Shown: piece after piece, positions 1 through 64,000 of the stretch
Position numbering within the stretch: the stretch's first letter is position 1
Layout of the letters: each line of letters opens with the position of its first letter
From: Candidatus Eiseniibacteriota bacterium
GTDB lineage: Bacteria > Eisenbacteria > RBG-16-71-46 > CAIMUX01 > WJJG01
Assembly (NCBI GenBank): GCA_023129715.1
Contig: JAGMBO010000045.1
Span: 1 to 64,000 of the forward strand
DNA: 64,000 nucleotides
Direction of reading: 5' to 3'
Notes under the pieces: model-generated
Database searches by the model: none
Told to the model about the DNA's origin: nothing
The model's input: the letters and a program-made list of their open reading frames with translations, nothing else
Translations under genes and position numbers: made by a program

Positions 1-62
1 CCTCCGAAGGCTTTGCCGACAGATTTACAGTCTGTTCCCTTTGACCGCTCGGGAACCCCGCC
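1..62 (-). tRNA. tRNA-Tyr (GTA), 3' end cut off by the window edge
   Basis: Read on the minus strand, the sequence starts with acceptor strand GGCGGGG at position 62. The D-arm and then the anticodon stem-loop with CTGTAAATC follow, so the anticodon is GTA (Tyr). The long variable arm typical of class II tRNA-Tyr comes next. The T-arm and 3' acceptor strand lie beyond position 1. It is 108 bases downstream of tRNA-Thr and probably co-transcribed with it. In many bacteria this Thr-Tyr pair precedes tRNA-Gly, tRNA-Thr and a tuf gene, so the same may lie left of the window (inference). Confidence 0.95.
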
Positions 63-170
63 ACACCAGCCTTTGTGCGTACCGCCAGCCGGCACGCTTC
101 CGCAACGCGGGCAGTACGGGCCGGGCGCAGCCCGGCTACGACCCATCTGCCATGACGAACGGCAGAGCGA

Positions 171-242
171 AGCTGGCGAAGGGAGTCGAACCCCCGACCT
201 GCTGATTACAAATCAGCTGCTCTACCACTGAGCTACGCCAGC
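171..242 (-). tRNA. tRNA-Thr (TGT)
   Basis: The minus-strand sequence folds as a complete tRNA. Acceptor GCTGGCG pairs with CGCCAGC, the D-arm is followed by anticodon loop GATTTGTAATC (anticodon TGT, Thr), and the T-loop is GGTTCGACTCC. The discriminator base is T and no CCA is encoded. It is the first gene after the promoter at 380-408 and probably forms an operon with the tRNA-Tyr gene downstream. Confidence 0.95.
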
Positions 243-379
243 CCAGGAATGCTTGGGCGCCGAGTTCGTTCAGAGACACTAGCGCCCCCACCCCTAGCTA
301 CCGGGATCTTCTGGACCTGCCCCAGCGGGAGAGATCTGACCGGCGGCGTAGCTCGACCGGTCGAACTCCGAAGCAACGT

Positions 380-408
380 ATGGTACGTATCCTGCAGGTG
401 ATCGTCAA
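380..408 (-). promoter_or_regulatory. Predicted sigma-70 type promoter of the tRNA operon
   Basis: On the minus strand there is a -35 box TTGACG (408-403), a 17-base spacer and a -10 box TACCAT (385-380). A run of seven or more A residues (about 413-420 on the complement) lies just upstream and resembles an UP element of stable-RNA promoters. The predicted start is near 373, which gives a leader of about 130 bases before tRNA-Thr. The rest of 243-532 shows no gene. Confidence 0.7.
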
Positions 409-532
409 GCCGCTTTTTTTGCTGCTCCCAGGGATCCGCCAGGGATCCGCGCAGGCGGGAATCAGGCCCCTGGCCGGCCGGAGACCGGCCTGCATCCCCG
501 CCCGGAATCCTCGGGAGCGTGGGATGAGACCT

Positions 533-1669
533 TTAGGAATCGCCGGGGGCCTCTTCCCAGGCCTTTCGCCCTGCACCTCGGGCCGGATAATGGTCCCGGG
601 GACGCATGCCGACCCGACAGACCCGCTCGAGCAGTTCGAGAAAGGTGATGCCCGCCGCCCTGGCCGCCTTGGGCACAAGGCTCGTCGTTGTAAGCCCAGG
701 TATTGTATTGAGTTCTAGGCACTGGGGCTCGTCCTGCGGCGCCTGGCGGAAGTCGATGCGCGCCATCCCACGGCACCCGAGCGCCACATAGAGTCGCCAG
801 GCATCATCTTTAAGGGTGCGCTCGACCTCCCGCGGCAGGGGCGCGGGGACCCGGTACTCCGTCTCGCCGGGGCCGTACTTGCGCTGGTAGTCGTAGAAAC
901 TCGTCTTCGGAATGATCTCCACGATGGGGAGCACCGTGCGATCGAGGATCGCGACGGTCAGCTCACATCCTGGGATGTACTTCTCCACAATGACTTCGGA
1001 CGCTCGGTCTCCCTGATCTCCCTGCGGCGCCGCTGCCAGCGCGAGGGCGGCGCTCCACTGCCGCGGTTCGGTGACGAGCGTGATCCCGACCGAGCTACCC
1101 TCGGCGTTCGGCTTGACGACGGCTGGAAGTCCCCCTACCGGGGTCTCCTCGAGGAGGGAGAGCGGCGCCTCGGCGCCCGGCGGGGGCACCGGGATCAGTG
1201 CCCAAGGTGGGGTCGCCACCCCCAGAGCCTGCATCAGCCTCTTGCTCAACGCTTTATCCATCGCGAGCGCGCTGGCGGCGGGCCCCGATCCGGTATAGGG
1301 GAATCTCACCGCCTCGAGCAGGGCCTGAGCGGTGCCGTTCTCGCCGACATCACCGTGCAGCGCCAGAAAGGCGACTTCGGCCTGCCCGCGCAGGCTGCTC
1401 GCCGCGGCGAGCAGCCGCAGCGCCCAGGCGCCCTCGGGCGGCGAGCCCCCTGGGGACGCTGAAAGAACGCCGGGAAGTGCTTCACTCACTTTGAGATCGG
1501 GGACCTCAAACCCCGGCGTGGAGTGCTCCGCCACGAAGCGCCCCTCGCCCAGCTCGTACGCAAGTACCTCGTGGCCACCTTCGATCAGCGCTTCGGCCAC
1601 GGCCCGGCCCGAGTCGAGCGAGACTTCCCGCTCGGAGGCCATGCCACCCATGATCACCCAGACCTTCAT
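533..1669 (-). CDS. ddl: D-alanine--D-alanine ligase
   Basis: This cytoplasmic ATP-grasp enzyme joins two D-alanines for peptidoglycan precursor synthesis. The N-terminal lobe carries the nucleotide-fold start VWVIMGGMASEREVSL and HGDVGENG (about residues 105-112). The ATP-grasp lobe has KPNAEGSSVG (about 186-195) and the C-terminal metal/phosphate site reads ECLELNTIPG-like (CLELNTIPGLTTTSLVPKAA), the diagnostic Ddl ending. At about 378 residues it resembles the longer DdlA class, with a roughly 30-residue low-complexity insertion rich in Pro, Gly and Ala near residues 65-95. The ATG at 1669 is preferred over an in-frame GTG at 1675 because AGAGAGG sits six bases upstream. It stands alone between the kinase gene and the tRNA promoter. 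Confidence 0.95.
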   Translation of the reverse strand: MKVWVIMGGMASEREVSLDSGRAVAEALIEGGHEVLAYELGEGRFVAEHSTPGFEVPDLKVSEALPGVLSASPGGSPPEGAWALRLLAAASSLRGQAEVAFLALHGDVGENGTAQALLEAVRFPYTGSGPAASALAMDKALSKRLMQALGVATPPWALIPVPPPGAEAPLSLLEETPVGGLPAVVKPNAEGSSVGITLVTEPRQWSAALALAAAPQGDQGDRASEVIVEKYIPGCELTVAILDRTVLPIVEIIPKTSFYDYQRKYGPGETEYRVPAPLPREVERTLKDDAWRLYVALGCRGMARIDFRQAPQDEPQCLELNTIPGLTTTSLVPKAARAAGITFLELLERVCRVGMRPRDHYPARGAGRKAWEEAPGDS

Positions 1670-1750
1670 CGTCACCCTCTCTGCGCCGCCGCTCGGGCAG
1701 GAAACGACGGCATTCTATCCGGAGGCTGCTAAGGGGGCGAGCATGATTCC

Positions 1751-4486
1751 CTATGGATGCTGCGGCTCGTACCTGCTGAGCAGGCGCTCGAGTCGCGGAT
1801 CATCCCGCAGGGGCCCGATCTCAGGATCCACGCGGACGCGGGCCACCGAGACCGGCCCCGGGTTGGAGAGCAGCGTCTCGAGCTCGGCGAGGGCCTCGTC
1901 GAACTCACCGACCACAACCAGCACGCGGACGAGATCCCACTGCCGATCTGCGACCCGGAAGGCATCGGAGGCCGCCAACTCCTGCGCGCGGTGCATTGCC
2001 GAGAGGGCTTCTTTCTTGTGCCCCAGGAGGGCCAGCGTGAACCCACGAGTTGCGAGCAACCGGTGATCATCGATCAACTCGGTCTCCAACGAATCGAGCA
2101 CCTCGAGCGCCTGCCTTAACAAGGCACGGGCCTCCTCGACTTGGCCCAGCCAGAGGCGCGCCTTGCCTTCCAGGAGGGCCCTTGGGGCAACCAACTCCTG
2201 CTGCATGATCCCCTCCCGCGGAAGGGGCGTCAGTGTCTCGATGGCCGCCTCATAGTTCCCTGCGATCGACTCGATGTAGTACATGATCAAGATGCTCCAG
2301 GCTTCCCCCCTCCGGGCCCCCGGTGCGCAGACCTGCCGCAGCCGTTCTGTTTCCCCATGCCACAGGAAGTGATTGAAGGCAGCGTAGAACCCCGCACCCA
2401 CATTATTCGGGCTGATCGTCAGGGCGCGACCGCTCCACCGCTCCGCCCGGGGATAGTCGCGCAGCGCCGTGTGGGAGAGGCCGATCTGGGCCGCTAGATC
2501 GGCGTCCCGGGGGTCGAGGTCGAACGCCTGCTCGAGGCTCCCGACCGACTCCCGCCAAAGCCCCTGCCGGCGCCAAATGTAGCCGATCGCACTAAGCAGG
2601 CGGGGCTCGTTCGGCATCTGCCTCGCGGCAACGGCGAACTCATCGAGGGCCCGGTCATAATCGAGATGGCAGTTGTAGAAGTAGTAGCCGAGTTCGAGAT
2701 GCGCCTCGGGATTCTCGGGCTGTAAGTCCAGCGCCTTCTCGACGGCCGCGCGGGCCTGCTCCTTGCGTGCTTCCGTCTTCTCATGGCCATTGAAGTAGAG
2801 ATACCGACTCGCCTTGGCAATGCCGAGGTGGGCGTCGACAAAGGCCGAATCCAGCGCGACCGCCCGCTCGAACATCGCGATGGCGTCGTGACACTCCGCA
2901 GGTTCGACGCCGACGTTAGATCCGACGTCGACGTTGAACACATCGAGTCCCCGCAGGTAGGCTTGGTAGGCGACGAGGTTCTCAGTCGGCCGCGCCTCGA
3001 CCGCCCTCCGCTCCGGTCCGAGCAGGACGACATCGAGCTGCCGGATCGTCTCAGCAGCGATCTCCGACTGCACGGCAAAGACATCCTCGAGCAGCCGGTC
3101 GTAGCTTTGCGCCCAGAGATGGGTATCGTCTGCCACACGAATCAGTTGCGGGGTCACCCGGACGCGGCTGGCGCCCCCCGAGGCCCGGTTCCACCGGACG
3201 GTCCCCTCGAGGACGAAATCGACGCCCAAGTCCTCCCCGACGCGGCTGATCGACTTCCCGGTGCGGTCGTAGCCAACGGCGCTCGTCCGCGAGATGACGC
3301 CCAGGCCGCTCGCCATCGCGAGGCGGCTCGTGATCTCCTCGGTCATCCCGGCGGCGAAGTAGGCATCTTCGGGCGCCCCCAGGTTCTCGAAGGGCAACAC
3401 GACGATCTTCTTCAGATCAGCGATTTGCCGCGCCGGCGCAGCCGCAGCCCCGGGGCGCCCGCCCTCGGTGGCAGTCACCCGGTCATCGGGGGAGGCTTCC
3501 CTGGTGGATGCCCGGTCGCGCGGCCAGAACTGCCATGCGAGGACCGCCACCACGGCAACCACAGCCGCAGCGGCAGCCCAGGGTCGCCACTTGGTCTTCC
3601 GCGGCGCGCGCGAGGAGCGCTCACCGACCGGGCGGGGCTGTTCGCCAGCGCGGGAAGCAATCGGCAGGGTCGCATCATCCAACCTGAGGCAACTCAGATC
3701 TGCGAGGAGATCGTCGGCGTGCTGGTAACGGAGCGCCCGATCTTTCTGCAGGCACTTGGCGGCGATGCGTTCGAGCTCAAGAGGAACGTCGCTGCGCAGC
3801 GCGGTCAGTGGTCGCGGAGCATCGCTGAGGATCGAATGGATCGTCGCCGTCTCGTGATCCGCCCGGAAGGGCAGCCGACCGCTGATCATCTCGTAGAGCA
3901 CGACCCCGAAAGACCAAATGTCGGTGCGCGGATCGACCTCATCGCCACGGGCCTGCTCGGGCGACATGTAGGCGGCGGTTCCGATCGTTGTGCCGGTGCG
4001 GGTCAGATGCACCGCCGCGCCGGACTTGGCCAGCCCGAAGTCCATGACCTTCGCCTGCCCCTTGGAGGTCAGCATCACGTTGGCGGGCTTGATGTCCCGG
4101 TGAATGATGCCCGCCTCGTGGGCCTCCTGGAGTCCCGAGAGAATCTGGGTGGCGATGATAATCGCCTCATCGAGCGCGAGCGGCCCCGAACGGATCCGCG
4201 CCTTCAGACTCGGTCCGTCAACGAGTTCCATGGCCATGAAGGGCCGGCCTTCGGCCTCGTCGATCTCGTAGACGGTGCAGATGTGGGGATGATTTAGGGC
4301 GGCGGCGGCGCGGGCTTCATGCAGGAAGCGGGACTTCTCGTCTTCGCCGCCCAGGATTCGTGGCGAGAGAAACTTCAGGGCAACTTCGCGGTGAAGGCGG
4401 GTATCCTCGGCCCGGTAGACGACGCCCATCCCACCCTCGCCGAGTTTCTCGATGACTCGATAATGGGAGATGCGCTTGCCGAGCAT
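1751..4486 (-). CDS. Transmembrane serine/threonine protein kinase with TolB-like and TPR region
   Basis: A Hanks-type kinase domain occupies about residues 8-275, with glycine loop GEGGMGVVYRAED, catalytic loop HRDIKPAN (about 129-136) and DFGLAKS (149-155). One membrane helix follows a basic stretch near residues 300-320. The outer part starts with a TolB/FlgO-like nucleotide-response domain (IVVLPFENLG to THLWAQSYDR, about 360-480) and continues with TPR-type helical repeats to the end. The layout (kinase, membrane helix, adenylate-cyclase-like TolB domain, TPRs) is common in Acidobacteria, Gemmatimonadetes and FCB candidate phyla and usually treated as a signalling receptor; ligand and substrate are unknown. 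The start at 4486 is supported by GGAGAA eight bases upstream. A tandem repeat lies upstream (4557-4641). Confidence 0.92.
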   Translation of the reverse strand: MLGKRISHYRVIEKLGEGGMGVVYRAEDTRLHREVALKFLSPRILGGEDEKSRFLHEARAAAALNHPHICTVYEIDEAEGRPFMAMELVDGPSLKARIRSGPLALDEAIIIATQILSGLQEAHEAGIIHRDIKPANVMLTSKGQAKVMDFGLAKSGAAVHLTRTGTTIGTAAYMSPEQARGDEVDPRTDIWSFGVVLYEMISGRLPFRADHETATIHSILSDAPRPLTALRSDVPLELERIAAKCLQKDRALRYQHADDLLADLSCLRLDDATLPIASRAGEQPRPVGERSSRAPRKTKWRPWAAAAAVVAVVAVLAWQFWPRDRASTREASPDDRVTATEGGRPGAAAAPARQIADLKKIVVLPFENLGAPEDAYFAAGMTEEITSRLAMASGLGVISRTSAVGYDRTGKSISRVGEDLGVDFVLEGTVRWNRASGGASRVRVTPQLIRVADDTHLWAQSYDRLLEDVFAVQSEIAAETIRQLDVVLLGPERRAVEARPTENLVAYQAYLRGLDVFNVDVGSNVGVEPAECHDAIAMFERAVALDSAFVDAHLGIAKASRYLYFNGHEKTEARKEQARAAVEKALDLQPENPEAHLELGYYFYNCHLDYDRALDEFAVAARQMPNEPRLLSAIGYIWRRQGLWRESVGSLEQAFDLDPRDADLAAQIGLSHTALRDYPRAERWSGRALTISPNNVGAGFYAAFNHFLWHGETERLRQVCAPGARRGEAWSILIMYYIESIAGNYEAAIETLTPLPREGIMQQELVAPRALLEGKARLWLGQVEEARALLRQALEVLDSLETELIDDHRLLATRGFTLALLGHKKEALSAMHRAQELAASDAFRVADRQWDLVRVLVVVGEFDEALAELETLLSNPGPVSVARVRVDPEIGPLRDDPRLERLLSRYEPQHP

Positions 4487-4556
4487 GACACGTTCTCCGA
4501 GCAGAAAAGATCAGCCGCTCGAGATCGATCCTGAATGATCTGCCTGCCCGTTGCAA

Positions 4557-4641
4557 GGCATGCTCGGGGAACTGGCATGCTCGGGGAGCTCTGAGGTAGG
4601 CACAAGACATGCTCGCGGAACTCCGGGGTAGGCACGCGGAG
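4557..4641. repeat. 17-bp tandem repeat upstream of the kinase gene
   Basis: Five consecutive 17-base segments follow the pattern A-A-B-A-B. Unit A is GGCATGCTCGGGGAACT with variants at 4557, 4574 and 4608. Unit B is about CTGAGGTAGGCACAAGA at 4591, with a variant at 4625. The array is 71-155 bases upstream of the kinase start and in the gap after the PHP gene. The core GGCATGCTCG recurs in the array upstream of hslO. Confidence 0.85.
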
Positions 4642-4686
4642 CCCGAGGCGCGCCCGCTAGGCCGGCGACCGGGGCTCTTCTCCCGA

Positions 4687-5670
4687 TCAGGCGTAGCCGC
4701 TGGACCCGAGTCGCCTCACCATGCGCCGCTGCCGGCGGAGAAAGATGTGCGCCGGCCCCCGGGCGATGACCTTGAGGAAGCGGCCCAGTCCGCGGCGAGC
4801 ACGGGCGCTCTGCAAGAGCCCGGAGGAGGTCAGGATCCGCTGGGCGATCCGATATGGCCGCGCCAGCTCCAGACCGATCGACTCGCGCAGTTCCTTGGCC
4901 GGCGTCCCCCGCAGGGCGAGATCGATCGTCTCGCGAATCTCACCCAGGAAGTCCTGAAGCACGAAGTGGCTGGCAGTGACGCGTACATGCCCTGCCATGA
5001 TGTTCCTCAGGTAGGCCTCGGGGGTCTCTCCCGGCGCCAGCGTATACGCCTTCCCGACTTGGCCGGTGTGCGTGTCCGAGGCGGCGACGAATGGCTTGCG
5101 ATACTTGCGCGCCAACCTGGCGGTGCGGTGGTTGAGTTCGCGGATGCGCCCGGCGTTGAGCTCGACGACGGGGATCAGGCGCACGAGCCGCTCGATGGCA
5201 TCGAGATTCGGCCGCTCCCCATGCTCGAACCAGAAGGGATGGTTGTAGGCGCAGAACAGCCCCTTGCGGCGGCAATAGGCGACGAAACGACCGATCGACC
5301 GGCGGCGCGTCATCAGGGCATCCAGATGACGGCGCTCGAGCCCAAGAACATTGATGTGGATCGTATGTCCGATCGAGGGGTCGAGTACCTTCAGCTCGAC
5401 ACCGGTGATCACCGGGATCGGCCAGTGGTCCCCGAACTCCTCGCGCAGATCCCGCCGCAGGACCTCCACGCCGTCGATCGTGTCGTGATCGGTCAACGCG
5501 AAGAAGTCCATGCCCTCCTCGACTGCACGCCGGTAGAGAGCCCGCGGAGAGAAGATGGCGAGATTGGGAACGTCGGGTGAGAAATTGGAGTGCACGTGAA
5601 GATCGGCCTTCCGCAGCCGCGAGCCCGCCTGGATCCCGGTACGTGTGTCCGACCGATGCTGACTGCTCAT
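4687..5670 (-). CDS. PHP-domain metal-dependent phosphoesterase
   Basis: This is a 327-residue polymerase-and-histidinol-phosphatase (PHP) family protein. Metal-binding motif I is DLHVHSNFSPD (23-33) and motif II is ALTDHDTIDG (58-67). Later His/Asp motifs include NHPFWFEHG and ASDTHT. Members act as phosphoesterases on small phosphates or nucleotides in the cytoplasm, and the substrate here cannot be read from sequence. The C-terminal 80 or so residues are basic and outside the catalytic fold. The ATG at 5670 is chosen because GGAGAAGGGA precedes it; an upstream in-frame ATG at 5712 has no such site. It is downstream of and co-directional with the metal efflux operon, with a 188-base gap. 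Confidence 0.88.
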   Translation of the reverse strand: MSSQHRSDTRTGIQAGSRLRKADLHVHSNFSPDVPNLAIFSPRALYRRAVEEGMDFFALTDHDTIDGVEVLRRDLREEFGDHWPIPVITGVELKVLDPSIGHTIHINVLGLERRHLDALMTRRRSIGRFVAYCRRKGLFCAYNHPFWFEHGERPNLDAIERLVRLIPVVELNAGRIRELNHRTARLARKYRKPFVAASDTHTGQVGKAYTLAPGETPEAYLRNIMAGHVRVTASHFVLQDFLGEIRETIDLALRGTPAKELRESIGLELARPYRIAQRILTSSGLLQSARARRGLGRFLKVIARGPAHIFLRRQRRMVRRLGSSGYA

Positions 5671-5858
5671 TCCCTTCTCCAGAGTTGCTGCAGAGTTGCC
5701 GCGACCAGACACGGATCCCGGGGGTCCGACCCGCGCTCGTGCAAGCCGGTCATTCCGGCAGTCATTCCTCAGACCTGTATCAGGAACCGGCGTCTGCCAC
5801 GCCTTGGGCCTGTATCAACAATAGGCATCATGTGGGCTCGGAGTTCCAACTTTTCCCC

Positions 5859-8800
5859 TCAGCTCGCTACTTCCCCGCCCCCTTCCTGCGGCGGCCGCAC
5901 CCAGTAGTAGATGGTCGGTAAGACTAGCAGAGTCAGCATCGTGGCGGTCAGCAATCCCCCAATGACGACCACCGCCAGGGGGCGCTGGATCTCCGCCCCG
6001 CTGCCGGTTGCATAGAGCATAGGCAGAAGCGCGAGAACCGTGGTCGCCGCCGTCATCAGCAGGGCCCGAAAGCGCAGCTCACATCCACTCAGAATGGCCT
6101 CCCGCAAGGGGATCCCGCGCCGCCGGAGCTGATCGACGAAGGTCACCAGGACAGTGCCGTTCTGGACCGCCGTGCCGAAGAGGGCGATGAACCCGATCGT
6201 GGCGGGCACATTGAGGTTGATCCCGAAGATCAGCATCGCCAGCAGGCCGCCGACCAGAGCGAAGGGCAGATTGACCAGCACGAGCCCGGCCGTGCGGATC
6301 GAGCCGAGCGCAGAGGCGAGCATCAGGAAGATGAGTAGAATCGAGAGGGGGACCACCAGCGAGAGCCGGCGCATCGCCCGCTGCTGGTTCTCGAAGGTCC
6401 CGCCATACTCGATCCAGTACCCTGGCGGCAGGCCGCTCGCGACCCCGGCCAAACGCTCCTGCACCTCGCCGACAAAGCCCCCCAGATCGCGCCCGCGGAT
6501 GTTGGCCTCGACCACTACCCGGCGCATGTTGTTCTCGCGGCTGATCTGCGCCGGCCCCTCGGTCCGCCGGATCGAGGCGATTTGCCCCAACGGAACGCGG
6601 GCACCGTCGGGGGCGGGAATCAGGATCTGCTCGATCGCCGCCATGCTGCTGCGCCGCTCCTCCGGGAAGCGCACGAGAACGCCGAAGTGCATCTGCTCTT
6701 CGATCATCTCGGTCGCCACCGTGCCCCCCAACGCGGTCTCGACGATCGTGTTGACGTCCTCGACATTGAGCTGATGACGAGCCATCGCCCGGCGGTCGGG
6801 GATGATCTCGAGCGAGCTGAAACCGGCCACCTGCTCGATGCTGACATCGGCGGCGCCGTCGATCCCGCGCAGGATGCCGGCGACCTCGTCGGCCTGTCGC
6901 TTGAGCACCTCGATGTCATAGCCGAAGATCTTCACGGCCAGGTCGCTCTTGATGCCCGAGATCAGCTCGTTGAGCCGCAGGGCAATCGGCTGGCTGAAGG
7001 CGAGGCGGGTGCCCGGAACCCGGGCGAGCCGCTCCTCGATCGCCGCGACCAACTCCGTCTTGCTGCGCCCGGTCTTCCACTCGGATCTCGGCGCCAGCAT
7101 GATCAACACGTCGGTCTGCTCGGGTCCCATCGGGTCCTCGGAGATCTCCGCCCGTCCGGTCTTGGAGACGACCGTCTCGACCTCCGGGAACGCGAGCACT
7201 TCCTTCTCCATGAAGGCGGCGCTGGCCACCGAACCATTCAACGCGGCATTCGGCAAGCGGACGACGTTGACGGCGATCGCCCCCTCGTCGAGCTGAGGCA
7301 GGAACTCCGTGCCGAGCTGCGTCGCCATCAGGAGCGTGGCCACCAGAATCAGTGCCGCCGCCCCCACGGTCACCCAATGGTGATCAAGCGCCTTGGCCAG
7401 CAGTCGCAGATAGTGCCCGCGAAGCCAGACGAGCGGCCGGGGTTCGGCCAACCGGCCACCGCGCAGCAGGTAGCTGAGGACGACCGGGACGATCGTCTGC
7501 GAGACGATCAGTGCGCCGATCATCGCGAAGATCATCGTCAGGGCCAGGGGTTTGAACATCTTGCCCTCCATACCCTCCAGGGTGAAGAGCGGCAGGAAGA
7601 CGAGAATGATGATCAGGATCGAGAAGACGACCGGGCGGGCGACCTCACGGACGGCATCCGCATACAGACCAATGTCGGGCCGACCGTGCGCCTCACGCAG
7701 CCGCCGGCTGACATTCTCGGTGACGACGATCGAGCCGTCGACCACCATGCCGATCGCGATCGCCAGCCCCCCGAGACTCATCAGATTGGCGGTCACCTCA
7801 CCAATCTCCATGAAGATAAAGGCTATCAAGGCGGTCAGCGGCAGACTTAGGGCGCAGACCAAGGCGGCGCGCAGGTTGCCGAGCACCAGGAAGAGCACGA
7901 GGATCACGAGGATGCCACCCTGCAGCAGTGCGTGTGAGACGGTGCGGATGACATCCGCAACCAGCTTGGTGCGGTCGTAGAAAACGTCGATCTCGACCCC
8001 CTCGGGCAGGGAGGCCTCAATCGCCGGCAGGGCCGCCTTGACGCGCTCGACGACCTCCTTGGAGTTCTCATCCTTGAGCATGATGACGGTGCCCGCCACC
8101 ACCTCCCCGCGGCCGTCCCGCGAGACCGCGCCCAGCCGGGTCATGTGCCCCTCGGTCACCTCGGCCACATCGGCGAGGTACACGGGAGTGCCGCCCTCCG
8201 AGAGCAGGACGACGTCGCGGACATCCTGCGGCGAAGCGAACAACCCCACGCTGCGGATGTTCTCTTGCTCCCAGTCCTTGATGATGAAACCGCCGCCGGC
8301 ATTGGCGTTGTTGGCGGAGAGCGCGGCGATAACGTCCTGTAAGGTGATGTCGTACTCGAGCAGCCGGGCGGGATCGACACGCACGTGGATCTGCTTGACC
8401 AATCCACCGAAGCTATTGATCTCGTTGACGCCGGGGATCATCCGCAGGCGCGGCGCAATCATCCAATCCTGGATCGTGCGCAGTTCGGTCAAGTCGTGCC
8501 GGTCGCTGTGCAACGTGTACTGGAAGACCTCACCTAGCCCGGTGCTGATCGGCCCCATCTCCGGATCGATACCGGGAGGCAGCTGTTCCCGGGCGAGCTG
8601 CAGGCGCTCGAAGACGAGTTGGCGGGCGAAGTAGATGTCGACATGATCCTCGAAGACGACGACCACTTGGGAGAGGCCCGTCCTCGACATCGAGCGCACC
8701 GAGCGCACATGCGGCAGCCCACCCATGACCGTTTCGATGGGGAAGGTGATCTGCTGTTCGACATCCAAGGGCCCCAGCCCCTCGGCCTCGGTCAGGATCA

Positions 8801-8939
8801 TGACCTGCTGGTTGCTGGCATCGGGGAACGCATCGATCGGAAGCCCGCGCCAGGCGAAGATCCCCAAGATGACGAGCAACCCACCGCCCACGAGAACCGG
8901 AGTGCGCTGCTGCAGGAAGAACTCGCTGATCTGCTTCAT
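5859..8939 (-). CDS. Heavy-metal efflux RND transporter, CusA/CzcA family
   Basis: This is the inner-membrane pump (1026 residues, standard for HME-RND) that drives metal ions out with proton influx, working with the adaptor and outer-membrane genes just upstream. It has the N-terminal helix followed by the porter-domain start IDAFPDASNQQ. The central TM4 segment carries the proton-relay type motif GMVVDGSIVVTENVSRR. A second half-repeat begins near residue 520 (LDHHWVTVGAAALIL). The TM4 motif is intermediate between CzcA (Zn/Co/Cd) and CusA (Cu/Ag) signatures, so metal specificity is uncertain. The start is supported by GGGAGAGAGAC before the ATG. It lies 46 bases after the adaptor gene. Confidence 0.95.
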   Translation of the reverse strand: MKQISEFFLQQRTPVLVGGGLLVILGIFAWRGLPIDAFPDASNQQVMILTEAEGLGPLDVEQQITFPIETVMGGLPHVRSVRSMSRTGLSQVVVVFEDHVDIYFARQLVFERLQLAREQLPPGIDPEMGPISTGLGEVFQYTLHSDRHDLTELRTIQDWMIAPRLRMIPGVNEINSFGGLVKQIHVRVDPARLLEYDITLQDVIAALSANNANAGGGFIIKDWEQENIRSVGLFASPQDVRDVVLLSEGGTPVYLADVAEVTEGHMTRLGAVSRDGRGEVVAGTVIMLKDENSKEVVERVKAALPAIEASLPEGVEIDVFYDRTKLVADVIRTVSHALLQGGILVILVLFLVLGNLRAALVCALSLPLTALIAFIFMEIGEVTANLMSLGGLAIAIGMVVDGSIVVTENVSRRLREAHGRPDIGLYADAVREVARPVVFSILIIILVFLPLFTLEGMEGKMFKPLALTMIFAMIGALIVSQTIVPVVLSYLLRGGRLAEPRPLVWLRGHYLRLLAKALDHHWVTVGAAALILVATLLMATQLGTEFLPQLDEGAIAVNVVRLPNAALNGSVASAAFMEKEVLAFPEVETVVSKTGRAEISEDPMGPEQTDVLIMLAPRSEWKTGRSKTELVAAIEERLARVPGTRLAFSQPIALRLNELISGIKSDLAVKIFGYDIEVLKRQADEVAGILRGIDGAADVSIEQVAGFSSLEIIPDRRAMARHQLNVEDVNTIVETALGGTVATEMIEEQMHFGVLVRFPEERRSSMAAIEQILIPAPDGARVPLGQIASIRRTEGPAQISRENNMRRVVVEANIRGRDLGGFVGEVQERLAGVASGLPPGYWIEYGGTFENQQRAMRRLSLVVPLSILLIFLMLASALGSIRTAGLVLVNLPFALVGGLLAMLIFGINLNVPATIGFIALFGTAVQNGTVLVTFVDQLRRRGIPLREAILSGCELRFRALLMTAATTVLALLPMLYATGSGAEIQRPLAVVVIGGLLTATMLTLLVLPTIYYWVRPPQEGGGEVAS

Positions 8940-8985
8940 GTCTCTCTCCCGGTGTGACCGGCTTCACGTATCCGGCTGACATCCC

Positions 8986-10458
8986 CTAATGCGCGCAGCC
9001 CTCGCCCATCTTCGAGCGCAGAACATCCGACTTGAGTAGGAAGGCGCCGGCGCCGACCACCGTCTGGCCGGGCATGAGACCGTCGACGATTTCGACGACC
9101 CCATCCCCCGCGCGCCCGCGCACCACGGGGCGGCGCACGAAATAGTCCCCTTGGTGATGAACGAAGACGAAATCGCGCCCCTCGTCGGAGAGCACCGCGG
9201 CGGAAGGAACCGCGAGCCCTTCACCATTGGCCCCGATCATGAGCTGCACGCCGGCGAACATGCCCGGCTTGAGCTTGCCGTCCGGGTTCTTCAGGGTGAT
9301 CCGCGCCTCGACCGTGCGGGTGCGTTCATCCATGGTGCGGCCGATGAAGTTCACGCGTCCGGAGAAGATCTCTCCCGGATAGGCTCGCACCGAGACTGCC
9401 GCCAGCGGTCCCTCGCCGTCGTCGACGCTCCCGACAGCGGCGAGGTGGCTCTCGTAGAGGTCGACCCAGACCCAAAGGGTGCGGGTGTCTCCCACGAGGA
9501 TGAGCTCGCCGCCTTCCTCCACGTGTTCGCCCGGCACGGCCTCGAGCGTGAGGACCTCTCCCTCGAACGGCGCCTTGACCAACAGGCGCCCGGTCGCCCG
9601 CTCCAGGCCGGCCCGCTCCAGCGCATCGATGTCCCCGGCGGTTAAGCCCAGACGCAGGAGCCTCTGCCGTTCCGAGTTGGCCCGGATGGCGGCGGCCTCG
9701 AAGCGTTGTTCCGCTTCCAGGAACTCCCGCTCGCTGGCGATCTCTGCGGCGCGCAGTTCTCGTTGCCGCTCATGGTTGCGTCGCGCGAGCCGCTGGGCCG
9801 CCAGAGCATCCAAGTACTCGGCCTGCGCGGCAGCCAATTCCGCGCTGTCGATCTCGATCAACGGCTGGCCCGGCGCAACGGGCTCTCCAAGACCGACTCG
9901 CACTCGGTGAACCACACCGGGTAGACGAGCCCCGACCCAGGCGACCTTCCGTTCATCGAAGCGGATCTCGCCGGTCAGCTCGATCTCACGCTGGAAGCTG
10001 TGCTCCTGCACCGGCACGAGTCCAACGAGCCCCTCGTCGATGAAATCGTGCGGGACGCAGGCGACGCCGACTTCGTAGCGGCACTCATCGCAGCGATGCG
10101 CGGGCATCCCGTGCTCACAGGCCGCAGCGAAGAGCTCGGCGGCCGGGCGGTCGAGGTCGGAGCCGGCGTGATGGGCGTGGCCGGCATGTGAGTCTGCGTC
10201 GGCGCCCGGTGTGTGGCCGGCATGATCATCTTCGCCCGACTCGCCATCGAGATCGGCATGGCCATCGCCTGGGGTCTCGTGCGCGTGGCCGGCACGGTCA
10301 TCCTTGGTCGACTCTTGCGCATGGCCTGGGTACTCCGCGGAGTCCGGTCCCGCGTCGCTGCTGCAGGAAGGTGCGTTGAACAGCAAGGCCGTCAGGAGCA
10401 GCATCAACGCGGCGCTCGGAAGCATGTTGCACAAGACTGGTCTTCTACTCATCGTCAT
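8986..10458 (-). CDS. RND efflux periplasmic adaptor (CusB/CzcB-like) with His/Asp-rich N-terminus
   Basis: This membrane-fusion protein links the RND pump to the TolC-like channel. After an N-terminal signal segment (about 1-32) there is a roughly 75-residue linker full of His, Asp and Gly (repeated AGHA, DDHAGH and HAGHAHH). Then comes a Cys cluster, CEHGMPAHRCDECRYEVGV, of the type found at the start of metal-exporting adaptors. The barrel-sandwich and alpha-hairpin domain follows (ARLPGVVHRVRVGLGEPV, then AEYLDALAAQRLARRNHERQ), then beta-barrel and membrane-proximal domains. The His/Asp stretch probably binds metal in the periplasm (inference). The gene overlaps the TolC-like gene by 14 bases; an ATG at 10452 is an alternative start with better spacing from GGGGGGAT. 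Confidence 0.93.
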   Translation of the reverse strand: MTMSRRPVLCNMLPSAALMLLLTALLFNAPSCSSDAGPDSAEYPGHAQESTKDDRAGHAHETPGDGHADLDGESGEDDHAGHTPGADADSHAGHAHHAGSDLDRPAAELFAAACEHGMPAHRCDECRYEVGVACVPHDFIDEGLVGLVPVQEHSFQREIELTGEIRFDERKVAWVGARLPGVVHRVRVGLGEPVAPGQPLIEIDSAELAAAQAEYLDALAAQRLARRNHERQRELRAAEIASEREFLEAEQRFEAAAIRANSERQRLLRLGLTAGDIDALERAGLERATGRLLVKAPFEGEVLTLEAVPGEHVEEGGELILVGDTRTLWVWVDLYESHLAAVGSVDDGEGPLAAVSVRAYPGEIFSGRVNFIGRTMDERTRTVEARITLKNPDGKLKPGMFAGVQLMIGANGEGLAVPSAAVLSDEGRDFVFVHHQGDYFVRRPVVRGRAGDGVVEIVDGLMPGQTVVGAGAFLLKSDVLRSKMGEGCAH

Positions 10459-11695
10459 ATCCCCCCGTCAGGGTGGTCAGTTCGAGACACCCAAGTTGAA
10501 TATTTAGATAGGCGGCCAGCAGCTCGGACTCCGTTTCGATGACCCAGCGACGCGCGTCGAGCACATCGAGGACATCGACCTCGCCGACCTGGTACATCCG
10601 CTCCAGCGCCGCCGCCGTCTCGGCCGCCTTGGGAACGACACGTTCCCGGAACTGTCGCGCGCGCTCCAGAGCAGCTTCCGCGACCGCGTAGGCCCGCCGT
10701 ACAGCCGCCTCGCGTTCGATCATGGCTTGCTCGTGCCGGCGGCGCGTCAGCGTCTGCTCCATACGGGCGCGCTCGATCACCCCGGAGTTCCAATTCCACA
10801 GGGGAAGAGAGACTTGCAGCGCGCCTCCGTAGTTGCGCGCGTCCAGCTCCTGCTCATAGAAGCCGGCGATCTCGAACTCCGGAAAACGTTCTGCCTGAGC
10901 GCTCCGCCGGCGGGCCGCCGCAACCGTGACCCGCGCGGCAGACGCCAGCAGGCTGGGATGCCGCGAGCCGGCGCACTCTAGGACCTCTCCCAGCGGAGGC
11001 AGTGCGGGCAAATCCGACAGCTCTCCCTGGACACGGAAGCCTTCTGGAATGCGGCCGCCCATGAGCCGGGAGAGGATCTGCTTCTCGGACTCGAGCCGGC
11101 CGATGACTTCCTGGATCTCGACCTCCAGACGCGCGAGGTCGATCTCGAAGCGATTGGGCTCGATCGGGCGGGCCTCGCCCATTTCGACGCGCAGGCGGGC
11201 AACTTCGAGGAGGCGCGCCAAGTGATCACGCGACGCCCGCAGAGCCGCGCGGCGCTGCTGCTCGTGGAGGATGCGCCAGAAGACCCCTTTCAGTTGCCCC
11301 CTAACGGCCAGGCGCTCGGACTCGGCATCATGAACGACGGCGCTATGTTCGGCCTCGGCTGCCGCGATCTCGCCCCGATAGACCCCTGGAGAGAGGATCG
11401 GAATCGCAACTTCGAGTGCCCACGTGCGTCCGTTTTCCTCCCCCTCAAGCGCCTCGGCGCGGCCTAGGCCCGCGCTGAGCACCGGATTGGGGTATTGCCG
11501 GCTGGCCGCCACCTCCGCGGCAGCAACCGCCACTTCGCTCGCCGCGACCCGCAGCGCGGGATGGCTCTCGAGCGTGCGCTCGATATCCTCCCACCGGACC
11601 TCCGGCAGCGGGTCTCCGGGCGTCGCGCCGCCCGGCTCGCTCGCCAGCACAGGCAACAGGACCATCGCCGCGGTAATGACCAATGCATGGTGCAT
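10445..11695 (-). CDS. TolC-family outer-membrane efflux protein (CusC/CzcC-like)
   Basis: The 416-residue protein has a signal peptide (about 1-20) and two long alpha-helical halves of the outer-membrane efflux protein family. In the first half SHPALRVAASEVAVAAAEV and PNPVLSAGLG are typical, and the repeat in the second half begins SRHPSLLASAARVTVAAARR. It provides the outer-membrane exit duct for the RND pump. Start 11695 has GGAAGGGAAG upstream. It is the first gene of the three-gene pump operon, and the small secreted Cys/His-rich gene precedes it by 101 bases. Confidence 0.93.
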   Translation of the reverse strand: MHHALVITAAMVLLPVLASEPGGATPGDPLPEVRWEDIERTLESHPALRVAASEVAVAAAEVAASRQYPNPVLSAGLGRAEALEGEENGRTWALEVAIPILSPGVYRGEIAAAEAEHSAVVHDAESERLAVRGQLKGVFWRILHEQQRRAALRASRDHLARLLEVARLRVEMGEARPIEPNRFEIDLARLEVEIQEVIGRLESEKQILSRLMGGRIPEGFRVQGELSDLPALPPLGEVLECAGSRHPSLLASAARVTVAAARRRSAQAERFPEFEIAGFYEQELDARNYGGALQVSLPLWNWNSGVIERARMEQTLTRRRHEQAMIEREAAVRRAYAVAEAALERARQFRERVVPKAAETAAALERMYQVGEVDVLDVLDARRWVIETESELLAAYLNIQLGCLELTTLTGGYDDE

Positions 11696-11796
11696 GGGAC
11701 TTCCCTTCCTATCCGCGTGACTCGGGCGAGATCTGAGGACCGCAGACGGCGGACGCAGACCGAGCCGTTGAATTCAATGTCTAGAAGGTGAAGACG

Positions 11797-12252
11797 CTAG
11801 GCAAGGCGTGGGGGATGCTCGATGAGGGCGGGCGTCTGGTGCTCTGCAGAGGGAACCGCGGGAATCGCACCACCCACGGCCACTAGGACCTGGATGATGT
11901 GGACGGGCAAGATGGTCAGACCCGGCGTGTGACAGGGACAGGCGCAGGTTACGTGCCGGTCTCCCGCCCCATGGTCAACGGCAGAGACGTGGGCCTTCGC
12001 GCGGGTGAGATCAACAGGTTCGAAGGCAGTCGAGCTGACATCGACCGTCCCCGAATCCAAAGACCGGCAATCGTCGTGATCTGCTCCGGCACAATCCGTG
12101 TGCGCTGCCCTGGAAGCTGGTATCGCAGAGCAATCGAGTTGTCCGGGATCTGGAGCTCCGCACTCTGTGCAACATAGGTGCGGCACGGCAATCAAGGCGA
12201 GCAGTACAATCAGCGCTGCAAACCGCCGGTGCTTTCGGAAATCGGTCAGCAT
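11797..12252 (-). CDS. Small secreted Cys/His-rich protein preceding the metal efflux operon
   Basis: This 151-residue protein was not assigned to a family. It has an N-terminal hydrophobic signal segment (about 12-28, LIVLLALIAVPHL) followed at once by the cluster CCTECGAPDPGQLDC. It is rich in Asp and His in the middle and has CACPCHTPG near residue 105. Such small Cys-rich secreted proteins ahead of metal pumps are often metal binders or sensors; here the role is inferred from composition and position only. It is co-directional with, and 101 bases upstream of, the TolC-family gene. The upstream Shine-Dalgarno sequence is weak (GAGAAG). Confidence 0.6.
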   Translation of the reverse strand: MLTDFRKHRRFAALIVLLALIAVPHLCCTECGAPDPGQLDCSAIPASRAAHTDCAGADHDDCRSLDSGTVDVSSTAFEPVDLTRAKAHVSAVDHGAGDRHVTCACPCHTPGLTILPVHIIQVLVAVGGAIPAVPSAEHQTPALIEHPPRLA

Positions 12253-12698
12253 GGTGTCTTCTCAGGGACCCTTCGTATTGCGAGGAGCGATGTCCCAAGC
12301 GTCGCAGTACACACCGGCTCCCATCAGCACTACTCTTGGGGAAATCGCCCCCGGCCCGTCATCACAGACACGCCCACAGACATGATGGATGCTCGGCTCT
12401 CAGACCATCAACCCGGGGCACACTGGGCAGTTCCCCAGTCGCTCTGGGCAGTGCCCCAGCCGCTCTGGGCAGTTCCCCGGCCGCTCTGGGCAATCCCCCG
12501 GCCGCTCCGGGCAGTTCCCCAGCTCTCACCCCGGAAGGGCTGTTCCACCAAACCCCAGCAGCGGGAAAAACCGTTGCAGATTCTGCGACCCGATCATCGC
12601 AACCAGGCCAGGGCCGCTCGGCTCCCCGCGCATGAGTGTCGCCGCGCACGAGGGCCACCGCGGTGCCTGATGGCTGTTGCCCCCACCATGCAGCAATC
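12253..12698. other. Intergenic region without a supported gene
   Basis: Open frames on both strands here are low complexity and follow the 21-bp repeat at 12424-12524. No start with a ribosome-binding site and no recognisable protein was found. It lies between the large secreted protein gene and the small Cys-rich gene and probably holds the promoter of the metal operon. Confidence 0.5.
12424..12524. repeat. 21-bp tandem repeat, about 4.8 copies
   Basis: Units begin at 12424, 12445, 12466, 12487 and 12508 and read close to TGGGCAGTTCCCCGGCCGCT plus C, with one to four changes per copy. The last copy is partial. The array lies 172-272 bases upstream of the small Cys/His-rich gene. The unit length is a multiple of three, so all frames stay open through it, but nothing else supports translation. 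Confidence 0.9.
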
Positions 12699-15170
12699 TC
12701 ACCGCACGATCGTGCACCGCCCGACGACTGTCTTTCCTCCGCAGGTCACGGCATAGAGATAGACCCCGCTGACGACATCCTGGTTGTTGCGGCTGAGTAG
12801 GTTCCAGGAGAGGCAGCCCCGGCCGGCCGCCGGCTCATGGTGGAGTTTCCGGACGAGATCCCCCGCCAGCGAGTAGATGCGGATGTCGCAGGGCTCATCG
12901 GGCAGCCCGACGAATTCGATGTGGGTCCCAAGCGGGTCGGCGCTGCTGGGGATGAGATCCCATGCCGCGCCCCCGCGATAGGGATTGGGAATGACCGTGA
13001 TCGCCGACTGCCAGCTCGCCGCAGCGACCGCATCCCAGCGCGGACGGACTCCGTCCCCTTCCAGTGCCGCCGGAGGCTGACCATTCTCATGGTAGTTCCC
13101 ACCCGTCCACCAACAGCCGAAACTGGTCACGTCGTAGAAGTAGAGCATGCCGTTCTTCAGTCCCGTCGTGTCGGTGTAGAAGTAGCGGCCGACTTCGTAC
13201 CGATCGAGCCACTCCCCCGGCGTGACCGGAGAGGGAACGTGTTCAACGATCGCCGCATCCGGATTGGTGTAGTCGGCCAGGTCGAGCTGCGCTCCGACCG
13301 GATGGGGCACGAGCTCGGCGATCCGTTGCCATTCCTCCGGCGCGGGCCCGTGGGATCCCAGCGGGCGCTCCCATCCCTCGACGCGCCAGATGCGGTAGCC
13401 GCAGAAGGGGATCCGGCCGCTCTGGGGATCCGCAACGAGCTCGGGAGCATTGTCCCACTCGAGGAAGATACGCCGATCGCCTTCCAGGCGGGCGCGGTGC
13501 CCCGGCTCATCCGTACTGATCGTGGGAGGGGGCGGCGCGATCCGTCCCACCCAGGGAACGAGTGATTCGCGACCGTCGCAGAAGTAGTAATGGATCTGAT
13601 ACGGCGTACAGCAATCACAATCGTCGTCCACAAAGTAGTCCGCACTCAGGCAGTCGGTGTTCTTGACCAAGCGGGGTTGCGACAGTGGAATGCAGGGATC
13701 GGTCCAGTAGTAGGACTCCTCACCGGGCTCCACGTGGAGGCAGGTCTCACGCCCATCACAACCAGTCTCCGAGAGGCCATCGAGATTGCGCCACTTCCCG
13801 TGATGAACCTGCTCGGCGCGCATCGCGTTACGCAGGAGGCCGGAGCGCTCATGGCCGACGATCAATGCCAGGTCGACCTCGACCGTCTCCCCCGGGAGCA
13901 GTTCCGGAAACGGCCCCACGCTGACGATGCAGACGAGGTCGGCCGGGACCACGCTGGAATCGGGCCCGCGCGCTCCCTGCGCAAGGAGGTTGTAACGGCT
14001 GAAGTCTTCCAGGTCGAGCCAGTAGCGCTTCCGGAAATGGGTCGCGGTATGGGGAGCGACAACACTGGGGGCCCGAAGTCCTCGCGGATCCGTTGTGTGA
14101 GAGAGCAACAAGAGACCGATCTGCCCATTCGACTCCGGGGGCGGGTCGTCTCCGCCGATGCCTCCATGGCGCCGCGGCACATCCCCCATGCAGGCCAGGT
14201 CGAGATGAATGTCGCGACGGCGGCAATCATGCCACCGGCCTTCACGATCTTGGCACTCGTAGTGGAAGTCGTAGTAGACCTGTTCGTCCACGACGGTCGT
14301 ATCGAGTGCGACGACCCAAGCGCGGTCGTCCTCCCAGTAGGCCGCGGCATCCTTGAGACCGACATCAGCGTCGAGCACGAACCCGACGTAGACATCTTCC
14401 AGGATCTCGTATCCGGCGTTCTGGATCTCGTAGCGAATCCCGATGAACTCGTTCTCCTCCTCGGTCGACCAAGCCATGGTCGTCTGGCGCACCCACAGGT
14501 GCATCGGATGATGATCGCGCATCGCGTCGATCGCTTCCTGAGTGTCATCGCGGTACTCACAGCAGAACATCTGCTGGGCGATGGCGGCATAGTCCTCATC
14601 CACCAGCCCATCCCCGTCGTCGTCCTTGCCGTTCAGAAACTCCTCATCGGCAACGCCATCCCCATCGTCGTCGCCGCCGAAGCGCGTCATCCCTTCCCGG
14701 CGCCCTCCGGCGGCGCCTTCATAGGACGTATAGATCGTCTCGAGAGGATCGAGGGATGGACGGAACTCGTACCCATTGGAGACATAGAAGAGGTCATCGG
14801 CACCCTTCGCCCCGACCCAGAGTTCTAGGGAGTGGAGGTACTCGCCGCCTCGCCAACGCCCGCCGTAGACATCGAGGCCCGTGCGCGGATCACCGATGGT
14901 GCCCATATTGGTCACCATGACGTGGAATTCCCCGGCATTGTGGACGAAGAGCGCCGGGGGCCGCGTGGCGTAGAGCGTGGAGACCGGACGCCCTGGTTCG
15001 CGCTTGGAGGACGGCGCATCTCGGCCGAAGAGCGGAGTCGGGCAGGAAATCAGCATGGCGCAGAAGCCGGCGACAACCAGTCCCGTCAGCGCCGGTCGGC
15101 CCTCGCGCGTTGTCCGCGAGGCGCGGAGGGCATCTCGCCTACCGAAGATTATGCAATGAGGGACGAGCAT
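12699..15170 (-). CDS. Large secreted protein with C-terminal FlgD-like (type IX-like) module
   Basis: This roughly 823-residue secreted protein has no functional assignment. A hydrophobic signal region is followed by PLFGRD. The body has acidic Asp/Gly stretches such as GGDDDGDGVADEEF and KDDDGDGLVDEDY (about residues 180-205) that look like calcium-binding thrombospondin type 3-like loops. The C-terminal 90 residues have VIPNPYRGGAAWDLIPSSAD, IRIYSLAGDLVRKL and DVVSGVYLYAV, the FlgD-Ig/T9SS-type fold seen at the ends of secreted proteins in FCB-group bacteria. The start is uncertain: ATG 15170 or the upstream 15227 would both include the signal segment, and neither has a clear Shine-Dalgarno sequence. 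Confidence 0.8.
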   Translation of the reverse strand: MLVPHCIIFGRRDALRASRTTREGRPALTGLVVAGFCAMLISCPTPLFGRDAPSSKREPGRPVSTLYATRPPALFVHNAGEFHVMVTNMGTIGDPRTGLDVYGGRWRGGEYLHSLELWVGAKGADDLFYVSNGYEFRPSLDPLETIYTSYEGAAGGRREGMTRFGGDDDGDGVADEEFLNGKDDDGDGLVDEDYAAIAQQMFCCEYRDDTQEAIDAMRDHHPMHLWVRQTTMAWSTEEENEFIGIRYEIQNAGYEILEDVYVGFVLDADVGLKDAAAYWEDDRAWVVALDTTVVDEQVYYDFHYECQDREGRWHDCRRRDIHLDLACMGDVPRRHGGIGGDDPPPESNGQIGLLLLSHTTDPRGLRAPSVVAPHTATHFRKRYWLDLEDFSRYNLLAQGARGPDSSVVPADLVCIVSVGPFPELLPGETVEVDLALIVGHERSGLLRNAMRAEQVHHGKWRNLDGLSETGCDGRETCLHVEPGEESYYWTDPCIPLSQPRLVKNTDCLSADYFVDDDCDCCTPYQIHYYFCDGRESLVPWVGRIAPPPPTISTDEPGHRARLEGDRRIFLEWDNAPELVADPQSGRIPFCGYRIWRVEGWERPLGSHGPAPEEWQRIAELVPHPVGAQLDLADYTNPDAAIVEHVPSPVTPGEWLDRYEVGRYFYTDTTGLKNGMLYFYDVTSFGCWWTGGNYHENGQPPAALEGDGVRPRWDAVAAASWQSAITVIPNPYRGGAAWDLIPSSADPLGTHIEFVGLPDEPCDIRIYSLAGDLVRKLHHEPAAGRGCLSWNLLSRNNQDVVSGVYLYAVTCGGKTVVGRCTIVR

Positions 15171-15432
15171 CAGAATGGCAATCTCTGCATCAACCGTTCG
15201 ACTCTCGATTTCCCCATCCTGCCGCAAGCTGGGGAACCACCGGCCGGGGCACTCTTGCCTAGGCCATCACTCTAGTCTATGTCATTCCCACTCTCATGGG
15301 AGGAGGAGGGCTTCCGGCCGCCCAACAAGGGGGATGTCTCCCGGCGAGAACCCAGGTCGACCGGCAGAAGGCTCGCGCTCGGGCGTCGCGTGCAACGCGC
15401 GGTGCAGAATAGCACGCGAGGCCGCGCCGCAA

Positions 15433-17031
15433 CTAGTGCCCGTAGGGTGTCTCCCCGGCGCTCTCCAGCAGCACCCGGTTCTCCGGATTGCGATCCTCGT
15501 TGGCGCTCGTCACCCGGATCGCCGGCTTGTCCTGGACGACGCACTTCGTCTCACAGATCCCGCATCCGGTGCAGAGCTCGATGTCGACGCGCGGCTGCTT
15601 GACGCGCTTGCGCACACCCGCATTGGTGACGACCTCGACCTCTTCGAACCAGATCGCCTTCTTGGGCAGTGGACAGTGCTCTTCACAGACGATGCAAGGC
15701 GTCTGAAACGCATAGGGCAGACAGCGGGAGGGATCGATCGTCGCCAATCCGATACGGACCTTCTTCTTCTCCTCGCGCTCGAGCCGCTGGATCGCCTGGG
15801 TCGGACAGACCTGGCCGCAGAGCGTGCAGTTGTACTCGCAGTAGCCGATCCGCGGCACCAGCCGCGGCGTCCAGAGCCCCTCCACCCCCGCCTCCCACAG
15901 CGTCGGCTGCAGGCCATTGGTCAGGCACACCTTCATGCACTCACCGCAACGCAGGCAGCGAGCAAGGAACTCTGCCTCGGGACGGGCGCCGGGCGGGCGG
16001 ATCAACAGCGGATGTGCGCGCTTGGCATTGGCCGAAAGACGCGTCAAGGGCACGGCGGCGAGTCCCGCGACGGCGGCGATCAGGAAGTGCCGGCGGCGAA
16101 CCTGGGTGCCCGCGACGGGCCGCGGCGCCCGCAGGCGCGGCCGATCGAACCCCATGGTCAACCCCTGCGGCCCACAGAAGGCCGTGCAGTTCCCACAGAC
16201 GAGGCACTCCGCCGGGCGCCATCCATCCGGCACCTCGGGCTCGGCGGCGCCCTGGCAGCTGAAGGTGCAGCGATGGCACTCGGTGCAACCGCCCCGCTGG
16301 CGGATGCGGAAAAGGCCGACGCGCGCTACGGCCCCGAGCAGCGCCCCGAGCGGACAGAGCGTGCGGCACCAGAAGCGGTGGCGCCAGAAACTCAGCGCGA
16401 GGATCCCTAGGAAGAGCGCACCGATGAGGAAGGACTGATGGAATTGAGGTTGGGCGAAGTTGATCGCCCGGCCCTGCAGCCACTCGTAGACCGGCTCGGT
16501 GACGCCCGCGATCCCGAACGGATTGTGGTGATAGGCGGCATCGAAGAGACCGCGCAGGCCGAGCTCGATGCCGGGCAGCACGACCAAGCCGAGAGAGCGG
16601 ATGGCCAGTGAGAGGGGGTCAAGAATCCCGGTCCACTGCATGCCGAAGAGAGACGCGACGAGCAGGCCGCCCAGCAGGTAGTACTTGATCGTCTGCGAGC
16701 GGTGCCAGCGATTGGTCTCGATGACGTTCTCCCGGCGGCGCAGCGGCAGCTTCTGCGTGAGCTGGATGCAGACGCCCAATGGACAGACCCAACCGCAGAA
16801 AAACCTCCCGAAGACGAAGGTCAGGGCGACCGTGATCAATGCCAACCAGAGCAGACCGGGGATCGTGCCGGTGGCGAGGAGCGTGCTCAGCAAGTGCAGT
16901 GGATCGATCTCGAGCAGGACATTGACGGGCAAGCCGATCTCATCCGTGCCGCCATACTGCGTGCGCACGAGCAGAAAGAGAAAGAGCAGGAAGAAGAAGG
17001 TCTGCGACAGAACCCGCAGGCGTCGGATCAT
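15433..17031 (-). CDS. Membrane-bound polyferredoxin (NapH/MauN-like 4Fe-4S protein)
   Basis: This 532-residue protein has about five N-terminal membrane helices with the paired motifs FCGWVCPLG and CRTLCPLG of the NapH/NosR/CcoG group. Cluster motifs follow: CTECHRCTFSC, CLVCGNCTAFC, then a twin-Arg-like hydrophobic segment (RRRHFLIAAVAGLAAVPLTR), then CLRCGECMKVC, YCEYNCTLCGQVC, CIVCEEHC and CTGCGICETKC. It probably moves electrons between a membrane donor and a periplasmic or cytoplasmic acceptor; the partner is unknown. The ATG at 17031 is chosen because it overlaps the cstA stop codon as ATGA, which implies translational coupling. Longer readings run into cstA in another frame. Confidence 0.88.
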   Translation of the reverse strand: MIRRLRVLSQTFFFLLFLFLLVRTQYGGTDEIGLPVNVLLEIDPLHLLSTLLATGTIPGLLWLALITVALTFVFGRFFCGWVCPLGVCIQLTQKLPLRRRENVIETNRWHRSQTIKYYLLGGLLVASLFGMQWTGILDPLSLAIRSLGLVVLPGIELGLRGLFDAAYHHNPFGIAGVTEPVYEWLQGRAINFAQPQFHQSFLIGALFLGILALSFWRHRFWCRTLCPLGALLGAVARVGLFRIRQRGGCTECHRCTFSCQGAAEPEVPDGWRPAECLVCGNCTAFCGPQGLTMGFDRPRLRAPRPVAGTQVRRRHFLIAAVAGLAAVPLTRLSANAKRAHPLLIRPPGARPEAEFLARCLRCGECMKVCLTNGLQPTLWEAGVEGLWTPRLVPRIGYCEYNCTLCGQVCPTQAIQRLEREEKKKVRIGLATIDPSRCLPYAFQTPCIVCEEHCPLPKKAIWFEEVEVVTNAGVRKRVKQPRVDIELCTGCGICETKCVVQDKPAIRVTSANEDRNPENRVLLESAGETPYGH

Positions 17032-18740
17032 GAGCCCTCCGTCCGAACTGCCGCTGTCGCCGCCGAACCCAGCGGAGGCTCCGGGGCGAGCCGCCGCCCC
17101 ATGACGCGCAGCCCCAGCGCAATGACGACCAGCGCCAAGACGAAGAGCGCAACGGCGATCAGTTCGATCAGCCGGCTCTGGGTGCCTCCCAGGATGAGGG
17201 ATGCAAGACTGGTGAAGGTGATCGCGAACATGAAGACCATGGGAATCAACGCCCACCAAGCGCGTTGCCCTTGGCGCCGCAGCCAGACGCTGACGATCAG
17301 GAGCCCTAGGCCGGCGAGCAACTGATTGGCGGTCCCGAAGAGGGGCCAGACCGCCTTCCAGGCCGGCACCGGGTTGCCCTGCGCATCCTTGAAGGGCAAC
17401 AGCACGAAGAGCGCCGGGAGGGCGATCGTGATCAAGGACGAAAGGTAGCGCGCGCTGACCTTGCGAATACCGAAGAACTCGTGCAGCAGGAAGCGGCCCA
17501 AGCGGGTGCAGGTATCGAGCGTCGTCAGCAGAAAGGTCGAGATCGCCAAGCCGCCGAACTTCGCCCCCAACTCGGGGGGGATGCCGACAACGGCGGCGAA
17601 ACGCCCCATCCCCGCGGTGAAGACCCCGATTGCCGAAACCTCGTGCGCCCGATACCCGGCGGCGATCGCGCCGTCACTGGCGAGCAGGATCACGGTGGCG
17701 AGTGCGATCAGGGCAACGATGCCTTCGGCGGTCATCGCCCCGAAGCCGATCGTCTTGGCCTCGCGCTCTTTGCCGAGCTGCTTCGCCGTGGTTCCCGATG
17801 AGATCACCGAGTGGAATCCGCTGACCGCGCCGCAGGCGATCGTCACGAAGAGGATCGGAAAAAGCGGGCCGGCCGGGGTGTTGAAGGCGATGAAGGCGGG
17901 ATAGGTGACCGCGAAGCCACCGAGGAGCAGGCCCACCGCGGAGAGCAGCACGGTGGCGTAGAGCAGGTATGAGCTCAGGTAATCACGCGGCTGGAGCAGC
18001 ATCCATACCGGCATCACCGAGGCAAGATAGCAGTAGAGCACCAGGATCACGATCCAGGTCTTGGTGGGATCGGCCAAGTGCACCGAGTCCCCGAGGCGTG
18101 GGAGCAGCCCGGGATCGAAGGGCGCCTGCTGTCCGACATAGACAGCCAAGAAAATCAACGGCACGAAAATCAACGAGGCGATCGGGATCGAGAGGCGCAG
18201 CCGGTAGATCGCCAAGCCGAAGAGTACCGCCAGCGCGATGAAGATCATCGAACTGGTTGCCACCCCGCCGTCGGCGGTGAAGGTGGTGGCGGTCAGATCG
18301 AGGAAGACGACGAGCACATAGATCAGCGTCAGCCAGATGAAGCCGAGGAGGATCTTCTGCGCACCGGGAGAGATGACCGCCCGGGCGACCTCTCCGATCG
18401 AGCGTCCCCGGTGACGGATCGAGGCGATCAGGGTGGTGTAGTCGTGCATCCCGCCGATCAAGACCGTCCCGAGGATGATCCAGGCGAGGGCGGGCAGCCA
18501 GCCGAAGGCCAGCCCGGCGATGACGGGCCCGACGATCGGACCGGCGCCGGCGATCGAGGCGAAGTGGTGCCCGAAGAGAATCGGGGCGCGGGCGGGCACG
18601 TAGTCGACCCCGTCGTATTCGGTGACCGCCGGGGTCTCGCGCTCCCCGGTGACCCCGAGGATGCGCTCCAACTTGCGTGCATAGAAGAAGAAACCGGTGA
18701 GTAACAGCACCGTCCCGCCGATGAAGATCCCTGCGAGCAT
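17028..18740 (-). CDS. cstA: CstA-family carbon starvation transporter
   Basis: A polytopic inner-membrane protein of 570 residues, shorter than E. coli CstA (about 700) but similar to the short CstA forms of many anaerobes. Family motifs include FGHHFASIAGAGPIVGPV (about 55-72), GGMHDYTTLIASIRHRGRS, GFHSVISSGTTAKQL and LFGTANQLLAGL. CstA/BtsT proteins import pyruvate or peptides; the exact substrate here is not known. The start at 18740 is preceded by GGAGGAGCGCG. Its stop overlaps the start of the polyferredoxin gene, so the two are expressed together. It diverges from the S9 peptidase gene, with promoters expected in 18741-18975. Confidence 0.93.
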   Translation of the reverse strand: MLAGIFIGGTVLLLTGFFFYARKLERILGVTGERETPAVTEYDGVDYVPARAPILFGHHFASIAGAGPIVGPVIAGLAFGWLPALAWIILGTVLIGGMHDYTTLIASIRHRGRSIGEVARAVISPGAQKILLGFIWLTLIYVLVVFLDLTATTFTADGGVATSSMIFIALAVLFGLAIYRLRLSIPIASLIFVPLIFLAVYVGQQAPFDPGLLPRLGDSVHLADPTKTWIVILVLYCYLASVMPVWMLLQPRDYLSSYLLYATVLLSAVGLLLGGFAVTYPAFIAFNTPAGPLFPILFVTIACGAVSGFHSVISSGTTAKQLGKEREAKTIGFGAMTAEGIVALIALATVILLASDGAIAAGYRAHEVSAIGVFTAGMGRFAAVVGIPPELGAKFGGLAISTFLLTTLDTCTRLGRFLLHEFFGIRKVSARYLSSLITIALPALFVLLPFKDAQGNPVPAWKAVWPLFGTANQLLAGLGLLIVSVWLRRQGQRAWWALIPMVFMFAITFTSLASLILGGTQSRLIELIAVALFVLALVVIALGLRVMGRRLAPEPPLGSAATAAVRTEGS

Positions 18741-18975
18741 CGCGCTCCTCCCCCCCCACTCGGGGGGTGATGGCGTGGGCCGCCTTCCCCGATCTCCCTG
18801 GCAGCGTAATCCCGCGCCGGGGGAAGCGTCAATGGGGCTCAAGCCCGCCCGGGAACCCTGGGCGCGGTCGCCTCGTAGACTCTCACGACATCCCCCCCTG
18901 CGAGGTCGACAAGCCTGCCGGCCTCTGCTATCGATTCTCAAGAGGAGATCACACTCGCAAAGGGAGGTTGGAACC

Positions 18976-20889
18976 ATGCGCACTCGTTGGGCCATCGCCC
19001 TGCTTCTCTGCGGACTGAGCGCCGCTGCCACGGGTCCGGCGGCATCGGCGACGGACCCCAAGTCCTCGCTCGAGAGAGAGGAGTACATCCCCGACATCGC
19101 CACCTTCCTCAACATCGGGCAGGCGAGTCCGGCCGGCTACAGCTGGGACGGCGAGGATATCTATTTCACCTCCTCCATGTCGGGCGCCTCCCAAGTCTAC
19201 CGTCTGACCCCCGCAGGCTGGCCCTACCTGCTCACCGCCTTCGAAGATGGCATCGATTTCTTCGTCCTCTCATTCGAAGGGGAACTGGCGATCGTCGGCG
19301 CATCGGAAGGCGGCTCGGAGCAGTCGCAGCTCTACCTGATGGATCCGACGACCGGGCGGCTGCGCCAGATCACGCACCTCGAAGATGTGCAGATCGGCTC
19401 GGTCGTCTGGTCCCGCGATGACCGCTCGATCTTCTACCGATCCAATGAAGAGAACCGCCGCGACTTCTTCATCTACGAGATGGACGTCGTGAGCGGCAAG
19501 CACCGCAAGGTCTTCGGCGACACAGCGGGAGTTCGGGGCTTCAGTTACATTGCGGATATCTCGCAGGATGGATCGAAGCTGATCGTCGGCAATGCGACCT
19601 CGAATGTGAACAACGATCTCTATCTGCTCGATGTCGCCAGTGGCCGCTACCAGAAGCTGACCGAGGATGAGGGCGACGTCGTCTACGCCGCGCCGACGCT
19701 GATGCCTGATGGCCGGACGATCTGGCTGACCTGCAACGACAACCCCGACGGCATCAGTCGTCTCGCGCGCCTGACGGTGGGCAATCCGGAAGTGGAGTTC
19801 GTCGACGATGACTGGGTTGATCCGCGTTGGGAGATCGATGGCCTGGGGCTCTCGCGCGACTACCGGTTCATGGTCGCCTTCGTCAACGAAGATGGCTACG
19901 TCCGCATGCGCATCCGCGAGGTCGAGAGCGGGCGTACGGTGCCGAGTCCGCCCCTGGAGGGCATTCTCGGCGGCGGATATACCGATCGCCACGGCCGCGT
20001 CCTGATCTCCTTCGTCGGACCCACGCGCGCGCCGGATGTCTGGCGCTGGGATCCCGTCCGGGATGAGTTGACCCAGCTGACCTTCTCGAGCTACGCGGGG
20101 ATCGACCGCACGCTCTTCCAGGATCCGGCTCTGATCCACTACGAGAGCTTCGACGGCCTCGAGGTTCCCGCGTTTCTCTATCTGCCCCCAGGGTACCGGG
20201 AGGGCACCCGGATCCCCTTCATCATCAATGCCCATGGCGGGCCCGAGGGCCAGTTCCAACCCTACTTCCAGCGCAACATCCAGTACCTGCTGCTCAATGG
20301 CTACGGCCTCCTGGCACCCAATATCCGCGGCTCCTCGGGTTATGGGCGCGAGTACCTGAGCCTCGACGACTACAAGAAGCGCAAGGACTCGCTGAAGGAC
20401 TACAAGGCCGCGGCCGACTGGCTGATCGACAACGGGTACACGAGTCGTGACCAGCTCGGCATCCGGGGCGGTTCCTACGGGGGCTATGTCGTCCTTGGGA
20501 TGATCACCGAGTATCCGGATCTCTTCGCCGCCGCAGTCGACGAGGTCGGCATTGCCAACTTCAAGACGTTCCTCGAGAACACGAGCGACTACCGGCGGGC
20601 GCTGCGCGAAGCCGAGTATGGACCGCTCTCCGATCCCGAGTTCCTCACGTCGATCTCGCCGATTCACAAGGCCGACCAGATCCGCACACCGCTGCTGGTG
20701 GTCCATGGGGAAAACGACCCGCGCGTGCCGGTCGATGAAGCGCGTCAGATCCTGGCCGCAGTCATCGCCAACGGCGGCGAGGCCGATTCGTTGATCTTCA
20801 GCGACGAGGGGCATGGCTCGGGCAAGCGGGTCAACATCATCCGCGAGTACCGCAAGCAGGTGGCGTTCTTCGGGAGGCACTTGCGATAG
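18976..20889 (+). CDS. Secreted S9-family prolyl oligopeptidase
   Basis: This 637-residue enzyme has a signal peptide (about 1-24), a WD40/TolB-like beta-propeller (about 45-385) and a C-terminal alpha/beta-hydrolase domain. The catalytic triad is visible: Ser500 in GGSYGGY, Asp581 in GENDPRVP and His613 in DEGHGSG. NAHGGPEGQF and ANIRGSSGYGREY-type motifs of the oxyanion region are present (PNIRGSSGYGREY). It probably cleaves peptides in the periplasm or outside the cell. The start has GGGAGG eight bases upstream. It stands alone, divergent from cstA. Confidence 0.93.
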   Translation: MRTRWAIALLLCGLSAAATGPAASATDPKSSLEREEYIPDIATFLNIGQASPAGYSWDGEDIYFTSSMSGASQVYRLTPAGWPYLLTAFEDGIDFFVLSFEGELAIVGASEGGSEQSQLYLMDPTTGRLRQITHLEDVQIGSVVWSRDDRSIFYRSNEENRRDFFIYEMDVVSGKHRKVFGDTAGVRGFSYIADISQDGSKLIVGNATSNVNNDLYLLDVASGRYQKLTEDEGDVVYAAPTLMPDGRTIWLTCNDNPDGISRLARLTVGNPEVEFVDDDWVDPRWEIDGLGLSRDYRFMVAFVNEDGYVRMRIREVESGRTVPSPPLEGILGGGYTDRHGRVLISFVGPTRAPDVWRWDPVRDELTQLTFSSYAGIDRTLFQDPALIHYESFDGLEVPAFLYLPPGYREGTRIPFIINAHGGPEGQFQPYFQRNIQYLLLNGYGLLAPNIRGSSGYGREYLSLDDYKKRKDSLKDYKAAADWLIDNGYTSRDQLGIRGGSYGGYVVLGMITEYPDLFAAAVDEVGIANFKTFLENTSDYRRALREAEYGPLSDPEFLTSISPIHKADQIRTPLLVVHGENDPRVPVDEARQILAAVIANGGEADSLIFSDEGHGSGKRVNIIREYRKQVAFFGRHLR

Positions 20890-21096
20890 GCGCGGGCCCA
20901 CCGGCGTCGAGCCGGCGCGGGGAGCGATCTAGGAGTGCCTAGTTGTGACCGCGACCCGAGCGGCCATGGAGAGGCTTGACGAGGGCTGCGGCCACGTACT
21001 GGAAGCGACGAGCCCCGGGCTAGTCCTGCCAGCTATCCGAGTGCCTTCTGGGTGACCGCTTGCGGCCGCTGAGTTAAGTCCGCGCTTGCTGGCACC

Positions 21097-22680
21097 CTAC
21101 CGGCCCGCGTGCGGCGACTTGCTCCACACCCTCGCACGCGCGGGGATGCTGATTGTGCAATTCTGCTCGGATGCGTCTCCAAGGGGGTTGTTCGCATAGC
21201 GCTCACACCAGTCATTCTCGCTCGTCGTGTAGATCAGACCGGGCGGATGGTGAGTGATGAGAGCGAATCCCCGCAGATCCTCGGCGCCCTCGTTTCCCTC
21301 GTCGGTCGGGTAAGCCTCGTGTCCCGCGGTCAGGACCCCCATGCCTCCGAGGCGGTCAGGTGAGGTCGTACTCACGACACCACCCAGTGGGGGCAGCATT
21401 GCGACCATACCAGTGGTGGGCATTACATCGATCGGGATCACTCCCTCACCATATGCATAGCCCGCGAACCAGTAGAGTGGCTGGAAGTTGCCATGCCACA
21501 AACCGGAGTATAGCACGACGGAGATGCCGTTGTTCGGCGAGGGCCACAGCTGCGCGTCGTGGTAGTAAGCTAAGGCGGATCCGTTCTCGGGCTGACAGAT
21601 GCCGTCAGCAACGAACTCGTAGATGTTGGCATCGAACCCCCCCAGGCCGAACTCGAACCCCGCCCAGGTCTTTTCCTCCTGCCAGGCAGCGAGAACGTAC
21701 CACACCGTGGGGCCCGTCTCACCCCAATGGACATAGAGATCATCCGTGCGGCAGTTGTTCTCTTCATTGATTTCTTCCATGATGCCATCGACATCCACAC
21801 AGGCGACAATCTCGTGGAGTCCCGCACCGAGAGCGCCAAGCCCGCACCAGTCGGACCATTGCGCGGCGCCGACCGGCAGCCCCAACAGATCAAGCCGGCA
21901 CTGCTCCGAGCCATTCAGCTGGATACCCACCTGCGTGCCCTCAGCGTCCGCATAGCCGATGTTCTCCAGCCGGACACGGACATCGACGTCATCCCCCGCT
22001 CCCGGCACTGCCGGCGAGAACTCCAATTGCTGGACCCTCAGATCCGGCAGGTCCGGCGGCAGTGGAATCACCAACGTGGTAGTGGCGTAGTTATTCTCCT
22101 CATCGAGTTCATCGAGATAGTCATCGATATCTGCGCGGGCCTCAATCGCGTGAGTGCCTCCACCCAAGATGCCAAGCCGGCACCAGGCCGTCCAATTGGA
22201 GCTGCCCCGAGGTATCAACCGTGTGCCGTAGCGACAGGCCTCGAGTCCATCGCACAGGAACTGCACATCCGATGTCCGAGCATCTGTCCTGCCCTGGTTC
22301 AGCACGCTGACACGAACGCGCACACTGTCGTCGTATTCCGGCTCTTCAGGGAGGATCTCGAACGCGACAATGACCAGATCGGGGAGCGCTGGCTCCCTAT
22401 CGTCTATGTATGGCCTCTCACCGAGACTTTGCCCCGCTTCGGGGTCGGCCGCGCTGTCTGCAATCGCAGCCCCCTCGGCATCATCAGCCGAACGCTCCGC
22501 CGGCACCGGATCCAGAACTCTCTCGCCATCCTTGTCCGCACAGCCAGCAGACACGAGCAGGGAGACTCCGAAAAGCACGAATGCCCATTGCCTGCCGGCG
22601 AGCAGGGGAGGGCATCGTACTCGGCGTGGGGAATCGTCCGTCCCCCCCCACGACCTCCAGCCCCATGAGCGGCTTGACAT
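21097..22680 (-). CDS. Lipoprotein with two CARDB domains and a WFAGY-type C-terminal domain
   Basis: This 527-residue protein has a lipoprotein signal ending LLVSAGC (Cys47). Two CARDB (cell-adhesion related, Ig-like) domains occupy about 99-206 and 211-318, each beginning LPDL and ending in a D-EENN motif. Residues about 320-455 form a separate domain with VWYVLAAW, EFGLGGFD, WPSPNNGI and PLYWFAGYAYGEG. This domain is clearly homologous to the protein encoded after rnfB (47752-48474); about 40 percent of aligned positions are identical by eye. The rest of the C-terminus is unassigned. ATG 22680 has GGGAGG nearby. The function is unknown; surface binding or assembly is plausible from the CARDB domains. 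Confidence 0.85.
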   Translation of the reverse strand: MSSRSWGWRSWGGTDDSPRRVRCPPLLAGRQWAFVLFGVSLLVSAGCADKDGERVLDPVPAERSADDAEGAAIADSAADPEAGQSLGERPYIDDREPALPDLVIVAFEILPEEPEYDDSVRVRVSVLNQGRTDARTSDVQFLCDGLEACRYGTRLIPRGSSNWTAWCRLGILGGGTHAIEARADIDDYLDELDEENNYATTTLVIPLPPDLPDLRVQQLEFSPAVPGAGDDVDVRVRLENIGYADAEGTQVGIQLNGSEQCRLDLLGLPVGAAQWSDWCGLGALGAGLHEIVACVDVDGIMEEINEENNCRTDDLYVHWGETGPTVWYVLAAWQEEKTWAGFEFGLGGFDANIYEFVADGICQPENGSALAYYHDAQLWPSPNNGISVVLYSGLWHGNFQPLYWFAGYAYGEGVIPIDVMPTTGMVAMLPPLGGVVSTTSPDRLGGMGVLTAGHEAYPTDEGNEGAEDLRGFALITHHPPGLIYTTSENDWCERYANNPLGDASEQNCTISIPARARVWSKSPHAGR

Positions 22681-23391
22681 CGCATCCCTCCCAGTAAGCA
22701 AGTGAACGGTCTCTAAAGGAACTGAGCGAGCAATTTCAGTATACGACCCGCAAGCCTGTTGCGCCAGTGGCTTTCTCCGCCACTGATCGACCGGCGCGGG
22801 AGAAGCGGCGCATCGCATCTCGCTTCTTGGCGGGGCCCGCAGCATCTGGGATCGGTCTCCCCGGTTCACTGGAGGCGGTTCTGCAACTCGTTCTGGGAGA
22901 GATACATTGGGAACCAAAATGCCCGCCGTCGGCAAGATCTGGGCCGAAATCTTCGAGACCGTCATCTACTCCCGCCTCGGTCGCCCGCGCCCGGAAGTCA
23001 TTATCATTACGAGCGCGTCGCGGTCCGACAACTCAGCGATCCGCTTCATTCCCCTCGCCGACCCAACCGAGCCATGCCCGAGCCACGCTCCCCAAGCGTC
23101 CGATCGTGCATCACGCATCACCCGACGCCGCTAGCGCACTGATTAGCAACCTCACTGGCCGCGGAAAAGGGCATCTCCTCCGCGCATGTTCTGTCATTGA
23201 GCGCGCAGGTGAGGTTCTCGGGATCCACAGGTGTCGACGGCATGACAGGTGAGGTGTACCTTCGTTCTGCCTTCGGATGGCCCGAGGGCCACGAGGCAGC
23301 ACTACCGGCGTACCTCCGGGGCCGTCTCACGAGGAGACGACGCACGGTTCGCCGGCTCTTGTCTGCAGGGGAAAAGAGCACGAGGGACCTC
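22681..23391. other. Intergenic region of about 710 bases
   Basis: This divergent region lies between the CARDB lipoprotein gene (minus) and the RNA methyltransferase gene (plus). Apart from a doubtful short frame at 22907-23134, nothing was recognised. It should contain the promoters of both genes. Confidence 0.5.
22907..23134 (+). CDS. Possible small hypothetical protein
   Basis: A 75-codon frame starts with TTG at 22907, with GGGAGA six bases upstream, or with ATG at 22919. The first 30 residues look protein-like (KIWAEIFETVIYSRLGRP, then VIIITSAS). The second half is rich in Pro, Ser and Arg, like GC-rich noise. No family was recognised. It may be a small gene, a remnant or chance. Confidence 0.22.
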   Translation: MGTKMPAVGKIWAEIFETVIYSRLGRPRPEVIIITSASRSDNSAIRFIPLADPTEPCPSHAPQASDRASRITRRR

Positions 23392-24519
23392 ATGGTGACG
23401 GAGCGCTTCTACGCGACGATCGGCGTCGGCATAGAGCAGATCGTTAGCGCCGAGTTGAACGCCCTTGGCATCGCGGTGACCCGGATCGAGCCAGGCCGGG
23501 CGCGCTTCGAAGGAACCCTCGAGGACCTGTACCGGTCGCTCATTCACCTGCGGTGTCCATCGCGGGTCGTCCGCGAGATCGCGTTCCACGAGATCAAGTT
23601 CGAAGAGGACATCTACGACGTAATCCGCGCCATCGACTGGTCGCGCTGGTTGACCCCGGACATGACCTTTCGGGTCACCTTTAATGTTCACTCCTCCCTC
23701 TTGCGCAGCACGCGTTTCGGCCTCTACCGGATCAAGGACGCCATCTGCGACCAGATGGTGGATCGCGTGGGTCGCCGACCCTCGGTGGACACGGCGTCGG
23801 CGGATCTCTGCATCATGTGCTATCTAGAGAATCGACGTTTCTCGGTGGGTGTGGACGGAGCCGGAGCACCGCTGCACATGCGGGGCTACCGCACCGCCCC
23901 GCACGAAACCAGTCTGCGGGAGCACCTCGCGGCGGCCATGGTGCTTCAATCGAGCTGGGATCCGGCCGCCCCGCTCCATGACCCCTTTTGCGGCTCGGCC
24001 ACGATTCTCACCGAAGCGGCGATGATTGCGACCCGCACCCCTCCGTCGCGCTGGCGAGAGCGCTTCGGGTGCATGTCGTGGCCGGACTTCGACCCGGCCA
24101 GGTTCGACGCGCTACGGGCGGAAGCCGAAGCCGCCGTCCTGCCTGCTGATGGGGTGCGCGTTAGCGGCGCGGACTGTTCCGCGAAGTGGATCGAGGCCGC
24201 CCGCGCGAACGTCGCGGCGGCGGGGTTCGCCGATTCGATCCGGCTCGAGGTACGCGACGTGGCGGACATGCAGCTCGAGCCCGGGTCCTGGGTGGTGACC
24301 AATCCCCCCTATGGCATACGCATCGGCAACGAGGAAACCCACATGCCTGCGTGGCACGCCTTTCGGGATCGCCTGCGGGAGTATCCGGGGACCCATGTCG
24401 CCGTTCTGGCCGCGAAGGAGGGTTTCGAGAAGGTCTTCCGGCTCAGGCCCTTCAAGCGCAATCGCATGAACAACGGATCGATTGCGTGCGTGTTGGTCCA
24501 GTATCGAATCCACGAATAG
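23392..24519 (+). CDS. THUMP-domain class I RNA methyltransferase (RlmL/YpsC-like)
   Basis: This 375-residue protein combines an N-terminal ferredoxin-like/THUMP region (about 1-160, starting TERFYATIGVGIEQIVSAEL) with a Rossmann-fold methyltransferase. SAM-binding motif DPFCGSATILTEAA is at 197-210 and the catalytic NPPYG at 304-308, the signature of N2-guanine RNA methyltransferases such as the N-terminal half of E. coli RlmL and B. subtilis YpsC. It probably modifies 23S rRNA in the cytoplasm. ATG 23392 is chosen because GAGG precedes it and because the family start lies here; the frame upstream is not conserved in character. Confidence 0.9.
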   Translation: MVTERFYATIGVGIEQIVSAELNALGIAVTRIEPGRARFEGTLEDLYRSLIHLRCPSRVVREIAFHEIKFEEDIYDVIRAIDWSRWLTPDMTFRVTFNVHSSLLRSTRFGLYRIKDAICDQMVDRVGRRPSVDTASADLCIMCYLENRRFSVGVDGAGAPLHMRGYRTAPHETSLREHLAAAMVLQSSWDPAAPLHDPFCGSATILTEAAMIATRTPPSRWRERFGCMSWPDFDPARFDALRAEAEAAVLPADGVRVSGADCSAKWIEAARANVAAAGFADSIRLEVRDVADMQLEPGSWVVTNPPYGIRIGNEETHMPAWHAFRDRLREYPGTHVAVLAAKEGFEKVFRLRPFKRNRMNNGSIACVLVQYRIHE

Positions 24520-24527
24520 CAGCGGCA

Positions 24528-27440
24528 CTAACGCACGACCACCAGCTCCCTCGTCAGTGATTCGCCGAGTATCGAAAGCCTGTAATAGTAACTCCCCGAC
24601 CCCACCCGCCGCCCACCGCGATCGCGCCCGTCCCAGAGGATCTCATGCGTGCCGGCCGTATAGGCGCCGCAGCCCAGCGAGCGGATCTGCCGGCCGCCGG
24701 GATCGAAGAGCTGCAGACAGACCTCGCCCGCGTGCGGTAGGGCAAAGCGTAGGCGCACGACCTGGCCCGCCGCCGCGCCGCCGCCGCCGAAGATGACCGG
24801 GTTCGGCGCCGCTGGCATCAACTGTGGGCGAAGCACCAACTCACGCCCGTCGTCTCCGGGACCAATGTTCGAGGGCGCATCGAGCAACACCTGAACATCA
24901 TCAATGTACCAGCCCTCGGCCGCCACGGCCCCGTCGCCGCCGAAGGCCCAACGCAGAAGCACGTCGCCTTCGTAGGCGCTGAGATCGACCGTCACCTCGT
25001 GCCAATCCTGCTGCCCCGACCAGACGGGGGTTCCGGCCGGGAAGGGACCGAGGACACTGCCGTCGCGGATCAGATAGGGATGGCCCCCCTCGGGTGTCAG
25101 CGGCGTCCAGATCGCGCCGCCGTCGGTCGAGATCTCGAGCAGCCCGCCGTCGTAGCAATACTCCGGGTAGGCAGAACTCGTCTCGGCATCGATCCACTGC
25201 CAGAAGCTGAGCCGCGCCCCGGCGGGCAGATCGAAGGGCACACTCTGCAACAGCCCGTAGGCCTGATGGGCATACTCGGCCGCCCCCGCGCCCCCACACT
25301 TCCAACTGCTCGACCCGCCGGGCGTGCGGTTGCGATAGCTCTCGAGATGCCATTCATCAATCCAGGTTCCGGGGCCGGCGGCATGCGTCCATTGGGCATC
25401 ACCGCTCTCAAGGTCATCGGCGAAGATGCGCCCCACCGCCAGGGGCAGGGTCACCAGGTGATGATAGAGATCGGCTCCCGCGAGGTGCAGATGCAGCCCA
25501 CCGACATGGACCGGCGGGCAGAGCGGATCGACGGTGACCGAGAATCCCCCCACCTCGGCATCCCCGTCGACCGAGATCACTCCGAGCGGCGCGGGGGTCG
25601 GATCGGTGGTGAAGTAGGAATCCCCACTCGTCACGCTCGCCGTCAGATCGGGTGAGTCACAACTCCCGGTGTTGTGAATCGCAAAGGTCAACGTCAGCGT
25701 CTCCCCCGGATCGGGGATCCCATCGCCCCCGTCATCGATCTCGGCAATCACCGCCGTGTAGGCGGGCGCATGCGCCTGCAGGTCGAGCGCCGCCGCTCCC
25801 GGATCCTCGCTCAGCGTGAGGGCCAAACCGAGATCGGCCCCATCGGGAACGTTGTGCGCCACGCGCAGGACGAACGGTGTGCTTCCCGGCACCGAGGTGC
25901 CGGAGGCGATCGTGCCGAAGGAAACCACCGGATCGATCAGGGCTGCATAGCCCGATGTCGTCTCTAGCGTCGCGGTGACCCCCAGGGCATCCTCATTCCC
26001 CAAGTTGTTCAGGGTCACATGCAGTTCGACCGTCTCCATGAACTCGATGATCCCATCGCCGTCACCAACGGAGTTCCCGCCATCGTCGTCATCGATCACG
26101 AGCTCATCAAGGACGAGATAGACGCCTTCGAGATTCCCGTGCAAGTTGAGCACGCTCCCGAGATCCGCGGGCGTACTGCTGTACTGCGGCGTCTCCGACT
26201 CGAAATCATTTGCCTCGGCATAGATAAAGGCCTCTTCCATCGAGACGATGCCGTCGTCGTTCGTGTCGGCGTCGACGGAGTTGCCATCGGGATCCTGCCA
26301 GGCGACGGCACAGGTCCAATGATAGACAAACGTGTCGTAGATGTAGTCGGGCCCCATCGCCCAGGAGTATTCGTCGTAGCGCGCCGCGGTGGCGATCACG
26401 CGGCCGTCACCCGCGAGGTCGTCGATCATCCCGCCGCTGTAGCACTGCTCGAAGGTGCAGACGATCGTCTCGCAGGGCAATGCGTCGATGTAGACCGCCA
26501 ACTCGTCGTCCTGGAGTTCCTCTAAGTTCCACAGGTTGAGATAGCAGTCCCAGCCCGAGACCCGTCCACCATGGTCGGTCGTATAGAGAAAGAGCTGATC
26601 GGAAGCGGTCAGCTCGGCGGCCAGCTCGTTGAAGACCATGTCGATGTAGGTCCGCGTCGCGGGATACTGGATGTCGTCGTCCCCGTCGCCGTCCAGGTCG
26701 GGCGGCGAATTGGTGCCGTCAGAACGATCGGCGGCCGGGTCGGTGCCGTCGGCGATGCAGACATAGATGTTCTCATCGGCGTAGCCGTAATACTCAACCA
26801 GCGCCTTGTAGATGAAGGCGGAATCGTTCCAGTAGCGAATGTGGTTGTTCGAGGCGTTGGCCCCGCCGCTGATGATGAAAGCGAAGGCTCGTCCCCGGGT
26901 CGGCGGGGCCGGCTTCGGCACCACGGCCAGGCGTTGGTCGAGCCAGGCATGCGCGGCGGCAGAGGCCTCGGGCGAGGGATTGTCATGCCCCGCGGTGATC
27001 TCGAGCAAGCGCGGCTGACGCGCGGGCGGCGCCATCGCTTCGTGGACCTGCCGTTCGCCGGTCTCGGCGGAAACGAAGATGTACAGGCAGGGGTGCTCCC
27101 AGTTGGCACCCGGCAGCAGGTCGACGAAGACGAACCAGCCCGCCGCTGGGGCGGTGAAGATCGTCCGCTTCCAGTCGGCCACCGGTGCCCGGGATGCCAG
27201 CAGCTCGGGATCGATGAAGAGCCGCACACCCTCAAGCGAACCTCCCGGCACTGCCGCGGTGGCAATCGCGACCGCCTCGGTGCGGGAGACCGCCGATGCA
27301 CCGGCCGCAGCGGACGCGGCGATCGCGGCCGGCGTCACCGCCGCCGACACCACAATCAGCAGGGCAGGCAGGACACGGCCCCAGTGACGGGAACCCCGAA
27401 AGGCCGGACGGGAATGAGGGATGCGAATCTTGCAAGCCAT
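24528..27440 (-). CDS. Secreted C13 (legumain-like) cysteine peptidase with C-terminal FlgD-like module
   Basis: This 970-residue secreted protein has a signal peptide (about 1-42). The clan CD peptidase domain spans about 184-400: FAFIISGGANASNNHIRYW begins it, the catalytic His290 lies in YTTDHGG, and Cys333 lies in TFEQCYSGG, 43 residues apart as in legumains. An Asp-rich loop (DLDGDGDDD, 248-256) may bind calcium. Downstream are Ig-like repeats with DGIIEFMETVELHVTLNN and GIPDPGETLTLTF (NEW3/CARDB-like), a jelly-roll segment with SFWQWIDAE, and a final FlgD-like module with EILWDGRDRGGRRV and GSYYYRL. Similar architectures occur in FCB-group genomes. It starts 20 codons inside the opposite-strand region upstream of the aminopeptidase gene. 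Confidence 0.88.
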   Translation of the reverse strand: MACKIRIPHSRPAFRGSRHWGRVLPALLIVVSAAVTPAAIAASAAAGASAVSRTEAVAIATAAVPGGSLEGVRLFIDPELLASRAPVADWKRTIFTAPAAGWFVFVDLLPGANWEHPCLYIFVSAETGERQVHEAMAPPARQPRLLEITAGHDNPSPEASAAAHAWLDQRLAVVPKPAPPTRGRAFAFIISGGANASNNHIRYWNDSAFIYKALVEYYGYADENIYVCIADGTDPAADRSDGTNSPPDLDGDGDDDIQYPATRTYIDMVFNELAAELTASDQLFLYTTDHGGRVSGWDCYLNLWNLEELQDDELAVYIDALPCETIVCTFEQCYSGGMIDDLAGDGRVIATAARYDEYSWAMGPDYIYDTFVYHWTCAVAWQDPDGNSVDADTNDDGIVSMEEAFIYAEANDFESETPQYSSTPADLGSVLNLHGNLEGVYLVLDELVIDDDDGGNSVGDGDGIIEFMETVELHVTLNNLGNEDALGVTATLETTSGYAALIDPVVSFGTIASGTSVPGSTPFVLRVAHNVPDGADLGLALTLSEDPGAAALDLQAHAPAYTAVIAEIDDGGDGIPDPGETLTLTFAIHNTGSCDSPDLTASVTSGDSYFTTDPTPAPLGVISVDGDAEVGGFSVTVDPLCPPVHVGGLHLHLAGADLYHHLVTLPLAVGRIFADDLESGDAQWTHAAGPGTWIDEWHLESYRNRTPGGSSSWKCGGAGAAEYAHQAYGLLQSVPFDLPAGARLSFWQWIDAETSSAYPEYCYDGGLLEISTDGGAIWTPLTPEGGHPYLIRDGSVLGPFPAGTPVWSGQQDWHEVTVDLSAYEGDVLLRWAFGGDGAVAAEGWYIDDVQVLLDAPSNIGPGDDGRELVLRPQLMPAAPNPVIFGGGGAAAGQVVRLRFALPHAGEVCLQLFDPGGRQIRSLGCGAYTAGTHEILWDGRDRGGRRVGSGSYYYRLSILGESLTRELVVVR

Positions 27441-27708
27441 GGACGGCCTCCCTGCGTGCGAACCGGGTCTACCGGTGGATCATGGTGTGCCGCTCGCACG
27501 CGTGTTGCGGAGCAAGGGGCGTGGCGCTTTCCATCGCGCGCAATATACCACGCGTGCAGAGAGCATGATACAGTCTCACGCTCACGCCCGAATCGTGAGC
27601 GGCGCGACGGGACAGCTGGAACACTGGACTATTGACGCAATGGGGCATCCGGCGGGTGGGCACGCTGCGAGATGCGCTAACAGAGATCGCCCAAGGAGGA
27701 ATGGGACG

Positions 27709-29217
27709 ATGGCGGATCCTCAGTTCCTGACCGTGACTCGCGAGCAAGCCACCGACGGATCGTGGCTCGATGAAGCCCGTGCCGCCTGGGCGCGCGGCGA
27801 GATCGGCCTGACCCTGATCGAGCCGGCGCCGAGCCAGGATGCCGAGCTATGCCGGGCGATCGCGACGATGCTCGATTCCAACGGCAGCTACCAGCCGGGG
27901 GATCGCGCCGTCATTCATGCCCGCCATGCAGCGATCGCGATGGGCTGCGAGACGGCGCATCAACTGCGCGAGCGGGGGATCGAGGCAACGATCGTCTTTG
28001 GGCTCTCCTCACTCGGGAGCGAGGTCCGCTCCCTGCTCGAGGTGGCTTGCCGGGCGGCCGAGCGCGCCGGCAAGGGACCGGCCACGCAGGCCTCCCCCAC
28101 CGGCCGAGCCGCCCCGCCGTCCGGACGCGGATCGCAGGGCCCTGAGCGCGGTGCGGACACGCCGCCGCGCGACTTCCGCGGCCTCGATCCAGCCATTCTC
28201 GAGGGTGTCGCCAGCGGATACCGGGCACTGCTCGCCCCGCTCGAGACCGCCGGCCGGGGCCACTGGATCGTCCCGATCGGCACGGCCCCCGATCCCGACC
28301 CGGCGCACGTGCCGGCGCTCGACTTCTACACCCAGGTCGCGGGCCGGGCGCTGGCCCCGATCGGAACGCTGCGCAACGATGGTCGTATCCGCTCGCACGA
28401 TATCTGGCTCTGCCCCAGCCCGCTCGATGTCGAGCGTCTCAACGAGGGTCTGCCGCGCGATCAGCACTGGAGTCTCGATGAGTGGCGCTCGCTGATCTTC
28501 CGTTCGATGGCTGTTTCGGGCGAGGAGCTCCGCCGGCTGGCGATGGAGATCGAGGGCGTCCACTTGACGATCGATGCCTCCCGCCGCGGGGGCGTGCTTT
28601 TCTATGCACGCGAGGACGGTACCGAGTTCACCTATCGCGTCGAGGAGCGCCCGGTGATCCTCGACTGCGGGTCGGTGGGCATTCATTCCCTGGGCGGCAC
28701 CACCGAATACCGCTCGGCGATTACCAACCAGCCGACGACCGAAGTCTTCGTCGCTCCGATCGAGGATTCGCTAACCGGGGTGATCGTCTACACGATCCCC
28801 GAGCGCACGGTGCACGGAACCGTCCAGGCGCCCTACCGGATCGAGGTGCGCGAGGGGTGCGTGATCGGAACCGAGGCGCCCGACGCCGAGAGCCGCAAGA
28901 TCCTGCGCCACTACACGGGTCTGGAACCCTATGACGGCCAGAACCTCACCGGGGCCGCCCGTGAAGCCTTTCTCATGCGACGCGTGATCGCCGAGATGGC
29001 CATCGCCGGGTTCAATCCGGCGATGCAGCCCGAAATCCGCAGCGGGCGCCTGCGCCCGGTGACCGGACTCGTGCTGACCGATGAGAAGCTCGGCGACCAT
29101 CAGGCCTTCGGATCGAACGACCAGTTCATGGGAGCCACCCCTTCGACCTACCGCGACGAACATGTCGAACACACCGACTTCGTCGGCACGATCGACCGCG
29201 TGATGCGCCTGAAGTAG
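27709..29217 (+). CDS. M29-family aminopeptidase (aminopeptidase T/PepS type)
   Basis: This 502-residue putative metalloaminopeptidase is probably cytoplasmic. The C-terminal half has family features: EDGTEFTYRVEERPVILDCG, then VFVAPIEDSLTGVIVYTIP, TGLVLTDEKLGDHQAFGSN with its conserved Gly/Asn region, and the ending HVEHTDFVGTID whose His/Asp resemble the metal ligands of AmpS/PepS. A low-complexity Pro/Gly/Arg insertion at about residues 118-150 is unusual for the family. The ATG at 27709 has AGGAGG nine bases upstream; reading further upstream gives a non-conserved tail. Substrate not known. Confidence 0.78.
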   Translation: MADPQFLTVTREQATDGSWLDEARAAWARGEIGLTLIEPAPSQDAELCRAIATMLDSNGSYQPGDRAVIHARHAAIAMGCETAHQLRERGIEATIVFGLSSLGSEVRSLLEVACRAAERAGKGPATQASPTGRAAPPSGRGSQGPERGADTPPRDFRGLDPAILEGVASGYRALLAPLETAGRGHWIVPIGTAPDPDPAHVPALDFYTQVAGRALAPIGTLRNDGRIRSHDIWLCPSPLDVERLNEGLPRDQHWSLDEWRSLIFRSMAVSGEELRRLAMEIEGVHLTIDASRRGGVLFYAREDGTEFTYRVEERPVILDCGSVGIHSLGGTTEYRSAITNQPTTEVFVAPIEDSLTGVIVYTIPERTVHGTVQAPYRIEVREGCVIGTEAPDAESRKILRHYTGLEPYDGQNLTGAAREAFLMRRVIAEMAIAGFNPAMQPEIRSGRLRPVTGLVLTDEKLGDHQAFGSNDQFMGATPSTYRDEHVEHTDFVGTIDRVMRLK

Positions 29218-29223
29218 CGCGCT

Positions 29224-29988
29224 TCAGAGTGCCGCATCGAAGGCGGAGCGTTCGATCCAGTGAGCACATCCGCAGCGGGGGCAGAGGAACTCCGCGCCTC
29301 CGTCCGTCCCGAAGAGTTCCTCCGGCTGACCGCGGAAGAACTTGACCGCAACGTCCAGGATCCGTTCGTAGGTGCAGGAGCAGAGAAATCGCACCGAGCG
29401 TTGCTCGATGGCTACCATCCCGGGCTCGTGGAGCAGGGCCTCCCCCTCTTCGCGCGAGAGTGATCGCAGCCAGGGCTCATCGACGTCGGGCAGTGCCATC
29501 AGCATAAGAAACGCATCCTCATCGTACTCGAAGAAGCGCGCGGTCGCCTGCTCCGACTCGGCGTAGTAGCGTTCGAGCATCAGCAGGACATCGAAGCCGG
29601 TCACATCGATGACGCTCTGGTGCGGCTGGCCGGATGGACGGACCAGTTGGACGAAGAGGCGGCCATGGGGTTCGGCCTGGACATGCCGGTCGAAGAAGCG
29701 CCCGGTCACGGTGTCCACGGCGGCATCGGCGACGAAGAAGAGATTGAGGGGCGGCTCGGGCAGATTGACCGTCCAGGCGGTCTCCTCGTCGCGGGGCCGG
29801 CAGGTCAAGTAGAGCGCCGCGGCGGCGAGTCCCTGGCGCATCATCGCCAGCACCAAACCATCGGGATCTCCGACCCACCGGCGGGAATGCTCGATGTAGT
29901 CGCCAAAGAGCGCGGTGAAGACGCCCCGGGCGGCGAGCACGTTGCGCTCACGAGACATGTAGCGATCGATCACGACTTCCCGGGCCAT
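29224..29988 (-). CDS. hslO: Hsp33 redox-regulated chaperone
   Basis: Hsp33 is a cytoplasmic holdase activated by oxidation and heat. The 254-residue protein matches the family's usual length. The zinc/redox switch is intact near the C-terminus: FLCSCTYERI followed after 30 residues by FLCPRCG (CxC-X30-CxxC). The N-terminal core begins VLAARGVFTALFGDYIEHSR. The start at 29988 is chosen because CAGGAG precedes it by seven bases and the family begins here; an in-frame extension to 30234 consists only of the 24-bp repeat translated as EWHARRHQ-like units. It ends seven bases from the aminopeptidase stop, convergent. Confidence 0.93.
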   Translation of the reverse strand: MAREVVIDRYMSRERNVLAARGVFTALFGDYIEHSRRWVGDPDGLVLAMMRQGLAAAALYLTCRPRDEETAWTVNLPEPPLNLFFVADAAVDTVTGRFFDRHVQAEPHGRLFVQLVRPSGQPHQSVIDVTGFDVLLMLERYYAESEQATARFFEYDEDAFLMLMALPDVDEPWLRSLSREEGEALLHEPGMVAIEQRSVRFLCSCTYERILDVAVKFFRGQPEELFGTDGGAEFLCPRCGCAHWIERSAFDAAL

Positions 29989-29994
29989 ACGTAT

Positions 29995-30138
29995 CTCCTG
30001 GTGGCGACGAGTATGCCACTCCTGGCGGCAACGAGCATGCCACTCCTGGTGACGACGAGCATGCCACTCCTGGCTGCAACGAGTATGCCACTCCTGGCGG
30101 CGACGAGCATGCCACTCCTTGTGACGCTGAGCATGCCA
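29995..30138. repeat. Six 24-bp tandem repeats abutting the hslO start
   Basis: Units begin at 29995, 30019, 30043, 30067, 30091 and 30115. On the minus strand each unit reads about TGGCATGCTCGTCGCCGCCA plus GGAG, so every unit carries a CAGGAG (CAAGGAG in the outermost) Shine-Dalgarno-like block. The block of the innermost copy is the ribosome-binding site of hslO. Four of the six copies also place an ATG (TGGCATGCTC) shortly after the block of the neighbouring unit; the other two have ATA. Confidence 0.95.
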
Positions 30139-30232
30139 CCGCCCGCGACCGCAGGTCAATCGGACTGCCGACTTGACCCTGGCCAGGCACTGCCGGCTTG
30201 ACCCTGGCGGCGCGAGGGAGTAGAGGGAGGCC

Positions 30233-31420
30233 ATGCATGGTGACTACCGCAAGCGGCGTTTGGGCCGACGCCAGGACTACTTCCTCCGGCCGGCACCGCC
30301 GACCGCTCGAGCCGCGGCGACTCTGCTGATCCTGCTCTTCCCGATTCTCGCCTGCACACCCGATGGGCGCCCCTCCCGGGTGGCGAAGTACGTGGCCTCG
30401 CGGGATGTGATGAGCACGGTGGCCTCGATCACCCTCGTGGCGGACACGCCCGAAGAGGCTGGGCGGGCGATGGATGCCGCCTTCGCGGCGCTCGATAGCG
30501 TCGAGGCGTGGATGAGCGCTTACCGGAGCGAGGGCGATCTGGCCCGCGTCAACGCCATGGCGGCGCGTCGGCCGGTCCCCGTCGGCAAGGAGACCTTTGA
30601 TGTTCTGCGGGCCGCCGAGCGGTTCACGGCACTCACCGGCGGCGCCTTCGATGTCACCGTCGGTCCCTTGATCGTGATCTGGCGCGATGGCGCGAGTAGC
30701 CAGCGGCTCCCGCACGAGACGGAACTGCGTGCCGTTCGCGGCCGGGTGGGGATGTCGTTGGTGTCTCTGGATGCAGCGACACAGAGCGTCACATTCGCCC
30801 GCAGCGGCGTGCGCATCGACTTGGGCGGCATTGCCAAGGGGTATGCCATCGACCAGGCCGTCGATGCCGCCCGGGCTGCGGGCGTGGAGGCAGGGTTGAT
30901 CGAGGTCGGCGGTGACCTGCGCTGCTTCGGCCGCATCCCGCGGGCGTTGGTCGGCCTGACGGCCGATCGCATGGAAGGGGATCTCTGGCGCTCGCCCGAC
31001 ACAGTATTCGAGGATCTCCAGCCCTGGCCCCTCGGCATCCAAGACCCCTTCGAAGAGGATCTGCTGGGCAAGATCCGCATCCCGGAGGGTGCGGTCGCGA
31101 CCTCCGGCCACTACCGCCGTTTCAGTCTGATCGAGGGGCACAGGATCTCCCACATCCTCGACCCACGCAGTGGCTGGCCGGTGACCGACCCGGCCAGCGT
31201 GACCGTGATCGCCCCCGATGCCCTGACCGCCGATGCGCTGGCAACGGCCCTGAGCGTCCTGGGCGCCGAGAAGGGGTTGGCACTGGCCGACTCGCTCCCG
31301 GGGGTTGAGGCCCTGATCGTCGGTGGAGATGCGGCCGCCCCCCGCCGGGCGGCCAGCGCGGGATTCCCCCCATTGGAGCCCCTGGGGGCGGCGAACGCGC
31401 AGAACCGGGAAGGATCCTGA
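30233..31420 (+). CDS. apbE: ApbE-family FAD:protein FMN transferase (lipoprotein)
   Basis: This 395-residue enzyme attaches FMN covalently to Thr residues of flavoproteins such as RnfD, RnfG and NqrB/C on the outer face of the inner membrane. The lipoprotein signal ends FPILAC (Cys41). Family motifs include SVEAWMSAYRSEGDLARVNA (about 86-105), TGGAFDVTVGPL, DLGGIAKGYAID, LIEVGGDLRCFG and GAVATSGHYRRF, then HILDPRSGWPV near the metal site. It is the only flavin transferase seen in the window and the rnf operon 11 kb away encodes two likely substrates. It diverges from hslO; two copies of a TTGACCCTGGC-containing sequence lie upstream (30164-30208). Confidence 0.92.
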   Translation: MHGDYRKRRLGRRQDYFLRPAPPTARAAATLLILLFPILACTPDGRPSRVAKYVASRDVMSTVASITLVADTPEEAGRAMDAAFAALDSVEAWMSAYRSEGDLARVNAMAARRPVPVGKETFDVLRAAERFTALTGGAFDVTVGPLIVIWRDGASSQRLPHETELRAVRGRVGMSLVSLDAATQSVTFARSGVRIDLGGIAKGYAIDQAVDAARAAGVEAGLIEVGGDLRCFGRIPRALVGLTADRMEGDLWRSPDTVFEDLQPWPLGIQDPFEEDLLGKIRIPEGAVATSGHYRRFSLIEGHRISHILDPRSGWPVTDPASVTVIAPDALTADALATALSVLGAEKGLALADSLPGVEALIVGGDAAAPRRAASAGFPPLEPLGAANAQNREGS

Positions 31421-31530
31421 TTCCCCGGGCGGGGGTTCACTCCGTTGGATGCCGGGGAAGTCAGACGCCCACCCCGATGCTCGGGAAAGGGTGTAGTCTC
31501 ACCCGCTCGGCAGTGCTAAGAATCCACCTG

Positions 31531-33222
31531 ATGCACGCTGACGATTCATCCCGCGCGCGCGGCCCCGGCCGTCAGGCGCTGCTCGGCCTGGGGGCCTTGA
31601 TCGCCCTCGGCGCCCTGTTGCGCATCCTCGGCCTGGGCCAGCAATCCCTCTGGGTCGACGAGGCCTTCAGCATCCTCTACGCCAAACCGGACGTCCCGCT
31701 GCGCGTGGAGTACCTGCTCGACAACCTGCACGGCCCCCTGCACGCCTTCGTGCTGCACCACTGGATCCAGATCGCGGGCATGTCGGAGGCAATGCTGCGG
31801 GTCCCTTCACTGATCGCCTCCCTGCTGACCCTCCCCTTCTTCTGGCTGCTCGCCCGGGAAGTGTGGAACGAACGGATCGCCTGGTGCGGCACCCTGCTGC
31901 TGGCGGTCTCTCCCTTCCATGTCTGGTACGCACAGGAGGTGCGCAACTACGCCTTCCTGATGCTATTCGCCGTCCTCGCCGAGTGGGCCTTCCGGCGCCT
32001 GCTGGCGAGGGGACCGCAGGGGGGACGGCTGGCGGCCTACGGGCTCGCCCTGCTCGCCGGCTTCTTCTCGAACCTGAGCATGCTCTTCCTCGTCCTGGCC
32101 CAGGCGCTGCGCCTGCTGCTGCTCATCCGCCCGGTGAATCGGCAGCTCTGGTTGCGGATTCTCGGCGTCTGGATCCTGGTCGCTCTCTGCCTGACTCCCT
32201 GGGCAATTCGGTTCTATCAACGGCAGGTCGCGCCCTCCCAGTTGCTGACCACCGAGGCGGTGCCCGAGGCTGAAAAACTCCGGCAAGAGACAACCGACAC
32301 GATCCTCGGCGTGCCCTACACCTTCTATGCCTTCGCCACCGGCTACTCCCTGGGGCCCTCGCGCCGCGACCTCTGGACGGCGGGACCGGTCGCGGCGGTG
32401 CGGCAGTACTGGCCCCCGATCGCCATCGCCGCGCTCGTTTTCGGCCTCCTGTGGATCACGGGGCTCGTTCGCCGCTGGCGGGAGAACCCCCGTGAAGCCC
32501 TCGCACTGATCATCTGGCAGCTCGTTCCGCTGATCGTGCTCCTCTACATCGCCAACCGGAATGTGAAGGTCATCAATCCGCGCTACGTCGCGGTCGCCTT
32601 CCCCGCCTTCGTCGCGCTGATCGCCGCCGGCGTCTCCCGCCGGCGAATCTCCCAGATCCTCTTCGGCGCAGCCCTGGCGCTCTCGCTGTTCTCCGTGGGT
32701 CGCGCGCTGACGATGCCGGCCTATCACAAGGAGAACTACCGCGGCGCGGCGCAGTATCTACAAACGACAATGGGCCCCGGAGACCTCTACCTGAGCCTCG
32801 CCGTCGACCAACCGATGCGCTACGTCTATCTGCGTGACGCGCTCCGGGGAGATCCGCCTCCCCCCTGGGAGTACCTGGGCAAGCTCGTCACCTGGGGGAG
32901 CCTCGTGGCGATCAAGGGCGAGGGGCCCGGCAGCTACGAAGACATCGTCCTGCGTCGCTGGCAGCCGGGACACCGGCTCTTCGTCTTCCTGGCTCGCGAG
33001 TGGGTGCCCGATCCGCAGGGCGCGCTGGAAGCCGATCTTCGCCGCCGGGGCCGGGTGATCGCCGAGAAGCACTGGACCGGATCGCGGGTACTCGTTCTCG
33101 AACGCCTTGAGGACGATGTCACCCGAACGGGCGGCCGCCACGCGGACCATCAGACTCCCGTGACGGAGGATGCAGATTCACCCGGCGGCGCTGATCCGGT
33201 TACAGAAGAAGGAACGCCATGA
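31531..33222 (+). CDS. GT39-family membrane glycosyltransferase (ArnT/PMT-like)
   Basis: This roughly 563-residue polytopic protein has about ten hydrophobic helices and the GT39 active-site motif SLWVDEAFSI in the first periplasmic loop, where the acidic pair binds the lipid-linked sugar donor. HVWYAQEVRNYAFLMLF is the second family motif. It probably transfers a sugar from a polyprenyl phosphate onto a lipid or protein at the periplasmic face. The start is uncertain (ATG 31531 or 31477; neither has a clear Shine-Dalgarno). Its stop overlaps the next glycosyltransferase gene as ATGA. Confidence 0.87.
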   Translation: MHADDSSRARGPGRQALLGLGALIALGALLRILGLGQQSLWVDEAFSILYAKPDVPLRVEYLLDNLHGPLHAFVLHHWIQIAGMSEAMLRVPSLIASLLTLPFFWLLAREVWNERIAWCGTLLLAVSPFHVWYAQEVRNYAFLMLFAVLAEWAFRRLLARGPQGGRLAAYGLALLAGFFSNLSMLFLVLAQALRLLLLIRPVNRQLWLRILGVWILVALCLTPWAIRFYQRQVAPSQLLTTEAVPEAEKLRQETTDTILGVPYTFYAFATGYSLGPSRRDLWTAGPVAAVRQYWPPIAIAALVFGLLWITGLVRRWRENPREALALIIWQLVPLIVLLYIANRNVKVINPRYVAVAFPAFVALIAAGVSRRRISQILFGAALALSLFSVGRALTMPAYHKENYRGAAQYLQTTMGPGDLYLSLAVDQPMRYVYLRDALRGDPPPPWEYLGKLVTWGSLVAIKGEGPGSYEDIVLRRWQPGHRLFVFLAREWVPDPQGALEADLRRRGRVIAEKHWTGSRVLVLERLEDDVTRTGGRHADHQTPVTEDADSPGGADPVTEEGTP

Positions 33223-34442
33223 GAGTCCTGCAGGCGAACAAGTACCACTACGTCAAGGGGGGCGCCGAACGCTACTACCTCGATGTCAGCCATCGCCTCG
33301 CCGCACGCGGCCACACGGTCATCCCCTTTGCCATGCAGGATGAACGCAATGAGGGGAGTCCCCACGCGCGCTTCTTCGTGCGTGGGGTCGACTACCATGC
33401 GCGCGGCGGCCCTTGGCGCAAGATCCCCGATGCATTGCGTGCGATCTACAGTCGCGAGACGGTGCGCCGGGTGAGCGCGCTGATCGCCGATGCGCATCCG
33501 CAGATCGCGCACTTGCACAACATCTATCATCAGATCTCACCCTCGCTGATCACCGCGCTCGCCCGCCACGACATCCCGATGGTTCAGTCGCTACATGACT
33601 ACAAGGCGATCTGCCCGGGCTACTTGATGATGGTCAAGGGCAAGGTCTGTGAGCGCTGCTGCACGGGCAGTCACTTCAATTGCGTGATCAAGCGCTGCCT
33701 GCTCGATTCGTACTCCGCGTCCTTCGTCGGCTGGCTCGAGTGGCGCGTGCATGAATTCCTCCACACGTACCAGAAGATCTCACGCTTCCTCTGTCCGAGC
33801 CGCTTCCTGCTCGAGAAGTTCGCCGAGCACGGCATTGCCCGGGAGAGGCTGATCCACTTCCCCTACTTTCTCCCGCTCGATGAGTACCAGCCGGCCTATG
33901 AACCGCAGGACTATTTCATCTATCTCGGCCGGCTCTCCCGCGAGAAGGGGATTGCGACACTCCTCGCGGCGCTGCGCCGGCGGACCGGCCGGCGATTGAC
34001 CTGCCGCATCCTCGGCGAGGGACCGCTCGAGGTTGAGCTGAAGCAGCAGGCGGCCGAGTGGGGACTGCGTCAGGTGGAATTCACCGGCTACGTGCAAGGG
34101 GAGGCGCTCCACCAGGCGATTCGGGAGGCGGCCTTCACCGTGGTGCCTTCCGAGTGGTACGAGAATCTGCCCTTCTCGATCCTCGAGAGCTTCGCGCTCG
34201 GCACCCCGGTGGTCGGTTCCCGCATCGGCGGGATCCCCGAGATGGTCATCGACGGCGAGACGGGGCTGACCTTCACTCCGGGAGATGCTGACGAACTCGC
34301 CGCTGCCATCGACCGCATGGAAGCCGACCCCGCGGAGACGATCGCCATGGGCCGCCGCGCGCGCCGGCTCGATGAGGAGCGCTACGCCCCCGATCCTCAT
34401 CTGGATCGCCTGGAACGCCTCTATCAGGATCTCATCGGATAG
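33219..34442 (+). CDS. GT4-family glycosyltransferase
   Basis: This 407-residue retaining glycosyltransferase has the GT-B fold. The N-terminal domain begins MRVLQANKYHYVKGGAERYY, with the acceptor-side glycine motif. The C-terminal donor domain has YLGRLSREKGIATLLAAL (about 230-247), SEWYENLPFSILESFALG with the E-X7-E pair, and GLTFTPGDADELA. It has a small Cys cluster, CERCCTGSHFNC (about 144-155), unusual for GT4. It probably builds a surface glycan together with the coupled GT39 gene. The last 31 residues are duplicated at 41643-41738. Confidence 0.92.
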   Translation: MRVLQANKYHYVKGGAERYYLDVSHRLAARGHTVIPFAMQDERNEGSPHARFFVRGVDYHARGGPWRKIPDALRAIYSRETVRRVSALIADAHPQIAHLHNIYHQISPSLITALARHDIPMVQSLHDYKAICPGYLMMVKGKVCERCCTGSHFNCVIKRCLLDSYSASFVGWLEWRVHEFLHTYQKISRFLCPSRFLLEKFAEHGIARERLIHFPYFLPLDEYQPAYEPQDYFIYLGRLSREKGIATLLAALRRRTGRRLTCRILGEGPLEVELKQQAAEWGLRQVEFTGYVQGEALHQAIREAAFTVVPSEWYENLPFSILESFALGTPVVGSRIGGIPEMVIDGETGLTFTPGDADELAAAIDRMEADPAETIAMGRRARRLDEERYAPDPHLDRLERLYQDLIG

Positions 34443-34502
34443 GTCGCGTCGCGCGCTTCTCAGGCTGAGAAGGGCGCCGGGCCGGAGCGCGTCGGCGGGA
34501 TG
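34347..34502 (+). repeat. Left copy of a 156-bp duplication (3' end of GT4 gene)
   Basis: The last 96 bases of the GT4 gene plus about 60 bases after its stop recur at 41643-41800 with an offset of 7296. In the coding part only five third-position changes are seen and the encoded residues are identical. The downstream part is more diverged. Confidence 0.93.
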
Positions 34503-34665
34503 TAGGCACCCCCAGCTGGCCCTCACGGTCCAGGGGCTCGAAGGACTCTCGCTCGGGTAGAGCCGTGGTCCGGCATGCACCGAGAATCCCGAGTGCACCC
34601 AGCCGAGCAGGTTATCTCTGAACTCCTCTGAGAGGCGTGCCGACAATGGCGCCTCATGCCACCTC
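34500..34665 (-). pseudogene. Remnant of an IS91/Y2-type transposase
   Basis: On the minus strand, LSARLSEEFRDNLLGWVHSG and GFSVHAG resemble the conserved core of IS91-like transposases. After an apparent frameshift, RESFEPLDREGQLG could correspond to the usual GLERLARY-type segment. The start and C-terminal parts are missing. It directly abuts the end of the duplicated GT4 segment. Assignment rests on motif memory only. Confidence 0.5.
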
Positions 34666-35148
34666 TCAGCGGAGCCTGTGTCCACGCGCGAGGCTTTGCG
34701 AAATCGTGCGATATGATTTGGATGCAGGGGCCCGGGCACCGACAGGATCTGCTCGCCCCCTGCTGTGCCCGCGGTCAACAAGACCGCCGCAAGAACGAAA
34801 GCCTCCGCAGACCAAGCGACACGCCTTGGAGCCATTGGCATGCCGCCTTCCTGGCACAGAACCCAAGCGATGCTTCATGGTGTATTGCGACGTACTTACT
34901 TCTACCCTCATTCTCACCTGGCATCCATCACTTATGGCCGGACCGGACCGACGCTGAGAGCCACGGCTGCGATGTTCGGGGCGGACAGGTGATTCAAGGT
35001 AGTGGTTGTCTGCTTTGATCCTCAGATGTCCGCGATCCCATAGATCCGGAGCCACTGGTGATTCACTCCTGCGCTTGACAACCGCGATTCCACTCGGCGC
35101 CCCTACCGAAATCCGATTGGATCTTCTTACGCTTCCATCCAAGTTCTG
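34666..35148. other. Intergenic region of the accessory island
   Basis: About 480 bases of mixed, lower-GC sequence with no gene I can support. It probably contains decayed mobile-element DNA next to the transposase remnant. Confidence 0.45.
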
Positions 35149-36045
35149 TCATTCCCGTCCAAGAACTCTAGGAACTGTGCCCGTGTCGCTTCCAAGATCA
35201 GACGCCACCACCCGGCTTTCATCCTGGGGAATAACCTGTGTGACGGCACCTGCTCTAGTGAACATAGCTTTTCGATCGAACCAGACAACCAGAACCGCAG
35301 CGGCCACGAAGAAGAGCGTGTCGTAGGGCTGGGCGTCGGGCCAGATAGGGTTGTTGCACTGGAAATGCAAGAACGCAGGGAGCAGGATGCTACCGCGCGA
35401 TGCGTTGAATAACGAGGTCACGATGACGCTGATTGCAACCGAGCCGGCAAGAAACGGGGTGAATGACCAGGCGCTCTGCTGCGTCCCGCTCAATAGAAAT
35501 GCAGGCAGGTGCCAGAAACCCCAAATGATACCAAGAACCAGCGCGGCCCAGATAGGCGCGAACTTCCGTTGCAGCAAAGGCAGAGCGAGCCCCCGCCAGC
35601 CGAACTCCTCGACCGGGCCTTTGATCGCAGTCAATACCAATGCCACAATAAGTGATTGGAATGAGGGAAACGGAAACGGTTCCGCGAAGAGGTTCCCCTT
35701 CAGCGCAGACCCGCCGAAAAAGAGCAGCGGAATACCGATGATCAGAAGAGCATACCAAGATCGAGAGCAGCGCCAGAGCAACAGCCGTGCAAGATAGCGC
35801 CGCAAGCTTCCAGTGCCACCCATGTGCGTGACGACAATGAAAGCAGCGATCGCAGGTGCGTACACCGCCAAGAAGAAGAGCGGATGTTGACCAGTCAGTT
35901 GGCCGAATATTCCAGTCATCTGATCCGGGAGAAAGATGAACAGAGCCAGGATTCCCCACGCCAAACCGAAAGCCATGAGGAGAAATGGCATGAGGGAGAT
36001 GAAGGGAATCTGACTTCTCTCAGCAACTAATGAGCCTGTGGTCAT
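35149..36045 (-). CDS. CPBP-family intramembrane metalloprotease
   Basis: This 298-residue membrane protein has about eight helices. Its motifs are those of the CAAX-protease/bacteriocin-processing (CPBP/Abi) family: EEFGWRGLALPLLQ (motif 1, Glu-Glu-x3-Arg), IIWGFWHLPAF (motif 2 with His) and HFQCNN (motif 3). Such proteins are integral-membrane glutamyl/metal proteases, often linked to bacteriocin immunity or processing. The start is supported by GGAGGG eight bases upstream. It follows the serine hydrolase gene by 12 bases in the island operon and is less GC-rich than the flanking chromosome. Confidence 0.9.
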   Translation of the reverse strand: MTTGSLVAERSQIPFISLMPFLLMAFGLAWGILALFIFLPDQMTGIFGQLTGQHPLFFLAVYAPAIAAFIVVTHMGGTGSLRRYLARLLLWRCSRSWYALLIIGIPLLFFGGSALKGNLFAEPFPFPSFQSLIVALVLTAIKGPVEEFGWRGLALPLLQRKFAPIWAALVLGIIWGFWHLPAFLLSGTQQSAWSFTPFLAGSVAISVIVTSLFNASRGSILLPAFLHFQCNNPIWPDAQPYDTLFFVAAAVLVVWFDRKAMFTRAGAVTQVIPQDESRVVASDLGSDTGTVPRVLGRE

Positions 36046-36057
36046 GATAGAGCCCTC

Positions 36058-37287
36058 CTATTGTTTGAGTTCACTAGAACTCCGAGACTGATCCGATTTC
36101 CTCACCCCAGCCACGACGACCTCGGCCAAGCGATTCTCCATATCTTCAATTACCTCGGTGGAGTGATCAACGATCCCAATGTCGGTATTGATCTGGAACG
36201 CAATGGCGATGCCATGGTTGGGATAGTACCGAAGGCTGGAGCTGTAACCGGGAATCCAGCCACCGTGACCGTAGGTCAGGCCGAGAGGACCGTTCTCGTG
36301 GATGGCAACTGCAATGCCGTATCGCGTGCCTGGGTCGTTCTCGCTAGTCGGGACGGACTGCAGGAGATCGTCAAGATAGCTTCCCTCAATTGCCCGGCCC
36401 TCGAGAAGGGCCTTGGCCCACACAACCAAATCCTTCGAGTTGCTGACGAAGCCGCCGCCGGTCCATTCAAGGCCTGGATGCCAGGCCATGATGCCGGGGT
36501 TCACGGTCGTCTTGGCGGGTAGGCCGAATGCATTCTCTTCCGCCATGTATCCGGCGGCAAGACCGAGCAGTTCCAATCGATCAGATCGCGTGGTCAGCGT
36601 AAGATGCAACGGCTCAAGGAATCGTCGAGTGACTTCTTCGTAGTAACCATGCCCCGTGACTTTCTCAATAATAAGGCCGAGGAGAAGGTAGCCTGTGTCG
36701 CTGTAATACCAACCTTCACCTGCTCTGAATAGTGGCGGTCGGTCCAGGGCAAGCGCGATCAGGTCTTCCGGCGAAAAGGGATTCGCCAGGGTGTGCCACT
36801 TCTCGCGAAACGCGCGCGCAAAGCGCTCATCATCAACATGATTCGCTATGCCGGAACTGTGATTCAGCAGCTGACGCAATGTAATTGTCTCGTTATTGGG
36901 CAGGCGCGAGAACCAGGGCCGGCCTCCAAGCCACCTCGAAACGGGATCGTCGAGATTCAGTAGACCTTCCTGCGCAAGCGCGAGAACGGCTGCCCCCACG
37001 AAGGACTTGCCGATGCTCGCTGCCAGGATGCACGACTCCGGCGTCATTGGGATATCCAGCTCAATATCCGCCAGACCGACTGCGAAAACCCCGACTGTTC
37101 CGTCAGGCAAGATGTACGCAGCCGTCGCCCCCGGAAACCCGTACTGATCATGGAGTGCTTCGAGCTCTGACTGGAACTGCGTTTTCAGATCCAGCGAGTT
37201 CGAGAATCCGGGAGTGTATATGGCCGTCACGAATATGAGGACCAGCATGCCAAGCGAGGGCAATCTGATTCGGCACCAGGATATCAT
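36058..37287 (-). CDS. Secreted serine hydrolase, class C beta-lactamase/DD-peptidase fold
   Basis: This 409-residue protein has a signal segment (about 11-30, LGMLVLIFVTAIYTPGFS). The catalytic Ser-x-x-Lys is ASIGKS (Ser91, Lys94). The Tyr motif is YYSDTGYLLLG and the third motif is HGGWIPGY, where HGG replaces KTG as in class C-like esterases and peptidases. It may act on peptidoglycan peptides, D-amino acid amides or esters outside the inner membrane; it need not be a resistance enzyme. GGAAAGGG precedes the ATG. It lies between the MipA-like and CPBP genes on the same strand. Confidence 0.9.
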   Translation of the reverse strand: MISWCRIRLPSLGMLVLIFVTAIYTPGFSNSLDLKTQFQSELEALHDQYGFPGATAAYILPDGTVGVFAVGLADIELDIPMTPESCILAASIGKSFVGAAVLALAQEGLLNLDDPVSRWLGGRPWFSRLPNNETITLRQLLNHSSGIANHVDDERFARAFREKWHTLANPFSPEDLIALALDRPPLFRAGEGWYYSDTGYLLLGLIIEKVTGHGYYEEVTRRFLEPLHLTLTTRSDRLELLGLAAGYMAEENAFGLPAKTTVNPGIMAWHPGLEWTGGGFVSNSKDLVVWAKALLEGRAIEGSYLDDLLQSVPTSENDPGTRYGIAVAIHENGPLGLTYGHGGWIPGYSSSLRYYPNHGIAIAFQINTDIGIVDHSTEVIEDMENRLAEVVVAGVRKSDQSRSSSELKQ

Positions 37288-37396
37288 CTGCGCTACCCTT
37301 TCCTTACATCAGAGTCACAGTCCCATTGACGGCGACAGTGAATCGACCGAGCGAGAATGTGCACTCTGCCGTCACTCAACTCCCAGAAGCAACCTG

Positions 37397-38284
37397 CTAG
37401 AAGCTGTAGGATGTCTGAACGCCGATCGTTTGCTGAAGCTGTTCGACCGTATACGGACTCCTCTTTGCATCACCTAAGAGAACCGTTCCCAGGTAGTCCA
37501 GGGACATGCTCAGGCGGTTCGAAAGCCGGTAGCCCACCTGAAAGGCCACTTGGGCGTCTCTCAATCCCGCACAGGCATTGAATTCCTTGAGCGCCTCAAG
37601 CTCTTTCTCAACGGAGTACCACGCGCCAGCATATTCCCGGCTCATGAACTCGAGGCTAGACATGCCCAGAAGTGAAATGCGATCCGTGACCGGCTGTTGG
37701 ATTACGTAGAGGAGCGAGTAGAGAAACCCATGCCTGACCTCGTCGTCTATGCCATCCCGGTTGTATTCAACAGTTGTAGGGTAGTACCCGAGAGAAGCTC
37801 CGACCATACCAACTGGTGTAGGATATGCGAACGTGGTACTGACATAGATCTGGGTGAACGAATCGGGAGAGTCTCTCAGAAGTGTTCTCGTTTTGTCGCT
37901 GTGGTCGACGTCAAAACCCACCACCGAGTATTGTTCAGAGTTTCTTCTATCTCCTGCATTGATGGTCACGCTGGCGAGGAAACCGCGTTGCTGGTTCATG
38001 TACGTGACACCAAGCCCTTCCAAGAGGGATATGGAGTAGGAGAGTCCCCCCCGGGTGTACATTGCCTTAAACGTAGGCAAGGGAGTGAGATAGTAGTCAT
38101 CCGATCCGCTGTAGACATTCTCGGTGTAGACACCTGCACCGACGGAGAAGTCCCAACCCCGTTGCGCGACAGCCGTTGTCGCACAACACGCCGACACTAA
38201 CACGAAAGACAATGCCGCTCTTCCTAGCTGCGACCAGCGTCGTGGGATGACGGCAACTGGATTATCCTGCTTGTCAGACATCAT
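37397..38284 (-). CDS. MipA/OmpV-family outer-membrane protein
   Basis: This roughly 295-residue protein has an N-terminal signal region (about 20-40, ALSFVLVSACCATTAVAQ) and a beta-barrel beginning WDFSVGAGVYTENVYSGSDD, the MipA/OmpV hallmark. It ends with an aromatic residue (TSYSF), as outer-membrane barrels do. MipA links murein synthases and hydrolases in E. coli; other members are porin-like. Tandem ATGs at 38284/38281 follow GGGAGG; a GTG at 38296 is also possible. A perfect palindrome typical of TetR operators lies about 38 bases upstream. Confidence 0.88.
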   Translation of the reverse strand: MMSDKQDNPVAVIPRRWSQLGRAALSFVLVSACCATTAVAQRGWDFSVGAGVYTENVYSGSDDYYLTPLPTFKAMYTRGGLSYSISLLEGLGVTYMNQQRGFLASVTINAGDRRNSEQYSVVGFDVDHSDKTRTLLRDSPDSFTQIYVSTTFAYPTPVGMVGASLGYYPTTVEYNRDGIDDEVRHGFLYSLLYVIQQPVTDRISLLGMSSLEFMSREYAGAWYSVEKELEALKEFNACAGLRDAQVAFQVGYRLSNRLSMSLDYLGTVLLGDAKRSPYTVEQLQQTIGVQTSYSF

Positions 38285-38321
38285 GGCCTCCCTCACTTTC
38301 TCCTCAGCATGTTCATCAGTA

Positions 38322-38336
38322 GACCGACCGTCGGTC
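38322..38336. promoter_or_regulatory. Perfect 7-1-7 palindrome, probable TetR-family operator
   Basis: GACCGAC-C-GTCGGTC is a perfect inverted repeat located between the TetR gene (upstream) and the mipA-like gene (downstream). Such GACCGAC/GTCGGTC operators are typical of TetR-family repressors that control efflux and envelope genes. It probably mediates repression of the mipA-hydrolase-CPBP operon by the adjacent regulator (inference). Confidence 0.7.
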
Positions 38337-38482
38337 AGTACTTGCTTGAAGACTACTCTGGGCCCTGCGGATTCCTTGGTTGATGCGAATGAACGTCCAC
38401 AGCCGCTCTGCGAGGCTCCGCGCCATCAATGCCAGCGCAGGCAAACCAGGTGTGACAGTGCGGCCATGCTGGTAGGAGTACA

Positions 38483-39175
38483 TCAGCGATCCGTATCCTT
38501 CTGTTTGTGTGACATCGTCGCATCAGAGCCGGGTGCAGCAAGTTGCAGTTCCATGACGCGAAAGAAATCGTCCTCGATCTGCTTCATGGCCACGCCACGA
38601 ACTGCTGTGAGCAGCTCCCCGCGGTTCTGGGTGATTTCAATGACACCGTTGCTCTGACACCAGAGCAGGAGAGACATCCGCTGCGGATCGAGGTCGGAGC
38701 GGATTGTACCGTCGCTAATACCGTCGGCAAGTGCATCGGCGAGAATCTGGTGAATCCTTAGGACGGCCTGCATGTATTCCTTTAGGAGCGGGTCATCCTT
38801 AAGCCGGTTGAACATCGCCGGGGATATTCTTCCGATCTGTACCTTGGCTTGGAAACAGACGGTGTGTTCCATGGCATACTTGAAGTAGAAGCGTCCGATC
38901 CTCAAGGCGCGATCGAGACCGTCCTTACCAGCGTTATAGGCGCTGCGAAATCCTTCTTCCTCGATCTTGGTTCCGCGAAGATCCAGTCCGGCGAGAAGCA
39001 GTTGCTTGCTGGCGAAGTAATTGTATAAGGTTGACTTTCCGAGTTCCGCAGCGGCGGCGATGTCGTCCATTATCGCCCCCTCTATTCCCTTCTCAGCAAT
39101 AACCACCGTCGCCGCATCGAGGATCATCTCTATCCGTCGTCTTCGTTCTCTCTCCTGTCGTTCAGCTATTCCCAT
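38483..39175 (-). CDS. TetR/AcrR-family transcriptional regulator
   Basis: This 230-residue repressor-type protein has an N-terminal HTH (about 17-62): ILDAATVVIAEKGIEGAIMD, then ELGKSTLYNYFASKQLLLA. The C-terminal ligand domain is all alpha and not assignable to a ligand. The start has GAGGAG seven bases upstream. It lies 199 bases upstream of the mipA-like gene on the same strand, with the palindrome 38322-38336 in between, so it probably regulates that gene set. Confidence 0.92.
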   Translation of the reverse strand: MGIAERQERERRRRIEMILDAATVVIAEKGIEGAIMDDIAAAAELGKSTLYNYFASKQLLLAGLDLRGTKIEEEGFRSAYNAGKDGLDRALRIGRFYFKYAMEHTVCFQAKVQIGRISPAMFNRLKDDPLLKEYMQAVLRIHQILADALADGISDGTIRSDLDPQRMSLLLWCQSNGVIEITQNRGELLTAVRGVAMKQIEDDFFRVMELQLAAPGSDATMSHKQKDTDR

Positions 39176-39337
39176 TCTGTCACTCCTCGGGGGTTAGCGA
39201 CCACAGTTCCATACGCGACTGATAGTCAGAATACGAACCGTGGTCTAGCAGGTCAAGTCCTATTTTAGGTGTGCCTCACCAAAACCTCGTCTGCCTTGTC
39301 CCAATTGGAGTTACAGAGGGAGCCACACTTGCCCTCC

Positions 39338-39565
39338 GCGCTTGTCATCTCCGGGCTGACTTCGTCCTACCGCTGGCGCAAGCAGCACGGGGGTCTCGAG
39401 GTCGATCAGGCCAAGCGGCTGAAGGTACTCGAGCGCGAGAACGTGCAGCTCAAGAAGGTCGTCGCCGACCAGGCGTTGGACATTGCGACCTTGAAGGAGG
39501 CCTCCTGGGGAAACTTGTGAGTCCGGCGCGTCGGCGCCGGACGGTGGAGCACGGCGGTGAGGAAT
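39338..39565 (+). mobile_element. IS3-family transposase remnant (orfA end and orfB start)
   Basis: The frame to 39520 reads SYRWRKQHGGLEVDQAKRLK and ERENVQLKKVVADQALDIAT, then LKEASWGN. This is the helix-turn-helix exit and leucine zipper end of an IS3-group OrfA. Just after, in another frame, SPARRRRTVEHG matches the beginning of the matching OrfB, which breaks off at about 39565. The 5' part of orfA, most of orfB and both ends are missing, so it is inactive. Confidence 0.75.
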
Positions 39566-39728
39566 GACGCGGGTCGGAGAGGTCTGTCCGGAGAACCGAG
39601 CCAGAGAGATAACACGCTACGCAGCAGCATCTTACGACACGGCCCATCCCTTGGGCAACCGTAAGGCTCTGAGTCGCAGACCGCGCCGCCGCTTGAGATG
39701 GCCTTGTTCCCTGTCGATGTCTGTCGTA

Positions 39729-39773
39729 TTCGCGAATCAATTCTGTTCGCGAATGTTCGCGAATATTCGCGAA
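39729..39773. promoter_or_regulatory. Four TTCGCGAA palindromes, three in 10-bp register
   Basis: Self-complementary octamers TTCGCGAA start at 39729, 39746, 39756 and 39766. The last three are spaced exactly 10 bases apart, one helical turn. The last two form a perfect 18-base palindrome, TTCGCGAATATTCGCGAA. They end 41 bases before the start of the AlbA_2 regulator gene and are likely binding sites for it or another factor (inference). Confidence 0.8.
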
Positions 39774-39814
39774 TCGTCCTTGCCTCCCAATGACGGGCAC
39801 GCTAGGATTGCCTC

Positions 39815-41164
39815 ATGAAAAAGACAGAACTCCTGAAGAGGATCTCCGAAGGCGAGGGGGTTTTCCAAGAATTCAAAACATCGCTCGAAAAGCTCGACCG
39901 GACAATGGTCGCGTTTGCCAACGCCAAGGGTGGAATCATATACCTCGGTGTCGATGACGATGGTTCCTTTTCGGGCCTCCGGATCACCAACCGTTTGAAG
40001 GCCCAGGTTCAGAGCATTTCCAGGAATACCGATCCGCCGGTTGAGATATCCTGCCTTGATCTCGATAAGGCGCTCGCCATCATTGTCAAAGAAGGAGAGG
40101 AAAAGCCCTACAAGTGCTCCGATGGGTTCTATCTGCGCTCTGGTGCCACCAATCAGAAGCTCTCCCGCGATGAGATCCTCGACCTAGCCATTCGCCTGAA
40201 CAGGATCCAGTTCGAGGCCCTTCAGGTTTTCGACTTCCGCTACCCCGACGACTTCTCAGATGACATCTTTCGGGAATTCACTGAACGTGCCCATCTCGGC
40301 GAGGCGCTGGGCAGTCTTGGCAAGCAGCGATTTCTGGTATCCCTCGGTGTCGCTGAACAGCAGGCAAGAAAACTCATCTTCAACCACACCGGTGTGCTGC
40401 TCTTCGGTTCCTCGCCAGAGAAGTACCTCCCGCAAGCCAAGACCAGCTACGGACGCTACCGCGGAAGGGACAAGACCAACGTCATTGATCGCGCCATCTT
40501 CTCGGGCTCTCTGACACGACAAATGGATGAAGCCCTAAAGAAGCTTCACGCGCAAGTTCCCCTACGCTACCGGCTCGCGGACCAGTCGTCACGCCGCGAA
40601 ATCCCCGCCTACCCCATGCGCGCCCTGGAGGAAGCGCTTGTCAACGCTCTCATCCACCGGGACTACTCGGAAGCCGGCGCCGAGATCCAGATCGACCACT
40701 TCGATGACAGGATCGAGATCACTAATCCTGGAAGCCTTCTCGGCACTCTGACGATCGAGACCCTGAAAGGGAAATCGAGACGCCGGAATCCCCTCATCGC
40801 GGAGCTTTTCTTCCGGATCGGCAAGGGAGAGAAACTCGGTTCCGGCATTGGACGGATGCAGGCGCTCATGGAAGAGTGGAAGCTTCGGCCACCAGAATTC
40901 GATGCGTCTGGGGATTTCTTCTCGGTTACCTTCCTGGGACCGGGCCGTGAGATTCCGGAAGAGAAACTCCTGCTTCTGCCGAGCCGCCCCCGTCAATTCA
41001 TGGAGGCAGTAAACCAGATCGAGACGCCCTTTACGGCACGCACCTACGCTCAACGACTCTCGATCACGCCCCGAACAGCACAGAAGGATCTCCAGATACT
41101 GATCAAGAGAGGCCTGGTATCTAGGGAGGGAGAAGGCAAGAACACGCGGTATCGGTTCTGCTAG
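39815..41164 (+). CDS. Schlafen/AlbA_2 domain regulator with HATPase and winged helix
   Basis: This 449-residue cytoplasmic protein has three parts. Residues 1-130 form a Schlafen-type AlbA_2 putative nucleic-acid-binding domain (EFKTSLEKLDRTMVAFANAK, GGIIYLGVDDDG). Residues about 265-385 form a GHKL-like HATPase_c_4 region (EEALVNALIHRDYSEAGAEI, then EKLGSGIGRM). The end is a winged helix (YAQRLSITPRTAQKDLQILI, KRGLVSREGEGKNTRYRF). Family members are often called RecG-like or transcriptional regulators and are common in mobile and defence regions; direct function is unproven. The palindrome cluster 39729-39773 sits right upstream and suggests autoregulation. Codon use is less GC-biased than in the flanking genes. 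Confidence 0.88.
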   Translation: MKKTELLKRISEGEGVFQEFKTSLEKLDRTMVAFANAKGGIIYLGVDDDGSFSGLRITNRLKAQVQSISRNTDPPVEISCLDLDKALAIIVKEGEEKPYKCSDGFYLRSGATNQKLSRDEILDLAIRLNRIQFEALQVFDFRYPDDFSDDIFREFTERAHLGEALGSLGKQRFLVSLGVAEQQARKLIFNHTGVLLFGSSPEKYLPQAKTSYGRYRGRDKTNVIDRAIFSGSLTRQMDEALKKLHAQVPLRYRLADQSSRREIPAYPMRALEEALVNALIHRDYSEAGAEIQIDHFDDRIEITNPGSLLGTLTIETLKGKSRRRNPLIAELFFRIGKGEKLGSGIGRMQALMEEWKLRPPEFDASGDFFSVTFLGPGREIPEEKLLLLPSRPRQFMEAVNQIETPFTARTYAQRLSITPRTAQKDLQILIKRGLVSREGEGKNTRYRFC

Positions 41165-41643
41165 CTTTCTTCCGGGCTGCTGCTCGTTCAAGACGATCAC
41201 GTGATCCAGGCACTCGCGGCGGATGGATCCGATCAGTCACTTGACATACGGATTCTGCCAAGGCGATCGAGCAGCGATCACGACTTCCCCGATGTCCATG
41301 TTCGTCACCCGGCGACGGAAGTACTCGCCACAGATCCCGTCGCGATCCCTCAGCAGGTAGCGTGGGGGTTCCTCCCATGGGAATGCCTCGACGATCTGCT
41401 GGGGGCCGTCCACTCGGCGGTTGGATTCGTGGTCACGTCGAAGTGCAGGACTCGTCGCCGCTCATGGGCCAGGATCAAGAACACGATGAGGATCCTATTC
41501 CTCACGGTGGGCGCGACGAAGAAGTCTACGGCGACGATCTCCTTGATGTGATTCTTGAGGAAGGCTCGCCAGGTAGGGGAGGGCGGCCTACGGTGGCGGA
41601 CTATGTACTTCGCAACCGTCGACTTGGGCAAGTTGATGCCGAA
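41163..41643 (-). pseudogene. Degenerate integrase-core (rve) transposase, 5'-truncated
   Basis: Reading the minus strand from 41643 gives FGINLPKSTVAKYIVRHRRP, then SVDFF-type core AVDFFVAPT, then HFDVTTNPTAEWTA. A frameshift near 41425 leads to QIVEAFPWEEPPRYLLRDRD, then ARSPWQNPYV, an in-frame TGA where Glu-Arg is expected, and finally LIGSIRRECLDHVIVLNEQ. This is a rve-family transposase lacking its N-terminal part and carrying at least two disabling lesions. Its truncation point coincides with the start of the GT4 remnant. Confidence 0.85.
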
Positions 41644-41738
41644 TGGGCCGCCGCGCGCGCCGGCTCGATGAGGAGCGCTATGCCCCCGATCCCCATCTGG
41701 ATCGCCTGGAACGTCTCTACCAGGATCTCATCGGGTAG
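41643..41738 (+). pseudogene. 3'-terminal remnant of a second GT4 glycosyltransferase
   Basis: The frame reads MGRRARRLDEERYAPDPHLD, then RLERLYQDLIG and a TAG stop. It is identical in protein to the last 31 residues of the gene at 33219-34442, with five synonymous differences. The remaining 376 codons are missing; the DNA to the left is the transposase remnant. It is therefore a truncated gene end, not expressed as such. Confidence 0.92.
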
Positions 41739-41800
41739 GTTGCGTCGCGCAATCCTTAGGCTGAGCAGGGCGCCGGGGGGCGGAGGGCGTCAGAGGGATG
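41643..41800 (+). repeat. Right copy of the 156-bp duplication
   Basis: It corresponds to 34347-34502. The coding 96 bases differ at five sites, all silent. The 60 bases after the stop differ at a clearly higher rate and include a small indel. Together the two copies bracket the 7.1-kb accessory island. Confidence 0.93.
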
Positions 41801-42106
41801 CAAGCGCCGCGCAACGAGCATGCCTCGGGGACCCCGCTCACGATGCTCGCGCGGCGCGCCCAAGGCGCGCTCCTGAGAGGAATCTACCCCTGGCGCGCGC
41901 CGTTCCCGCAGACGCCCTCGGCCCCCGGCGCCCGATAGACTCCTGTGCGAGGCGCGACCAGTCGAAAAAAAACCCTTCACAGCCTGCGTCCGAACCGGTT
42001 ACAAACATCGAAGTTGTTGGCCTGCCGCGCGCTCACTCCCGCCGGGGCCGCGGGGGGCCGATGCGGGCCATGAATGCCCGGCCCCGGGGGATGCGGAGAG
42101 TCTGCC
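41801..42106. other. Intergenic region upstream of rnfC
   Basis: About 300 bases with no gene recognised. It should contain the rnf operon promoter, but no convincing -35/-10 pair was identified. Confidence 0.45.
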
Positions 42107-43504
42107 ATGCCGACGCCCAAGCTGAAACCGATCCCAGAGCAGCTCGCCGACCGTCGCTTCAGCTTCCGCGGCGGCGTCCATCCTCCCGAACACAAAGAGA
42201 TTACCGAGAGCCTCCCGATCGAGCGCCTGAGCCTGCCTCCCGAGATCATTCTCTCGACGGCGATGCACGTCGGCGCGCCGGCCAAGCCGGTGGTCGCCAA
42301 GAAAGACACCGTCGCCCGCGGCCAGCTCATCGCCGAGGCTTCCGGGTTCGTCTCGGCCCCGGTGCACTCGCCCGTTGCCGGACAGGTCACCGATATCTGC
42401 CCCCTCCCCCATCAGAGCGGCCGGATGGTCACCGCGCTGCGGATTGCCACCGATGCCGAGGCGACCGAACAGGCGATCGCGAGCGAGAGCGAGCAGAAGA
42501 CGATCCCCGCCGATCTGGATCTCTCCCCCTATTCGCCCGAGCAGATCGTCACGGCGGTGAAGGATGCCGGCATCGTCGGCCTTGGCGGCGCCGCTTTCCC
42601 GAGCTTCATCAAGCTGACGGCGAATCCTAAGAAGCCGACCGATGTCGTCCTGCTCAACGGCAGCGAGTGCGAGCCCTATCTCACCGCCGACCACCGGATG
42701 ATGCTCGAGTCGGCGGCGGCGATCATTGGCGGCCTGCGCCTGGCGATGAAAGCCACCGGGGCGCCACGCGGCATCGTCGCGATCGAGGACAACAAGCCCG
42801 ACGCGATCGAGACGATCGGCCAGGCGATTGCCGCCAGCGGAGCCGGAGATGCGCTCAGCGTGGCGCGGCTGAAGACGAAGTATCCGCAGGGAGGCGAGCG
42901 CACACTGATTCCGGCGGTCACCGGGCGGGCGGTGCCGGTGGGCGGGTTCCCGCCCGACATCGGCGTCTGCATCCTCAATGTGGGCACGGCTGCTGCCGTG
43001 GCGGCCGCCGTCGTGCATGGCCGGCCCTTGATCGAGCGGGTGCTGACGATCACCGGAAGGGGCATCGCGCGACCGGGGAACCTCCTGGTTCCGATCGGAA
43101 CGCCCTTGAGCTTCCTGGTCGATCAACGCGGCGGTCTGAACGCCGCGGCTGCCCGGATCATCCTCGGCGGACCGATGATGGGACCCAATGCCCCGGCGCT
43201 CGACCTGCCGGTGATGAAGGGCATGAGCGGAATCACGATCCTGGCGGATGAGGACGTCCGGATCCCCAAGGAGTTCCCCTGCATTCGCTGCGGGCGCTGT
43301 GTCGACGCCTGCCCGCTGGGCCTGGTGCCGGCACAGATCGCCCGGCTGGTTGCCAGGCGGCACATCCAGGAAGCGCTGGATACACACCTGCTCAGCTGCG
43401 TCGAATGCGGGACCTGCAATTATGTCTGTCCTAGCGGGATCCCGCTGGTTCAGTATTTCCGGTCGGGCAAGTTTCTGGCTCGCCGGCTGCAACAGAAGTC
43501 GTGA
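42107..43504 (+). CDS. rnfC: Rnf electron transport complex subunit RnfC
   Basis: RnfC is the peripheral cytoplasmic NADH- and FMN-binding subunit of the Rnf complex, which couples ferredoxin:NAD+ electron transfer to ion pumping. The 465-residue protein starts with the RnfC N-terminal domain (FRGGVHPPEHKEITES). It has the nucleotide-binding GGAAFPSFIKL and NGSECEPYLTADHRMM. It ends with two 4Fe-4S motifs, CIRCGRCVDACPLGL and CVECGTCNYVCPSGIP. ATG 42107 follows GGAGAG. It is the first gene of rnfCDGEAB, the order known from Bacteroidota and Clostridia. Confidence 0.96.
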   Translation: MPTPKLKPIPEQLADRRFSFRGGVHPPEHKEITESLPIERLSLPPEIILSTAMHVGAPAKPVVAKKDTVARGQLIAEASGFVSAPVHSPVAGQVTDICPLPHQSGRMVTALRIATDAEATEQAIASESEQKTIPADLDLSPYSPEQIVTAVKDAGIVGLGGAAFPSFIKLTANPKKPTDVVLLNGSECEPYLTADHRMMLESAAAIIGGLRLAMKATGAPRGIVAIEDNKPDAIETIGQAIAASGAGDALSVARLKTKYPQGGERTLIPAVTGRAVPVGGFPPDIGVCILNVGTAAAVAAAVVHGRPLIERVLTITGRGIARPGNLLVPIGTPLSFLVDQRGGLNAAAARIILGGPMMGPNAPALDLPVMKGMSGITILADEDVRIPKEFPCIRCGRCVDACPLGLVPAQIARLVARRHIQEALDTHLLSCVECGTCNYVCPSGIPLVQYFRSGKFLARRLQQKS

Positions 43505-43575
43505 CCACCCGGCGTGGATGCGGCGGGCCGCCGGGCCGCTAGCGGGCGTTCCCGGCGCTAAGGAGGTTGGCCGCC

Positions 43576-44634
43576 ATGGTTCCAGAGGAGAAGGCGCAGC
43601 GGGGGCTGTTCCCCCTGAAGAGCTCGCCCCATCTGACCGCGCCCCTGACCACGCCGCGGGTGATGCTCGACGTCTTGATCGCCCTACTTCCGGTCACCAT
43701 CGCCGCGATCCTCTTCTTCCGCCTGCATGCCATCGTGCTGATCCTCGCCTCGGTCGCCGGAGCCGCGCTCGCCGAGTGGATCGGCAATCGGCTGATGAAC
43801 AAGGAACACACGCTGCTCGACGGCAGCGCGGTGGTGACGGGTATGATTCTCGCGCTCTGCTTGCCGCCGACGTTTCCATTCTATTTCGCTGCCCTCGGCG
43901 GGGCGGTCTCGACCGGGATCGGCAAGATGGCTTTCGGGGGCCTGGGCTACAACATCTTCAACCCGGCCATGGTCGGCCGCACGTTCCTGACCGCCTGCTT
44001 CGGGACGATGATGACGGCCTGGATCGAACCGGGCACGCTCTACCCGATCGGCGGCGGAGACCTGGTCACCGCCGCCGGGGATGTGATCGCGGTGACCGCG
44101 GCGACTCCGCTGGGCATCGCCAAACAGATGCTCGCCGCGGGCGATCCGGCCGAGGCGGCGGCGATCGCGGCACAGTTGCCCGGCCCGCTGCGTCTCTTCC
44201 TCGGCAACATCGGCGGGTCATTGGGTGAGACCTCGGCGCTGGCGATCCTGCTCGGCAGCCTCTGGATGCTGCTGCGCCGCACGATCACCTGGCACATCCC
44301 GGCCGGCGTGCTCCTCGGGGCCTTCGTCTTCGGACTGGTCGCCTGGCTGGCGAACCCAACGGTGGTCGCCGATCCGTCCGCCCATCTGCTCGGCGGAGCA
44401 ATGCTCTTTGGCGCCTTCATCATCGCCACCGACCCAGTGACCTGCCCGCTCTCCGCCTCCGGCCGCTTCGCCTTCGGTGTCGGAGTGGGCCTGATCACCA
44501 TGCTGATTCGCATAGTCGGCGGCTATCCAGAGGGCGTCATGTACGCCGTACTCCTGATGAACGCAGTCACCCCGTTCCTCGATCGCTGGACCGCGCCGCG
44601 ACCGCTGGGGCTGGAGGGAACAAGCCATGCGTGA
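43576..44634 (+). CDS. rnfD: Rnf electron transport complex subunit RnfD
   Basis: RnfD is a polytopic inner-membrane subunit carrying covalent FMN. The 352-residue protein starts with the conserved SPHLTAPLTTPRVMLDVLIA. NIFNPAMVGRTFL lies near residue 127, and the flavinylation-type Thr (about 177) is in VTAATPLG. ATDPVTCPLS and the C-terminal membrane helices follow. The site should be modified by an ApbE protein, and one is encoded at 30233-31420. AAGGAGG lies nine bases before the ATG; a TTG at 43567 is less likely. It overlaps rnfG by eight bases. Confidence 0.95.
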   Translation: MVPEEKAQRGLFPLKSSPHLTAPLTTPRVMLDVLIALLPVTIAAILFFRLHAIVLILASVAGAALAEWIGNRLMNKEHTLLDGSAVVTGMILALCLPPTFPFYFAALGGAVSTGIGKMAFGGLGYNIFNPAMVGRTFLTACFGTMMTAWIEPGTLYPIGGGDLVTAAGDVIAVTAATPLGIAKQMLAAGDPAEAAAIAAQLPGPLRLFLGNIGGSLGETSALAILLGSLWMLLRRTITWHIPAGVLLGAFVFGLVAWLANPTVVADPSAHLLGGAMLFGAFIIATDPVTCPLSASGRFAFGVGVGLITMLIRIVGGYPEGVMYAVLLMNAVTPFLDRWTAPRPLGLEGTSHA

Positions 44635-45283
44635 GTTCTTCAAGCGCTCATGGTTGGTCCTCGTTTGCGCCTTCGCCTTCGGGCTGTTGCTCGCGGTGAC
44701 CTACGCAAGCTGGCAACCACGGATCGAGCGCAACAGGATCCTGAGGCTGCAGCGCGGGATCCGCTCGATCCTGACCGACGCCGACTCGATCGCCACCGAC
44801 ACGCTGACCATCGAGAGGGGCGGCGCCGAGATGCCGGCGGTCGTCTACACCGGACTGGATGAGCAGAACCAGCCGGTCGGCTACGTCTTTGCCGCCAAGG
44901 GGACCGGCTTCCAGGATCGGATCGAGTTGCTCGTCGGCCTCGGCCCCCAGCTCGCGCGCTATCGTGGAATCGCCGTGCTCTTCGCCGCTGAGACGCCCGG
45001 GTTTGGGGATGCGATTCGCGATTCGGTGATCTTCAAGTGTCAGTTCATCGGCACGCCGGCCGATTCGCCGCTCAACGTCGTCAAGGGCCCCGACAAAGAC
45101 CGTCCCAAGACCGACGACTATGAGATCGTCTCGATCACCGGTGCGACGATCACCTCCGAGGCGGTCACGCGGATCGTCAATCGTCGCAACCAGGAGATGC
45201 GGGAAGCGCTGCGAGAACACACGGGGCAGCCTCGCAGTACGGAGCAGCCTAGCCGTCAGGCAGCAGAGGGAGAAGGGACATGA
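44627..45283 (+). CDS. rnfG: Rnf electron transport complex subunit RnfG
   Basis: RnfG has one N-terminal membrane helix (about 8-28) and a periplasmic FMN-binding domain. The 218-residue protein has ETPGFGDAI (about 122-130) and the flavin attachment motif SITGATITSEAV with Thr174 as the likely FMN acceptor. The tail (about 190-218) is polar and variable. It overlaps rnfD by eight bases and rnfE by four, consistent with a coupled operon. Confidence 0.95.
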   Translation: MREFFKRSWLVLVCAFAFGLLLAVTYASWQPRIERNRILRLQRGIRSILTDADSIATDTLTIERGGAEMPAVVYTGLDEQNQPVGYVFAAKGTGFQDRIELLVGLGPQLARYRGIAVLFAAETPGFGDAIRDSVIFKCQFIGTPADSPLNVVKGPDKDRPKTDDYEIVSITGATITSEAVTRIVNRRNQEMREALREHTGQPRSTEQPSRQAAEGEGT

Positions 45284-46026
45284 TCGGATTGTTCTCCAGG
45301 CTCCTGACACGCAGCCCCGGGGAAGGCGGCGGTGCCACCGCGGACGCTCCCGCCGCCGCAGGATCCAGCGCACCCGACGGCGCATCCGCCGGCGTGCCCG
45401 TTGCCGCCCGCCGACAGAGCGAGGCGCTGAGCTATTTCATCAAGGATCTCTGGGAAGAGAATCCCGTCTTCCGCGGCCTGCTGGGGATGTGTCCGACGCT
45501 GGCGGTCACCGCGGCGGTCAAGCCCGCCCTGACCATGGGGTTGGCCGCGACCTTCGTCATCGTCTGCTCGAACGCACTCGTCAGCCTGATGCGGAACGCC
45601 CTCACCCCACATCTGCGCATTCTCATGTTCACCCTGACGATCTCGGTCTTCGTCACGATCGCAGATCTCTTTCTGAAGGCGTTCATGCCTGAGATGAGCG
45701 AAGTCTTGGGCCCCTACGTCCCCCTGATCATCGTCAATTGCATGATCATCGCGCGCGCCGAGTCGTGCGCCTCGAAGAAGGGGGTCGTCATCTCGATTTT
45801 CGATGGGCTGGGAACCGGGTTCGGCTTCACGCTCGCGATCATCATGCTGGCAACGATTCGCGAGTTGCTCGCCGACGGGGCCTGGTTCGGCTTTCGCATC
45901 CTCCCCGATTGGTGGGTGCCCTGGACGGTGATGAAGCTGCCGGCGGGCGCGTTTCTGACACTCGGTTTCATGCTGGCGGTGATCATTCACCTGCATGCCC
46001 GCAAACAGGCCAAGCAGGCGGCCTAG
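45280..46026 (+). CDS. rnfE: Rnf electron transport complex subunit RnfE
   Basis: RnfE is one of two homologous six-helix membrane subunits (with RnfA) that form the ion/electron path. The 248-residue protein has an unusual N-terminal extension of about 50 residues rich in Gly, Ala and Pro (GEGGGATADAPAAAGSSAPD) before the family start LWEENPVFRGLLGMCPTLAV. PLIIVNCMIIARAESCASKK carries the conserved Cys. Most RnfE proteins begin directly at the membrane domain, so the extension is a local oddity. It starts within the end of rnfG. Confidence 0.94.
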   Translation: MIGLFSRLLTRSPGEGGGATADAPAAAGSSAPDGASAGVPVAARRQSEALSYFIKDLWEENPVFRGLLGMCPTLAVTAAVKPALTMGLAATFVIVCSNALVSLMRNALTPHLRILMFTLTISVFVTIADLFLKAFMPEMSEVLGPYVPLIIVNCMIIARAESCASKKGVVISIFDGLGTGFGFTLAIIMLATIRELLADGAWFGFRILPDWWVPWTVMKLPAGAFLTLGFMLAVIIHLHARKQAKQAA

Positions 46027-46131
46027 GCACGCGAGACACGGCTGCGGCGGGAAAGTGCCGCGGCGGAGACAACGGCAACGGCGGCAAGCCATGCGGCGGC
46101 CGCCCCGGGCTCTGAAGGGAAGGACGATACG

Positions 46132-46719
46132 ATGAGCGGTGTCACCGACCTGATCATCGCCTTTCTCTCGATCGCTTTGGTCAACAACCTGGTCTTCACC
46201 AAGTTCTTGGGCATCTGTCCCTACCTGGGCGTGTCGAAGAAGACCGACATGGCGGTCGGGATGGGGTTGGCGGTGACCTTCGTCTTGACGCTCTCGGCGG
46301 CGATGACCTGGATGATCAACAATCTGGTACTCATCCCGCTCGATCTCGGCTTCACCAAATACATCGTCTTCATCCTGGTGATTGCCAGCATGGTTCAACT
46401 CGTCGAGATGTATGTGCGCAAGTTCTACCCGGGGCTCTACCAGAGCTTCGGCATCTTCCTCCCACTGATCACCACCAATTGCGCCATCTTGGGCACCTGT
46501 CTCTTCATAGACTTGTGGGGCTACGGCTTCTTGAAGGCGGTCGTGGCCGGCTTCGGCGGTGGGCTGGGGTTCACCATGGCGATTGCCCTGATGGCGGGGA
46601 TCCGCGAACGGCTCGAGCTCGCCGAAGTTCCCCGCCCGCTGCAAGGGGCCGGAATCACGTTGGTTGCAGCCGGCATCCTCACCCTGGCCTTCATGGGCTT
46701 CTCGGGAATGGTACGCTAG
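46132..46719 (+). CDS. rnfA: Rnf electron transport complex subunit RnfA
   Basis: The 195-residue membrane protein is homologous to RnfE/NqrE. It begins FLSIALVNNLVFTKFLGICP with one conserved Cys and has PLITTNCAILGTCLF with the second, which together hold a 2Fe-2S cluster between RnfA and RnfE in solved Rnf/Nqr structures. It is of standard length. A 105-base gap rich in CGG separates it from rnfE, the largest gap inside the operon; GAAGGGAAGGAC lies before the ATG. Confidence 0.95.
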   Translation: MSGVTDLIIAFLSIALVNNLVFTKFLGICPYLGVSKKTDMAVGMGLAVTFVLTLSAAMTWMINNLVLIPLDLGFTKYIVFILVIASMVQLVEMYVRKFYPGLYQSFGIFLPLITTNCAILGTCLFIDLWGYGFLKAVVAGFGGGLGFTMAIALMAGIRERLELAEVPRPLQGAGITLVAAGILTLAFMGFSGMVR

Positions 46720-46738
46720 GCGCGGAGGACGCTCGCTC

Positions 46739-47755
46739 ATGCCAACGATGTTCAGCCTAGCCCTACTCGCCGGGGGCTACCTGGTCAGCACGCCGCTGCT
46801 GCTCCTGTTGATCGGCCTCTTCTTCGCCATCATGTTGACGATCGCTCACCATCGGCTGCGCGTTGAAGAAGATCCCACCGTCGTCGCGCTCATCGAGGCG
46901 CTGCCCGGGGCGAACTGCGGCGGCTGTGGTCTACCCGGATGCCCCCAATTCGCCGAGGCGATCGCCGAAGGGCGGGCCCAGCCCTCGGATTGCGTCGCCG
47001 CCTCCGAGGAAACAATCAAGGCCGTCGCCGAGATCCTCGGCGTCGAGGCCACCGCCGGAGTCCCGCGCCGCGCCGTGATCCACTGTGGCGCGAAATTCCG
47101 CGAGCGCTTGCGCCGCCCCGACTACATCGGCGTGGCCACCTGCACCGAGATGAACATGGTCGCCGGAGTCCAGGGATGCACCTATGGCTGCCTAGGGCTC
47201 GGGGACTGCGCCCGATCGTGCCCCTTCGAGGCAATCACCATGGTCGCCGGGCTCCCGGTGGTCAACTACCGCACCTGCACCGGGTGCGGCCAGTGCATCG
47301 AGGCCTGCCCGCGCGGGATCATCACGGTCGAGGAGATGATCGATGACCCGCTGCTCGTGATCGCCTGCAGCTCGCAGGATGCCGGCAAGCAGGTGCGGGC
47401 CAACTGCTCGGTCGGCTGCATCGCCTGCGGGGTGTGTGCGAAGCTGGATCCGGAGACCTGCGAGGTTCCCGCTAATCTCTGCACGGTGAAGTACTCGGCA
47501 GAACGCTACGGAAGGACCGGCGACCACGAGCCGGCCGTCGAGAAATGCCCGACCTCGTGTTTGCTACTGGTGGGTGCGGGGATTGAAGATCCCCACGAAT
47601 TGGTCGAGCGCAAGACACGCGAGAAGGTTGCACGCGCGGCAGCGCGTGCAGCGCAACAGCAGAGGATCGCTGCGTCTTCTGCAAGCAACGACGCACCGAA
47701 ACCTGGCGCCGCAGTCGACGCAGATGCCCCTTCGGGCAAGGAGGATACGCAGTGA
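46739..47755 (+). CDS. rnfB: Rnf electron transport complex subunit RnfB
   Basis: RnfB accepts electrons from soluble ferredoxin at the cytoplasmic face. The 339-residue protein has one membrane helix (about 10-36), the 4Fe-4S motif CGGCGLPGC (60-68), then 8Fe-8S and extra ferredoxin-like motifs: CAR-SCPFEAI, CTGCGQCIEACPRGI and CSVGCIACGVCAKL. A charged and Ala-rich tail ends the protein. GGAGG lies upstream of ATG 46739. The stop codon overlaps the GTG start of the following secreted-protein gene. Confidence 0.95.
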   Translation: MPTMFSLALLAGGYLVSTPLLLLLIGLFFAIMLTIAHHRLRVEEDPTVVALIEALPGANCGGCGLPGCPQFAEAIAEGRAQPSDCVAASEETIKAVAEILGVEATAGVPRRAVIHCGAKFRERLRRPDYIGVATCTEMNMVAGVQGCTYGCLGLGDCARSCPFEAITMVAGLPVVNYRTCTGCGQCIEACPRGIITVEEMIDDPLLVIACSSQDAGKQVRANCSVGCIACGVCAKLDPETCEVPANLCTVKYSAERYGRTGDHEPAVEKCPTSCLLLVGAGIEDPHELVERKTREKVARAAARAAQQQRIAASSASNDAPKPGAAVDADAPSGKEDTQ

Positions 47756-48474
47756 GACGAGCAACTCCGCCATGGGTTCTGCTGTTGGCACCGATTGCCA
47801 TGGTTGCCCTGATGGCTCCCCTGGAAAATCCCGCCCCAGGGCTGCCCAACGGCCAGGCCTGGGCCGAGCCGGACGGCTCGGACCTGGAAGCTTATGCCGA
47901 TAGCCTGGCCGGCGGCGTGATGATTGTTCATGTGGTTCCGGAGTTGACCTACACCCACCCGGGTCCCGCGGACGGCTGGTGTGCCTTCTGCGACCTAATG
48001 GCTTGTGAGGGCCAGATCAATCGCGTCGGCGAAGGCACGACCGTCTGGTATGTCGTCAGTGCGTGGGCCGGAGAGAAGACCTTCTCCGCCGTCGAGTTCG
48101 GCTTGGGCGACTACGACCCCAACCTCTATGTCATCGTCGACCATGACCCCTGCTGGCGGCATGGGATGACGCTCCACTTCCCCGACATCACCAAGTGGCC
48201 CGCACCCAATACCGGAATCGCGCTCGCGGCCACCCGCGAGAACTGGGTGGGGCGCTTCGTGCCGATCTACTGGTTTGCCGGGTACCACTACGAAGGTGAA
48301 GGCCAGATCCCGCTGGCCGAGTTTCCCCCCACGCAGCACGCCGGGTGGGTCAATGCCGCACGGCCCTCGACAACCTACGATGCGGCGTGCCTCGGGGCGC
48401 TGGGCGTAGGCACTGCCGGCCGCGCGTGTTGTCCGGAGGGGCCGGACGGTGAAGTAGTGAGCGAGGGGAACTAG
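47752..48474 (+). CDS. Secreted protein of unknown function coupled to rnfB, with WFAGY-type domain
   Basis: This 240-residue protein starts with GTG that overlaps the rnfB stop as GTGA, so it is translated with the rnf operon. Residues about 5-25 form a signal peptide. A short CAFCDLMAC cluster (77-85) precedes a domain (about 92-235) with TVWYVVSAW, EFGLGDYDPNLY, WPAPNTGI and PIYWFAGYHYEGEG. The same domain forms the C-terminal module of the CARDB lipoprotein at 21097-22680. I know no assigned function for it. In the periplasm or outside it could serve cell-envelope or redox roles, but this is open. Confidence 0.8.
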   Translation: MRRATPPWVLLLAPIAMVALMAPLENPAPGLPNGQAWAEPDGSDLEAYADSLAGGVMIVHVVPELTYTHPGPADGWCAFCDLMACEGQINRVGEGTTVWYVVSAWAGEKTFSAVEFGLGDYDPNLYVIVDHDPCWRHGMTLHFPDITKWPAPNTGIALAATRENWVGRFVPIYWFAGYHYEGEGQIPLAEFPPTQHAGWVNAARPSTTYDAACLGALGVGTAGRACCPEGPDGEVVSEGN

Positions 48475-48503
48475 CCCGGACGCACCGGTTCTTCATCCCC
48501 GCG

Positions 48504-48989
48504 TCAGCCCCGGCGCAGCAGCACGATCGCCTGGGCGGATATTGCCGATCCATCCCCTTCGGGCCCAACGCCCTCTGCCGTCTTCGCCTTGACGGAGACG
48601 CGCGCCGGCTCGAGGCCGAGCGCCTCGGCGATCTTCTCGCGGATCAGCTCCCGGTGGGGCGCGATCCTCGGAGCCTCGGCGATCACGGTAGTGTCGAGGT
48701 TCTCGATGCGGTAGCCGGCATCAGCGACTTTGCCGGCAACCGCGCGGAGCAGATCGATGCTGGCGGCATCCTTCCAGGCGGCGTCGGTGTCAGGGAAATG
48801 CGCGCCGATATCACCGTCGGCGAGCGCGCCGAGGAGCGCGTCGATCGCCGCGTGCACCAGCACATCGGCATCTGAGTGCCCTGCCAACCCGCGATCGAAG
48901 GGGATCGTGACCCCGCCGAGCACCAGTGGCCGCCCCGGGACCAGGCGGTGAAGATCCCACCCCTGTCCGATGCGTCTCTCCGCCGGCAT
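48504..48989 (-). CDS. ispF: 2-C-methyl-D-erythritol 2,4-cyclodiphosphate synthase
   Basis: IspF makes the cyclic diphosphate in the MEP isoprenoid pathway. The 161-residue protein is of standard length. The metal-binding motif is GQGWDLHRL (Asp and His, residues 8-16) and the second His lies in [26 protein letters not shown] is also conserved, and the end has [17 protein letters not shown]. It lies 24 bases downstream of ispD on the same strand, the usual neighbour in the pathway. Confidence 0.96.
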
Positions 48990-49013
48990 GCGTTGCGCTC
49001 CCCTTGCTCTCCC

Positions 49014-49991
49014 TCACTCCGTCGAGTTCGGCGCCCGTCGATCGTACATTTCCCCAGCGTGGCGGGCGAGCCAGCCTTCGAGCAGGTCCACCTCCTCCGG
49101 GAAGGTCACCTTGATATTGAGCGGCGACCCGGGAATCGTCAGCACCGACCAGTCCCGCCACTCGTAGAGCATGGCATCGTCGGTGACGGCGTATCCCGCC
49201 TCCATGGCCTGCTCGTGCAGATCCAGAACCGTGCGCAGCTGGAAGGCTTGCGGCGTCTGCGCACACCAGAGCCCTTGGCGGGTCACGGTCTCGATGAGTC
49301 GCTGGGATTCATCGAGTGCCTTGAGCGTCTCACCCACCGGGACAACCGGAATTACGGCGGGAGGGCTGGGCTCCTTCGGTTTCTTCTTCCGCGCCCGGCC
49401 GCCCTTCGTGGTCGGGGGCGTGCGCATCTCTTCCAGCGCGACCTGCAGACGTTCCAGCAAGGCGTCGATCAGCCCCACGGGAACGAGCGGACGGGCCGCA
49501 TCGTGGATCAGCACCAGGGCATCGGCAGGGTGCGCCTCCGGCTCACCCGCCGGTGCGCTCTCCCCATGGCCGGACTCGATCGCAGGCGCGACCCGGCTGC
49601 GGCGAGCCTCCTCGCCCGCCTGCCACAGCTCGTAAGCTGCTTTCAGCCCCAGGCGCGCGGAGTCCTGCCGGTGCTCGCCCCCGGGCACGATGCCACGGAT
49701 CTTGGTGGCCTGGTCTCCGAGGAGCGGAAAGAGCGGTGAGAGGATCTCTTCCCTGAAGACCCGTTCCAAGCCGCGCGGGACGACAACGAGCAGATCGGTC
49801 ACGCGCGGATGACGGGCGAAGGCAAGCAAGCTCCAATGCAGCAGGGGATGCGCGGCAACCTCGACAAACGCCTTCGGGCGATCGCCGCCGAGGCGGACAC
49901 CGAGCCCACCCGCCAGAATCAGCGCCCAGCAACGCCCCCGGGGGGCCGGAGGTGGGGCATCGGCGTGGAGATTCGCGGAATCGGGTTCCAT
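49014..49991 (-). CDS. ispD: 2-C-methyl-D-erythritol 4-phosphate cytidylyltransferase with insertions
   Basis: IspD activates MEP with CTP. The nucleotide-binding start LILAGGLGVRLGGDRPKAF and the later LIHDAARPLVP, VPVGETLKALD and GLWCAQTPQAF motifs are clear. At 325 residues it is about 95 longer than typical enzymes. A basic, Pro/Lys-rich stretch (TTKGGRARKKKPKEPSPPA, about residues 195-215) and an Ala/Glu-rich one before IHDAARP lie in loops. The core motifs are intact, so activity is expected. GGAGGAGG precedes ATG 49991. It starts next to a divergent region that holds a 13-bp tandem array. Confidence 0.93.
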   Translation of the reverse strand: MEPDSANLHADAPPPAPRGRCWALILAGGLGVRLGGDRPKAFVEVAAHPLLHWSLLAFARHPRVTDLLVVVPRGLERVFREEILSPLFPLLGDQATKIRGIVPGGEHRQDSARLGLKAAYELWQAGEEARRSRVAPAIESGHGESAPAGEPEAHPADALVLIHDAARPLVPVGLIDALLERLQVALEEMRTPPTTKGGRARKKKPKEPSPPAVIPVVPVGETLKALDESQRLIETVTRQGLWCAQTPQAFQLRTVLDLHEQAMEAGYAVTDDAMLYEWRDWSVLTIPGSPLNIKVTFPEEVDLLEGWLARHAGEMYDRRAPNSTE

Positions 49992-50495
49992 GGCAGCTTC
50001 CTCCTCCGCAGAACACTTGGGGGCGGAACCCCCTAATCACAACATTCGCAACAAGAAAGAGGACCCGGACGTCGGCCGGCGCCCTGTCTCATCATCGTCA
50101 TTCTACCCGAGAGAAGGAACCGAGGACACCACTACACACCGGCGGCCGAGAAGAAGATCCCGCCCCGGAGCGGCCCTCATGGAACCGGAACTCGAGCCCC
50201 GGACGGGGGGCCGGACGTCTCTCCGTGTTACTTCTCAGCGTTGCTCGTTCGTGGTGCTCGTCCGCGTTGCTCGTCCGTGTTGCTCCTCCGTGTTGCTCCT
50301 CCGTGTTGCTCGTCCGTGCTGCTCCTCCGTGCTGCTCCTCCGTGTTGCTCTCTCGTGACGCTCTCTCGTGGTGGCGTCCGTGCAGAGAAGGACAGCCGCG
50401 GCACCGACCGGCTGGTAGAGTCTCCTACTGAATGGCTCCGCACGAATCTCGAACGTGCTGGGGGCGAGTGGACCGGATGGAGGAATGAATCAATC
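49992..50495. other. Divergent intergenic region between ispD and the ASCH gene
   Basis: About 500 bases that contain the 13-bp tandem array (50240-50369) and presumably both promoters. Open frames across it are repetitive translations of the array, not genes. Confidence 0.6.
50240..50369. repeat. Ten 13-bp tandem repeats
   Basis: Units close to GTTGCTCCTCCGT start every 13 bases from 50240 to 50357. The middle copies differ by one or two bases, the outer ones by more. The array lies 249-378 bases upstream of ispD and 127-256 upstream of the ASCH gene. The unit is not a multiple of three. Confidence 0.93.
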
Positions 50496-50861
50496 ATGCC
50501 GACCCGGAAAATCCAATTCGTGTCCGATGCGTTGGTCGAGCAAATCGTCGCCGGACAAAAGGCTGCCAGCGTCGTCGCCCTAGATGAGGTCGATGTCAAG
50601 GAAGACGAATACAACGATGCACTGGTCGTCGGCCAGTACTACGACGTCCACGACAGCGCACTGGAGAAGCGCGCGAGGATTCGCATCACGGCCATGGAGC
50701 TCTGCCGCTGGGACTCGATTCCCGAGCGGCTGTGGCGCGGCGAGGTGAACTCAAGCGCCGAGGAATTCCGATCCGATCACACCGAGTACTTCGGGAATCC
50801 CGATCGTGATTTCGAGTTCGTGGCCTACTACTTCGAGCTGGCCGAACCGCCCGTGGAATAG
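50496..50861 (+). CDS. ASCH-domain protein
   Basis: This 121-residue acidic protein is of the small stand-alone ASCH type (ASC-1 homology, related to the PUA fold). It has QIVAGQKAASVVA near residue 16, the central LVVGQYYDV strand and a typical end with LWRGEVNSSAEEFRSDHTEY, then FEFVAYYFELA. ASCH proteins bind RNA or modified nucleosides; YqfB of E. coli hydrolyses N4-acetylcytidine. Its role here is unknown. GGAGG lies about 13 bases before the ATG. It is convergent with the PAP2 gene. Confidence 0.75.
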   Translation: MPTRKIQFVSDALVEQIVAGQKAASVVALDEVDVKEDEYNDALVVGQYYDVHDSALEKRARIRITAMELCRWDSIPERLWRGEVNSSAEEFRSDHTEYFGNPDRDFEFVAYYFELAEPPVE

Positions 50862-50878
50862 GACCGGGTTCCGAGCAC

Positions 50879-51703
50879 TTAGAAGCGAAGCGACAGGCCG
50901 ATCCCCTGGGGTCGCACGGTGACTGCCCGCAGGAGTCCGCCGAACCCACCCCGACCATCTGTTTCGCCCCGAACCGCCGCGCTGCCCTGGGCGATCTCAT
51001 AGCCAACGGCCAGTCCGATCGCGGCGCCGAAGAGGACATCGGCCAGGTAGTGCCGGCGGTCTTCCATACGGCCGAGCGCTGTGCCGGCTGCCAGGACCAG
51101 GGCACCCGCCCCGGCTCGCCAGCCCCAGTGTCTGGCAATCACCGGAGCAGCGGCGAACGCACTGGCGGTGTGGCCGGAGGGAAACGAGTAGGGTCCGCCA
51201 CTGGGACGTCGGGCATTGATCGTCAGCTTCAACGCCCAGACGGCGGCCCCGCTCAAGAGCAGTGAGCGCGCCAGATCACTGCCCGCCGCAGACATGGCGC
51301 GGTTATCCAGCAAGCGGCCGGTGAGCAGAAGTCCCGCCGTCCCAATCCCCATGGTCAGGCCGTCGCCGTACTGATCCCCGATGTCGATGAGCCCCTCCAG
51401 GGGAGAACCATCGAGGCTCCGCGCCATGCGGTCCGGGTCCTCGAAGCTCTTGCTCGCGAGCGCGGCGCCACCCAGCCCGGCCAAGATCAGCAGAGTGCGC
51501 TGGCCGAGCAGGGAGCCGGATGCCGGCGAAGTGCTCGCGGAATACCCCTCCGGAACAAACTCCGGCTCATCCGCGGGACGGGGGGCAGGATCGTGCGAGG
51601 AAGACCATCCGGCCGAGCATGAGGTCCAGGTCACCACGGTGGCGAGGAGGGTGGCGATCACGATCCCACCAAGTCTCGCCGAAGGCGCCTCGCCCCTGCG
51701 CAT
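50879..51703 (-). CDS. PAP2-family phosphatase
   Basis: This 274-residue membrane or periplasmic protein has an N-terminal signal or lipoprotein-like segment (about 12-29, ATVVTWTSCSAG). All three PAP2 phosphatase motifs are present: KLTINARRPSGG, FPSGHTASAFA and RMEDRRHYLADVLFG, with the catalytic His residues. It may dephosphorylate undecaprenyl diphosphate or phospholipid-type substrates. It is convergent with the ASCH gene 18 bases away. Confidence 0.9.
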   Translation of the reverse strand: MRRGEAPSARLGGIVIATLLATVVTWTSCSAGWSSSHDPAPRPADEPEFVPEGYSASTSPASGSLLGQRTLLILAGLGGAALASKSFEDPDRMARSLDGSPLEGLIDIGDQYGDGLTMGIGTAGLLLTGRLLDNRAMSAAGSDLARSLLLSGAAVWALKLTINARRPSGGPYSFPSGHTASAFAAAPVIARHWGWRAGAGALVLAAGTALGRMEDRRHYLADVLFGAAIGLAVGYEIAQGSAAVRGETDGRGGFGGLLRAVTVRPQGIGLSLRF

Positions 51704-52032
51704 CTGGCCTCCTCAATGCCGTCGCGTATCGCCTCAATGGGGTCGGCTGCTGAGAACATACGCTCGAGACTTTCTACCACGTCGCGCCGCTCTTGTTCCG
51801 GCGGATGCGTCTCGGTGAGAGATCAGCCCGAACTCCGCAAGATGGACGCGGCCCACTAACATCAACTCGGCTTGCCTGATTGCGCACGGAGGACCATTCT
51901 CTTGCTGTTCGCCCTCCCCCGGAATCCCCGGGGAAGCGCGCTGTGGCGCGACAGGTGTGTCGTTGCCGGCGGAGGGACACGACGAGGGACAGGTAGGCAC
52001 CCGATCACTGGGACGCATGACGGAGGCAACGC

Positions 52033-52869
52033 ATGAGATTCCGCAGAGTCGTTTCGCTCTTCCTGCTTGTGGAACTCGCCTTCTTCCTGGCTACCTGCAT
52101 CGTACTCTACGTTGTCCCGCACGGCCGCGTGGCCTACTGGTCGGGATGGAGCCTCTGGGGGCTGACCAAGACCGCCTGGACCGATCTGCACATCAATCTT
52201 GGCCTGCTCCTGCTGATCGCGGTCGGATTTCATGTCTATTACAACTGGCGCGCCATCACGGGCTACTTGAGAAACCGCGCGCAGCGGGTCGTGGTCCTCA
52301 CCGGGGAGTTCATCTTCGTCCTGCTAATCGTCGCGGCGGCCATGCTCGGGACCCACTTCGGCATTCCGCCGCTGCGCTGGGTCATCGACCTGAACACGGC
52401 CGTCAAGGATGCGGGGAGCGCACGCTATGGCGAACCCCCCTATGGGCACGCCGAGCTCTCGACCCTCGAGACTCTCGTTCGCCGCCTCGACCTCGACCTC
52501 GCTGACGTCGAGGCGCGGCTGACCTCCGCGGGCTATCACATCGCCAACACCGGAGAGACCCTCGAAGCACTGGCCGCCGCCAATAGCGTCACGCCGCAAG
52601 CGCTCTACGAGGTCATGGTGGTGGAGGCAGCGACCGAATCCTCTGCAACCGGTGCCGGTCTGCCCAAGATCCCTCCGCCCCAGACGGGCAAACGACAGCT
52701 GGGGGAACTCTGTGCGGAGTATGGACTGGATACGCAAGCGGTCGTCGAGCTGCTGGCGGCGGAAGGGATCCGGGCGGATCCAACACATTCGTTGCGCGAA
52801 ATCGCCGCGGAGAACGACCTGCAGTCGGACGCCGTCTACGAACTGATTCGGCTGGCGACGGCACCGTAA
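52033..52869 (+). CDS. DUF4405-type membrane protein with helical C-terminal repeats
   Basis: This 278-residue protein has three to four membrane helices in the first 115 residues. DLHINLGLLLLIAVGFHVYY holds two His residues about 15 apart on one helix, a pattern seen in b-type haem membrane proteins and in DUF4405 proteins. YGEPPYGHAELSTLETL follows, then repeated short helical units (NSVTPQALYEVM, YGLDTQAVVELL and NDLQSDAVYELI). A role as a membrane cytochrome-like component is possible but unproven. GGAGGCAACGC precedes the ATG. Confidence 0.75.
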   Translation: MRFRRVVSLFLLVELAFFLATCIVLYVVPHGRVAYWSGWSLWGLTKTAWTDLHINLGLLLLIAVGFHVYYNWRAITGYLRNRAQRVVVLTGEFIFVLLIVAAAMLGTHFGIPPLRWVIDLNTAVKDAGSARYGEPPYGHAELSTLETLVRRLDLDLADVEARLTSAGYHIANTGETLEALAAANSVTPQALYEVMVVEAATESSATGAGLPKIPPPQTGKRQLGELCAEYGLDTQAVVELLAAEGIRADPTHSLREIAAENDLQSDAVYELIRLATAP

Positions 52870-53053
52870 TGCCGTAAGCCGCAGTCGGGGGTGCCCGCCG
52901 AGGGTGATGGCCTCAGGGTAAGGCTGACCAGCAGTCCCGGAGCGAGACTATCCTTGCTCCGCCGGCATGCCGGTGCAGAGGGGATCGAGAAGTCGTCGCG
53001 GTGTCAGGAAGGGGGGAGCGCGCCATGGCCGGCGCCTCCCCCGTTCATTCTGA

Positions 53054-53341
53054 CTACCAGCGTCCGCGTCCACCGCCGCCGCCGCCACGGTCCTCGCGCG
53101 GCCGGGCGAGATTCACCTTCAGATTACGACCCTTGAAGTCCTGTCCATCAAGACCCTGGATCGCCTTCTGCGCCTCTTCGTCCTGGCTCATCTCGACGAA
53201 AGCGAATCCGCGGGGTCTTCCGGTCTCCCGATCGGTGATCACCTTGGCAGAGACCACTTCGCCGTGCGGGGAGAACAGGTCACGCAGCTCTTCCTCGCTC
53301 ACTTCGTAGGGGAGATTCCCGACATAGAGATTGCTCGACAT
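53054..53341 (-). CDS. RRM-domain RNA-binding protein with Gly-rich tail
   Basis: This 95-residue protein has a single RNA-recognition motif. RNP2 is LYVGNLPYEV (residues 5-14) and RNP1 is RGFAFVEM, followed by a short Gly/Arg tail (GGGGGGRGRW). This architecture is like bacterial glycine-rich RNA-binding proteins induced by cold in cyanobacteria and others. The start at 53341 has AGAGG 11 bases upstream. It is monocistronic as far as can be seen. Confidence 0.95.
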   Translation of the reverse strand: MSSNLYVGNLPYEVSEEELRDLFSPHGEVVSAKVITDRETGRPRGFAFVEMSQDEEAQKAIQGLDGQDFKGRNLKVNLARPREDRGGGGGGRGRW

Positions 53342-54251
53342 TTCCGAAATACCTCTCATCTGGGAAACGTTCACCGCACTGAACGCTTGCCCTTCGTACA
53401 TAGACCGCCCGAGATCATCCTCAATGGGGGCTGACTGAAAGCCTTCGACTCTCGCGCCGTCACCGACTTCGGGAACCCGCTCACGGGTGGCCCAACGAGG
53501 GCGAGACAGACGGTCAGATCGGCAGGATTCCGGCCTAGCAGACCCACAGTGCGGATTGGAATAGGCTGGTAGCGATTCTCCTTCCAAGCCATGAACTCAG
53601 GCATCCCACGGCCCTGTCGGACATCACAATCAAGCAATGCCCCCAGAACACTGCAAGTAACATCGTCGTTTTGCAGCCGCTTGTCCAGTACTTTCTTGGT
53701 CCTTATGCCCCTTATCCCCCGGCCGCTGCCGGCTTCGCGAGCCCCCTCCTGAGCGAGTAACCATGTGCCAATCGCCCCGGCGCGGACGCGAGGAGACCAC
53801 CAGACGCGGCCGGGGCCGACACGTAACACACTGCAAAACCATTGGTTGTGTGTGCACGTGGGGAGCAGGGAGGGAAGGGGATTCGCGGCCGGCCGGTGCT
53901 GGGGCGGAGCCAACCAGTTGGACTGCGACACTGGGATGTGAGTGTCACGAGCGGACCGATCAGCGACAGGGTTACCGTAGCGGTAAGCACACCCGCCGGA
54001 TCATGGCCTCGCGCCGAGCGGCGTTTGCTTGAGGCTGCTCGGTGACTGCCATGGTTCCAAGCACTCTTCCACCGTTGCTCAAGTCTCCGGATTCGTTGGT
54101 GCTCTCTCCAAGATCCATCGGGATGCAAACCGATCGCCCAAAGAAGTAACTCATTACTAGAAAATGTGTTCCGCGTTTGATGTGTATGGCACTATTTCAT
54201 TGCACTGAAAAATAGTCTTGACCAAATTTCACTGGCCTGCAATATGGTCGC
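53342..54251. other. Long region of about 900 bases without a supported gene
   Basis: Short frames occur on both strands but none has a clear family or start context. The left part is GC-rich; the last 100 bases (about 54145-54250) are clearly AT-richer and carry the promoter for the ATPase gene. The region may hold decayed genes at the edge of acquired DNA. Confidence 0.5.
54218..54246 (+). promoter_or_regulatory. Predicted promoter of the DUF4143 ATPase gene, leaderless
   Basis: A -35 TTGACC (54218-54223), a 17-base spacer and a -10-like AATATG (54241-54246) lie so close to ATG 54252 that transcription would begin at or within a few bases of the start codon. No Shine-Dalgarno sequence is present. 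This suggests a leaderless mRNA. Confidence 0.55.
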
Positions 54252-55472
54252 ATGCTGAAACGAGTCCCATATGTCCGGATCTGGAAGGAGCTGTCTGCCG
54301 AGAAAAGCATGGTGCTCTTGGCCGGTCCAAGGCAGTGCGGAAAGACCACGCTAGCAAAAATGATCTCTGCTGGATTCGCGAACAGCCTCTACTTTAACTG
54401 GGATATTGCCACCGACAAACGGAAGCTCGTCAAGGACCCGTTTTTCTTCCAGAACCTGGCCCGCAAAGATTCCTCCCGCCCACTTGTTCTGCTCGACGAG
54501 ATTCACAAGTACAAGGACTGGAAAAACTATCTCAAGGGCGTATACGACCGATTCCATGAGGAGTACCTCTTCCTCGTATCAGGGAGTGGGCGGCTGGACC
54601 TCTATCAGAAAGGCGGCGATTCGCTGGCCGGGCGCTACTACCTGTTCCATTTATGGCCACTCACGTTGGCGGAACTGCACGACCAGGACAGCTCGCTTCG
54701 CGAATTCAAGGTCGATCCGCTTCGTGTGTGCACGGATGATCAGGCGGCATTCGATGCATCGTGGCAAAGGTTGGCTGCGTTCAGTGGATTCCCGGAACCC
54801 TACTTGGCTGCGAAGGAGACAGGCTATCGCCGCTGGTCCCGCACCTATCACCGGCAGCTGATTCGTGAAGACATCCGTGACCTGACTGATGTCAGAAACA
54901 TCGACGATGTCGAGATTCTCTTCTCGTTGCTGCCGGCGAGGGTAGGGGCTCCCTTGTCGATTCCGAGCCTGGCGAACGATCTCAAGGTTGCCTATAATAC
55001 GGTGCGGGGTTGGCTCGCCATACTGGAGCGCTTCTACCTGACCTTCAGCATTGCACCCTGGACGGAACAGATCTCGCGCGCGATTCAGAAGGAACGCAAG
55101 ACGTACGTTTTCGACTACGCTGTCATTGAAGAGCGCGCATCGCGGTTCGAGAACATGATTGCACTGGAGCTGTTCCGCGCGGTCTCGAACTGGAACGACA
55201 TGGGTTACGGCAGCTTCGGGCTTCACTACATCCGCACCAAAGAGGGACGTGAAGTCGATTTCCTTCTGTCCGAAAACCACCGGCCGATGCTTCTTGTCGA
55301 GACAAAATCCACCGATGAAACGCCAGCCGCGAACCTGAAGCGGTTTCAAGCCGCCCTACGAGTTCCCGCCGTCCAGCTTGTGGATCGCGCCGAGGGCTTC
55401 AAACGGCTCACGAATGCGGGCCTCCCACTGCTTGTGGCTCCCGCCGCCTGGTGGCTTCCGAACCTGCCCTAG
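54252..55472 (+). CDS. AAA+ ATPase with DUF4143 domain
   Basis: This 406-residue protein has Walker A GPRQCGKTT (25-33), Walker B PLVLLDEIHKY (about 75-85) and sensor VSGSGRLDLYQKGGDSLAGR. A DUF4143 domain forms the C-terminal half: GAPLSIPSLANDL and VAYNTVRGWLAIL (winged helix), then GREVDFLLSENHRPMLLVE with the D...E residues of a restriction-nuclease-like fold. Members are frequent, strain-variable genes of uncertain function, sometimes in mobile or defence contexts. The AT-rich upstream DNA suggests acquisition. No partner gene is visible. Confidence 0.9.
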   Translation: MLKRVPYVRIWKELSAEKSMVLLAGPRQCGKTTLAKMISAGFANSLYFNWDIATDKRKLVKDPFFFQNLARKDSSRPLVLLDEIHKYKDWKNYLKGVYDRFHEEYLFLVSGSGRLDLYQKGGDSLAGRYYLFHLWPLTLAELHDQDSSLREFKVDPLRVCTDDQAAFDASWQRLAAFSGFPEPYLAAKETGYRRWSRTYHRQLIREDIRDLTDVRNIDDVEILFSLLPARVGAPLSIPSLANDLKVAYNTVRGWLAILERFYLTFSIAPWTEQISRAIQKERKTYVFDYAVIEERASRFENMIALELFRAVSNWNDMGYGSFGLHYIRTKEGREVDFLLSENHRPMLLVETKSTDETPAANLKRFQAALRVPAVQLVDRAEGFKRLTNAGLPLLVAPAAWWLPNLP

Positions 55473-55844
55473 GTTTGTACCGTCCGGTCAGCTACAGGGG
55501 GGGGCGCCTCACGGTGGCGAGCAGGCGATGCTGGGGGTTCCGGGCCGAGATGGCGAGGAGCGCCTGGGCAGAGCGAGGTCGCGGGGTGAGGCAGACAACC
55601 GCGCTTGGTGCGAGCACATCCGCAGAGATCGCGAACAACATAGAGGCGAGCCACCAAGACCCGGGTGACGCGGCGCGAGCAGTCCGGCCCAAGCCGGACT
55701 CCGCCAGGCTGGTAGCCCCCGTCCCGCTGAAAGCGGCGGGCGGCCCGCGCGAATCCCAGGTAGGGAACGGCGGGTGATCCCCTGTTCGCGATCGAGGCAA
55801 TGGCGCCACACCGGCGACACCGCCTGGAGGGGGGAAGTTCTACG
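55473..55844. other. Intergenic region of about 370 bases
   Basis: No gene or repeat recognised. It is GC-rich and leads into the GNAT gene, which has GGAGGGGGGAAG before its start. Confidence 0.5.
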
Positions 55845-56792
55845 ATGCAACTCCAGATGCGCCGGTACGACTCACCGGAGGACTACTGGCGGATCCGCAG
55901 CTTCCTGCGCCAGGTGTTCGTCGCCAACGGCGGCCGCGAGCTGAGCTGGCAGGCCTACCGCTTCGACTACTGGCGGTGGCATGGAATCGAGAACATGGGG
56001 CATGGCCGCCTCGAGCACGACGTCTTCATCTGGGAAACGCAAGACGGGGACATCCGAGCGGTGCTGAACCGCGAGGGCCCGGGACAGGCATTCCTCCAAG
56101 TCCACCCGGATGGGCGCTCGCCGGAGCTGGAAGAGGAGATGATTGCAACGGCCGAACAGCATCTCGCGGCAGGCACAACCCACGGCCGGCGGAAGGCGAG
56201 CATCTGGGTCAATCGCGAGGATCGGCTGCGCCAGGCATCTCTCAAGGGCCGCGGATACGAGCGGGAGCAAAGTCCCGAACACGCGCGTCGCCGCTCGCTC
56301 TCGGTTCCGATCGCGGACGTCTCGATCCCCGATGGCTACCACATCCGTGCTCTGGGAGATGTCGACGAACACCCCGCCCGCAGCCGGGTCTCCTGGAAGG
56401 CCTTTCATCCCAACGCGCCGGACGATGAATACGAGGGTGCGGACTGGTACGCCAACGTGCAACGGGCCCCGCTCTACCGCCGGGATCTCGACCTTGTGGC
56501 CGTAGCCCCCACTGGGGAGTTCGCCTCGTTCTGCACGATCTGGTTCGATGACTGCACTCGTTCGGGAGCCTTCGAACCGGTCGGCACGGCGCCGGCCCAT
56601 CAGCAGCGCGGTCTAGGCAAGGCACTGATGTGCGAGGGACTGCGGCGCCTCCAAGGCCTCGGAGCAACGCTCGCCTTTGTCGGCTCGTTCTCGCCGGCGG
56701 CTCACGCGCTGTACGCCGCGGCAGGCTTCACGGAATACGAGATCTCGGATCCTTGGTCGAAGACGATCCAGACGCCGCGCCCTAGTCCTTGA
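55845..56792 (+). CDS. GNAT-family acetyltransferase (two-domain)
   Basis: This 315-residue protein has a C-terminal GNAT domain with the acetyl-CoA loop HQQRGLGKALMCEGLRRLQG and the end HALYAAAGFTEYE. The N-terminal half resembles a second, degenerate GNAT domain (RRYDSPEDYWRIRSFLRQVF). The substrate is unknown; similar tandem GNATs act on small molecules. ATG 55845 is chosen for its strong Shine-Dalgarno. It overlaps the end of the convergent LiaF-like gene by 11 bases. Confidence 0.87.
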   Translation: MQLQMRRYDSPEDYWRIRSFLRQVFVANGGRELSWQAYRFDYWRWHGIENMGHGRLEHDVFIWETQDGDIRAVLNREGPGQAFLQVHPDGRSPELEEEMIATAEQHLAAGTTHGRRKASIWVNREDRLRQASLKGRGYEREQSPEHARRRSLSVPIADVSIPDGYHIRALGDVDEHPARSRVSWKAFHPNAPDDEYEGADWYANVQRAPLYRRDLDLVAVAPTGEFASFCTIWFDDCTRSGAFEPVGTAPAHQQRGLGKALMCEGLRRLQGLGATLAFVGSFSPAAHALYAAAGFTEYEISDPWSKTIQTPRPSP

Positions 56793-57477
56793 CCTCGATC
56801 CCGCCGAAGAGCGCCGTGCCGCGCACCAGAAGGCGCCTACTCACCGCGGTCCCCGCCTCGGGAGCGCGGCGCGTGCTATCGGAGACCCCGCCGAAGACCG
56901 GAATCGCCTGAATGATGATCTGCCAACCCGGGGGAACCTTGATGTCGATGCCACCGAACATGACGAAGCAGTCGAGCACGGCCGTCTCCTCGACCAATTC
57001 CGCGTCGCGCAGATCGATATCGAGCCCACCAAAGACGGCGTTGACCTCACCGCCGCGAAACGCCTTCGAACTGTAGCGCCGCTCCCCCCCGCCGAAGAGA
57101 GCCCATTCCGAAATCCAATCCTCCGGACTGGCGCCGCCGCGATGCAGCCCGAAGCTGCGCGAGAGCACCAGGACTCCGAGCAGGATAAGGATCACCGGCC
57201 AGATGAAACTCCATGAGATGTCGAGCGCGTCGAGATTGGCGAGCAGGATCAGCAGACCGAGGATCAGCAGGATCACACCCCAGACACGCTGACCTCGGAA
57301 CGTCGCGCCCAGGAGATTGGCGAGCCCGAAACCGATCAGCACGAGCGGCCAGAAGCGCATCACATTCCCGACGCGGAGAACGTCGAGCGCATCGAGGGCC
57401 GCGAGCAGGCCGATGACGATGATCGTGGCGCCCAGGATCACCCGAGGCGTGATCCGGAAGGTCGGTTGCGTATCCAT
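56782..57477 (-). CDS. LiaF-like membrane protein (DUF5668 plus C-terminal LiaF-type domain)
   Basis: This 231-residue protein has four short hydrophobic helices in the first 110 residues, with the repeated motif FWPLVLIGFGL and FIWPVILILLGVLVL, as in LiaI/LiaF-like membrane regions. The C-terminal domain has the repeated FGGLDIDLRDA, MFGGIDIKVPPGW and LFGGIEVKD typical of LiaF-family beta-solenoid-like domains. LiaF restrains envelope-stress signalling in Firmicutes; here the role is only suggested. GAGGGGAGAG precedes ATG 57477. Confidence 0.85.
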   Translation of the reverse strand: MDTQPTFRITPRVILGATIIVIGLLAALDALDVLRVGNVMRFWPLVLIGFGLANLLGATFRGQRVWGVILLILGLLILLANLDALDISWSFIWPVILILLGVLVLSRSFGLHRGGASPEDWISEWALFGGGERRYSSKAFRGGEVNAVFGGLDIDLRDAELVEETAVLDCFVMFGGIDIKVPPGWQIIIQAIPVFGGVSDSTRRAPEAGTAVSRRLLVRGTALFGGIEVKD

Positions 57478-57662
57478 CACACTCTCTCCCCTCGCAAGTA
57501 CTCCCACAGACAACCACGGTTCTACTCGCCACCCAGGATAGCGGTCCCCGTCACGGGATCCAGCAGTAATCGTTCGCCTCCCGTGCCGACAGCACCTATC
57601 TCACGGGGGAAATCGGGGTTACAGCTGGAACACCCCAGCTGGGGCCGAACGGAAGGGACTCC

Positions 57663-57725
57663 AGCCGGAAGTCAGGAGCCGGAAGCCAGGAGCCGGGAGC
57701 CGGGAGCCGGAAGCCGGGAGCCCGG
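57663..57725. repeat. Nine 7-bp repeats (AGCCGGA/G) upstream of the second GT4 gene
   Basis: Heptamers AGCCGGA, AGTCAGG, AGCCAGG and AGCCGGG follow each other without gaps from 57663 to 57725. Part of the array can be read as a 14-base unit. It lies 173-235 bases upstream of the glycosyltransferase start. The rest of 57478-57897 shows no gene. Confidence 0.88.
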
Positions 57726-57897
57726 AGCTGCGGGATCGGGTCCCGGCCCGAACGCGGAGATGGACTGCCGCGCAAGATCACACCTGCTACTCTGGCGCCG
57801 GCAGCAGCCGCCAGCCTCGCCGGCACGGCAACCAGCCATGAGGAAGGCCGGTAAACCAGCGGCAGACCGGTGAGTCAGAGGAAAAATGGAGAGACGA

Positions 57898-59010
57898 ATG
57901 CGACTGCTCTTCATCAGCTCCATCAAGTACTGGGGAGGTGGAGAGGCATGGATGCTCTCGGCAGTCCGGGGGCTGACCCGCCGGGGACATCACGTAACCC
58001 TGGTCTGTCAGCCGGGGAGCCGGCTGGAAGCGCGGGCCCGGCAGGCGGGCCTGAAGCCCACCACCGTACGGATGCGCGGGGATCTGGACCCGGGGGTCAC
58101 GTTCAAGTTCTACCGGCTCATCCGTCGGCGGCGGATCCAACTGGTCTGCGCCAACATGGACAAGGAGATCCGTCTGGCGGGGCCGGCCGCCACGCTGGCG
58201 GGGATTCCGCTGATCCGGCGCCGGGGTAGTGACATCCCCTTTTCCAATGCCCTGCGCCACCGGCTGGCCAATCGCCTTCTGGTGCGCCGAATCATCGTCA
58301 ACTCCCGCGCCACTCGGGATACGCTGCTGCGCGCCAATCCCTGGCTCGCGGCCGAGAAGCTCGACCTGATCTACAATGGCATTGCCCTCGAGGACAGGGG
58401 CGAAGGGGACCGAGCTGCCGTCGTCGAGGAGTTCGGCCTCTCGGATCGCCGGCCACTTCTGATCGTCGTGGGCATGTTGAATTCTCGCAAGGGACATGAG
58501 GTGTTGTTCCGAGCCCTACCGCGAGTGTGGGAGGAGTTTCCCCGTCCGGGACTGCTGGTCGTTGGGGACGGACCGCTCGGCGAGCACTTGCAGGAGCTGG
58601 CGGCGACCCTGGGGATCGCCGATGGGGTTCGATTCGCCGGCTTCCGCAACGATGTCCGCCGGTTGATCGGCGCGGCGGATATCCTGGTGCTTCCCTCGCG
58701 GAACGAGGGCTTCGGCTATGTGCTTGCCGAGGCGATGTCGTTGGGCAAGCCGGTCGTGGCCAGCCGGATCAGCAGTATCCCCGAGGTAGTTCGCGAGGGA
58801 GAAACCGGGTTGCTCGTCCCCCCCGGCGATGCCGTCGCCCTGAGTGAAGCCATCTTGGATCTGGCCCGGCACCCCGCCCGGGCCCGTCGGATGGGTATCG
58901 AGGGCCGGCGCTGGGTGAAAGAACGCTTCAGCCTGGAGAGGATGCTCGACGAGTTGGAGGCTCTGTTGGCCCGAACGATCGGCACTCCAGCGGAGCCTCC
59001 CAACGCGTGA
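57898..59010 (+). CDS. GT4-family glycosyltransferase
   Basis: This 370-residue GT-B glycosyltransferase begins MRLLFISSIKYWGGGEAWML with the family glycine loop. The donor domain has VVGMLNSRKGHEVLFRAL, LPSRNEGFGYVLAEAMSLG with the E-X7-E pair, and GLLVPPGDAVALSEAI. It probably adds a sugar to a surface polysaccharide or glycolipid. ATG 57898 follows GGAGAG; ATG 57886, twelve bases upstream, is an alternative with AGAGGA. It is unrelated in detail to the GT4 at 33219. Confidence 0.92.
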   Translation: MRLLFISSIKYWGGGEAWMLSAVRGLTRRGHHVTLVCQPGSRLEARARQAGLKPTTVRMRGDLDPGVTFKFYRLIRRRRIQLVCANMDKEIRLAGPAATLAGIPLIRRRGSDIPFSNALRHRLANRLLVRRIIVNSRATRDTLLRANPWLAAEKLDLIYNGIALEDRGEGDRAAVVEEFGLSDRRPLLIVVGMLNSRKGHEVLFRALPRVWEEFPRPGLLVVGDGPLGEHLQELAATLGIADGVRFAGFRNDVRRLIGAADILVLPSRNEGFGYVLAEAMSLGKPVVASRISSIPEVVREGETGLLVPPGDAVALSEAILDLARHPARARRMGIEGRRWVKERFSLERMLDELEALLARTIGTPAEPPNA

Positions 59011-59038
59011 TTCGCACCGATTCCCGACCGCGCCGCCC

Positions 59039-59098
59039 GCGCGCCCTGGTCCCGATCCCGCCGTTCGCCGACGGGCTGCCAAGGCGCCCAGGGCGCGC
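59039..59098. terminator. 11-bp inverted repeat between convergent genes
   Basis: GCGCGCCCTGG at 59039-59049 and its exact complement CCAGGGCGCGC at 59088-59098 are separated by 38 bases. The stem lies between the ends of the GT4 gene (plus) and the SPASM radical SAM gene (minus). No U-run follows on either strand, so a Rho-independent terminator is only one option. Confidence 0.4.
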
Positions 59099-59138
59099 AA
59101 TGAGATCGATGTCCTCGCGGTAGTCGGACAGCAAGACT

Positions 59139-60281
59139 TCACGCCACCGGAAAGGGCAGACGCTCGGCCCAGCAGATGCGCTTGTGGATGCGCAGGTTTT
59201 CGGCTGCGACGTTACAGCTCGTGAAGCACTCGCGACAGATAGGCCGGTGCGTGCACGGCATCTCGCGGCACTTGCGGCGGAACGTGCGGTATAACCGCCC
59301 ATACCAAATCTCATCAAAACCCTGCTCGTAGATGTTCCCCAGCTGCTCCTCCTCGCAGTAACAGCAGGGCGTCACCACGCCGTCGGGTGCAATCACGGTG
59401 AACACCCAACCTTCGTAGCAGCACAGGCTCTGCTGCAGAGGATTCAACTGCGGCCGGCCCCCGCGGACGCGCAGCAGGAGTTCCCGCGAGAAGGCCGCGA
59501 GGTTGTGCGCCACGCCCGCACGCCGCAACAGGGATCCCCAGCCATCTACCTGGGCCAGGATCGTCTCCACCTCCGGCTCCCCCAGTTGGAGGAACTTCGT
59601 CTCCGGCAACTCACCCATCACCAGGAAAGCGACCTCATCGACGCCGAGGTCCGCACACACCTGCCCCATGCGCTCCATGTCCTCGGTGTTTTCCCGGGTA
59701 ACCACATGCGTGATCTGAATCCAGGGACGGGCACTGGCTTGACGCCGCCGCGCGTCGATCACATCGCCGAGGAACTGAAGAACCTCGTTCCACAGATCGC
59801 GGCTGGAGGTGCGCCGGTAGACCTCGCGGCTGCCGGCGTTCAAGGACACGCTGAGGCGCAACAGGCCCCGTGCAACCAGGGTCGCGGCCAGATCCGGACG
59901 AGCCAGCGTCCCGTTGGTCACCAGGGCACACTCCTCCCCCGCGTCGGTCAGGGCAGCGATGATCCCGGACAGCTGCGGATGCGTCATCGGTTCGCCCTTA
60001 CCGGAGAGCTCCACCAGATCCGTGCCCACCACCGCCAACTCGCCGGCCAGGCGCTGGACGGTCTCCAGATCCATCTGCCAGCGGTCGGACGCGTACGGGC
60101 GGCGTGCAGTGATCGGCACCGCCTGCAGACGCCCATGCGACTCACAGAAGGAACAGCTCAAATTGCAGTGATGGGTAACTTCCAGACTAACGACCTGCGG
60201 ACCCATCAGCGGGCGGCCCCGAACAATCCCCAGGTAGCGGCGGATCTGCCGAGCACGGGAGCCGAATTCGAAGCGTTTCAC
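59139..60281 (-). CDS. Radical SAM protein with SPASM-type C-terminus
   Basis: This 380-residue iron-sulfur enzyme has the radical SAM motif HHCNLSCSFCESHG (Cys39, Cys43, Cys46) and the GKGEPMTHP turn. The Cys-rich C-terminal part includes CCYEGW, TPCCYCEEEQLGNI, CTHRPICRECFTSC and a final Cys, as in SPASM/twitch domains that bind auxiliary 4Fe-4S clusters. Related proteins modify peptides or sugars, and many sit near glycosyltransferase genes, as here. GTG 60281 is chosen because GGAG lies seven bases upstream. Confidence 0.88.
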   Translation of the reverse strand: MKRFEFGSRARQIRRYLGIVRGRPLMGPQVVSLEVTHHCNLSCSFCESHGRLQAVPITARRPYASDRWQMDLETVQRLAGELAVVGTDLVELSGKGEPMTHPQLSGIIAALTDAGEECALVTNGTLARPDLAATLVARGLLRLSVSLNAGSREVYRRTSSRDLWNEVLQFLGDVIDARRRQASARPWIQITHVVTRENTEDMERMGQVCADLGVDEVAFLVMGELPETKFLQLGEPEVETILAQVDGWGSLLRRAGVAHNLAAFSRELLLRVRGGRPQLNPLQQSLCCYEGWVFTVIAPDGVVTPCCYCEEEQLGNIYEQGFDEIWYGRLYRTFRRKCREMPCTHRPICRECFTSCNVAAENLRIHKRICWAERLPFPVA

Positions 60282-60389
60282 GTTCCCACTCCGTGGCTGT
60301 AACTGTCGGGTGCAATCACTCTGCGAACCGCGCAGAGTGCGAACTATCAGCAACGAGATCTTAGCACTTCGCGGCCAGGCTAGCAATAT

Positions 60390-60417
60390 GAGAGGAGTGC
60401 GATGAGAGGAGTGCGAT
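60390..60417. repeat. Two 14-bp direct repeats upstream of the SPASM radical SAM gene
   Basis: GAGAGGAGTGCGAT occurs twice head to tail. The pair lies about 110-135 bases upstream of the GTG start at 60281. It fits the general pattern of short arrays near gene starts in this window but is too short to weigh much. Confidence 0.6.
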
Positions 60418-60583
60418 CAGCACGACCTTCTACAGGGCGGAAAGCGGGGTTAGGAGCCGCATCTGCCGCACGGCAGTGTATATGTTGCCTGCCGAACCCC
60501 AGGGCACTTCGAGGATCAGGAGCCCGGTTCCCAGCAAGAGGATCCCACGGAGGTCGACATGGAGGAGATCACTGAGCCATCGC

Positions 60584-61543
60584 TCATGCGGTCTCTCGAG
60601 CACGCATCTGACTCCCGACATGCGTCTCGACATGCGCCCCGACATGCGTCCCGACATGCGCCCCGACATGCATCCCGCAATTCGATCCGATCTCGTTTTC
60701 GGCCAGCTCGCCGATACTCAGGATCGTCTCATAGCCCGCGCTGCGGAAGCGCTCGGCGACGTGGGCACTGCCCTCCTCATCGCAAGGATCGATCAGGCCC
60801 TCCAGACCGGAACGCTCCGCCATTCGGGTCGGGTTGATCGGGGTCAACTTGATCAGGAAGCGCTCGGGCGAGAAGTGGGGCGTCAGGCACTCGGGCTCGA
60901 GCGGCAGGGTGCGTGCGGGAGCGAAGTTGAGCGTCACCTTGCGATCCCCGGGCGAGAAGAAGGTATCCCCATAGGCGGCCATCTCGGCAAGAGTCCACGT
61001 TCGCGCCGGGACCAGACGCCGGCGGGCACCCTCGTCGGTCGTGTGAAGGGAGAACTGAAGCTGGAAGCGTCCTCTCGGGTAGTAGCGTCGCTTGATCTCC
61101 AACAGGTCTCGGAAAAAACTCTCTCGGCCCGCCGGAGCGATCGTCGAAATCGACGGCAACAGCCCCGGGAGCCCGCGACGCTGCGCCAGGGTGGCCATCA
61201 CGGCCGGCACCGCCGGGTTCAGGGCCGGCTCCCCCATGCGGGCGAACTGGATCTTCAGCTTCGGCACCGGGACTTCCCCGGCGGGGAACCGCCGGGCGAT
61301 CATGAAGTCGATCTGTCCGAGGATTTCATCCGCCGAGAGCACGCCGCGATAGTGCCCCCCCGCATCGCAGATCGGGCAGCCGATCGGACACCCCTTCAGC
61401 GTCGAGACGATCAGCACCCACTTCTCTTCGCGCGGCACCGGAGGCTGGACCGACTCGACACACTCGATGCGCGCGCCATCCTCGAGTTCGAAGACGTAGA
61501 CCCTCGCCAGCTGATCATCCCCGCGGGTGAAGAGAAGCTTCAC
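60584..61543 (-). CDS. RlmN-like radical SAM protein with His-rich repeat tail
   Basis: This 319-residue protein resembles the catalytic domain of RlmN/Cfr methylases: TLKGCPIGCPICDAG gives the CxxxCxxC motif (Cys52, Cys56, Cys59), with ARMGEPALN and QFSLHTTDEGARRRLVPART. It lacks the RlmN N-terminal accessory domain. Ile45 stands where RlmN has its reactive Cys118, seven residues before the first cluster Cys, while ENEIGSNCG may correspond to the other (Cys355) site. The last 30 residues contain a (HVGx) repeat. Substrate unknown; classical A2503 methylation seems doubtful. It overlaps the flavoprotein gene by four bases. Confidence 0.8.
   Translation of the reverse strand: MKLLFTRGDDQLARVYVFELEDGARIECVESVQPPVPREEKWVLIVSTLKGCPIGCPICDAGGHYRGVLSADEILGQIDFMIARRFPAGEVPVPKLKIQFARMGEPALNPAVPAVMATLAQRRGLPGLLPSISTIAPAGRESFFRDLLEIKRRYYPRGRFQLQFSLHTTDEGARRRLVPARTWTLAEMAAYGDTFFSPGDRKVTLNFAPARTLPLEPECLTPHFSPERFLIKLTPINPTRMAERSGLEGLIDPCDEEGSAHVAERFRSAGYETILSIGELAENEIGSNCGMHVGAHVGTHVGAHVETHVGSQMRARETA
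60616..60675. repeat. Five 12-bp repeats encoding the HVGx tail of the radical SAM protein
   Basis: Twelve-base units CGACATGCGCCC (with changes) start at 60616, 60628, 60640, 60652 and 60664. They lie within the last coding part of the RlmN-like gene and encode HVGA/HVGT/HVET tetrapeptides, giving His every four residues. Confidence 0.9.
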
Positions 61544-62469
61544 ACGCCCTCCAGTCGGCCCATGTGCGGCGCTCGATCCGCCGCTGTCCCCTCCAGGAGC
61601 CTGGCTGCATCCATGGCCGCGGCCAGCCCATCGCCGACCGCAATACCGACCTGGCCCAGTCGCCCTCGGCGCGCATCACCGACGACGAAGAGGCCCTGAT
61701 TTCCTCCACCGATGCCCGTGCCATCCGCGGGTTGGAAGCTGGGCACGAGATCGACGGCCGCTGAGAAGCGCCCCACGGCAGCCAGGATCGCGACCGCTCG
61801 CAAGCGCCGGGAGTCGGCGAGTGTGACCTGAAGCTGCCTGCCTTCTCGGTCAAGAGCGACCGGCGCCGCCTCGCGGAGGCACTCGATGCCCTCTTGCGCC
61901 ATGACCCGCTCGAAGAGGTGGCCCCGCACGCGCAACTGCCGGCCTCGGATAAGCAGCCGCACGCGCGCGCCGGCGGAGGCCAAAGAGAGGGCATAATCGC
62001 AGGCCGCTTCTCCCCCGCCGATCACGATCACCAGCTCCGACCGGATGGGAAGCGCCTGCAGGTGACGGTACTCGTAGTAGAGCCCCCGCCCTTCCAGCTC
62101 GGCAGCGCCCGGAATCGTCAGGCGCCGCGGCCGCGTGCCTGTCGCCACGATGACCGCCCGGGCGCCGAGATCAGCGGTGGTGCCCCTCAGCGAGAACCCC
62201 TCCTCACAGATCTGCAGCGTCTCGACACGCTCTCGGCGTGGCGTGACCTCGAAGCGCGATAGGTGGGCCGCGAGACGCGCGGCGAACTCGGGGCCCGACA
62301 GTGGGGCGAGGCCCGGGTAGTTCTCGATTCTCTGCGCATTGCAGGCCAGCCCCCCCACCTCACCGCTCTCCTCGAGCAGCAGGACGGAGAGGCCCAGCCG
62401 GCGGCACTGCACCGCCGCGGCACATCCGGCCGGACCGGCACCCACGACGACTACATCTGCGCCCGACAT
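61540..62469 (-). CDS. TrxR-like NAD(P)/FAD oxidoreductase lacking the CxxC
   Basis: This 309-residue flavoprotein has the FAD site VVVVGAGPAGCAAAV (7-20), the NAD(P) site VIVIGGGEAACDY (147-159) and the FAD-binding end LFVVGDARRGRLGQVGIAVG. In thioredoxin reductases the active-site CATC lies between them; here YYEYRHLQA (about 131-139) stands in that region, so disulfide reduction is unlikely. Such CxxC-free forms include ferredoxin/flavodoxin-NADP reductases. It could feed electrons to the co-encoded radical SAM enzyme (inference). It overlaps the genes on both sides, by 4 and 19 bases. Confidence 0.87.
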   Translation of the reverse strand: MSGADVVVVGAGPAGCAAAVQCRRLGLSVLLLEESGEVGGLACNAQRIENYPGLAPLSGPEFAARLAAHLSRFEVTPRRERVETLQICEEGFSLRGTTADLGARAVIVATGTRPRRLTIPGAAELEGRGLYYEYRHLQALPIRSELVIVIGGGEAACDYALSLASAGARVRLLIRGRQLRVRGHLFERVMAQEGIECLREAAPVALDREGRQLQVTLADSRRLRAVAILAAVGRFSAAVDLVPSFQPADGTGIGGGNQGLFVVGDARRGRLGQVGIAVGDGLAAAMDAARLLEGTAADRAPHMGRLEGV

Positions 62470-63122
62470 CGCGCCAGCACCTCTTCAGTGGTCATCACGA
62501 TCGCCACCGCGTCGGCCATCGCCAAGAGGGAACCGAGATGGAGATCCTCGCTGCTCGTGGCCATGGCATCGGCGGCGACGAAGACCTCGTAGCCCCGACA
62601 GAAACCCGCCCGCGCGCTCGTCTCGCAGCACATGTGCGTCAGGACTCCGCTGATCAGAAGCTGATCGCGGCCCGTCTCCTCCAGGAACTCCCCCAGCGAC
62701 GTCCCGAGAAACGCATCGTAGGTCGTCTTGCGGATCACCGGTTCGCCGGGAGCAGGCTGAAGCGCGGAGATGATCTCCGCCTCGGGTTCATCCGCGCGGA
62801 TATAGTCGTCGAAGAAGCGACCGAGCATACCGAGGTCGGTCTCATCCCGGTGCCCGTGACGGGTGAAGACCACCGGATGTCCCCCGGCCCGCCAGGCGGT
62901 GAGAAGGGCGGCAATCTGCGGGATGACCGCGCGGGTGGCGGGCAGGTGACAGCGGCCGGCGGGATCGGCGAAGTAGCGCAGCATGTCGATCACGACCAGC
63001 ACCGCGCGCTGCGGATCGAGCTGCAAACGGGGGCGCGGCGCGACGCGACTGCGGATCGCCGCCAGCCACGCCTGGGTCCGCGGCACAAGGGTCTCGGGGG
63101 TCACATAAGGCCCGCTGCGCAC
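62451..63122 (-). CDS. Isochorismatase-family cysteine hydrolase
   Basis: This roughly 223-residue hydrolase has the catalytic Asp in VLVVIDMLRYFAD, the Lys in VIRKTTYDAF and the Cys in LLISGVLTHMCCETSARAGF. The family includes isochorismatase, nicotinamidase and other amide hydrolases; the substrate is open. GTG 63122 follows AGGAGC by nine bases. A longer reading up to 63269 would overlap radA and lacks conserved sequence. Its end overlaps the flavoprotein gene start by 19 bases. Confidence 0.88.
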   Translation of the reverse strand: MRSGPYVTPETLVPRTQAWLAAIRSRVAPRPRLQLDPQRAVLVVIDMLRYFADPAGRCHLPATRAVIPQIAALLTAWRAGGHPVVFTRHGHRDETDLGMLGRFFDDYIRADEPEAEIISALQPAPGEPVIRKTTYDAFLGTSLGEFLEETGRDQLLISGVLTHMCCETSARAGFCRGYEVFVAADAMATSSEDLHLGSLLAMADAVAIVMTTEEVLARCRAQM

Positions 63123-63184
63123 GGTCGGCCTGCTCCTCTCCTGCTCCCCGACGGAGCTCACTCTCGGCGATCGATCGTGAGGCC

Positions 63185-64000
63185 CTAGCGCCGCTCGCCG
63201 AGGGCTTCCTGTAACGCGTCGCTCAACGTCGCCACCGGCAGCAGACGGCACCCGGCCGGCGGTGACCAATCGCGGGCCTCGAGGTCACGCTGCGTCGCCG
63301 CCGGTACCATCACGCGCCTGAATCCCAAACGCACCGCCTCGCGAATGCGCCGCTCGGGATCGCTGACCCGGCGCACTTCGCCCCCGAGACCGACCTCGCC
63401 GAACGTGGCCAACTCATCTCCGGTGGGACGATCCCTCGCACTCGAGGCGATCGCGAGCAGAACCCCGAGATCGACACCGGGCTCCTCGATGCGTAAGCCG
63501 CCGACGATGTTGACGAAGACATCACTGTTGGTGACATCCACTCCACCTCGCTTGACGAGCACCGCCAAGAGAATCGCCAGGCGCCGGCCGTCGAACCCGG
63601 TGGCAATGCGTTGCGGGATCCCATAGCGCGTCGGGTGAACCAGCGCCTGCACCTCGACGAGCAACGAGCGCGATCCCTCCGTCCCGGCGACGATCGCGCT
63701 GCCGGCGGCGCGCCCCGCCTCCTCACCAAGGAAAAGCAGCGAAGGGTTCGAGACCTCGTGCAGGCCGTCGGCGCGCATGTCGAAGACGCCGATCTCGTGC
63801 ACACTGCCGAAACGGTTCTTCGCACTGCGCAGCAACCGGTGGGCGTGAAAGCGCTCCCCCTCCATGCTGAGCACCGCATCGACGATATGCTCGAGGGTCC
63901 GCGGACCGGCAAGATTGCCTTCCTTGGTCACGTGTCCGACCAGGAGCACGGTCACACCCTTGCGTTTGGCCATCTGGGTGAGTTGCAAGGCTCCCTCGCG
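63185..64000 (-). CDS. radA: DNA repair protein RadA, 5' end beyond the window
   Basis: The C-terminal 271 residues of RadA/Sms are present; the zinc finger and Walker A part lie past position 64000. The end of the RecA-like core has VTVLLVGHVTKEGNLAGPRT and the RadA-specific SAKNRFGSVHEIGVF. The Lon-protease-like domain follows (VNIVGGLRIEEPGVDLGVLL, then GEVGLGGEVRRV). RadA promotes branch migration in recombination. The isochorismatase-type gene begins 62 bases downstream. Confidence 0.95.
   Translation of the reverse strand, partial: REGALQLTQMAKRKGVTVLLVGHVTKEGNLAGPRTLEHIVDAVLSMEGERFHAHRLLRSAKNRFGSVHEIGVFDMRADGLHEVSNPSLLFLGEEAGRAAGSAIVAGTEGSRSLLVEVQALVHPTRYGIPQRIATGFDGRRLAILLAVLVKRGGVDVTNSDVFVNIVGGLRIEEPGVDLGVLLAIASSARDRPTGDELATFGEVGLGGEVRRVSDPERRIREAVRLGFRRVMVPAATQRDLEARDWSPPAGCRLLPVATLSDALQEALGERR

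Follow-up and report, generated by a model that had tools for sequence, protein, structure and literature searches.

Cohesin domains hold cellulosomes together. To place a domain shared by two proteins of a Candidatus Eisenbacteria genome, both encoded in one window (the whole stretch of 64,000 nucleotides that was analyzed), we compared it with cohesins (PF00963; PDB 2vo8, 6kgf, 4dh2) and with two modules that occur in proteins of its family. Like cohesins, the domain is predicted to fold as a beta-sandwich, carries a G-x-x-F-x-hydrophobic-x-Y-D-P strand at a comparable position, and is a module of exported multidomain proteins. Unlike cohesins, to which it shows no significant sequence or profile similarity, it has an extra Cys-containing loop of ~35 residues after strand 1, its copies are N-terminal and single, and the genome of the window lacks a dockerin. 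CARDB (PF07705), also a module of secreted proteins, accompanies the permuted copies described below, but is a separate domain without profile similarity to the family. Several family members end in a T9SS-like C-terminal domain, as do the FlgD_ig and Por tail proteins (PF13860, PF18962); this tail, however, is a separate module, and the window protein has none.

A lineage-expanded family of exported-protein domains

The first of the two proteins is encoded next to rnfB.

47752-48474, plus strand: gene whose exported product of 240 aa has a single domain (GTG start; ORF listing)
47752-47865, plus strand: probable signal peptide, MRRATPPWVLLLAPIAMVALMAPLENPAPGLPNGQAWA, assigned by reading the sequence
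47899-48027, plus strand: block A, first strand and Cys-containing loop (block-A HMM, 2.3e-15; AlphaFold2 strand E17-22)
48037-48441, plus strand: block B, TVWYV ... YWFAGY ... CCPEG (block-B HMM, 1.2e-55)

The start of this gene and the stop codon of rnfB share four bases (GTGA, 47752-47755), and a good ribosome-binding site (AAGGAGG, 47738-47744) was read ahead of the start at 47752. The initial annotation had described the product as rnf-coupled. The neighbourhood is not kept among the relatives examined: no copy adjoined rnfB in loci from G002, G003, G004, G008, G009 and G010, and one copy in G009 lies ~7.5 kb from rnfB on the same contig. Because rnfB has no adjoining copy in these relatives, the link to Rnf is local and accidental.

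BLASTP of the window protein (47752-48471, plus strand) against the lipoprotein (21100-22680, minus strand) gave 43% identity and 54% positives over 147 residues (E 9e-26), with an alignment spanning query residues 95-233 and subject residues 323-465. A profile of the 12 canonical copies matched both segments (cE 9e-71 for the window protein and 2e-40 for the lipoprotein), and the similarity is therefore far beyond chance. The BLASTP alignment covers the motif blocks listed in the initial annotation, which had thus given the shared domain, its residue ranges and its motifs correctly. The length of about 110 positions proposed there was too short, since the full domain in an alignment of the 12 canonical copies (alignment A1) has ~180 residues and consists of block A (L-x-G-G-V-h-h-x-H-x-P-P...Y-T...W-C, also seen as GGVLIxHxPP…WC) followed by block B, which holds every motif listed earlier. 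Block A escaped the earlier alignment with the lipoprotein because it lies downstream of block B in that protein.

Profile searches of Pfam (E<=5) and NCBIfam with the window protein returned zero matches, which agrees with the earlier view that the family has no name. The sole match of the lipoprotein above a curated cut-off was CARDB, outside the shared segment, and the family profile matched no PDB sequence at E<=10. Titles and abstracts on cohesins, dockerins or sorting in Eisenbacteria did not describe the domain.

The genome of the window comprises 4.83 Mb in 186 contigs, of which the window is contig C127. A sequence search of this genome gave 16 strong matches, and after the profile search we counted 15 near-complete copies, of which 12 are canonical and three belong to lipoproteins (the window lipoprotein has one, a single protein on C177 has two), as well as two copies cut by contig ends (on C25 and C119). 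The A1 profile matched 14 of the 47 genomes of the phylum, including all five of the family and all 11 of the order, with 1 to 38 matches per genome within the order; outside the order, 3 of 36 Eisenbacteria genomes were matched, weakly. A GTDB scan of 84,980 species genomes, which needs near-exact short motifs so that distant relatives in other phyla could escape it, recovered ten loci in three MAGs (RS_17_35 and Bin_233, both Candidatus Eisenbacteria, and Co_bin.215, labelled 'bacterium'). The family had no match among viral contigs, plasmids and phages, and such mobile elements were rejected as carriers of the domain.

These results define an undescribed, lineage-expanded family of exported-protein domains in one order of Candidatus Eisenbacteria. 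The sharing between two genes noted at first is real and is just the visible part of this large family, and the proposal that the domain is mobile as a module among the lineage's exported proteins was borne out by ~17 copies in the genome of the window, varied partners and presence in 11 of 11 genomes of the order. In this uncultured lineage, exported proteins with this unannotated domain are a visible part of all those exported.

Block order in the CARDB lipoproteins

The second protein of the window carries the two blocks in the opposite order.

21097-22680, minus strand: CARDB lipoprotein with the permuted domain (ORF listing; lipobox LLVSAGC; CARDB E 1.8e-21)
22081-22383, minus strand: CARDB domain 1 (PF07705)
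21745-22047, minus strand: CARDB domain 2 (PF07705)
21304-21708, minus strand: block B, N-terminal here (block-B HMM, 1.4e-38)
21163-21282, minus strand: block A, C-terminal to B here, LRGFALITHHPPGLIYTTSENDWCERY (block-A HMM, 2.7e-10)

Searches with the block HMMs found the order B-A in only the three lipoprotein copies and the order A-B wherever else block A was detected. A block-A profile built from canonical copies alone matched the three lipoprotein segments at 2.7e-10, 1.2e-9 and 2.1e-12, each C-terminal to block B, and the block A of the window lipoprotein scored 43.9 bits against a best score of 7.2 among 2000 shuffles. In the reverse test, the profile was built from the permuted copies, three in number; it placed block A upstream of block B in many canonical proteins and gave no full-length B-A match in other genomes of the order. 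Judged from sequence, the lipoprotein copies are a circular permutation of the canonical domain, with both halves homologous to it and their order swapped. An AlphaFold2 model of a permuted copy, for which the input alignment held block-B rows only, reached a pLDDT of 32.

The three permuted copies formed one clade in the tree (support 100/100), and the simplest reading of this is one origin followed by duplication. Identity among them is 54-65%, and they are spread over two contigs, which makes an assembly error unlikely. The permutation would have arisen, most likely once, in an ancestor of the CARDB lipoproteins, where a tandemly duplicated domain (A-B-A-B) was trimmed to B-A. The new termini that it exposed may allow a CARDB stalk to hold the domain at its tip or in its middle. 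Canonical and permuted forms within one genome are a rare natural pair, useful as a test of how a beta-sandwich tolerates new termini.

Partner modules and C-terminal tails

In most copies the domain lies directly behind a signal-peptide-like N-terminus; it is internal in L022, L029 and L030. Among the modules joined to it are two peptidases, an S8 subtilase in L020 and one of type C10 in L030. Beta-helices occur with it in L021, L022, L029, L030 and L068, a PF00963 cohesin in L071, and CARDB in L025 and the window lipoprotein. A Cys-rich repeat of ~38 residues (ACCxGxxCxILTExECxxxGGTWxxxxxxCDPNPC), which has no Pfam match, follows the domain in 1-7 copies in L022, L028, L029, L030, L031, L067 and others. 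The L071 protein (3848-5968) has a FlgD_ig tail and combines the family domain with the PF00963 cohesin and with a stretch that resembles a dockerin by eye and is without a match in Pfam.

Most proteins with a visible C-terminus end either in a FlgD_ig/T9SS-like domain, as assigned from Pfam matches and C-terminal sequences, or in a …[ST]WGxIKxxYR tail, and never in both. A C-terminal sorting domain (FlgD_ig or Por) was present in nine other family members and absent from both window proteins. Neither kind of tail was found in the window protein, the lipoproteins and L027, and L065 and L066 end otherwise, possibly owing to a frameshift or a contig end.

The second tail, [ST]-W-G-x-[VIL]-K-x-[LMI]-[YF]-R-COOH, occurs on exported proteins throughout the phylum. 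We counted it by the DNA pattern W-G-x-h-K-x-h-[YF], with the reversed pattern as a control, and obtained 45 matches versus 0 in the window's own genome and ~735 versus 7 in the 47 genomes, family f11 being nearly without it. From four genomes we collected 65 distinct ORFs with the tail (L083-L112 from the window's own genome and L133-L162 from G015, G025 and G028; none lies in the window). The distance from motif to stop was 8-17 residues in all 65. Of the two flanking positions, which are not part of the pattern, the one ahead of the motif was S or T in 65/65 and the one after [YF] was R in 53/65. The last 50 residues of these ORFs contained no hydrophobic stretch or transmembrane segment, a crude test found a signal-peptide-like start in 47 of the 65, and five sample tails had no meaningful match in Pfam and NCBIfam. 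On these sequence features, the WG tail may be a new sorting signal. It is unlikely to be the ligand of the domain, because many tail-bearing genomes have no detectable domain. As a possible mark of an undescribed sorting route, this side finding may matter more than the domain.

Predicted fold and candidate roles

AlphaFold2 modelled the window domain, aligned with 13 relatives, as all beta (pLDDT 86, pTM 0.86). When this model was searched against the PDB with Foldseek, ranks 1-12 were all cohesins (probability 1.00, E 6.9e-4 to 6e-3), with moderate TM-scores of 0.46-0.63 by target length and 0.38-0.45 by query length; a search of viral structures gave no informative match. The model thus predicts a cohesin-like beta-sandwich. 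In profile comparison with cohesins encoded within the order, hhalign gave a probability of 1-1.6% and P of 0.03-0.05, which is not significant; the score was above those of the CARDB and FlgD_ig controls, and the YDP strands of the two families were in register. None of the hhalign comparisons, whether with cohesin, CARDB or FlgD_ig, was significant, and homology to these at the sequence level is not supported.

We consider it fairly probable that this lineage-expanded exported family, a predicted beta-sandwich of ~180 residues that was most likely permuted once, is a non-catalytic extracellular module for binding or display. The predicted fold, export, repeated recombination with different effectors, and conserved aromatics and cysteines all argue for this role, in which the domain would lie outside the cell and bind a ligand.

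The aromatics (WP, YWFAGYAY) might instead belong to a carbohydrate-binding module of secreted hydrolases. Their conservation in alignment A1, the modelled beta-sandwich and the fusions to beta-helix proteins and hydrolases are consistent with this, but the identified partners are mostly peptidases, beta-helices and Cys-rich repeats rather than glycoside hydrolases, and we regard it as unlikely. The location of most copies immediately after the signal peptide, together with the two tails in which most intact proteins end, would also suit an N-terminal targeting or export module, with the C-terminal tail routing proteins through an undescribed secretion system; the WG tail is found in many genomes without a detectable domain, however, and the copies in L022, L029 and L030 are internal, so that this role seems quite improbable. 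About as improbable is the reading of the domain as a genuine but diverged cohesin, with dockerin-like partners that it would dock to build an assembly resembling a cellulosome: cohesins are the top Foldseek matches, PF00963 is present in 9 of the 11 genomes of the order and shares the L071 protein with the family domain, and the YDP strands are in register in the best local profile match, but the window's own genome has 0 matches to the PF00404 dockerin, profile similarity is below significance, and most copies occur singly at the N-terminus of the effector itself, versus in tandem on a scaffoldin.

As a binding or display module, the domain would bring its partner (a peptidase, a beta-helix, Cys-rich repeats or a CARDB stalk) to a surface ligand, which could be a protein or glycan of the cell envelope or else a polymer outside the cell. 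A broader and doubtful extension is that Eisenbacteria display proteins at the surface by an undescribed WG-tail route, and that in one order a permutation-tolerant family with a cohesin fold serves as a docking module without dockerins.

Elsewhere in the window, 24531-27440 (minus strand) encodes a C13 (legumain-like) peptidase with a FlgD_ig C-terminus, and so a further exported peptidase whose tail is T9SS-like. Ten 13-base units in tandem (CTCCGTGTTGCTC) lie at 50221-50350, upstream of ispD, and a 24-base unit is repeated six times in tandem at 29995-30139, within the ORF at 29224-30234 (minus strand).
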